DNA of 29,554 bases, taken from IMG/VR virus record IMGVR_UViG_3300032334_002061, positions 1-29,554 of that record, one strand, 5' to 3'. The stretch comes from a virus. Every line of letters starts with the position of its first letter. Position 1 is the first letter of the stretch. This document shows, one piece after another, positions 1-29,554 of this stretch. A program made the translations under genes and the position numbers. Below the pieces are notes generated by a model that was given only the letters and a program-made list of their open reading frames with translations, made no database searches and was not told the origin of the DNA.

Positions 1-726
1 ATTAAAGGGGAGGCGCTTAAAGGACTGCTAACAGGCCCTATGGCAGGTATTCCTATACGTTGGGGCCTAACAGGCACTATCCCTAAAGAGCATTTTGAAT
101 TTTTTGCATTAAAGATTTCTATTGGCGAAGTAGTAGGTAAATTAACAGCACACGAGTTGCAAGAGCAAGGAGTGTTAGCTAACTGTCACGTTCATGTTAA
201 GCAGTTACAAGACTACAGAGAGTTCAAAGATTATCAAAGTGAACTCAAGTACTTGGTCACAGACAGTGCTAGGTTAGAATTTTTGGCCGGTTTTATTGCT
301 TCTCTACGTGACTCTGGGAATACACTGGTACTGGTTGATCGTGTAGCATGTGGTGAAGAATTGGCTAGGTTAATTCCTGAGTCGGCTTTTATTAGCGGCA
401 TTACCAAAAGCAAAGATAGAAAATCTGAATACGACGAGATTCATGTAAGTGACGACAAGATACTTATCTCAACTTACGGGCTAACATCAACTGGTGTTAA
501 TATACCGCGGGTATTCAACTTGGTACTGCTAGAGTCTGGCAAAAGTTTTACTCGTGTTATACAAAGTATTGGGCGTGGTGTAAGAAAAGCACACGACAAA
601 GATATGGTTAATATATATGATATTACCAGCAGTTGTAAATTTTCAAAAAGACATTTGGCCAAAAGAAAAGCCTACTATACAGAATCAAAATATCCGTTTT
701 CCCAAGAAAAGGTAGAATGGAAATAA
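1..726 (+). CDS. uvsW: UvsW-like SF2 DNA/RNA helicase, 3' part of gene
   Basis: The reading frame is open from base 1, so the gene begins upstream; about 241 residues of the C-terminal half are present. The second RecA-like domain of a superfamily 2 helicase is recognisable. Motif V-like ISTYGLTSTGVNIP lies near residues 159-172 of the visible part. Motif VI, QSIGRGVRK, follows shortly after and supplies the arginine finger. In T4, UvsW unwinds branched DNA and R-loops and drives the switch from origin- to recombination-dependent replication. Its position just upstream of other replication genes fits. The Walker A and DEAD-type motifs lie outside the window. The assignment to UvsW rather than another phage SF2 helicase rests on motif style and context. 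Confidence 0.85.
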   Translation: MKGEALKGLLTGPMAGIPIRWGLTGTIPKEHFEFFALKISIGEVVGKLTAHELQEQGVLANCHVHVKQLQDYREFKDYQSELKYLVTDSARLEFLAGFIASLRDSGNTLVLVDRVACGEELARLIPESAFISGITKSKDRKSEYDEIHVSDDKILISTYGLTSTGVNIPRVFNLVLLESGKSFTRVIQSIGRGVRKAHDKDMVNIYDITSSCKFSKRHLAKRKAYYTESKYPFSQEKVEWK

Positions 727-745
727 TCATTTAAGGAGAACAATT

Positions 746-1246
746 CTGAAAATCTTAACTTTAGACAATTTGCCATTTTCAATGTCAAATATACCTGACG
801 AAATTGACGAATTACGATTTTGTGTGTTGGATAATAGTAATCCACGAGAGCCTGATCATTTTTTTATTCCATTAATTTTCATGGAAAGTTTTAACAGTCC
901 TGCATTGGTGTTAAAAATTTGGGGCAATGAAATTAGTGTTCCAGTAGATTGGCAAATACTAATTGGTGAAGCAGAATTTGGCGACCTAGAGGTTATTCCT
1001 GTAACATCACTAAACGATCGAGGATTCAGTGCCTTTGTGTTTAATGCGTTAACTAGTTTTCGTCCCGAGTTTAAGGTTATTGACGTAGTTGATATCTATC
1101 AAGATATCAAATGGTATGCGCCTAAACTCAAACCTGGACAGATGCTAAGTGTGCCATTAAACGACGAACCTAATCCGCCTTGCATCTACTTGGTCAAAGA
1201 GCTAAGTAGGCAAAGTGAAGTAGTTGACTTTGGAAAAATTTGGTAA
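746..1246 (+). CDS. Conserved-type phage protein of unknown function, probable CTG start
   Basis: Product of about 166 residues, not recognised. A strong Shine-Dalgarno AAGGAG at 733-738 lies 7 bases before an in-frame CTG at 746, giving an N-terminus that reads (M)KILTLDNLPFSMSNIPDE. The next in-frame candidates, TTG at 770 and ATG at 782, have no ribosome binding site, so CTG is chosen; ATT at 743 is a less likely alternative. The protein is acidic and beta-rich with many Pro and Trp residues and shows no membrane segment. The stop codon overlaps the ATG of the next gene (TAATG), indicating translational coupling to the gp62-like gene and perhaps a replication-related role. That role is inferred from position only. 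Confidence 0.7.
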   Translation: MKILTLDNLPFSMSNIPDEIDELRFCVLDNSNPREPDHFFIPLIFMESFNSPALVLKIWGNEISVPVDWQILIGEAEFGDLEVIPVTSLNDRGFSAFVFNALTSFRPEFKVIDVVDIYQDIKWYAPKLKPGQMLSVPLNDEPNPPCIYLVKELSRQSEVVDFGKIW

Positions 1247-1719
1247 TGTCAAAACCTAAAATAGAATTGCATCGTTTGTTATCTGCGTTAGACGCCAAAG
1301 ATAGAAACTTTTACGATAACCTATCCGAAGAAGAACAGCAGGCTTTTAGTCCATTCTTGGCATTAAGATATGCTAGTACTGTAGAAAATCCAGCAGTACC
1401 TGAACTAGCCAACTATGTACTAGAAGCAACTAATCGTAAAGCGAACCCACATTTTTTTGATTTGAAAAATCATCCAAAACTGCAATGGTTGTTGTTAACT
1501 ACTATCAGCCCTGGGTTCGGAGCAATGAAGCATAAATGGATGCCACCACTGGGTGCTAAAAAATCATACGGTAAAATTGGTAACTTTTTAAGAAAAGAAT
1601 TCCCTAATATTAATGACCAAGAACTAGAAATACTAGTCACCCTTAGCAGTGAAAAGGATATTAAAGACTACGCCGCTAGTCTTGGTTATCAAGATCGAGA
1701 AATTGACAAACTTGGTTAA
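1246..1719 (+). CDS. Probable DNA polymerase clamp-loader small subunit (gp62-like)
   Basis: Product of 157 residues. The ATG at 1246 overlaps the preceding stop (TAATG); an in-frame TTG at 1240 is less likely. The N-terminal pattern (LLSALDAKDRNFYDNLSEEE followed by FSPFLALRYAS) and the central HPKLQWLLLTTISPG segment resemble, by recall, the clamp-loader A subunit of marine T4-like phages. T4 gp62 is slightly longer, at about 187 residues. In T4, gp62 joins gp44 to load the gp45 sliding clamp. No gp44 gene is visible here, so the assignment rests on sequence style and location next to uvsW. A profile search with phage gp62 would settle it. Confidence 0.55.
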   Translation: MSKPKIELHRLLSALDAKDRNFYDNLSEEEQQAFSPFLALRYASTVENPAVPELANYVLEATNRKANPHFFDLKNHPKLQWLLLTTISPGFGAMKHKWMPPLGAKKSYGKIGNFLRKEFPNINDQELEILVTLSSEKDIKDYAASLGYQDREIDKLG

Positions 1720-2380
1720 ATGTAAATATTGTGATAAAGGATTTGTATCAGAACGAACATTGGCTGTTCATCTGTGCGAACCTGCACGACGAGACCGACA
1801 ACGCAATGAAACTGGTGTACAGTTTGGTTATAGAATCTGGGTGCGTTTTATTCAACGCAACACAAACAAAAAAACACTGACTTATGAAGAATTTGCTGCT
1901 AGCCCATTCTATTCGGCTTTTGTAAAATTTGGGCAATACCTAATACAAATACAATGTGTTAATGTAGAAGAATACAGTGAATACATCATTAACTCTAAAA
2001 TCAAGCTAGATCATTGGTGCAAAGATCAACACTATACAGCTTGGTTGGTGAACTATATCAAACACGAGTCAGCCACGAAGGCTCTAGAACGCAGCATAAA
2101 AAGCATGACGGCATGGGCAGAAGAACACAATACTGACTTTAATTGTTATTTTTTAAAAACTACCACTGCTTATGTAGTCAAAGACATTATCAATGGTCGC
2201 ATTAGCCCGTGGGTAATATATCAAAGCCATGGCGGTAAAGAGTTTTTAACTAAAATCAACGAAGAGCAGTTGGGATTAATTTTTAATTTTATCGATCCAA
2301 TTTGGTGGACCAGTAGGTTCAGTAACCTTAATGAAGATACTGAATTTGTAAAAGAAATTTGTGATAACGGAAAGGTATAA
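1703..2380 (+). CDS. Zinc-finger phage protein of unknown function
   Basis: Product of about 225 residues from a TTG start at 1703, which follows GAGA and gives MTNLVKCKYCDKGF; TTG 1712 is an alternative. An ATG at 1649 is also in frame but would overlap the preceding gene by 71 bases. The N-terminus has a CxxC...H...C arrangement (CKYCDKGFVSERTLAVHLC, about residues 7-25) typical of a single zinc finger, followed by a basic stretch PARRDRQR that could contact nucleic acid. The remainder is mostly helical and rich in Trp and Tyr. The gene overlaps the clamp-loader-like gene at its start and the DnaE-like gene at its end (TAATG), so the three are probably translated as a set. Function is unknown. 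Confidence 0.75.
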   Translation: MTNLVKCKYCDKGFVSERTLAVHLCEPARRDRQRNETGVQFGYRIWVRFIQRNTNKKTLTYEEFAASPFYSAFVKFGQYLIQIQCVNVEEYSEYIINSKIKLDHWCKDQHYTAWLVNYIKHESATKALERSIKSMTAWAEEHNTDFNCYFLKTTTAYVVKDIINGRISPWVIYQSHGGKEFLTKINEEQLGLIFNFIDPIWWTSRFSNLNEDTEFVKEICDNGKV

Positions 2381-2976
2381 TGGATATTGATTTAGATTTT
2401 GGAGACCGAGACCAAGTACTGTCAAAAATAAAATACATACCCGCAGCAATAATGCGAGAAGGTAAATTATCCAAGCACGTTAGTGGTGTATATGTCAATG
2501 ATATGCCTGTTAATTCACTAAGCAATACAGCAGCGATTGATTACATCACAGCAGAAAATTTAGGATACGTTAAAATTGATTTATTGAATGTGGGCTTATA
2601 CAAACAAATTACCAGCCCCGAACAGTTGGATCAACTAATGTCGCAAGAGCCAGATTGGAGTAGATTACAAGACCCTACATTCTTTGGTCAGTTAATACAC
2701 ATTGGTAAGCATTACAGCACTATGAAAAGAATGCCTGAGCCTATCGACAGCGTGGTTAAGTTGGCAATGTTTTTAGCAATTATTAGACCTGCTAAAAGAC
2801 ATTTAATAGGATTGCCTTGGAAACAAGTAGCTAAAACAGTGTGGGAAAAATCCAGCGATGGTACTTATGCGTTTAAGCAGGCTCACGGAATTTCTTACGC
2901 CCACCTAGTGCTGGTTAACATGAATTTATTAGATTTTTCGAACAAGGAAAACACTACGCCGTTTACTCTTTTGTAA
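2380..2976 (+). CDS. Miniature DnaE-like (family C DNA polymerase) protein
   Basis: Product of 198 residues, starting at ATG 2380 within TAATG. It begins with DIDLDFGDRDQVL, matching the palm motif of bacterial polymerase III alpha (PDxDxDF...R), so D4 and D6 align with E. coli D401 and D403. The segment KHVSGVYV (32-39) matches the DnaE KHAGGVVI region. NLGYVKIDLLNV (60-71) matches the third catalytic aspartate region (D67, E. coli D555). IIRPAKRHL resembles the fingers RPG segment, and FKQAHGISYAHL resembles the DnaE FNKSHAAAYA stretch. The PHP, tau-binding and clamp-binding regions are absent; the whole is about one sixth of DnaE. It could be a minimal catalytic core, a regulator or a scaffold. 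The motif matches are direct observations; activity is unknown. Confidence 0.7.
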   Translation: MDIDLDFGDRDQVLSKIKYIPAAIMREGKLSKHVSGVYVNDMPVNSLSNTAAIDYITAENLGYVKIDLLNVGLYKQITSPEQLDQLMSQEPDWSRLQDPTFFGQLIHIGKHYSTMKRMPEPIDSVVKLAMFLAIIRPAKRHLIGLPWKQVAKTVWEKSSDGTYAFKQAHGISYAHLVLVNMNLLDFSNKENTTPFTLL

Positions 2977-3300
2977 GCTAATTTCTTTGAGACTTACATA
3001 AGGTCCTTGTATTATTTCAACATTTTTACTGTTGAGATTTTTCAATGTAGGCTTAAATATATACCAATCGGATTTGAGAAACAAATTAATTGGTATTTGT
3101 CTGTTGCTGGTCCACCACCACATGTCCCCAAGCTCTAAAAACTTTAGCCTTTGATCGGCAGATACACTTTCAAAATCATAAAATGATGTTATTGACTCGT
3201 CTCGGTTTTGTATTATTCCTAAATATTCTCGATTAACATAAGACAGATAGGTTAAAAAAGGACATTGGTCTAAGAGATTTTTTCTTTCTTCTGGTGCCAT
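2929..3300 (-). CDS. Conserved-type phage protein, minus strand, unknown function
   Basis: Product of 123 residues on the strand opposite to its neighbours. I regard it as real. It fills an otherwise empty 350-base stretch, and its composition is protein-like: an aromatic cluster LGDMWWWTSNRQIPINLFL near residues 57-75, a YLGIIQN segment, and a basic end KSKRRSVFLVRKI. This WWW-SNR-IPIN pattern is familiar from small proteins of T4-like marine phages, none with a known role. The 3' ends of this gene and the DnaE-like gene overlap by 48 bases in antisense. No membrane segment is seen. Virion or regulatory roles are equally possible. Confidence 0.7.
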   Translation of the reverse strand: MAPEERKNLLDQCPFLTYLSYVNREYLGIIQNRDESITSFYDFESVSADQRLKFLELGDMWWWTSNRQIPINLFLKSDWYIFKPTLKNLNSKNVEIIQGPYVSLKEISLQKSKRRSVFLVRKI

Positions 3301-3306
3301 AAATAT
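3299..3306 (+). promoter_or_regulatory. Probable T4-type late promoter (CATAAATA)
   Basis: CATAAATA differs by one base from the T4 late consensus TATAAATA. It lies 17 bases before the ATG of the virion-type gene at 3324, with a GGAAA ribosome binding site in between. It overlaps the start codon of the divergent minus-strand gene. Confidence 0.55.
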
Positions 3307-3323
3307 GTAATAACGGAAATCCT

Positions 3324-4052
3324 ATGCAATCGCTTGCTTGCTATTTATATCCAATTTTACTTGAATGTCAAGTAATTACTGAAGAGTCAGTTACAACAAG
3401 GTACCCTATCGTGTATGCCAATAGAATAAAACTGTATAAGTTTGCAGACAATAAAGTTAAACTATTATTTAAGGACAACGATCAAAAAAGTGTAAATTTT
3501 TCTGGTTATACAGTAGAGTTTTCGATTTTTAAAAACCGTACTAGTCCAGCACAAACCACAGCAGTAACTATCCCTTCGGGCAACACCGCTGTAACCAGTG
3601 TAATATTAACTATTAATTCTATTTTAGATAGTTTCTCACCGGGTCTCTATAACTACGCTATCACTGCTACCAACAGCTCCGGCAACGACATTGTGGTCTA
3701 CAGCGATGATAATTACTCTATAGTAGGTGAGATTGAAGTAGCGTTACGCCAACAAATTGCTGTGCCCCCAGAAACACTGACCTTAACAGGTACTACCAGT
3801 AATTACGTGGCCAGCAACAGTACACTACACACATTTCAATTCAATTACAATAACTTCAATGGTACTGTAAGGTTACAAGCCAGTTTGGACCTACAACCTT
3901 CATCTATCAACAGTTGGTTTACTTTTGATACCTTAACAATAGTTGCTGTCACCAATAACGTACTTTACAACTATACAGCAGCATACAAATGGGTAAGGGT
4001 AATGGTTACCACTACCGGTGGATCGATTACCAAGATTCTTTATACTTCTTGA
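3324..4052 (+). CDS. Probable virion (baseplate/tail-fibre type) protein
   Basis: Product of 242 residues, with start ATG 3324 preceded by GGAAA. The protein is beta-strand rich with abundant Thr, Ser and Asn. Residues about 40-140 read like an immunoglobulin-like or BppU-type N-terminal domain (VKLLFKDNDQKSVNFSGYTV then FSIFKNRTS, ending SIVGEIEV), as found in phage baseplate or receptor-binding proteins. The C-terminal 90 residues are another Ser/Thr-rich beta domain. It has its own late-type promoter, consistent with a structural role, and is followed by a strong sigma70-type promoter for the primase. No close family is identified; assignment as structural is by composition and promoter type. 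Confidence 0.5.
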   Translation: MQSLACYLYPILLECQVITEESVTTRYPIVYANRIKLYKFADNKVKLLFKDNDQKSVNFSGYTVEFSIFKNRTSPAQTTAVTIPSGNTAVTSVILTINSILDSFSPGLYNYAITATNSSGNDIVVYSDDNYSIVGEIEVALRQQIAVPPETLTLTGTTSNYVASNSTLHTFQFNYNNFNGTVRLQASLDLQPSSINSWFTFDTLTIVAVTNNVLYNYTAAYKWVRVMVTTTGGSITKILYTS

Positions 4053-4077
4053 TTTTTCCAACAAAATAGTGTATAAT
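4049..4077 (+). promoter_or_regulatory. Sigma70-type promoter upstream of primase
   Basis: TTGATT (4049-4054), a 17-base spacer, then a perfect TATAAT (4072-4077). Only six bases separate the -10 from the primase ATG at 4084, and an in-frame TGA immediately precedes that ATG, so no upstream start is possible. Transcripts from here would be leaderless or nearly so. Confidence 0.75.
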
Positions 4078-4083
4078 TGTTGA

Positions 4084-5064
4084 ATGCAAAGCATTGAACA
4101 AGTTATTCGCATACACTTACCTCGAATCAAATCCTCAAGCGAATGGCTAAGTCATGACGCAGTATGCTGTTATCACCGTGGTGAATCTCGTGATCAACGT
4201 GGACGCGGCGGTGTAAAATTTAGTCTTGACGGAACCATTGGCGTTAATTGTTTTAATTGTGGTTTTAGCACAGCCTGGCGCCCAGGGCAATTACTAGGGT
4301 TTAAATTTAAAAAATGGTTATCCTGGCTAGGAGTTGAATCAAACATAATATCTGCTCTTACTTTATGGTGTTTAGATCAACGCAACGATGCTGTAATACA
4401 AGAAGAGTTAGCTAAACGAGTTGTTGATATTAAGCGGTATAAGCTACCGCAAACTGCTGTGCACATCAATGAGTGCAATGACACCGCTGTAAAAAATTAT
4501 TTAATTGATAGGGCAATAGACATTGATCGCTACGATTTTTATTGGAGCCCAGATCGTACATTTGATCTCGGCAACAGAGTGATTGTACCTTTTTACTATA
4601 GGCGAGAAGTAGTAGGATTTACTGCAAGAGCAATTAGGGCTAATAAACTCAAATACTACATGCAAGCTGATGCAGGAAACGTGGTATTTAATTTGGACAG
4701 ACAACACTATGATAGAAAGGTAGTAGTGGTTGCAGAAGGGCCGTTTGATGCAATGAGTATAGATTGTGTAGCGGTCATGCATAATGCCATAAGTAATACA
4801 CAGGCTCAGCTGATACACGACTTACATAAAAAAACTATTGTGGTGCCTGATGGTGATGCAGCAGGCAGTAAACTAATTAATTCAGCACTAGAGTATGAAT
4901 TTGCAGTTTCCTTTCCTAATTTCTTAGAAACTTGTAAGGACATCAATGAAGCTGTGATAAAATACGGGCGCGTTTATGTGCTAAAAGACATCTTAGAGCA
5001 CAGTGAATCAAACCCAACAAAAATTCGGTTATTGGCCAAAAAATTTCAACTAAGATTTAAATGA
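4084..5064 (+). CDS. DNA primase (T4 gp61-like)
   Basis: Product of 326 residues, close to the 342 of T4 gp61. The N-terminus carries a zinc-ribbon (CCYHRGES at about 23-30, then NCFNCGF near 53-59), as in DnaG-type primases. A TOPRIM domain follows: AEGPFDAMS near residue 218 contains the catalytic glutamate, and VVPDGDAAGS near 253-262 has the DxD-type metal site. It synthesises RNA primers on the lagging strand with the hexameric helicase encoded next, and the two genes overlap by 4 bases (ATGA). The start at 4084 is forced by an in-frame stop immediately upstream. Expression is probably early from the adjacent sigma70-type promoter. Confidence 0.9.
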   Translation: MQSIEQVIRIHLPRIKSSSEWLSHDAVCCYHRGESRDQRGRGGVKFSLDGTIGVNCFNCGFSTAWRPGQLLGFKFKKWLSWLGVESNIISALTLWCLDQRNDAVIQEELAKRVVDIKRYKLPQTAVHINECNDTAVKNYLIDRAIDIDRYDFYWSPDRTFDLGNRVIVPFYYRREVVGFTARAIRANKLKYYMQADAGNVVFNLDRQHYDRKVVVVAEGPFDAMSIDCVAVMHNAISNTQAQLIHDLHKKTIVVPDGDAAGSKLINSALEYEFAVSFPNFLETCKDINEAVIKYGRVYVLKDILEHSESNPTKIRLLAKKFQLRFK

Positions 5065-6476
5065 CAGATTATAATTCAGAAGTACAAAAATTGTTTTTAG
5101 AATTCATGCTCAGTAATGCAGAGAATTATGTGCGTGTTCAAAACATTTATAATTTTGAAAATTTTGACCGTAACCTACGTTCGGCAGCTAAGTTCATAAA
5201 AGATCACGCTGACCAATACAAAACATTACCAGACTTAAAACAAATACACGCAGTAACAGGTACTGCGTTAACATTAGTTGCTGACATTAAGTCGGAGCAT
5301 GATGATTGGTTTTTAGATGAGTTTGAAAAATTTACCAAACAAAAAGAACTTGAGCGAGCAATACTGTCGGCCGCTGATCTCATTGGCAAAGGAGATTTTG
5401 AACCTGTAGAAAAACTAATCAAAGACGCAGTACAAATTAGTTTAACCAAAGACATGGGTACAAATTACTTTGCTGATCCTAAGCAACGGTTACTGGCATT
5501 GAAACAAAACAATGGACAAATTAGCACTGGCTGGGCTAGCTTAGATCAAATTCTCTACGGTGGAATGAAAAAAGGCGAGCTGAATATTTTTAGTGGTGGA
5601 TCTGGCTCGGGTAAAAGTCTAATCATGATGAATTTAGCTATTAATTGGGTATTGGCTGGATTGTCGGGAGTTTATCTAACACTAGAGCTTAGTGAAAACT
5701 TGTGCTGCCAACGTGCTGACAGCATGATCACAGGCATTGCTAATAAAAATATTTTTCGTGAAATAGACGATGTTGAACTAAAAGTCAAATTAGCAGCTAG
5801 AAGAGCAGGCGAGTTTAGAGTTAAATATTTTCCTGCACAAAGCACAGTAAACGCATTTAAAAGTTATGTGCGCGAATTAAGTATTCAGCAAGGTTTTAAA
5901 CCTGATTTTATCATTATTGATTACTTGGACTTGATGATGCCAGCCAGTGTTAAAATTGACCCTACTAATACTTTTATCAAAGACAAGTATGTAAGCGAAG
6001 AATTGCGTAACTTAGCTGAAGAGACAAGAACTGTGGTAGTAACAGGTTCGCAACTTAATCGAGGCGCGACAGAAGAAATCGAATTTGATCACAGTCACAT
6101 TGCTGGTGGCATTAGTAAGATTTTTACAGCAGACAATGTGTTTGGCATCTTTACTAGTAGAGCCATGCGCGAACGTGGGCGATATCAGATACAAGCAATG
6201 AAAACTCGCAGCAGTAGCGGTGTTGGACAGAAGATTGATTTAGGTTATGATATTGATACGCTGAGAATTATTAATCTAAGCGAAAGCGAACTATCGCAAC
6301 TAAAAAATGAAAGTCCAGTAGATAGTGTTCTTAAAAATCTCAAACCAATAGTTAACATAAAACCGGGTGCAGTAACTAAACCTGCTGCAGCGGAACAACC
6401 AAAGATTACTGCTGAAGCACAGAGCGCTTCGTTAGCTAATATGTTGAATCAATTGAGAGCTGGTACGGATAAATAA
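5061..6476 (+). CDS. Replicative DNA helicase (DnaB/T4 gp41-like)
   Basis: Product of 471 residues, the expected length for gp41 (475 in T4). The N-terminal 150 residues are helical as in DnaB-family helicases. The RecA-type core has Walker A GGSGSGKS at about 179-186, Walker B FIIIDYLDLMMP, and later the SQLNR motif H3-type glutamine. It unwinds duplex DNA 5' to 3' as a hexamer on the lagging-strand template and binds the primase. Its start overlaps the primase stop by 4 bases, so the two subunits are co-translated. The C-terminal tail is Pro/Ala-rich and probably flexible. Unlike some phage gp41 genes, it carries no intein. Confidence 0.93.
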   Translation: MTDYNSEVQKLFLEFMLSNAENYVRVQNIYNFENFDRNLRSAAKFIKDHADQYKTLPDLKQIHAVTGTALTLVADIKSEHDDWFLDEFEKFTKQKELERAILSAADLIGKGDFEPVEKLIKDAVQISLTKDMGTNYFADPKQRLLALKQNNGQISTGWASLDQILYGGMKKGELNIFSGGSGSGKSLIMMNLAINWVLAGLSGVYLTLELSENLCCQRADSMITGIANKNIFREIDDVELKVKLAARRAGEFRVKYFPAQSTVNAFKSYVRELSIQQGFKPDFIIIDYLDLMMPASVKIDPTNTFIKDKYVSEELRNLAEETRTVVVTGSQLNRGATEEIEFDHSHIAGGISKIFTADNVFGIFTSRAMRERGRYQIQAMKTRSSSGVGQKIDLGYDIDTLRIINLSESELSQLKNESPVDSVLKNLKPIVNIKPGAVTKPAAAEQPKITAEAQSASLANMLNQLRAGTDK

Positions 6477-6501
6477 AATATAGTCCTTTGGGGTAAGTAA
6501 C

Positions 6502-6762
6502 TTGGTTTCCAGATCGATTTTAGACGAACTTGATGCGGTTTTAGCCGCTAGAAAAGCCTCTGACAGGGAAAGTATTCTTGAGTCAAGAGCCAATAATATT
6601 ATCACTAGTGCAATCAATTTACTGGACATGATTCATGAAAATTATGATCCTGAGGTAGCAGAAGATTTAGAAAAAAGATTCCTGAATAGTATTCGTGTAC
6701 GAAACCCTTCTAAAATATCTAATACCATCAGGAAAATACGGAGACAAAATGAAAGTAAATGA
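6502..6762 (+). CDS. Small helical protein of unknown function
   Basis: Product of 86 residues from a TTG start at 6502, with a GGGGTAA stretch 7-13 bases upstream as a weak ribosome binding site. The protein is almost entirely alpha-helical, charged, and rich in Arg/Glu (ILDELDAVLAARKASDRE, then a basic C-terminus IRKIRRQNESK). It overlaps the next gene by 14 bases. The position after the helicase might suggest a replication accessory role, but nothing in the sequence proves this. It is not recognised. Confidence 0.6.
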   Translation: MVSRSILDELDAVLAARKASDRESILESRANNIITSAINLLDMIHENYDPEVAEDLEKRFLNSIRVRNPSKISNTIRKIRRQNESK

Positions 6763-7456
6763 GGTCATTAATGAAGATGCGTGGGATGCTATAAAAGCAG
6801 CCGCACCCGGCGGTATGGGTCTTGGAAACTATCTGCAACGATCTGGAGGAATGCTTGACCCTGCTCAACCTCGAGGGGTAGTTAAAACTTTGGTTGGCCG
6901 TGCGTTAGGTGCTGGCCCTTCGCATGGTATTTCTTCAAATTTTCAAATATCTCGTTATCAAGCAGACTGGACAAAATTTGTAAACAGCTACGAACAAGGC
7001 GGAGAAAAATTACCAAACAACAACCCTGCAGAGTTTAAAAAAATACTTGACAAATGGATTAAGCAAAAATACGGCGAAGACTCTAATCCTAGTATTGCAT
7101 TAACAAAAACAGATACAAAATCTGTTGCTTCTTATATTAACTCTCAAATACTCAAAGGCCAGGCTACTCGTGCGACTAGCCAATCACAGTTGCAAACTGG
7201 GTATGCTTTCCCTCGACCCATCCGAGGAAGAACCAAGACGTCTATAACTGATACACAAGGCCACACGTATACCTATACATTCCCTGCAGCCGGGGTCGCA
7301 CAAGGACAATGGAGTTATAACGGTACTGCAATAACTCGCCCGGAAGATATACAAATATTAAATCGACTTCATATGTTAAACCCACCTGCTAAAAATCCAC
7401 GTGCGCCAAAAGCACCAGCAGCGGCACCAGCAACACCAGCTACCGGCACACCATGA
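6749..7456 (+). CDS. Phage protein of unknown function with Pro/Ala-rich tail
   Basis: Product of 235 residues. ATG 6749 is chosen because a GGAGA ribosome binding site lies just upstream; an in-frame GTG at 6695 would overlap the previous gene by 68 bases. The N-terminal 75 residues are Gly-rich. A helical central part follows (FKKILDKWIKQKYGED), then a small beta region (about 160-210) reading HTYTYTFPAAG. The tail has repeated Ala-Pro (PKAPAAAPATPATG), a likely flexible linker. It ends with ATGA overlap into the ligase-like gene, so the two products may act together. A virion or injected-protein role is possible but unproven. Confidence 0.6.
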   Translation: MKVNEVINEDAWDAIKAAAPGGMGLGNYLQRSGGMLDPAQPRGVVKTLVGRALGAGPSHGISSNFQISRYQADWTKFVNSYEQGGEKLPNNNPAEFKKILDKWIKQKYGEDSNPSIALTKTDTKSVASYINSQILKGQATRATSQSQLQTGYAFPRPIRGRTKTSITDTQGHTYTYTFPAAGVAQGQWSYNGTAITRPEDIQILNRLHMLNPPAKNPRAPKAPAAAPATPATGTP

Positions 7457-8706
7457 AATTATCACAAATATCTAACAAAAAAATACCAAATTGGTTATTA
7501 GTTGAAGGTGCTAGCGGAGCCGAATTTGGTTTACCCTATGTTGAAGACCTGCTGTTTAGTAAAAAGTATGCCGGCGCACTAGAAGCGCTAGACTTTATTG
7601 AAAGCACAAGAGCAATGCTAGCAAAAGGCAGCGGTCAAATTGAAAACATTAGCGAAAAATGGGATGGAAGTCCTGCTATTGTGTGCGGCACCGATCCCGA
7701 AGACGGTAAATTCTTTGTTGCTATTGCTCGCAGCATGTCAGGCCGCGTACCTAAAATTGTCAAGCGTGAAAGCGACATACAAAATTGGTATGGCGATAGA
7801 CCAGAACTAGCCGACAAACTTCGTGTGGCGCTGAAATATCTCCCGCGTATTGGTATCCAAGGAGTTATCAAAGGCGACTTAATGTTTACTAAATCTGATT
7901 TAGTACCAGAAACTATCGACGGAAGGGAGTACATCACCTTTACCCCAAATACTATTACCTATGCTGTACCAGTAGGTTCGGCACTGTACAATAAAATTAC
8001 TGCTGCAGAAATTGGTATGGCATTTCATACACGCTACGAAGGCGACACAGTTCCTTCTATGAATCCTGTTGCTGGTAATGCTATTGCTGGACTAACTCAT
8101 ACACCTAGTGTATGGTTTGACGATTCGGACTATAAGGATTATACAGGTATTGCTTCGCTGACACCAGAAGAAAATCAGCGTATTGAAGCTATGTTGGCGG
8201 CTACTATTAAGACATTAACAAAAATTGGGCCTGTGCGTTTTGATCAAATACTGTCTAATACAGAATTTGCCAAATACATTAAAGACTATATTAATCGCAG
8301 TATTGATTCGGGTGAACACATTACCAGTCCTACTACATTCCTACAAGGCTTTGTTAATTTTTATAAAACCAAACAAGAAGACGACATTGCTAACATGCGT
8401 TCTGGACCAACCAGTGCTGCTGCTACACGTCGACGTGAGCAAATGGCAGCTACAGAGCAGTTTATTAGCGACAACATGAATACCTTCTTGGGCATTCTTG
8501 CTGTATATAAGCGGCTAGTAGAATTAAAAATGGCTATTCTAGCCAAGCTCAATACTATTGATCACATTGGGCATTTTGTTAGAACTGACAGTGGATATCG
8601 TGTAACAGCCCCCGAGGGCTTTGTGGTCATTGGACACGATTTTAATCGTGTTAAACTAATCGATCGACTGGAGTTTAGCAGGCTGAACCGCGCGCGATCA
8701 AGATGA
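7453..8706 (+). CDS. Protein with nucleic-acid ligase/nucleotidyltransferase motifs
   Basis: Product of 417 residues, with its ATG overlapping the previous stop (ATGA). Several motifs of covalent nucleotidyltransferases (DNA/RNA ligases, capping enzymes) appear in order: KWDGSPAI with K69 as the candidate nucleotidyl lysine (motif I, KxDG), VIKGDLMFT near 139-147 (motif III-like), EGFVV at 388-392 (motif IV), and RVKLID with K401 (motif V). The roughly 240 residues between motifs III and IV are longer than usual and mostly helical, so the fold may be interrupted by an insertion. T4-like phages carry uncharacterised proteins of this type. It might seal RNA or DNA or cap an end, or be a diverged structural relative. 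It sits in a four-gene overlapping cluster. Confidence 0.6.
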   Translation: MKLSQISNKKIPNWLLVEGASGAEFGLPYVEDLLFSKKYAGALEALDFIESTRAMLAKGSGQIENISEKWDGSPAIVCGTDPEDGKFFVAIARSMSGRVPKIVKRESDIQNWYGDRPELADKLRVALKYLPRIGIQGVIKGDLMFTKSDLVPETIDGREYITFTPNTITYAVPVGSALYNKITAAEIGMAFHTRYEGDTVPSMNPVAGNAIAGLTHTPSVWFDDSDYKDYTGIASLTPEENQRIEAMLAATIKTLTKIGPVRFDQILSNTEFAKYIKDYINRSIDSGEHITSPTTFLQGFVNFYKTKQEDDIANMRSGPTSAAATRRREQMAATEQFISDNMNTFLGILAVYKRLVELKMAILAKLNTIDHIGHFVRTDSGYRVTAPEGFVVIGHDFNRVKLIDRLEFSRLNRARSR

Positions 8707-9221
8707 AATTAGACCTAATTACAGAACTAGTAGAAAGTAGAATGTTCCGTAGTGAACGTTCTATATCTACTATTCCTCCTCGACAGCTGGCAGAATATTT
8801 TTATGTGGCGCTTTTATATCTTAATGCGTTAAGATATGAAAAATCCAATGGGGCAAAAAGCTACGCACAATCAACTTTACGATACAACGAGTTTGATAGT
8901 GTTAAGAGCTCTGCTACAGATTTATACAATCTTGCTGCTGGTGCATTAAAAAATCAACAGTTTCCTGAACTAGGTTTTAAGCGTTGGTTACATGATATTA
9001 TTGCTGAAAGAGAAGATACCAGACAAGATTATACCTTGTTTACAAAATTTGAAGATGTGCTAAAAATAGACTCTTCCGGTATTCGTGGGCTCAGACGCAT
9101 TAGCATATACTACAACGAGTATTCTGCAGCAGCTAAGAAAAATTTTTGGGTTACAATGAATCGCTATCTAAGCACACATATGAGAACTATTGATTTACTA
9201 GCGTTAAAACCAAATTTTTAA
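8703..9221 (+). CDS. Helical phage protein of unknown function
   Basis: Product of 172 residues, starting within the ATGA overlap with the ligase-like gene, so probably co-translated with it. The sequence is helical, basic and rich in Tyr, Arg and Leu (PPRQLAEYFYVALLYLNALR near 26-45), without membrane segments or a recognised motif. It ends shortly before a late promoter that begins a new transcription unit. A functional partnership with the ligase-like protein is suggested by the overlap only. Confidence 0.6.
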   Translation: MKLDLITELVESRMFRSERSISTIPPRQLAEYFYVALLYLNALRYEKSNGAKSYAQSTLRYNEFDSVKSSATDLYNLAAGALKNQQFPELGFKRWLHDIIAEREDTRQDYTLFTKFEDVLKIDSSGIRGLRRISIYYNEYSAAAKKNFWVTMNRYLSTHMRTIDLLALKPNF

Positions 9222-9228
9222 CAATCAG

Positions 9229-9264
9229 CATAAATACTATTAGTGCTTAACGGCACATATTTAT
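9229..9264 (+). promoter_or_regulatory. T4-type late promoter and 5' leader hairpin
   Basis: CATAAATA at 9229-9236 is one base from the T4 late consensus. Downstream GTGC (9243-9246) and GCAC (9253-9256) form a small stem, and TATTTAT at 9258-9264 is the inverted copy of ATAAATA. The leader could form a hairpin ahead of the AAAGGA ribosome binding site, perhaps stabilising the mRNA of the next gene. Confidence 0.55.
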
Positions 9265-9278
9265 AAAGGAAAAATATC

Positions 9279-9635
9279 ATGGCAGTAGTAACAAGAGTAA
9301 ATGGCAGCGTGGCTGCAGTTGAGCTCGTAGGGCGCGATCTAAAGTTTGTTAAATGTGCAGCAACTGGTCTAGAGACCAGCTACACAAACGTCGACAGTAA
9401 CTTTGAAAAAGCTGTTCGTGTATTGGCTAAGTTTTGCACAATCACTATCGTTGGCATTCCTGCTTCAGGTAACTGCATGTTTGTCGTAGAAGGTCTACCT
9501 TCCGGTAACGTTATTAACGTTAGTGGCACATCACAAGCAATTGCAACTGCTCTAGCAACAGACGCTGACGCAGCCAATGGTCTAACATCAACATGGACCA
9601 TTTATGATGGTCTAAGCGGCACTAGCTTCGCTTAA
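9279..9635 (+). CDS. Small, probably abundant virion-type protein
   Basis: Product of 118 residues. The gene has its own late-type promoter, a leader hairpin, an AAAGGA ribosome binding site and a strong terminator 20 bases after the stop, so it forms a monocistronic unit. Such isolation is typical of highly expressed structural genes. The protein is rich in Ala, Val, Thr, Gly and Ser and predicted mostly beta (VTRVNGSVAAVELVGRDL, TITIVGIPASGNCMFVVEGL), with an acidic middle and a stop after a small C-terminal loop. A capsid decoration or tail component is plausible; no family is recognised. Confidence 0.6.
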   Translation: MAVVTRVNGSVAAVELVGRDLKFVKCAATGLETSYTNVDSNFEKAVRVLAKFCTITIVGIPASGNCMFVVEGLPSGNVINVSGTSQAIATALATDADAANGLTSTWTIYDGLSGTSFA

Positions 9636-9655
9636 TTAGTTTTTGGGATGGGAAG

Positions 9656-9682
9656 GGGCGGACTTGTTCCGCCTTTTTCTTT
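9656..9682 (+). terminator. Rho-independent terminator
   Basis: GGCGGA (9657-9662), a 5-base loop, TCCGCC (9668-9673), then TTTTTCTTT. It closes the small virion-type gene unit. Confidence 0.88.
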
Positions 9683-9700
9683 GGCCGAAAATTCTTGCTG

Positions 9701-9707
9701 TTAAATA
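9701..9707 (+). promoter_or_regulatory. Late-type promoter element adjacent to ATG
   Basis: TTAAATA ends 5 bases before the ATG at 9713. If used like a T4 late promoter, transcription would begin at about the A of the start codon. Confidence 0.4.
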
Positions 9708-9712
9708 TAAAC

Positions 9713-10135
9713 ATGTATTATTATCACGTGTTTACTTTGTTTGACATTACAGCAACAGGCGCAATACGACACCCGAAACCCACAGAAACTAATCATAAAG
9801 CCTTATTATTATTAAGAAATCAGCAGCGTAATTGGGAAACAATACAGCAAGCACTAGGTATGCGAGCACAGATTTATATCGATTCCCCACCTGACATTAT
9901 TGAATCGTGCAATATGTTTTCTAAGAAGAAATTTAAAAATACGCAAGCATGGCATTTTCGTTTTGGGGTTGAAACAGCAGATGTGTATGGTTCAGATTTG
10001 AACTTATTACTAGCAGATTGTCACGGTATACCAATGATATTAGGTTTAAACGAATTAGCAAAAATTCCTCAACCCATATTAGAGTGTCGAGGAGAAATTA
10101 TAAACACATATATTCATTTTGATAACCAAGCGTAA
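9713..10135 (+). CDS. Phage protein of unknown function
   Basis: Product of 140 residues from ATG 9713; an in-frame TTG at 9695 is less likely since the late element lies between. No ribosome binding site precedes the ATG, so the mRNA may be leaderless. The sequence reads as a small globular alpha/beta protein (YYYHVFTLFDITATGAIRH at the start, WHFRFGVETADVYG near 90-103), with no membrane segment. Its mention of cluster residues such as RNQQRNWETIQQALGMRAQ suggests a basic helical surface. No family recognised. Confidence 0.6.
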   Translation: MYYYHVFTLFDITATGAIRHPKPTETNHKALLLLRNQQRNWETIQQALGMRAQIYIDSPPDIIESCNMFSKKKFKNTQAWHFRFGVETADVYGSDLNLLLADCHGIPMILGLNELAKIPQPILECRGEIINTYIHFDNQA

Positions 10136-10138
10136 ATA
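10131..10138 (+). promoter_or_regulatory. Possible late-type promoter element
   Basis: CGTAAATA overlaps the stop of the previous gene and lies 42 bases before the holin-like gene at 10181. A TATAAT at 10152-10157 lacks a good -35, so which element is used is uncertain. Confidence 0.3.
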
Positions 10139-10180
10139 TTTGATATTGCGCTATAATTTACAAATAGCAGAGGAATTTAA

Positions 10181-10489
10181 ATGGTTGGTAATACAACAGA
10201 CATAGAAAAGAAAAGCCTTGAAGCTCACGTTGAGCTATGCGCTGAACGTTACAAAAGCCTACACGATAAACTTGATAGTCTAGATTCTCGTGTTTCAACC
10301 ATTGAAGCAAAGATCGATTTAAAGATGGATCAGATCGAAACTACTATGGAAAGCAAGTTTGGCGAAATCAAAGACGCTATAAACAAACTGCAAGAAAAAC
10401 GAAACAACCAACTAATTACGTGGGGTGTATCCATTATAGGCGGACTGATAACCGTGGTATTAACCATGGTGTGGAAGTTTATAATGTAA
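10181..10489 (+). CDS. Holin-like coiled-coil membrane protein
   Basis: Product of 102 residues with an AGAGGAA ribosome binding site. Residues about 8-75 form an amphipathic charged coiled coil (DKLDSLDSRVSTIEAKIDLK, followed by similar heptads). Residues about 80-100 form a single membrane segment (WGVSIIGGLITVVLTMVW) next to the C-terminus. This layout matches XhlA-type proteins, which associate with holin and lysin functions. A lysin gene is encoded about 9 kb away at 19223. A scaffold or membrane-anchor role is an alternative, as nothing here shows pore formation. Confidence 0.6.
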   Translation: MVGNTTDIEKKSLEAHVELCAERYKSLHDKLDSLDSRVSTIEAKIDLKMDQIETTMESKFGEIKDAINKLQEKRNNQLITWGVSIIGGLITVVLTMVWKFIM

Positions 10490-10515
10490 GTTTTAAAAAT
10501 TTTGGATCATAATTG

Positions 10516-10523
10516 TGTAAATA
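10516..10523 (+). promoter_or_regulatory. Late-type promoter element
   Basis: TGTAAATA lies 10 bases before the ATG at 10534, so a T4-like start point would give a leader of about five bases. Confidence 0.35.
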
Positions 10524-10533
10524 ACAACACATT

Positions 10534-11004
10534 ATGATTTTTATGGAAAAAAACTTACACTCTAAAATATTAAAATTTTTAAACAAAGAGTTATTTGACC
10601 AAGAACTTAATTCTGCTGTTTTAAAAAAGATTGATAATCAGCGTTATAAAATTTCAAAATACCAAGTTGCGACATCTACTGCTACTGTTGAAGATTCAAC
10701 AGGTGCGTTGTATCAGTTTTTAAATGTTTCTTCCGCAGTAGTATATTGTTGTTTAATGTCAACTAATAGATTGAACGAAGCATACACTGTGCGTTTTCTT
10801 AATGACGAATTAGGACGACTGGCTCAAAAAATAAAGATTACTAAAAAACGAGCGTTATCTACATCAAATCCAGCGAATAAAGACATAATGGTAGCTAAAT
10901 TGCTAGAATATGAAAATCAATATACTGCAAAAGTAGATCAACTGAAGAAAAATATCGCCCAGGCTAAATATATTATAAAACCAGGACACGCAAATGGAAG
11001 TTAA
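10534..11004 (+). CDS. Phage protein of unknown function
   Basis: Product of 156 residues from ATG 10534; ATG 10543, giving MEKNLHSKI, is equally possible. The protein is basic and helical, with a C-terminal coiled-coil-like stretch (YENQYTAKVDQLKKNIAQAK near 128-147). It overlaps the next gene by 11 bases, and the three genes to 12000 form one tightly packed unit with overlaps. The neighbours look like head or scaffold-type proteins, so a virion assembly role is conceivable, but no motif supports it. Confidence 0.6.
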   Translation: MIFMEKNLHSKILKFLNKELFDQELNSAVLKKIDNQRYKISKYQVATSTATVEDSTGALYQFLNVSSAVVYCCLMSTNRLNEAYTVRFLNDELGRLAQKIKITKKRALSTSNPANKDIMVAKLLEYENQYTAKVDQLKKNIAQAKYIIKPGHANGS

Positions 11005-11671
11005 AGACATGTTTAATCAACCAAAATTTGTTAAACTTAACAAGCTATTAGAAAGCCGTTATGGATACAAATTTGACTCAGGCGCAATGACAGTAGGGCG
11101 AGCTCGCTCTATGCTAAAACTAGTTGAGTCACGTATTCAAAGCATTCAGCATTCGCACAAGAATTTTGTATCAGAAAAAGAACCTGCGTATTGCCAGTTA
11201 ATCCTCATGCGCGAAAGTCTATCGGCTTGGGTTAAAGAGCGCACATTAGTCGAAGGCGAAATTGGCGAAGCCGAAGCTAAAGTAGCAGCAAATTCTATCA
11301 CCAACGCTGTGCAAAAAATGATTAAAGATGCCAGCAAAATTGTCGACGAGGAACTGCCTGCATTAGTTGGTGTTATTAGAGATCAAATTGGTATTGCTGA
11401 AGCTGATGCTTACAAAAACTCTGTAGATCCTTTGATTAAAGAATTGCGTACACAACTTGAAACAGTTAGAGATTCTCTTGAACAAAGTGTAATGGCATTG
11501 AGTGGCGAACAAATTCAAACTGATATGTCTATGCCCGGTCCGCAAATGAATACACCAGGTGTTGCAGGAGATGAAGATATGGGTACTCCTGCACCTGATT
11601 CGGGTGATAATTTTGCAGCATCAGCAGCTGAAACAGGTGGAACTGAGCCACTAGGTCGTGCTCGTAGATAA
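10994..11671 (+). CDS. Acidic helical protein, possible prohead-core/scaffold type
   Basis: Product of 225 residues. The middle (about 75-175) is a long, Ala- and Glu-rich helical region (VEGEIGEAEAKVAANSITNA, later VRDSLEQSVMALSGEQ). The C-terminus is a disordered Gly/Pro/Asp/Met tail ending GRARR. This resembles, by recall, the helical prohead-core proteins of cyanophages and T4-like marine phages, but the classic head gene cluster (gp20-gp23) is not in this window. It may alternatively be a virion or regulatory protein. The stop overlaps the next ATG by one base. Confidence 0.55.
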   Translation: MEVKDMFNQPKFVKLNKLLESRYGYKFDSGAMTVGRARSMLKLVESRIQSIQHSHKNFVSEKEPAYCQLILMRESLSAWVKERTLVEGEIGEAEAKVAANSITNAVQKMIKDASKIVDEELPALVGVIRDQIGIAEADAYKNSVDPLIKELRTQLETVRDSLEQSVMALSGEQIQTDMSMPGPQMNTPGVAGDEDMGTPAPDSGDNFAASAAETGGTEPLGRARR

Positions 11672-12000
11672 TGTTATTGTTTGAAATTTTTACCGATGAC
11701 GTCAAAAATCAAGTGCTTGCACTAATTACTACCATTGACCGTCGGTATAAGAATAAACAAGCTACGCCTAAAATAAAAACTCGTAGCTTTCTAAAACTAG
11801 CAAACAATGTTGGTATTACTTTAGACTACGAAAGTTTTGTAGATCTTGTTGAAAAAAATCCTGTGTTGAAAAACAAAATTGTTAATTTCAACAAAGACAC
11901 TATTTCGTTTGGCAGCAAAGAAGATAGTGATTCTACCACTCATGCCAACGATCAACAAGACATTGTATCAAAAATGGCACAGCAATCGGTAAAAATTTAA
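11671..12000 (+). CDS. Small phage protein of unknown function
   Basis: Product of 109 residues, its ATG overlapping the previous stop (TAATG), so probably co-translated with the scaffold-like gene. The start is MLLFEIFTDDVKNQVLAL, then a basic middle, and the tail from about residue 80 is polar and probably disordered (SKEDSDSTTHANDQQD). No known motif. It ends just ahead of a sigma70-type promoter that begins the nuclease gene. Confidence 0.6.
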   Translation: MLLFEIFTDDVKNQVLALITTIDRRYKNKQATPKIKTRSFLKLANNVGITLDYESFVDLVEKNPVLKNKIVNFNKDTISFGSKEDSDSTTHANDQQDIVSKMAQQSVKI

Positions 12001-12010
12001 TAAAAAGTCG

Positions 12011-12039
12011 TTGTTTTTGGCAAAAATTTTTGTTATACT
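12011..12039 (+). promoter_or_regulatory. Sigma70-type, extended -10 promoter
   Basis: TTGTTT (12011-12016), a 17-base spacer ending in TGT (extended -10), and TATACT (12034-12039). It lies 38 bases before the nuclease ATG at 12078 and probably drives early or middle expression of that gene. Confidence 0.65.
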
Positions 12040-12077
12040 GTAGATCAAGGCTGTCCACAAAGTTGGGCAATTTTTAA

Positions 12078-12782
12078 ATGATAACAAAAAAATTTAACTA
12101 TATCGAGTTTGGTAGAACTACAGAAGACGGTAAAAGATTGTATCTCGCGCCAGATGGCAGCAAACTGCCTTCAGTTACAACCATACTTGATGCCACCAAA
12201 ACTGAAGAACAGAAAAAATCTCTCCAAGAATGGCGCAATCGTGTAGGGCACGAGCGAGCAACACAGATAACTACAGAAGCTGCTAATCGCGGCACCCGTA
12301 TGCACACCTATTTAGAAAGGCATATTAAAAACGGGGAAATTGGTGCTGTGCCCAGCAATCCTTTTGCACAACCTAGTTGGCTTATGGCTCATGCTGTTGT
12401 AGAAGCAGCATTTCACAAAGTTGATGAATTTTGGGGAACAGAAGTTCCGTTGTACTACAGCGGTCTTTATGCCGGAACTACTGATTGTGTAGGGCAATGG
12501 CAAGGAAAACCTGCTATACTTGACTTTAAACAAAGCAACAAAGTTAAAAAGCGTGAGTGGATTGACGATTATTTTATGCAATTAAGTGCTTATGCACTAG
12601 CACACGATAAAATGTACAATACCAATATAGATCATGCTGTGATTCTCATGTGTGTAAAACCTGTAAACGACGAATCAGTGCCCGAGTATTTGGAGTTTGA
12701 AGTTGGTGGAAACGAATTTGAAATGTGGAAAGGGCGGTGGCTAGACCGTGTTTCAGAATACTATTCAAAAATACATAAATAG
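12078..12782 (+). CDS. PD-(D/E)XK exonuclease (MGME1/RecB-like)
   Basis: Product of 234 residues. The motifs of the RecB/Cas4-type nuclease family are in order: LPSVTTILDATK near residues 30-41, AANRGTRMHTYLE near 73-85 (motif I glutamate/histidine), GTEVPLY and YAGTTDCVG near 120-140 (the motif II aspartate), ILDFKQSNK near 150-158 (the D-x-K motif III), and YFMQLSAYAL near 168-177 (the Q-x-x-x-Y motif). It likely degrades single-stranded or flap DNA during recombination, repair or host-genome breakdown. A weak SD precedes the ATG and its own sigma70-type promoter lies upstream. This order of motifs is typical of phage MGME1-like exonucleases. Confidence 0.88.
   Translation: MITKKFNYIEFGRTTEDGKRLYLAPDGSKLPSVTTILDATKTEEQKKSLQEWRNRVGHERATQITTEAANRGTRMHTYLERHIKNGEIGAVPSNPFAQPSWLMAHAVVEAAFHKVDEFWGTEVPLYYSGLYAGTTDCVGQWQGKPAILDFKQSNKVKKREWIDDYFMQLSAYALAHDKMYNTNIDHAVILMCVKPVNDESVPEYLEFEVGGNEFEMWKGRWLDRVSEYYSKIHK
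12774..12781 (+). promoter_or_regulatory. T4-type late promoter
   Basis: CATAAATA sits over the stop codon of the exonuclease and 25 bases ahead of the tail-fibre ATG at 12807, which has a GGAA ribosome binding site. It switches the tail-fibre gene to late expression. Confidence 0.55.
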
Positions 12783-12806
12783 TTTAACAATTGGAATTTG
12801 TAGATT

Positions 12807-14423
12807 ATGGCTATTAATGTTATTGGTAGAATTCAAGTACGCAGTGGACTCAATGATGACCTCCCACAACTAGCCAAAGGTGAGTTTGGGTGGAGCGTAG
12901 ATACACAACAACTATATATTGGTAATGGCACTGTCGCCGATGGGGCTCCACAAACAGGTAATACAGAGTTATTAACAGCAACCGGCCTCAATGATGCTCT
13001 TGCTAATACTAATTACACTCTTCTAGATATAGGTGGGGCTGTTGTACCGATTACAGGCCCCGGTGGGTCTTCTACTTTCTTATCCTTACAGTCTGTATTG
13101 GATGATGGATTTATTTCTGTTAAAAAGTTTGGAGCCGTTGGTGATGGAGTAACTAACGATCTTGACGCAATAAACAACGCATTATACCAACTGTACTGTC
13201 TTGCTGTAGCAACTGTGCCGCAGGTTAAACGTGTACTGTACTTTCCAGCTGGCGTATACAAAATTACCGGTGGTGTTTTAAAGATCCCTCCATTTTGCAC
13301 AATAATCGGAGATGGTGTAGACAGTACTATTATTAAACAATTTGACTCCGCCCAAGAGTATATTGCTAAGTTTTCAGATTCGCTACAACAAGTAGACAAT
13401 CTGTACGGGACTGTTCTCAACAATGTTACACCTGGACTATCGCAGTTTGTAACAATTTCAGACTTGACATTTTATCATACAGACAGTAGAAGTATTGTTT
13501 ACGCTATTGCTTCAAACAATATTTCTTTTTCTAGGGTTAAATTTAGAGGTGCACTATCTAATCCTACTGTAGTAGGTACTGGTTGCTCGGCGGTAGTACT
13601 AAGCAATAATACAACTAATACAGTTTCTTCTTATAACTGGCTGTTTGATAATTGTATTTTTACTAAACTACCTTATGCTTTTTTAAGCAACAGTGATACC
13701 AAATCAGTTAATTTTCAAAATTGTACATTCAGTGAATTGTATAAAGGTATTGTTCTAGGTCTGTCTCTAGACGCTAACAATATTATTGGGCCTTATTACT
13801 ATAAATTTACTTACAACGATTTTGACAAAATCAGCAGTTATGCTATTCAATTAGAAACTGGTAAAAATGCAATCTCTCAAGGCAATACCTTTAGAGATGT
13901 TGGAAATACACAAACCGGTATTTCTAACCCGGCGGTTGAAAACATTAGATTCAACGGAACCAACTGTATTTCTAGCAACGACATATTTGACAGAACTGCT
14001 GCACAAGCAATTCTTGTGGCTTGGGTATATTATAAGCCAGGTGCCGCAGGATCTAACAGTTTACTAACTTTTTCTGCCAATGGTAGCACAGTTACTTCAT
14101 CTGGCATTGTAAGAACACTGAATAACAATACCATTGCTGTTACTGCATTAGATATTGAAATTCCAGTTATTACAAAAAGTTTTGAAATGAGTTATAGTAT
14201 CACTAGAACCATTAGCTCTGTGGTACAAACTCGCAACGGCACCTTACGCAGTACTGCCGGAATTTCTGAGGATGACTATACAGAAACTGCAACACTTGGT
14301 ATTACATTTAGTGTTGCTCTTAGTAATGCTTCAAATTCGTGGGTAGTTAAATACACAACTACTAATTTATCACCGGCAGCTGATGCTACATTGTCTGCAC
14401 AGTGCCGCTACTTTTTATCGTAA
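12807..14423 (+). CDS. Tail fibre/spike with pectate-lyase-type beta helix
   Basis: Product of 538 residues. The N-terminal 55 residues match the short baseplate-attachment repeat of phage fibres (RIQVRSGLNDDLPQLAKGEF, then QLYIGNGTVADGAPQTGNTE). At about 108-120 comes FGAVGDGVTNDLDAINNAL, the hallmark of the pectate-lyase superfamily beta-helix, which continues to about residue 370 with Asn/Ser/Phe-rich turns (NCTFSELYKG, GNTFRDVGN). The C-terminal 150 residues form a beta-rich domain likely involved in receptor binding or trimerisation. Such proteins act as receptor-binding fibres or polysaccharide-degrading spikes. The late promoter is consistent with a virion role; the catalytic residues cannot be assigned from the sequence alone. 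Confidence 0.85.
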   Translation: MAINVIGRIQVRSGLNDDLPQLAKGEFGWSVDTQQLYIGNGTVADGAPQTGNTELLTATGLNDALANTNYTLLDIGGAVVPITGPGGSSTFLSLQSVLDDGFISVKKFGAVGDGVTNDLDAINNALYQLYCLAVATVPQVKRVLYFPAGVYKITGGVLKIPPFCTIIGDGVDSTIIKQFDSAQEYIAKFSDSLQQVDNLYGTVLNNVTPGLSQFVTISDLTFYHTDSRSIVYAIASNNISFSRVKFRGALSNPTVVGTGCSAVVLSNNTTNTVSSYNWLFDNCIFTKLPYAFLSNSDTKSVNFQNCTFSELYKGIVLGLSLDANNIIGPYYYKFTYNDFDKISSYAIQLETGKNAISQGNTFRDVGNTQTGISNPAVENIRFNGTNCISSNDIFDRTAAQAILVAWVYYKPGAAGSNSLLTFSANGSTVTSSGIVRTLNNNTIAVTALDIEIPVITKSFEMSYSITRTISSVVQTRNGTLRSTAGISEDDYTETATLGITFSVALSNASNSWVVKYTTTNLSPAADATLSAQCRYFLS

Positions 14424-14621
14424 TCATATTAAAAAACGATATATATCAAATGCAAAAAAATTTAAAATACTCATACAATCAACAATTCTTGAAAGTAAAT
14501 ATTCAACGAATCATAAAAATTTCTCCGTGAGAAATAACTAAAGCATAAAAAAACAAAATTTAATCTTAGCTGAGTTCTAAGCAGAGTGTCTGTACCTCGA
14601 AAAATTATAAAGGATGTAAAA
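14424..14621 (+). other. nrdA leader region with hairpins and a possible promoter
   Basis: This AT-rich gap has no gene. A possible sigma70 promoter is TTGAAA (14489-14494), 17 bases, CATAAA (14512-14517); a TAAATA also lies at 14496. A perfect 7-bp hairpin (ATTTCTC-CGT-GAGAAAT, 14519-14535) follows, without a U-tract on this strand but with one on the other. A second stem, CTTAG/CTAAG (14565-14581, 7-base loop), lies 40 bases before the nrdA start. Confidence 0.4.
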
Positions 14622-15839
14622 ATGGTAAAAATTGATGTAACTAGAGATGAATTATTTTCCGAACAAGGTTTAGATTTACTAAACAAGTATTATTCAGATG
14701 GCAAAGAAGGGGTACAGCGAGCAATAGCACGAGCGGCAATAGCATTCAGTTACGGCGACAAAGAACTGGCACAATTCATTTATGACGCAGCAAGTCAGCA
14801 TCATTTTTTCTACTCTAGTCCTATTTTATCAAATGCACCTGAGGGTCAGTGGGATCCTAATGTAGACTACACCAGTAAAGAATTTTGGGCACCTGAAAAT
14901 AGCGAGGCGCGCCGTTGTGCTTGGTTAGGCGCAAAACCCAAAGCATTGCCAATTAGTTGCTTCTTAGGTTATGTTGAAGACACCATCTCTGGACAAATTT
15001 CCAGCAGCAGCGAACTAGCGCTACTAAGTGTTGCAGGTGGCGGGACAGCACTGCACAACGGCATTCGTGCTGTAAGTGACAAAGCACCTGGCCCTATTCC
15101 CTACATCAAAACCATTGACGGGATCATGGGCTATTATAGGCAAGGCAAGACTCGCCGCGGCAGTTGTGCTGTATACATGGACATTGATCATCCTGACATA
15201 CTAGAATTTATTAAAATGCGTACTCCATCGGGCGGAGATACAGCTCGTAAAATTACTAACCGCAAAGGTGTACACAACGCAGTAAACATCACAAAAGAAT
15301 TTATTACAGCAGTTAACGAAAACAAACTTTTTGATCTACGTTGCCCTCATGGTGGAGATGTGCGCGACAGCGTACCTGCCCGTGAACTATGGGAAACCAT
15401 TCTAGAAACCCGCGAACTCACAGGCGAGCCTTATATTTGGCTCAAGGACAATGCCAATGCTGCACTACCTGAAGCGCAAAAGAAACTAGGACTAACCAAC
15501 CGTGGCAGTAACCTGTGTTTAACTGGCGACACTTTGATTGAAATTTCTGTTCATCCAATAACAGGTAATGTTGTTAAACTTCCACTAGCAGATTTCATTG
15601 AAAAATGGGATCTAGGATATTATGATACTGTGTATGTTAAAACCATCAAGGATGGGCAACTGCATTGGGCACAAATTACTGCTGCTGGAAAAACTGGAGA
15701 CGTTACAGAACTTATCGAAATCGAAACTCCTAGCGGTAAAAAAATAACCTGCACTCCCGAACATAAGATTTTTACTAAAAATCGTGGGTGGGTAGAAGCC
15801 CAACATTTAGTAGAAAGCGATGAGCTATTGGAGGAGTAG
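14622..15839 (+). CDS. nrdA: Ribonucleotide reductase large subunit N-part fused to split-intein N-half
   Basis: Of the 405 residues, the first 298 are the NrdA N-extein and the last 107 (from 15516) are an intein N-fragment. ATG 14622 is chosen for its AAAGGA-type ribosome binding site; GTG 14586 is less likely. The reductase part begins without an ATP-cone, has C113 (in PISCFLGY) equivalent to E. coli C225, and stops exactly after GSNL. The intein half starts CLTGDTLIEI (block A) and has block B GKKITCTPEHKIFTKN with the TxxH motif, then ends at a TAG at 15837. Class Ia reductase makes dNDPs for phage DNA synthesis. The protein must be joined by trans-splicing to the 16837 product. Boundaries are clear from the motifs. 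Confidence 0.93.
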   Translation: MVKIDVTRDELFSEQGLDLLNKYYSDGKEGVQRAIARAAIAFSYGDKELAQFIYDAASQHHFFYSSPILSNAPEGQWDPNVDYTSKEFWAPENSEARRCAWLGAKPKALPISCFLGYVEDTISGQISSSSELALLSVAGGGTALHNGIRAVSDKAPGPIPYIKTIDGIMGYYRQGKTRRGSCAVYMDIDHPDILEFIKMRTPSGGDTARKITNRKGVHNAVNITKEFITAVNENKLFDLRCPHGGDVRDSVPARELWETILETRELTGEPYIWLKDNANAALPEAQKKLGLTNRGSNLCLTGDTLIEISVHPITGNVVKLPLADFIEKWDLGYYDTVYVKTIKDGQLHWAQITAAGKTGDVTELIEIETPSGKKITCTPEHKIFTKNRGWVEAQHLVESDELLEE

Positions 15840-15854
15840 TTTGGTGTTATGAAA

Positions 15855-15898
15855 TTTGGTTCCTTACTGGTAAATAAAATAGACAGTAAGGAACCAAA
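15855..15898 (+). promoter_or_regulatory. Perfect 15-bp hairpin with late promoter in its loop, masking the RBS
   Basis: TTTGGTTCCTTACTG (15855-15869) and CAGTAAGGAACCAAA (15884-15898) are exact inverted copies separated by 14 bases. The loop contains GTAAATA (15870-15876), a T4 late-type element. The right arm contains AAGGA, the ribosome binding site for the endonuclease ATG at 15899. Read-through RNA from upstream would hide this site; RNA starting at about 15882 would lack the left arm and expose it. This is an inference from the sequence, matching the known control of T4 I-TevI and some T4 late genes. Confidence 0.8.
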
Positions 15899-16840
15899 AT
15901 GGATTACAAGCAACTTTATAAAAATATGATTCAACTCGCAAGGCAAGAAGATAGAAAAAAACACTGTGGGATATATTATGAATTACATCACATTGTTCCA
16001 GAGTTTATGTTTAAAAATAGAAGAAGAACTGGGCCAAAAGGGCACCTTGAAGGTAATCCTGAATCTAAAGATAATAAAATTTTGTTAACATTTAAAGAAC
16101 ATCTCCTTGCTCATTATTATCTTTATGAAATATATAAAGGAACTCGGTATGAGTACTCTGCTGGTTCAGCTTTACAGTTTTTCTTTACTAAGGCAGGTAA
16201 TAACCATATAAGGCAAGTTGAATTATCAAAAGTTGACGAAAATTTTCTTGAAGAAATGGAATATCTAAGAAAAATAGGCATTGATAGTATTTCTCAGGCA
16301 AGGAAAGGAAAAATGCCTGTAGTTGATGCTGTTACCAGAGAAAAAATTGGTTCGGTTCCTGTGGATCATCCACGAGTAAAGTCTGGAGAATGGGTGCATC
16401 ATTCATCGGGTAAAAAAATTACTGAATCAGCTAGAAGTAATAAAAAATCACAACATAAAGAAAATAATAATAACTATAAACCCCTAACTGCTGAGTTAGA
16501 GTCTAAAATTTTTGAGTGTATAACAAGAGCAATCGAAGATGATATGTTGGTTAGGAATGTGTTTGTAAAAAATATCAAAGAATCAATCACTGAGTTTAAA
16601 AAAATATCGCATGTATGGATTAATAACCGTTACGGTAGCATACAAAACCTAGTAGATTTGTATAATAAAAAATTTGACACTAATATTAAATTTAATCCGT
16701 ATTACAGATCAAAAGCACAAAGATCTGCCCTTAGAGATCGATCGTCAATCTATATGTGGGTTACAAACGGCGAAACCAATTTAAGAATTTTTAAAAGTGA
16801 AGAGATACCAAATGGATTTAAAAAAGGAAGAATATTATGA
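15899..16840 (+). CDS. HNH homing endonuclease, free-standing inside the split intein
   Basis: Product of 313 residues, starting at ATG 15899 directly after the masked ribosome binding site. An HNH nuclease signature lies near residues 28-75: ELHHIVPEF with paired histidines, then DNKILLTFKEHLLAH with Asn and His. A region VDHPRVKSGEWVHHSSGKK and the C-terminal motif WVTNGETNLRIF...IPNGFKKGR are typical of DNA-recognition tails of phage HNH and GIY-YIG homing enzymes. It probably cleaves intein-less nrdA to spread the split intein. The codon and base use is more AT-rich than the flanking nrdA exteins, a sign of separate origin. Its stop overlaps the ATG of the next gene (ATGA). Confidence 0.85.
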   Translation: MDYKQLYKNMIQLARQEDRKKHCGIYYELHHIVPEFMFKNRRRTGPKGHLEGNPESKDNKILLTFKEHLLAHYYLYEIYKGTRYEYSAGSALQFFFTKAGNNHIRQVELSKVDENFLEEMEYLRKIGIDSISQARKGKMPVVDAVTREKIGSVPVDHPRVKSGEWVHHSSGKKITESARSNKKSQHKENNNNYKPLTAELESKIFECITRAIEDDMLVRNVFVKNIKESITEFKKISHVWINNRYGSIQNLVDLYNKKFDTNIKFNPYYRSKAQRSALRDRSSIYMWVTNGETNLRIFKSEEIPNGFKKGRIL

Positions 16841-17889
16841 TAAAAATTACTAGAATCAAAGTTGAAAAAACTCCAGTATACGACATTACAGTACCCGAAA
16901 CTGAAAGTTTTTTTGCTAACAATGTATTGGTTCATAACTGCAGTGAAATTAGCCTTAGTACCAACTCTGAACGTACTGCTGTGTGCTGTCTTAGCAGCGT
17001 TAATTTAGAACGTTATGAAGAATGGAAGGACACAGGTCTAGTTGCTAAACTTACACGATTTTTAGATAATGTTATCCAATGGTTTATTGATTGGAGTCCA
17101 GCTGAACTACAAAAAACTCGTTTTAGCGCTCAACAAGAACGTGCCCTTGGTATTGGTGCAATGGGTTGGCACAACTTTCTAATGAGCAAAAACATTCCTT
17201 TTGAGGGTGGTGGGTTTGGTAGCGCTACTCAATGGAATCACATTATTTTTTCTCGTATGCACGAAGAAGCAGTAGCTGAATCCAAGCGTCTAGCTACTGA
17301 GCGCGGAGAAAGCCCTGACATGGTTGGTACCGGGCGCCGAAATAGTCATTTGTTTGCTATTGCTCCTAACGCCAATAGTTCAATCCTATGTAATACTACT
17401 CCTAGCATTGAGCCTATGGCCAGTAACGCATACACACAAAAAACACGAAATGGCATTTTTCAAGTGCGTAATCGCTACTTAGAACCCGTGCTAGAAAAAT
17501 ACGGCACTAATACGCCAGAAACATGGAAAAACATTGAAAAAAACAACGGTTCTGTGCAACATTTGGTTGAATTATCGCCAGAAGAAAAAGAAGTGTTCAA
17601 GACTGCGTGGGAGATTGATCAGCATTGGTTAATTGAACACGCAGAAGCTCGTCAACAGTATATTTGCCAAAGTCAAAGTCTAAACTTGTTTTTCTTACCC
17701 GGAACCGAGCGCGCCTACATCAACAGTGTGCATCTAAAAGCTATTCGTAGTAGTAGTCTAAAGAGCTTGTATTATTTTAAAACAGGTGCTAAAATAGCAG
17801 CTGACACAATTAAAAAAATGCAACGAGTTAAACTAGAAGATTGGAAAGAATCTTCTGAGTCAGAAACTTGTGTTGCTTGCGAAGGATAA
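16837..17889 (+). CDS. nrdA: Split-intein C-half fused to NrdA C-part
   Basis: Product of 350 residues: the first 34 are an intein C-fragment, and the C-extein of 316 residues begins at Cys codon 16939. The intein half has block F VYDITVPETESFF and block G NNVLVHN, with the penultimate His and terminal Asn needed for splicing. The extein begins CSEI: after splicing, NLCSE restores the active-site N297-x-C299-x-E301 (E. coli N437, C439, E441). C314 (AVCCLS) corresponds to C462, SLYYFKTG to the Y730/Y731 pair, and the tail ends TCVACEG with the redox cysteines. The spliced enzyme would be 614 residues. It is translationally coupled to the endonuclease gene by ATGA overlap. Confidence 0.93.
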   Translation: MIKITRIKVEKTPVYDITVPETESFFANNVLVHNCSEISLSTNSERTAVCCLSSVNLERYEEWKDTGLVAKLTRFLDNVIQWFIDWSPAELQKTRFSAQQERALGIGAMGWHNFLMSKNIPFEGGGFGSATQWNHIIFSRMHEEAVAESKRLATERGESPDMVGTGRRNSHLFAIAPNANSSILCNTTPSIEPMASNAYTQKTRNGIFQVRNRYLEPVLEKYGTNTPETWKNIEKNNGSVQHLVELSPEEKEVFKTAWEIDQHWLIEHAEARQQYICQSQSLNLFFLPGTERAYINSVHLKAIRSSSLKSLYYFKTGAKIAADTIKKMQRVKLEDWKESSESETCVACEG

Positions 17890-17901
17890 AAGGAATAAAA
17901 A

Positions 17902-18852
17902 ATGTCATTATTAGAAACAAGTAAAACCTACGTTCCCGCCTACCCTGAGTTTGTAGAAATTACAAGACTGCATGAAGAGCTGCACTGGCACGAGGGCGAA
18001 GCCAAACTGCAAGAAGATGTTGAACAGTGGAAAACTGGTAAAATTACCGAACAAGAAAAGTACTTTATCAACAGTATTCTTAGATTGTTTGTGCAAAGCG
18101 ACGTAGCAGTAGGCAGTGACTATTATGATAACTTGATTCCTGTATTCAAAAACAATGAAGTTCGCAATATGTTGGGTAGTTTTGCTGGCCGCGAAGGAGT
18201 TCATCAACGTGCTTACGCACTGCTTAGTGACACATTAGGATTTGGAGACAGCTTTTATCAAGAGTTCCTTGAGTACGAGGACATGAAGGAAAAATACGAA
18301 TACATGATGGACATGAGCAACAGGACCTATCGTGATATTGCTGCTAGTTTGGCCAAACAAGTACTGATTGAAGGTGTGTGTTTGTTCGCTAGTTTTGCTA
18401 TGCTGTTGAATTTTCAACGGTTTGGAAAAATGGCTGGCATGAGTGACATCAACTTGTGGAGCATTCGTGATGAAAGTGTCCATGTGCAAGGAGTAGCGCT
18501 GTTGTTTAGAAAATTTTTGATAGAACATCCTCGTGTGGTCAACAACGAATTTAAAAGCGAAATCTACATTACCGCAGCACGAGTGGTTGAACTAGAAGAC
18601 AAGTTTATTGACCGAGCATTCGAATTGGGCGGCGTTCCTGGAATTACCAAAGAAGAAGTTAAGCAATATATTCGCGCTGTGTGCGACTATCGCATGACAC
18701 AGTTAGGGTTCAAAACACAGTTCAATGTTACTAATCCGTTTGAGTGGCTAGACTGGCTAACCAGCAGCAACGCTATTGAAAACTTTTTTGAGACCAACAC
18801 CGTAGGTTATAGCAAAAACAGCATGATAGGACATTACGCCGAAGCCTATTGA
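17902..18852 (+). CDS. nrdB: Ribonucleotide reductase small subunit
   Basis: Product of 316 residues. The diiron ligands are all visible: D67 (VQSDVAV), E98 and H101 (REGVH), E157 (LIEGVCLF), and E191 and H194 (RDESVH). The radical tyrosine is Y105, four residues after H101 in the EGVHQRAY pattern. It assembles as a dimer with the spliced NrdA and supplies the tyrosyl radical for class Ia reduction. A short AAAGGA-type ribosome binding site lies 12 bases after the nrdA stop, and the two genes form an operon. It carries no intein. The length is shorter than E. coli NrdB (376) but normal for phage versions. Confidence 0.95.
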   Translation: MSLLETSKTYVPAYPEFVEITRLHEELHWHEGEAKLQEDVEQWKTGKITEQEKYFINSILRLFVQSDVAVGSDYYDNLIPVFKNNEVRNMLGSFAGREGVHQRAYALLSDTLGFGDSFYQEFLEYEDMKEKYEYMMDMSNRTYRDIAASLAKQVLIEGVCLFASFAMLLNFQRFGKMAGMSDINLWSIRDESVHVQGVALLFRKFLIEHPRVVNNEFKSEIYITAARVVELEDKFIDRAFELGGVPGITKEEVKQYIRAVCDYRMTQLGFKTQFNVTNPFEWLDWLTSSNAIENFFETNTVGYSKNSMIGHYAEAY

Positions 18853-18877
18853 CAATGTGTAGATATGCTAGTATAAT
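18849..18877 (+). promoter_or_regulatory. Consensus sigma70-type promoter
   Basis: TTGACA (18849-18854), a 17-base spacer, TATAAT (18872-18877): a perfect consensus. It overlaps the end of nrdB, 25 bases before the Sm-like gene at 18903. Confidence 0.88.
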
Positions 18878-18892
18878 ATCTTTTTTACTAGG

Positions 18893-18899
18893 TTAAATA
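18893..18899 (+). promoter_or_regulatory. Late-type element
   Basis: TTAAATA just 3 bases before the ATG at 18903. If it works like a T4 late promoter, the start point would fall inside the codon region, so its use for this gene is doubtful. Confidence 0.25.
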
Positions 18900-18902
18900 C
18901 TT

Positions 18903-19220
18903 ATGTTAGTCAAAAAAGATTATACGGAAGGTGACATCGTCTGTTTTAAATTAGTCAACGGCGATGAAGTCTTAGCGCGGGTAGCAGGCACAACAAAAGA
19001 AGGTTGGACGATTTCAAAACCTTTAAATATTGTGCCAGGAGCATCAGGACTAGGCCTGATGCAATCTATGTTTGGTATGGATTTGGATGCCACAGTTGAA
19101 TTAGCTCGATCGGCTGTGATGATGCATACTTTGGTAGTAAAAGAATTAGCAGAACATTATATTCTAACAACTACCGGAATCCAACCTGTTAGCCGTGGGA
19201 GTATTATAACAGGAGTATAA
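18903..19220 (+). CDS. Sm-like (LSm-type) small beta-barrel protein
   Basis: Product of 105 residues. The N-terminal 55 residues read as an Sm-like barrel: strand-type segments DIVCFKLVNGDEVLARVAG, then GWTISKPLNIV. The remainder is a short helix and a final beta segment. Sm/Hfq proteins bind RNA as rings; phages of the T4-like type carry similar small proteins of unknown role. It sits alone after a perfect sigma70 promoter, so early expression is likely. The next gene starts 2 bases after its stop. Family placement is by fold pattern, not by an identified homologue. Confidence 0.55.
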   Translation: MLVKKDYTEGDIVCFKLVNGDEVLARVAGTTKEGWTISKPLNIVPGASGLGLMQSMFGMDLDATVELARSAVMMHTLVVKELAEHYILTTTGIQPVSRGSIITGV

Positions 19221-19222
19221 TA

Positions 19223-19798
19223 TTGAAAAAGATTCTAGCACTGTGGGCAGTGATTGGAACTGCCCTTTGTTTTGGAATAGGGTGGCATTATGAGCAAAAA
19301 CTACAATCATTATTGGGTTTATACAAGCAAGCCACTTATCGTTTTAGCGATGGGCGTACATCAACAAGTTTAGTAAATCAACGTGAACTAAACTGTTTAG
19401 CAGAAAATATCTATTACGAAGCTGGCGGCGAAAGTTTAGCCGGTAAAATGGCAGTAGGGTTAGTTACATTAAATAGAGTCAACAGCGGAAAATTTTCCAA
19501 AACTATTTGTGGTGTTGTTCATCAACGCACTGAAAACAGTTGTCAATTTAGTTGGCGGTGCGAGGACAAAGGAAAACCTCGTGCAACAACTCAACAATGG
19601 GCTGATAGCATGAGAGTTGCTGTTTACCTTATGACTACCCCTGCGTTTGATATTACTGATGGCGCCACATATTTTCACAACCATACAGTTAAACCAAATT
19701 GGAAAAACTTGTCTAAAACAAGCAAAATTGAACACCATACTTTTTATTCAAAAAAAGGAGATAAGAATAAAATTCCTGATTTTCACCTCGAAGATTAA
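19223..19798 (+). CDS. Membrane-anchored SleB/CwlJ-type cell-wall hydrolase (endolysin)
   Basis: Product of 191 residues from a TTG start at 19223, preceded by AGGAG. Residues 4-20 (ILALWAVIGTALCFGIG) form an N-terminal membrane segment of the signal-anchor type, with no clear cleavage site. From about residue 52 comes CLAENIYYEAGGES, the catalytic-site signature of the SleB/CwlJ hydrolase-2 family, then GLVTLNRV and the aromatic FSWRCE. YFHNHTVKPNW lies near 150-160. It would degrade peptidoglycan, probably for lysis. A signal-anchor-release (SAR) mode is plausible, so export may use the host Sec system. The spore cortex enzymes of this family share the catalytic core. Confidence 0.85.
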   Translation: MKKILALWAVIGTALCFGIGWHYEQKLQSLLGLYKQATYRFSDGRTSTSLVNQRELNCLAENIYYEAGGESLAGKMAVGLVTLNRVNSGKFSKTICGVVHQRTENSCQFSWRCEDKGKPRATTQQWADSMRVAVYLMTTPAFDITDGATYFHNHTVKPNWKNLSKTSKIEHHTFYSKKGDKNKIPDFHLED

Positions 19799-19811
19799 TA
19801 GTATTTCTGGT

Positions 19812-19836
19812 TAAATAATAATGTCATTATAAGGAG
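19812..19836 (+). promoter_or_regulatory. Late-type element and ribosome binding site
   Basis: TAAATA at 19812-19817 is followed by an AAGGAG ribosome binding site at 19831-19836, serving the ATG at 19845. Between them ATAAT-GTC-ATTAT can pair as a short stem. Confidence 0.45.
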
Positions 19837-19844
19837 TCAGCATT

Positions 19845-20054
19845 ATGGTAAACTTTGAAGAAAAAGTAAGTGATATTTACGAAAGAGAAATAACTGATTC
19901 TGACTTTGGATTTATTATCGATAATAACGGCGATTTAAAAACTGTATTCTTTCCAGAAACATTTTCGGGCATTATACCCGAAAAGATTAAAGAATTGTTT
20001 CAATTAATGGGCGTAAAAAATCCAGAGAATTTGGTGTCCGTAACCCTGCATTAG
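19845..20054 (+). CDS. Small acidic phage protein of unknown function
   Basis: Product of 69 residues with a strong AAGGAG ribosome binding site 8 bases upstream, and a late-type element. It is acidic and reads as a small alpha/beta protein (FGFIIDNNGDLKTVFFPETF near 23-42, then PEKIKELFQLMGVKNPENL). No membrane segment or known motif. The gene is short but its translation signals are good. Confidence 0.65.
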   Translation: MVNFEEKVSDIYEREITDSDFGFIIDNNGDLKTVFFPETFSGIIPEKIKELFQLMGVKNPENLVSVTLH

Positions 20055-20062
20055 ACGCAAAA

Positions 20063-20085
20063 ATGTTGTAAAAAAACAACAATTT
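20063..20085 (+). terminator. Possible weak terminator
   Basis: TGTTGT, an A-rich loop, ACAACA, then ATTTT just after the small acidic gene. The stem is only about 6 bp, so this is weak. Confidence 0.3.
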
Positions 20086-20093
20086 TGGTGTGG

Positions 20094-20122
20094 TTGACGC
20101 CCATTTAATGTGGTGCTATAAT
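20094..20122 (+). promoter_or_regulatory. Strong extended -10 sigma70 promoter
   Basis: TTGACG (20094-20099), a 17-base spacer ending in TGC, TATAAT (20117-20122). Six bases separate the -10 from the ATG at 20129, so the transcript would start at about the start codon. Confidence 0.82.
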
Positions 20123-20128
20123 TACTAC

Positions 20129-20461
20129 ATGGATAAAGCACCTACCCCAAAGAAGCGCAAGCGTCGCAACGACTGCCGGCACGTTGTCTATTGCCTGGAA
20201 AACTCGCTTACTGGCGAGCAGTACATTGGCATTACAGTTGCTAGCGGAAATGTCAACACTGCGCTAAAAATCCGTGTGCAAAAGCACGTTCGGCGGGCAT
20301 TAACAGAAAACAAAACCTGGACACTTTGCAAGGCAATTCGCGAGCATGGTGCTGAGAATTTTGTTTATTGGATTATGGAAACTGTTCGTGGGCGACTTGC
20401 TGCTCACGCTAGAGAACGTGAGTTGATTTCAACTTTTGGGCCTGCACTAAACACTAGATGA
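20129..20461 (+). CDS. GIY-YIG domain protein
   Basis: Product of 110 residues from ATG 20129; the upstream in-frame GTG at 20090 would place the promoter inside the gene. The N-terminus is basic (KKRKRRND). The segment VVYCLENSLTGEQYIGITV near residues 20-38 is a GIY-YIG signature; the downstream KHVRRAL and ERELISTFGPALN contribute the usual Arg, Glu and Asn. GIY-YIG proteins cleave DNA. Size and lack of a DNA-binding tail suggest a nicking or repair enzyme or a degraded mobile endonuclease. It overlaps the next gene by 4 bases (ATGA), so it is co-translated with the deaminase-fold gene. Confidence 0.75.
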   Translation: MDKAPTPKKRKRRNDCRHVVYCLENSLTGEQYIGITVASGNVNTALKIRVQKHVRRALTENKTWTLCKAIREHGAENFVYWIMETVRGRLAAHARERELISTFGPALNTR

Positions 20462-20769
20462 ATACTTATCCTAAAATGACAGCTAAGGTATTTGACAAAA
20501 GAGGTCGAGTACTTAGCGAAGGCACTAATTTTCCTAAAAAAACTCACCCCAAGCAGGCTAGACTAGCTGCAGAAGCAGGCGAGGACTATAAGGTTTATCT
20601 TCATGCTGAAGTGGCTGCGCTGGTCAAAATAAGAAAAGGAGTACCGCACAAAATTCAAATCGAACGATTTGGCGCTAATGGACGCCCTCTTAATGCCAAG
20701 CCTTGTCCTATTTGCGAACTGGCTATCAAGGAAGCAGGCATTAAATTAGTAGAATATACAATTGGTTAG
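20458..20769 (+). CDS. Small deaminase-fold protein (CMP/dCMP deaminase-like)
   Basis: Product of 103 residues. It has the zinc-binding pattern of the cytidine deaminase superfamily: HAEVAAL at about 50-56 (His ligand with the catalytic glutamate), then KPCPICELAI at about 81-90 (PCxxC ligands). At 103 residues it is much shorter than dCMP deaminases, so substrate is uncertain: free nucleotide, nucleic acid or other. dCMP deamination would feed dTTP synthesis and fit near the reductase genes. The start overlaps the GIY-YIG gene stop. Confidence 0.7.
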   Translation: MNTYPKMTAKVFDKRGRVLSEGTNFPKKTHPKQARLAAEAGEDYKVYLHAEVAALVKIRKGVPHKIQIERFGANGRPLNAKPCPICELAIKEAGIKLVEYTIG

Positions 20770-20795
20770 CCATTAAATTTCAAGTACTAAAATAG

Positions 20796-20803
20796 CATAA
20801 ATA
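20796..20803 (+). promoter_or_regulatory. Late-type promoter element close to ATG
   Basis: CATAAATA with 7 bases to the ATG at 20811. A T4-like start point would leave a leader of about two bases. Confidence 0.45.
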
Positions 20804-20810
20804 ATTAGTT

Positions 20811-21884
20811 ATGCTATTTGGTTATACAATTTTAGCAACAGCCTTATGCTTGAGCATGGTGGCAGCATATTATTCTATAGCAGGGCTTACTGCTATTTTT
20901 TCTGCTGCTACAATTCCTATAATTATTATGGGAGCAGCTCTTGAATTAGGCAAAATAGTTGCGACCGTATTCCTTCATAGGAATTGGAGCAGGCTGAATT
21001 GGGGTTTTAAAGGCTACCTGGTACCAGCGGTTGCCTTTTTAATGATGTTAACCAGTTTAGGCATATATGGCTTTCTATCAAAAGCACACAGTGATCAAAC
21101 ACTGGTGTCTGGTGATAGTACTAGCCAAGTGGCTATTTTTGATGAACGGATAAAAACGGAAAAGGATATTATTGATGCTGCTAGACGCGCTCTTAAACAA
21201 ATGGATGAAGGTGTTGACCAAATCATGGTCCGATCCAATGACGAGCGTGGAGCCGATAAGTCCGCCGCCCTCCGTAGAGCACAGCAAAAAGAAAGAAGTC
21301 AATTACAGGCTGATATTACTAAAGCGCAAAAATCGATTGCCGCCTTAAATGAACAACGAGCTCCGCTAGCAGCTAATTTAAGAAAAGTAGAGGCTGAAGT
21401 AGGTCCTATTAAATACATTGCTGCTCTCATTTACGGAGATAATCCCGATGCCGGCATACTAGAAAAATCTGTTCGTTGGGTTATTATTCTTATTGTTGTA
21501 GTGTTTGATCCGTTGGCATTATGTTTAATATTAGCAGGTAATCGAGAGTTAGAATGGGCAAAAGAAGATAGAAAAAAGGCATTAACTAACGAAAAATTAG
21601 TACCTAAAGATGAGCAACCTATGCTAGATACACCTTTTCCGATACCTGATGTTCCTGCTACACTAGAACCTAGCTCAAGTGCGATTGTTGCTAAAATTAA
21701 ATTTAATAAACTGCGGCTAGGGGCTATTCTAAATAAAGCATTATTCAAAAAATCAAAACCACCAGAGCCTGCAACAAAAGAAGTTATTGCAGACACTACT
21801 AATAGTTCTTTCATTGGCATCCCCGCTGAGCCAGATATACACGTTCCACCTAAATCAGACAAACCGCATAAGTACGCAACTTGA
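20811..21884 (+). CDS. Membrane protein with cytoplasmic-type coiled coil
   Basis: Product of 357 residues. Three hydrophobic segments lie near residues 3-25, 30-50 and 68-90 (YLVPAVAFLMMLTSLGIYGF). A charged coiled coil follows at about 100-205 (AALRRAQQKERSQLQADITK), then another membrane segment near 224-243 (WVIILIVVVFDPLALCLILA), and a Pro-rich polar tail. Similar proteins occur in T4-like marine phages without known function. A role at the host envelope, such as superinfection exclusion or lysis control, is conceivable. No ribosome binding site is seen; the mRNA may be leaderless. It precedes clpX by 19 bases. Confidence 0.65.
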   Translation: MLFGYTILATALCLSMVAAYYSIAGLTAIFSAATIPIIIMGAALELGKIVATVFLHRNWSRLNWGFKGYLVPAVAFLMMLTSLGIYGFLSKAHSDQTLVSGDSTSQVAIFDERIKTEKDIIDAARRALKQMDEGVDQIMVRSNDERGADKSAALRRAQQKERSQLQADITKAQKSIAALNEQRAPLAANLRKVEAEVGPIKYIAALIYGDNPDAGILEKSVRWVIILIVVVFDPLALCLILAGNRELEWAKEDRKKALTNEKLVPKDEQPMLDTPFPIPDVPATLEPSSSAIVAKIKFNKLRLGAILNKALFKKSKPPEPATKEVIADTTNSSFIGIPAEPDIHVPPKSDKPHKYAT

Positions 21885-21902
21885 CCTTGTAAAAGCTATC
21901 TA

Positions 21903-23069
21903 ATGTCTGAAACTACACCCTCTCAATGTAATTTTTGTGGGAAAAATCATGACCAAGTGGTGAAACTAATAGTTTCATCAACTGCTGCAATTTGCAATGA
22001 GTGTATTTCATTGTGCACAGATATTCTAAGTAAACAAAGCAAAACTAAACCACAAGAAGAATTTGATCTAAATCCTCAAGCAATTTATAACTATATAGAC
22101 AAGTATGTAATTTCTCAGCGTTATGCTAAAGAAAAATTAGCGGTTTCGGTAATAAATCACTACAAAAGATGCATGTTTGACGACAAAAACCAAGTAGAAA
22201 AAACTAATATACTGTTTTGGGGACCAACTGGCACAGGAAAAACTCTACTGGCCAAAACCATTGCTGATTATTTGGGCGTGCCTTTTGTGATTATTGACGC
22301 CACTACTATTACCGAAGCTGGGTATGTAGGAAACGATGTCGATATAATTATTGACAAATTATACCATGCTTCTGAGTTTGATGTGGATCAAACTGAACGT
22401 GGAATAGTGTTTATCGACGAAGTTGATAAAATTGCTAGATCATCTGAAACTCCTTCAACCGGCAAAGACATCAACGGCGAAGGTGTACAACAAGCATTGC
22501 TTAAAATGGTAGAAGGTACTACTATTAAATTGTCAAGCCCTAAAAAAGTATTTGGTACTGACTCGGTAGAAATTAACACAGGTAAAATACTATTTGTAGC
22601 ATCAGGTGCCTTTGTTGGGTTAGATGAGCTAGCTAAAAAACGTCGAAGCAGTGCAGGTATAGGATTTGGAAGCTCAAACTTGTTGCCGACGCAATCAAGG
22701 TTTCCTGCAGATCCGGTTGATTTTATTAAGTTTGGAATGATTCCCGAATTCATGGGTCGCTTTCCTTCTATTGTTCATACAGAGCAACTCACAATAGATG
22801 ATTTGTTTGAAGTAATAAAAAACAAAAACAACGGTATATTAGAACAGTACAAATTTTATTTTGGCGCTAGCGCAATCGAATTAGAAATTGATGACGACGG
22901 ATTAAAAGCAATTGCAGAACATGCAATAAAAATAAAGTTAGGCGCTCGTGGATTAAGATCAATATTTGAAATAATTACTCATGACTATCTTTTTAATATT
23001 GGTAAATTAATAGAGCAGGATACCAAAAAATTAAAACTAACAAGAGAGGATGTAATAAAATATCTATGA
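21903..23069 (+). CDS. clpX: ClpX-like AAA+ unfoldase
   Basis: Product of 388 residues (E. coli ClpX 424). The N-terminal zinc-binding domain has C9, C12, C31 and C34. Walker A is GPTGTGKT near 107-114 and Walker B is IVFIDEVDK. The pore-1 loop GYVG follows TEA, and the sensor-2 GARGLRS is present. An AGIGFG stretch near 251-256 matches the IGF loop that docks on ClpP, so the protein can probably recruit the host protease. The RKH loop region, which in E. coli helps recognise ssrA tags, is replaced by SSPKKVFG, suggesting altered substrate choice. Its stop overlaps the start of the bS21 gene (ATGA). Confidence 0.95.
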   Translation: MSETTPSQCNFCGKNHDQVVKLIVSSTAAICNECISLCTDILSKQSKTKPQEEFDLNPQAIYNYIDKYVISQRYAKEKLAVSVINHYKRCMFDDKNQVEKTNILFWGPTGTGKTLLAKTIADYLGVPFVIIDATTITEAGYVGNDVDIIIDKLYHASEFDVDQTERGIVFIDEVDKIARSSETPSTGKDINGEGVQQALLKMVEGTTIKLSSPKKVFGTDSVEINTGKILFVASGAFVGLDELAKKRRSSAGIGFGSSNLLPTQSRFPADPVDFIKFGMIPEFMGRFPSIVHTEQLTIDDLFEVIKNKNNGILEQYKFYFGASAIELEIDDDGLKAIAEHAIKIKLGARGLRSIFEIITHDYLFNIGKLIEQDTKKLKLTREDVIKYL

Positions 23070-23311
23070 GTAAATTTAACCCATACGACAGTAAATTAAA
23101 AGGAACATTAGTTTATGTTTCCAATGACAATGTCGATCAGGCTTTACGCAAGTTCAAGAAAAAAGTCATAGACTGTAATTTATTAAAAGATCTACAAGCT
23201 CGCGAATGCTACGAAAAACCCAGCATCACACGTAAGGTTAAGGCTAAAGCGGCTCGCAATCGGTGGCGTCGAAAATTAGGTGCAGATGCGATTCCTACCA
23301 AAAAATATTGA
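23066..23311 (+). CDS. rpsU: Ribosomal protein bS21
   Basis: Product of 81 residues (E. coli S21 has 71). The core VYVSNDNVDQALRKFKKKV, the YEKPS...RK segment and the basic RNRWRRKLG tail match bS21. S21 sits near the 3' end of 16S rRNA in the small subunit and assists initiation. Phage copies are known in marine and giant phages and may alter host ribosomes. The ATG is inside the clpX stop (ATGA), so it is co-translated with ClpX. The Hsp20 promoter overlaps its stop codon. Confidence 0.92.
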   Translation: MSKFNPYDSKLKGTLVYVSNDNVDQALRKFKKKVIDCNLLKDLQARECYEKPSITRKVKAKAARNRWRRKLGADAIPTKKY

Positions 23312-23338
23312 CACTCTTTGAGAGTTGTTGTATAAATA
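23308..23338 (+). promoter_or_regulatory. Dual sigma70/late promoter for hsp20
   Basis: TTGACA (23308-23313), a 17-base spacer, then TATAAATA (23331-23338). The last element is both a fair -10 (TATAAA) and the exact T4 late consensus, so the gene could be transcribed early and late. Confidence 0.78.
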
Positions 23339-23398
23339 GTAATGTTGATGCCCGATTGGGGTCGACAATGTAATCTTGCTTAAATAAGGAGAAAAAAC
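23339..23398 (+). promoter_or_regulatory. hsp20 5' leader, related to the dnaK leader
   Basis: It contains TGATGC (23347-23352), GGGTC, AATCTTGCTTA (about 23373-23383) and AAGGAGAAA before ATG 23399. The same elements occur in the same order ahead of dnaK (27133-27200). A CCC-GATT-GGG stem is possible. Function is inferred, see the findings. Confidence 0.6.
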
Positions 23399-23851
23399 AT
23401 GACTACATATACACTTCAGGGTTTTGACTTACCCACACTACATCGTAAATTTATTGGCTTTGATCCACTGTTTGAAGATCTAACACGAGCCTTTCACAAC
23501 AAAAACGATAACTATCCCCCGTACAACATTGTACGAGTTGACGAAAGTCGTTTTGTTATTGAAATAGCAATCGCTGGTTTTCAGGAAAGCGAGCTAGACG
23601 TATCACTAACCAACCGTATCTTAAACATCACCGGTAAGCGTCGCATTGATGCAACTGCTAGCGAGAAAGAATACCTACATCGTGGTATTAGCAGCCGTGA
23701 TTTTGAGCGTACATTCACACTTGGTGAGCATATGGAAGTCGTTGGTGCATCTGTAAAAAATGGCATCCTAACAGTTACATTGGATCAGCAGATTCCAGAC
23801 GAAGCCAAAACTCGCCGTATTGCTATCAGTTCAGAAAGCACTAGCGGTTGA
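23399..23851 (+). CDS. Small heat-shock protein (Hsp20/IbpA-type)
   Basis: Product of 150 residues with an AAGGAG ribosome binding site. The N-terminal segment has FDPLFEDLTRAF, as in IbpA. The alpha-crystallin domain is at about 42-135: YNIVRVDESRFVIEIAIAGF, then ILNITGKRR, and ASVKNGILTVTL near its end. A short Ser/Thr tail follows. It would hold unfolded proteins for refolding by DnaK. The gene has a strong dual promoter and a leader like that of dnaK, so the two may be co-regulated. Phage-encoded Hsp20 is known from T4-like cyanophages. Confidence 0.93.
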   Translation: MTTYTLQGFDLPTLHRKFIGFDPLFEDLTRAFHNKNDNYPPYNIVRVDESRFVIEIAIAGFQESELDVSLTNRILNITGKRRIDATASEKEYLHRGISSRDFERTFTLGEHMEVVGASVKNGILTVTLDQQIPDEAKTRRIAISSESTSG

Positions 23852-23880
23852 CTTTTAGTTAACACTAGTTTAATATACAC

Positions 23881-23921
23881 AAGGAGCGGTGCCAATGCGC
23901 TGCTCCTTATATGGAATTTAA
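23881..23921 (+). promoter_or_regulatory. Mini-ORF and hairpin upstream of clpS
   Basis: AAGGAG (23881-23886) precedes an ATG at 23895 that encodes eight residues (MRCSLYGI) and stops at 23919-23921, two bases before the clpS ATG. AAGGAGC (23881-23887) can pair with GCTCCTT (23902-23908). This may couple leader-peptide translation to clpS, or simply act as a hairpin. Confidence 0.45.
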
Positions 23922-23923
23922 TA

Positions 23924-24235
23924 ATGACTGCTAACGAAACTGATGTTGCTCAAAAAACAAAAACACGCAAGTTATTAAAAGAACCACCAAAATACAAAGT
24001 CATTTATCTTAATGATGATGTTACTACAGTAGAATTTGTAGTTGAAACTCTGGTGCAAATTTTTAATTACGATCGCCACGATGCTGAAAATAAAGCAATG
24101 GAAATAAACCAAAATGGAAGCGGTATTGTAGCTGTACTGCCTTATGAAATTGCTGAACAAAAAGGTATTGAAGTTACTATGCTAGCAAGGAATAACAATT
24201 TTCCATTGCAAGTTCGAATTGAACCAGATTTATAA
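23924..24235 (+). CDS. clpS: ClpS-like protease adaptor
   Basis: Product of 103 residues. The core YKVIYLNDDVTTVEFVVETL near 24-43 matches ClpS, including the NDD segment that binds N-degron alpha-amino groups. The end PLQVRIEPDL also fits. E. coli H66, which contacts the N-terminal amine, appears here as Asn (in EINQNGSGI). ClpS normally delivers N-end-rule substrates to ClpAP, but no clpA gene is visible, so it may use the host enzyme. It has no strong ribosome binding site but follows a mini-ORF. Confidence 0.9.
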   Translation: MTANETDVAQKTKTRKLLKEPPKYKVIYLNDDVTTVEFVVETLVQIFNYDRHDAENKAMEINQNGSGIVAVLPYEIAEQKGIEVTMLARNNNFPLQVRIEPDL

Positions 24236-24236
24236 A

Positions 24237-24416
24237 ATGGAAAAAGAAAAAACTGTTAGAGAACAAATCGACCAATTATTATGGTTTCACGGAATAACAG
24301 AGAAAGTTGAGATCGAAACAGAAGTAGAGGATATAATTTTAACTCAACTCAAAGACGAAAAACTTAATAGAGTATGGGTCGAAGATGGTTCGTTGGTGAT
24401 AGACTTTAACGACTAA
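24237..24416 (+). CDS. Small acidic phage protein
   Basis: Product of 59 residues, starting at ATG 24237 one base after the clpS stop, with no ribosome binding site, hence possibly coupled. A TTG start at 24219 is an alternative. Acidic; no known motif; TVREQIDQLLWFHGIT near 6-21 looks helical. Its end overlaps the opposite-strand J-protein gene by 4 bases. Confidence 0.5.
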   Translation: MEKEKTVREQIDQLLWFHGITEKVEIETEVEDIILTQLKDEKLNRVWVEDGSLVIDFND

Positions 24417-25000
24417 GGTTGGGGATGTCCTAACATCAAGTTCCATGACATGGAACCATAATGATAATCGTTTAATATTTCTAACATAAGATTAAATACT
24501 GTCATTCGTCGAGTAAACATTGCTAAATCGTTTTGTCTACGTTCAATTAGATTCTCAACAAAGTTCTTTAGTAAATTTTCTCCATTATGTGTTTTTAACT
24601 GTATTCTGTCTCGAGCAATAACAGCATTGCGAATGTTAGTTCGACAGCGTTCCATGTCTGCTTCTAGTGTACGAGATGCTTGATTAATATCTGCTTGCAT
24701 TTTAACAATTAAATCTTCTACCTCACTGTTCAAATCAGGTACATATTGATTAACCATGTTAGAAAGTCGACCCAGTGCTTCGCTTCGAATACTATTGTCT
24801 TGATTAATCTTGCCAGTAGCATCATATTCTTGACGTCGTTCGGGATCACTAAGTACTTCGTAAGCTAGGTTTATTCGTTTGAATTTTTCTGCATCGCCCC
24901 CTCTATCGGGATGATGTAGATGTGCTAGTACGCGGTATTGTTGTTTAATTTGTTCTTGGGTACATCCAGGAGCAAGTTCGAGTTCTTGATATAAATTCAT
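24413..25000 (-). CDS. J-domain co-chaperone (DnaJ-type, class C)
   Basis: Product of 195 residues on the minus strand. The first 65 residues are a J-domain: MNLYQELELAPGCTQEQIKQ, the HPD motif in HHPDRGGD near 29-36, then AYEVLSDPERRQEYD. The remainder is helical and charged, without the Gly/Phe-rich, zinc-finger or substrate-binding regions of classic DnaJ. It would stimulate the ATPase of DnaK, encoded about 2.2 kb away, or the host DnaK. A late-type element TAAATA lies directly upstream (25012-25007), with little or no leader. Confidence 0.9.
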   Translation of the reverse strand: MNLYQELELAPGCTQEQIKQQYRVLAHLHHPDRGGDAEKFKRINLAYEVLSDPERRQEYDATGKINQDNSIRSEALGRLSNMVNQYVPDLNSEVEDLIVKMQADINQASRTLEADMERCRTNIRNAVIARDRIQLKTHNGENLLKNFVENLIERRQNDLAMFTRRMTVFNLMLEILNDYHYGSMSWNLMLGHPQP

Positions 25001-25006
25001 GTTTTG

Positions 25007-25012
25007 TATTTA
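25007..25012 (-). promoter_or_regulatory. Late-type element for the J-protein gene
   Basis: On the minus strand TAAATA is followed by six bases and then ATG at 25000. No ribosome binding site is visible between them. Confidence 0.4.
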
Positions 25013-25018
25013 GTTTGT

Positions 25019-25110
25019 GGACGGTTGGATGAGTGGCTTAAATCAAGGGTTTGCTAAACCCTCGTCTGTAGTAATACGGACCGCGAGTTCGAATCTCGCA
25101 CCGTCCTCCA
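25019..25110 (+). tRNA. tRNA-Ser (GCU)
   Basis: A complete cloverleaf with long variable arm. The acceptor pair is GGACGGT/ACCGTCC. The anticodon stem AGGGT/ACCCT encloses loop TTGCTAA, anticodon GCU. The variable arm is about 19 bases with a GTCTGT/ACGGAC stem, as in serine tRNAs. The T-arm GCGAG-TTCGAAT-CTCGC is canonical. CCA is encoded, with T as the discriminator base where G is usual in bacterial tRNA-Ser. It reads AGC and AGT serine codons. Confidence 0.95.
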
Positions 25111-25143
25111 TTTTCATTAAATGCTACTATAAACTGCAAAGGT

Positions 25144-25151
25144 TATAAATA
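25144..25151 (+). promoter_or_regulatory. Consensus T4-type late promoter
   Basis: Exact TATAAATA, with 8 bases to the ATG at 25160, so the expected leader is only about three bases. Confidence 0.65.
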
Positions 25152-25159
25152 GCTTTTAT

Positions 25160-25600
25160 ATGCTACATTTAATTAAATCAGATCAAGACCAATACTTTCC
25201 TAAACTCAAGGAAGATCCAGTACGCCCTAGTATTGACCACAATAAAAGAATCGGCAATAACAGAGATATTTTTGTCCTCAGAAACGAACAAGACGATCCT
25301 GAAGCTATTACTTGTGTCAGTTATCAAGACAGCGTACCTACCACAGAGAACGAATTATTTGATGTTAAGCAAGATCCTGACGTTGCTGTGTTTTATACTA
25401 TTTGGAGTTATAAACCCGGAGCGGGAAGGAATTTAATTTTAGATGCTGTAAACTATATTAAGGCCAACAATCCCAGTATAACTCGTTTTGTTACGCTGAG
25501 TCCGCCTACAGAAATGGCTCGTCGCTTTCATTTAAAAAACGGAGCTCGAGTGTTTAGAGAAAACGCAGAAACAATTAATTACGAATACATGCGAGGGTAA
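25160..25600 (+). CDS. GNAT-like acetyltransferase-fold protein
   Basis: Product of 146 residues. The stretch VFYTIWSYKPGAGRNLILDA near 78-97 resembles the acetyl-CoA-binding loop region of GNAT proteins. FVTLSPPTEMARRFHLKNGA near 114-133 resembles the final strand-helix-strand typical of GNAT folds. It may acetylate a host protein or small molecule. The match is by pattern and is weaker than for the chaperones. Its start is close to a perfect late element, and it is followed by a small gene with a 2-base gap. Confidence 0.55.
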   Translation: MLHLIKSDQDQYFPKLKEDPVRPSIDHNKRIGNNRDIFVLRNEQDDPEAITCVSYQDSVPTTENELFDVKQDPDVAVFYTIWSYKPGAGRNLILDAVNYIKANNPSITRFVTLSPPTEMARRFHLKNGARVFRENAETINYEYMRG

Positions 25601-25602
25601 AA

Positions 25603-25785
25603 ATGAAATCTGCATATTTTGAAAACCTTGTAAACAAAGAAAGATTTGTTTGTCCCGACCTCAAAGATATTAGACTAATTGATGGTATTGAATACATTAG
25701 AGTGTTACGCGAGGACGGTCGTCGAGAATGTTTGGTGCGGCGAGACAGTTTGAAGAAAGTCGCAAAAACAGTCAATAAAATCTAA
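25603..25785 (+). CDS. Small basic phage protein
   Basis: Product of 60 residues, two bases after the GNAT-like stop, so probably coupled. It reads like a small beta-strand protein with a basic C-terminus: DGIEYIRVLREDGRRECLVR near 26-45, then RDSLKKVAKTVNKI. No recognised motif. Confidence 0.6.
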   Translation: MKSAYFENLVNKERFVCPDLKDIRLIDGIEYIRVLREDGRRECLVRRDSLKKVAKTVNKI

Positions 25786-25816
25786 ACAACATACTTAAAT
25801 ACTGTGTTTTTACGTC

Positions 25817-25824
25817 TATAAATA
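25817..25824 (+). promoter_or_regulatory. Consensus T4-type late promoter
   Basis: Exact TATAAATA, 21 bases before the ATG at 25846, with AAAGGAA as ribosome binding site. Confidence 0.72.
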
Positions 25825-25845
25825 TTCAATAAAGGAATATATAAT

Positions 25846-26925
25846 ATGGCATACGTTACATTCCCACAAGCTGAAATTATATCCACTTTAAAGGCTTTAT
25901 TCCTTCAAGGTGGATCAAAAATAGGACCAAGCCCCACAGTGTGGATTGCAGGATCGCCTGCAATCCATGTGGATTTGTTTGGCTCTATCTTAGGGGCTAT
26001 TGGAAATTTATTTCCTTCAACAATTGCAGTGTTACAAACGCAAATTGCTCAATCACTGATAGATGCTGGTTTAAGTCCGGAAACAGCTCTTGGATTCGTG
26101 ACAAATCCTCTTCAAACAGCTAGTGATTTATTTAAAACATCAGTTACTGATCCATTAGAAGCAGCATTAAAAGAGGCTGCGGACTCGGTATCTAAAACAG
26201 CAACAGACGCATTAAACGGTGCAGTTTTGGAAGCACAAAGTATAGCTGGTCAAATTAACGGAACACTGTATAATGTTGAGTTTTCTGATGGAGTACCTAC
26301 TGGTATCTTATCAAATAACCCCTCGAACGTATTTACTGTACAGAATTTAGCAAATCTACCAGCAGATAGTACTATTGATCTTACTAAGATTAATTCTGCA
26401 ACAAGCGAGTTCCTTAAAAACCAACCTATTCTAATACAAGCGGCTGGAAAAGATCTAAGCAATATAGCAACAAAGCTAACAAGTGCTGCAGTAGGTACCG
26501 CAAAAGAGCTAGTGCAGAAAGAATTACAAGACACTACTACCAAATACTTTAACGATATAAAAGCTGAGACTCAGAAATACCAAGCACAGATATATTCTGC
26601 TACTAATACCGCCACTATACAAGCACAATCATTTGTGTCAAAGGCCTATGCAGCAGCAGCACCAATTGTAAAAGTAAACCAAAATATACAGAATAAATTA
26701 GCACAAGCTAGTTTACCAGGATATAGAGCATTGGCTGCTACATTTAGTGCAAATGTCAATCTACCTGTTGCTAATAAAATTGTAAATCTTGTTGACAATG
26801 CGGTTGCACAACAACAAAATACTACAACAGATGGTATAGCTAAACTAGCAGCAACTAAGGCAGCCGAAGGAGTTAAAACTGTTACTGGTAATATACCTGG
26901 AGTCAATCTACGGATTGTGTCATAA
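25846..26925 (+). CDS. Large Ala/Thr-rich probable virion protein
   Basis: Product of 359 residues. It is rich in Ala, Thr, Asn, Gln and Ser. Hydrophobic segments near residues 35-60 (IHVDLFGSILGAIGNLF) could associate with membranes. A long helical part follows (EAALKEAADSVSKTATDALN near 104-123, TATIQAQSFVSKAYAAAAPI near 250-270). Its own consensus late promoter suggests a structural or injected role. No family is recognised. The first 125 bases contain two strong inverted repeats, described separately. A signal peptide is not evident. Confidence 0.6.
   Translation: MAYVTFPQAEIISTLKALFLQGGSKIGPSPTVWIAGSPAIHVDLFGSILGAIGNLFPSTIAVLQTQIAQSLIDAGLSPETALGFVTNPLQTASDLFKTSVTDPLEAALKEAADSVSKTATDALNGAVLEAQSIAGQINGTLYNVEFSDGVPTGILSNNPSNVFTVQNLANLPADSTIDLTKINSATSEFLKNQPILIQAAGKDLSNIATKLTSAAVGTAKELVQKELQDTTTKYFNDIKAETQKYQAQIYSATNTATIQAQSFVSKAYAAAAPIVKVNQNIQNKLAQASLPGYRALAATFSANVNLPVANKIVNLVDNAVAQQQNTTTDGIAKLAATKAAEGVKTVTGNIPGVNLRIVS
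25881..25915 (+). repeat. Inverted repeat in coding sequence (hairpin 1)
   Basis: ATCCACTTT (25881-25889) pairs with AAGGTGGAT (25907-25915), one G-U pair, and an inner AAGG/CCTT can also pair. It lies near the 5' end of the virion-type gene. Confidence 0.55.
25942..25967 (+). repeat. Perfect 11-bp inverted repeat in coding sequence (hairpin 2)
   Basis: TGGATTGCAGG (25942-25952), loop ATCG, CCTGCAATCCA (25957-25967), a perfect stem inside an open reading frame (coding for VWIAGSPAIHV). It is much stronger than expected by chance. Confidence 0.8.
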
Positions 26926-26980
26926 TTTTGGTAATATTACAGGTTGCTTAGTGTTAGACTATATAGTATAGTTATTCACA

Positions 26981-26999
26981 TGCCTTATCGAGTAGGGCA
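26981..26999 (+). repeat. Short hairpin upstream of the tRNA-like gene
   Basis: TGCCTTA / TAGGGCA (7 pairs with one G-U, loop TCGAG) lies six bases before the tRNA-like fold. The rest of the 26926-27004 gap shows nothing clear. Confidence 0.4.
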
Positions 27000-27004
27000 A
27001 CAAT

Positions 27005-27079
27005 TCTCTCAACCCCTAGACAGCGAGGGCCCGGATTTGTAACCCGGTGAGGAGTGTGCAAGTCATTCTGGGAGAACCA
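27005..27079 (+). tRNA. Unusual tRNA-Thr (UGU)-like gene
   Basis: A full cloverleaf can be drawn by hand. Acceptor TCTCTCA/TGGGAGA (7 pairs, one G-U); D-stem CCCT/AGGG with 8-base loop; anticodon arm CCGGA/CCCGG with loop TTTGTAA, anticodon UGU; 4-base variable loop; T-stem GAGTG/CATTC with a 7-base loop; discriminator A and encoded CCA. Departures: position 8 is A, the D-loop has no GG pair, the T-loop is TGCAAGT (G at position 55), and the lowest anticodon-stem pair is A-C. It may be a degraded, specialised or decoy tRNA. It is in the 275-base gap before dnaK. Confidence 0.65.
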
Positions 27080-27124
27080 ACTTAATAAAAATTATATTAA
27101 AAGGTAACATTGACAAACAAATAA

Positions 27125-27200
27125 GATAAATAATATCGCTGATGCTGAACAGTTCGGGTCAGTAAACTTAAATCTTGCTTATATTTAAAGGAGAAATAAA
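27125..27200 (+). promoter_or_regulatory. Late-type promoter and dnaK leader
   Basis: GATAAATA (27125-27132) is followed by TGATGC, GGGTC, AATCTTGCTTA (27171-27181) and AAGGAGAAA before ATG 27201, in the same order as in the hsp20 leader. A TTGACA lies at 27110-27115 but no matching -10 is at the right spacing. A CTGA/TCAG stem is possible in the middle. Confidence 0.6.
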
Positions 27201-29114
27201 ATGAGTCGAGTAATCGGTATTGACCTTGGTACCACTAACAGTTGCGTAGCCATTGTAGAAGGTGGAGTAGCTAAGGTAATCGAAAACAGCGAAGGTGCTC
27301 GCACTACACCTAGCATTGTTGCTTACGCTAAAGATGAAATCCTAGTAGGTGCATCGGCCAAGCGTCAAGCAGTAACAAACCCTAAAAACACTATCTATGC
27401 TGCCAAGCGTCTAATTGGACGTCGCTTCGAAGAAGAAGCAGTGCAGAAAGATATTAAACTTATGCCCTATTCTATTGTTCGTGCTGACAATGGCGACGCT
27501 TGGGTACAAGTTAATGAAGAAAAACTAGCACCTCCGCAGATTTCAGCCGAAGTACTGCGTAAAATGAAACAGACTGCAGAAGATTATCTTGGACATGACG
27601 TTACACAAGCAGTAATTACTGTTCCGGCTTATTTTAACGACAGTCAACGTCAAGCTACTAAAGACGCTGGTAAGATTGCAGGACTAGAAGTACTGCGTAT
27701 TATCAATGAGCCAACTGCTGCTGCACTAGCATATGGTGTAGACAAGTCAGACAAGCGTGATCGCAAGATTGCTGTGTATGACTTAGGTGGTGGTACATTT
27801 GACATCAGCATCATCGAAATTGCTAACGTAGATGGCGACAAGCAGATTGAAGTGCTTTCAACCAATGGTGACACATTCCTAGGTGGCGAGGACTTTGACC
27901 AGCGCATTATGGACTATCTAGTTGACGAGTTTAAGAAAGAGCAAGGTATTGATCTTAAAAACGACGTACTAGCACTACAACGTCTAAAGGATGCTGCAGA
28001 AAAAGCAAAGATTGAGCTAAGTAACTCTGGTCAAACAGAAGTCAATCTGCCTTACGTTACTGCCGATGCGTCTGGTCCTAAGCACTTGGTAGTTAAACTA
28101 TCTCGTGCTAAGTTGGAAGACATGGTCGATGATCTTATTGAGCGTAGTTTAGCACCATGCCGTCAAGCTATGGCTGATGCTAAGGTTACTGCCGCAGACA
28201 TCGATGAGGTTATCTTAGTAGGTGGTCAAACACGCATGCCTAAGGTACAGGCTGCAGTTGAGTCATTATTTGGTAAAACTCCGCGTAAAGATGTTAATCC
28301 CGACGAGGCGGTTGCTGCTGGTGCTGCTGTACAGGGTGCTGTACTAAGTGGTGATCGCAATGACGTTCTTCTACTTGACGTTACTCCATTAAGCCTAGGA
28401 ATTGAAACACTAGGCGGTGTAATGACCAAGTTGATTCAAAAGAACTCAACTATCCCGACCAAAGCTAACCAAACCTTTAGTACCGCAGATGATAATCAGC
28501 CTGCTGTTACTATCAAAGTTTACCAAGGTGAGCGTGAGTTTGTTCGCTATAATAAACTACTTGGCGAGTTTACGCTTGGTGATATTCCGCCTGCACCACG
28601 CGGACAACCACAAATTGAAGTTCAATTGGACATTGATGCCAATGGTATTCTCAGTGTTAGTGCTAAAGACAAAAACACTGGTAAAGAAAACAAAATTACC
28701 ATTAAAGCTAACAGTGGTTTGAGCGATGCCGAAATTGCACAAATGGTCAAAGAAGCTGAGGAAAATGCTGAATCAGATAAAAAAGAGCGTGAACTAGTTG
28801 ATGCTCGTAACAATGCTGAAAGCACACTAAACGGTATGCGTAAAGAATTTGCTAAGTACAGCGAAAAAATGGAAGACGCAGATCGTACTAAATTTGAAGA
28901 TGCAATGAAAGCTGTAGAAACAGCTATCGCAGGAGATGATCCTAAAGCAATTCAAGACAGCATTCCACCACTGTACGAAGCTAGTAACCCGCTTTATAAA
29001 ATTAAGACAGAAGCGGAAAAGCCTGCTGAAGCACCAGCTGAAGGTGCAGCCCAAACAGAATCAACTGCAGCAGATCCAAATGTTGTAGACGCTGAATTTA
29101 AAGAAACCAAATAA
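27201..29114 (+). CDS. dnaK: Hsp70 chaperone DnaK
   Basis: Product of 637 residues, full length (E. coli 638). The nucleotide-binding domain has [14 protein letters not shown] at the start (phosphate-1 loop), [24 protein letters not shown] (phosphate-2) and [11 protein letters not shown] (adenosine motif). The linker [19 protein letters not shown] leads into the substrate-binding domain with GIPPAPRG-type sequence (here [14 protein letters not shown]). A helical lid follows, and the tail ends [11 protein letters not shown], as in bacterial DnaK. It refolds proteins with DnaJ and GrpE; no GrpE gene is seen in the window. The sequence resembles betaproteobacterial DnaK (GDAWV, KLAPPQ), suggesting host origin. 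A strong terminator follows. Confidence 0.98.
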
Positions 29115-29135
29115 AAGGTTTTTGATTCTGTTTTT

Positions 29136-29178
29136 AGCCCTGTATTATACAGGGCTTTTTTGTGGTTAAAAAACCACA
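29136..29178 (+). terminator. Tandem terminator hairpins after dnaK
   Basis: AGCCCTGTA (29136-29144), loop TTA, TACAGGGCT (29148-29156), then six T residues. A second stem TGTGGTT/AACCACA (29161-29178) follows immediately. Confidence 0.92.
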
Positions 29179-29180
29179 GG

Positions 29181-29209
29181 TAGACAGCCTATTAAGATCA
29201 GTGTATTAT
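29181..29209 (+). promoter_or_regulatory. Sigma70-type promoter for the last gene
   Basis: TAGACA (29181-29186), a 17-base spacer, TATTAT (29204-29209), 33 bases before ATG 29243. It directly follows the terminator and restarts transcription. Confidence 0.6.
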
Positions 29210-29242
29210 TACTGAACTGAGTCCACCCTGTAGGAGAATTTA

Positions 29243-29554
29243 ATGTTACCAGATTACCAACCAGTTGATCGTAAGCCCAACATAATGGCCGTACGAAATC
29301 CATTGAAGCAAACTGTGAGCCGTATTGTACCTTTAGCACAACGTGTAGTACAATTGCAAAATTACAAAGATTGGCAACGACTAGTTGCAGAATATCAGCG
29401 CCAAGGGATTAAAATCGACCCCAAGCTGCGCCCCATTGTTAAAATGGTCAAGTTGAAACATTTGTTTATTGATGAGGACATTCAACGAGCACTAGACCCA
29501 AAACATTGTACTAAGATTTCTACTATTGGTATTTTTAACCCAATGTATTTGCAG
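29243..29554 (+). CDS. Start of a gene of unknown function, cut by window end
   Basis: The frame is open for 104 codons to the end of the window. The ATG at 29243 has a TAGGAGAA ribosome binding site. The visible part is basic (PLKQTVSRIVPLAQRVVQLQ) with HLFIDEDIQRALDPKHCTKI near residues 73-92 and FNPMYLQ at the edge. This resembles, by recall, phage proteins with a ParB/DGQHR-type nuclease or nucleotide-binding domain, but the defining motifs would lie beyond the window. Confidence 0.7.
   Translation, partial: MLPDYQPVDRKPNIMAVRNPLKQTVSRIVPLAQRVVQLQNYKDWQRLVAEYQRQGIKIDPKLRPIVKMVKLKHLFIDEDIQRALDPKHCTKISTIGIFNPMYLQ

Follow-up and report, generated by a model that had tools for sequence, protein, structure and literature searches.

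How much of a DNA polymerase can be held in 198 residues is the question raised by the open reading frame at positions 2380-2976 (plus strand) of IMG/VR record IMGVR_UViG_3300032334_002061, an environmental phage sequence analysed over its whole length of 29,554 nucleotides (the window). A sequence-only reading had described its product as a mini-DnaE with all three catalytic aspartates of the family C DNA polymerases. Upon inspection, the reading frame proved real in both sequence and translation, with the coordinates and every motif that had been quoted present. At a probability of roughly 0.8, we consider the protein (phrog_11778) to be the C-terminal half of a minimal family C polymerase made of two chains, contributing the end of the palm (D2, D4 and D67) and a reduced base of the fingers to a core that it forms together with a separately encoded N-terminal half; we refer to the two as the C-half and the N-half. 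The basis in hand consists of homology, the tiling of both chains on DnaE, co-occurrence of the two genes, conserved catalytic residues, replisome context and purifying selection, and literature searches found no biochemical study of the split enzyme.

Relationship of the window protein to DnaE and PolC

The window protein matches PHROG 11778 ("DNA polymerase") with an E-value of 1.8e-52 over residues 1-185 and has no Pfam match; the Pol III finger domain PF17657 passes the Pfam cut-off by itself in two C-halves, the XacN1 and CM1 homologues. Homologues were found by tblastn in 63 phage records, nearly all of large T4-related phages (RaK2, 121Q, CBB and GAP32 types, PA5oct types, and Atu_ph07, Phosso, XacN1, SCTP-2 and CM1), and at least 591 stretches in IMG/VR carry relatives. 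Because phmmer and hmmsearch comparisons of the C-half with the PDB gave no significant DnaE match, we utilized profile-profile and structural comparison. The C-half family aligned to the DnaE profile in hhalign at 7e-5, versus 0.14-0.84 for reversed or shuffled DnaE controls. For the AlphaFold2 model, built from 65 sequences (pLDDT 91.3, pTM 0.79), the top nine Foldseek rows were all Pol III alpha (E 2.8e-3 to 0.25), and the top 11 VIA-align rows were all family C, with Z scores of 6.0-8.9 and the first unrelated row at 3.7. The best of these were PolC (3f2b, 8.9), Taq (3e0d, 8.9), Mycobacterium tuberculosis (5lew, 8.6) and Escherichia coli (2hnh, 8.2), aligned over 182-195 residues with an rmsd of 4.7-5.5 Å. 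The window protein is thus related to the DnaE/PolC polymerases and has, in its predicted structure, a family C palm fold; the evidence for this homology comes from the profile-profile and structural comparisons and from the pairing of the two genes in genomes, and the kinship first read from the motifs is borne out by the PHROG match, the controlled profile comparison and the superposition.

As in bacterial DnaE and PolC, the motifs DxDxD, GLVKxD, RPGP and NKSHxxxY follow each other in the same order on the same predicted fold. The chain starts at the catalytic strand itself, MDIDLDF (2380-2400; this and the following motifs on the plus strand), which is also the break point of the split, with D2 and D4 equivalent to E. 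coli D401 and D403. Structural alignment places residue 1 of the model at Taq 462 and PolC 972, with the E. coli start at about 401. We take the family C catalytic pair to be D401/D403 in E. coli, D463/D465 in Taq and D973/D975 in PolC; given where the alignment starts, D2 and D4 form this pair and D6 corresponds to E. coli D405. The original assignment of D4, D6 and D67 as catalytic was therefore right for D67 and displaced by two residues for the pair. KIDLL (2572-2586) provides K65 and D67, the equivalents of E. coli K553 and D555, while I135-K139 within AIIRPAKRH (2782-2796) is equivalent to the DnaE fingers motif LFRPGP and F165-Y173, FKQAHGISY (2872-2898), to DnaE FNKSHSAAY. Ten residues (D2, D4, D6, H33, K65, D67, R136, P137, H169 and Y173) are invariant in family alignments of both 16 and 65 sequences, so that the expected conservation of the aspartates holds and D2, D4 and D67 are all invariant and aligned to catalytic positions.

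The chain is strongly truncated relative to DnaE, as a decaying remnant that has lost its function would be. We give this explanation almost no weight and rejected it on the dN/dS of approximately 0.03-0.15 among close relatives, which denotes purifying selection; the invariance of the active-site residues across hosts and habitats and the conserved gene order also speak against decay. What has gone is substantial: unlike DnaE and PolC, which have the palm in one gene, the window chain has no thumb, PHP domain, clamp-binding region, OB domain or C-terminal domain and retains only a minor part of the fingers; nothing in its 198 residues corresponds to the whole thumb or to about 95 residues that separate the RPGP and NKSH motifs in DnaE. 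It also has no GRGS motif, and a complete palm with GRGS, a thumb and full fingers are thus not found in this one chain.

A separately encoded N-terminal half

The GRGS-bearing part of the palm is found in a partner of approximately 170-180 amino acids with an invariant GxGRGS motif. An example is CBB_328 (172 aa) of Pectobacterium phage CBB, which a 2017 paper names a truncated Pol III alpha in passages that do not pair it with CBB_287 (PMC5259590). Our comparison showed that the homologue of the window protein in this phage is CBB_287, annotated as "putative membrane protein", and not CBB_328. The latter is the N-half (PF07733 at 2e-8; PHROG 11127), and its C-terminus, ...GLGRGSSVSSYCLYLIGLHLVDSIKYELDVNEFLKW, falls at the point of DnaE where CBB_287 starts. 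The N-half family profile aligned to E. coli DnaE residues 285-393 at 5e-5, and PF07733 matches ended at profile positions 89-101 of 260, near 95, in 16 out of 16 genomes. GxGRGS is kept in all 90 N-halves examined, 68 of which end exactly 35 residues after the start of the motif.

In an AlphaFold2 model of one environmental N-half (pLDDT 90.7), residues 79-174 aligned to E. coli DnaE 278-393 (Z 10.0, rmsd 2.6); the model also aligned to residues 306-413 of the M. tuberculosis enzyme (Z 12.2), to Taq 296-455 and to PolC 825-965, with the next row at Z 2.1. The end of the N-half and the start of the C-half abut on all four reference enzymes (393 and 401 in E. coli, 413 and 420 in M. tuberculosis, 455 and 462 in Taq, 965 and 972 in PolC); thus, the two chains tile DnaE. 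In the N-half of locus L105 (5983-6504), residues 1-78 form an N-terminal stretch where DnaE has its PHP domain, the structural alignment covering residues 79-174.

The two genes also travel together. Among the matches listed, 59 of the 60 phage records with a C-half contained an N-half as well, and the sole exception, PP728206, is a partial record of 109 kb whose relatives are about 350 kb. All nine named genomes searched directly had one N-half each, and each of the seven environmental contigs that reach 200 kb or more held exactly one of each half, separated by tens to hundreds of kilobases. Alishewanella phage Slicko01, of 141 kb, has both on one strand approximately 11 kb apart, flanking a gp44-like clamp-loader gene. 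No single open reading frame was matched by both half profiles among the fetched loci, as a natural fusion would be. A search of the 29.5-kb window found no N-half; the window being a fragment, an N-half of its own phage is inferred from the relatives. All 16 relatives' genomes tested encode a family B polymerase, in keeping with the coexistence that had been proposed, and no full DnaE was found in any of the 16. The window phage, represented by a fragment, presumably carries an N-half and also a polymerase of family B. The family B matches fall in two separate open reading frames in Slicko01 (OQ508956.1, 3529-5033) and Agrobacterium phage Atu_ph07 (NC_042013.1, 212336-213688).

The pairing bears directly on whether the 198-residue chain could be a polymerase by itself. 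Its three catalytic aspartates and its confidently predicted fold might suggest so, yet the GRGS-bearing first half of the palm is missing, and a separate GRGS gene occurs in every adequately complete genome checked. Since that half is a distinct, co-maintained gene, D2, D4 and D67 alone make no active site, and we rejected a self-contained enzyme as very improbable. Of the mini-DnaE originally proposed, the family C relation stands and the autonomy does not.

Gene neighborhood

Both halves are tied to the replisome by their gene neighborhoods. Upstream of the C-half on the plus strand are the C-terminal part of a UvsW-like helicase (40-726), two conserved genes with no assigned function, phrog_11279 (770-1246) and phrog_11758 (1240-1719), and phrog_11058 (1649-2380), which is conserved in 99 of 102 C-half loci and encodes an N-terminal C2H2-like zinc finger; downstream on the same strand are a Toprim primase similar to T4 gp61 (4084-5064) and a DnaB-like replicative helicase similar to T4 gp41 (5061-6476). 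The order uvsW, phrog_11279, phrog_11758, phrog_11058, C-half, small convergent open reading frame, a further open reading frame, gp61 and gp41 is kept in most of the 102 loci, within the reach of each contig. The small convergent frame (2929-3300, minus strand) overlaps the 3′ end of the half-polymerase gene and is conserved in 98 loci. The N-half is flanked by two conserved small genes, each present in 77 of 80 loci, with gp44 nearby in 55 of the 80.

Two neighbors had been singled out before, along with coupled starts. The coupling is seen at position 2380, where the stop of phrog_11058 overlaps the start of the half-polymerase, and the zinc finger of phrog_11058 was confirmed. The clamp-loader likeness of the 159-residue phrog_11758 product found no support: comparison with T4 gp62 by hhalign gave an E-value of 0.23 and a probability of 0.3%, and no clamp loader was among its PDB profile matches, leaving room for remote homology at most. 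We also considered whether the zinc-finger protein could be a further piece of DnaE and discarded the idea, as profile searches recognized the zinc finger only; it is a candidate for a further partner of the half-polymerase.

Proposed assembly and function of the two chains

If the halves assemble, the initial half of the palm, including the nucleotide-binding motif GRGS, would come from the N-half, whose gene lies at another place in the phage genome and in many cases close to that of the clamp-loader ATPase gp44, and the C-half would bring the metal-binding D2, D4 and D67 with the reduced fingers. The two chains probably associate non-covalently, which would rebuild one nucleotidyltransferase active site. 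We lean slightly towards DNA-polymerase activity as such for this core. With the thumb and about 95 residues of the fingers missing, high processivity of the pair alone is unlikely, which favors an accessory role beside the family B polymerase gp43; the assembled pair may serve in gap filling, repair or bypass.

The same losses give rise to a rival explanation, in which the halves do assemble and the complex is a nucleotidyltransferase of another kind or a structural or regulatory subunit of the replisome. Consistent with this are the missing thumb and RPGP-NKSH residues, the family B polymerase already present in 16 of 16 genomes, and the Pol beta nucleotidyltransferase fold of family C palms in general (PMC7824862). 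However, K65, R136-P137, H169 and Y173 of the fingers base, at positions conserved in DnaE, are invariant, and the gene stays within the primase/helicase cluster. We regard such a non-polymerase complex as possible and the less probable outcome. Should the two chains form an enzyme, it would be a naturally occurring case of a polymerase active site divided between two chains and perhaps the most compact family C core, one that could help to determine the parts of DnaE that cannot be dispensed with. It would also bear on the reason for which giant phages retain an additional polymerase of bacterial type.

Comparison with known systems and possible origin

A polymerase of this type had seemed unexpected in such phages; it is not, since Iyer et al. 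(2021) had reported from the group 2.2 jumbo phages what they called a "phage-specific minimal version" of Pol III alpha, in which the NTP-binding N-terminal part is one protein and the C-terminal part, which binds Mg and template, is another, their genes lying far from each other (PMC7824862). They proposed that an enzyme is restored from the two parts and may work together with the family B polymerase, and they considered this minimal form as one of several possible echoes of ancient replicons (PMC7824862). The window protein is a further member of this group (PHROGs 11778 and 11127), likewise minimal and cut within the palm, with a partner presumably encoded at a distance and a family B replicase presumably alongside, and differs from the published cases in coming from an environmental contig. 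Our analysis adds the break point at the residue level, predicted structures of both halves, a count of their co-occurrence, environmental relatives in the hundreds, and the presence of both halves in a phage of 141 kb.

A second type of split was observed in Bacteroides phage BS-TP1 and its relatives, where the break in the DnaE gene falls at the position of the jumbo-phage split, immediately ahead of the DxDxD strand (locus L034, 2825-4558 and 5801-7501; loci L194-L228). Unlike the jumbo-phage halves, these parts are full-size, with PHP domain, thumb and complete fingers, and carry intein-like tails at the break: the N-part ends in FERFLLPER followed by a tail of approximately 75 residues, and the C-part, in another gene, has an intein-C-like stretch running into SLPDVDxDF. 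The Pfam search did not recognize these tails as inteins, so their intein likeness is one of resemblance only. In BS-TP1 itself, a helicase gene lies between the DnaE parts. The common break point of the jumbo-phage halves and the tailed Bacteroides-phage DnaE points to gene fracture, and by this analogy the jumbo-phage split may have arisen at a favored site rather than being primitive. The fullest version of our reading is tentative, and we would rate it less likely than not as a whole: an active polymerase, working beside the family B replicase, whose one active site is built from two polypeptides encoded at loci that lie tens to hundreds of kilobases from each other, and whose ancestral DnaE was fractured at the site seen in the Bacteroides phages.

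Other features of the window

At 14586-17889, the ribonucleotide reductase gene nrdA is broken into two open reading frames with N- and C-terminal intein parts (Pfam Intein_splicing at 1.1e-7 and 3.7e-5, both below the curated cut-off). The 313-residue open reading frame between them has no Pfam match and may encode a homing endonuclease. Further along, a full-length DnaK-like open reading frame (637 aa) and nearby DnaJ-, ClpX-, Hsp20- and ClpS-like frames were noted by eye (27201-29114, 24413-25000 on the minus strand, 21903-23069, 23399-23851 and 23924-24235); a complete phage-encoded DnaK seems unusual.
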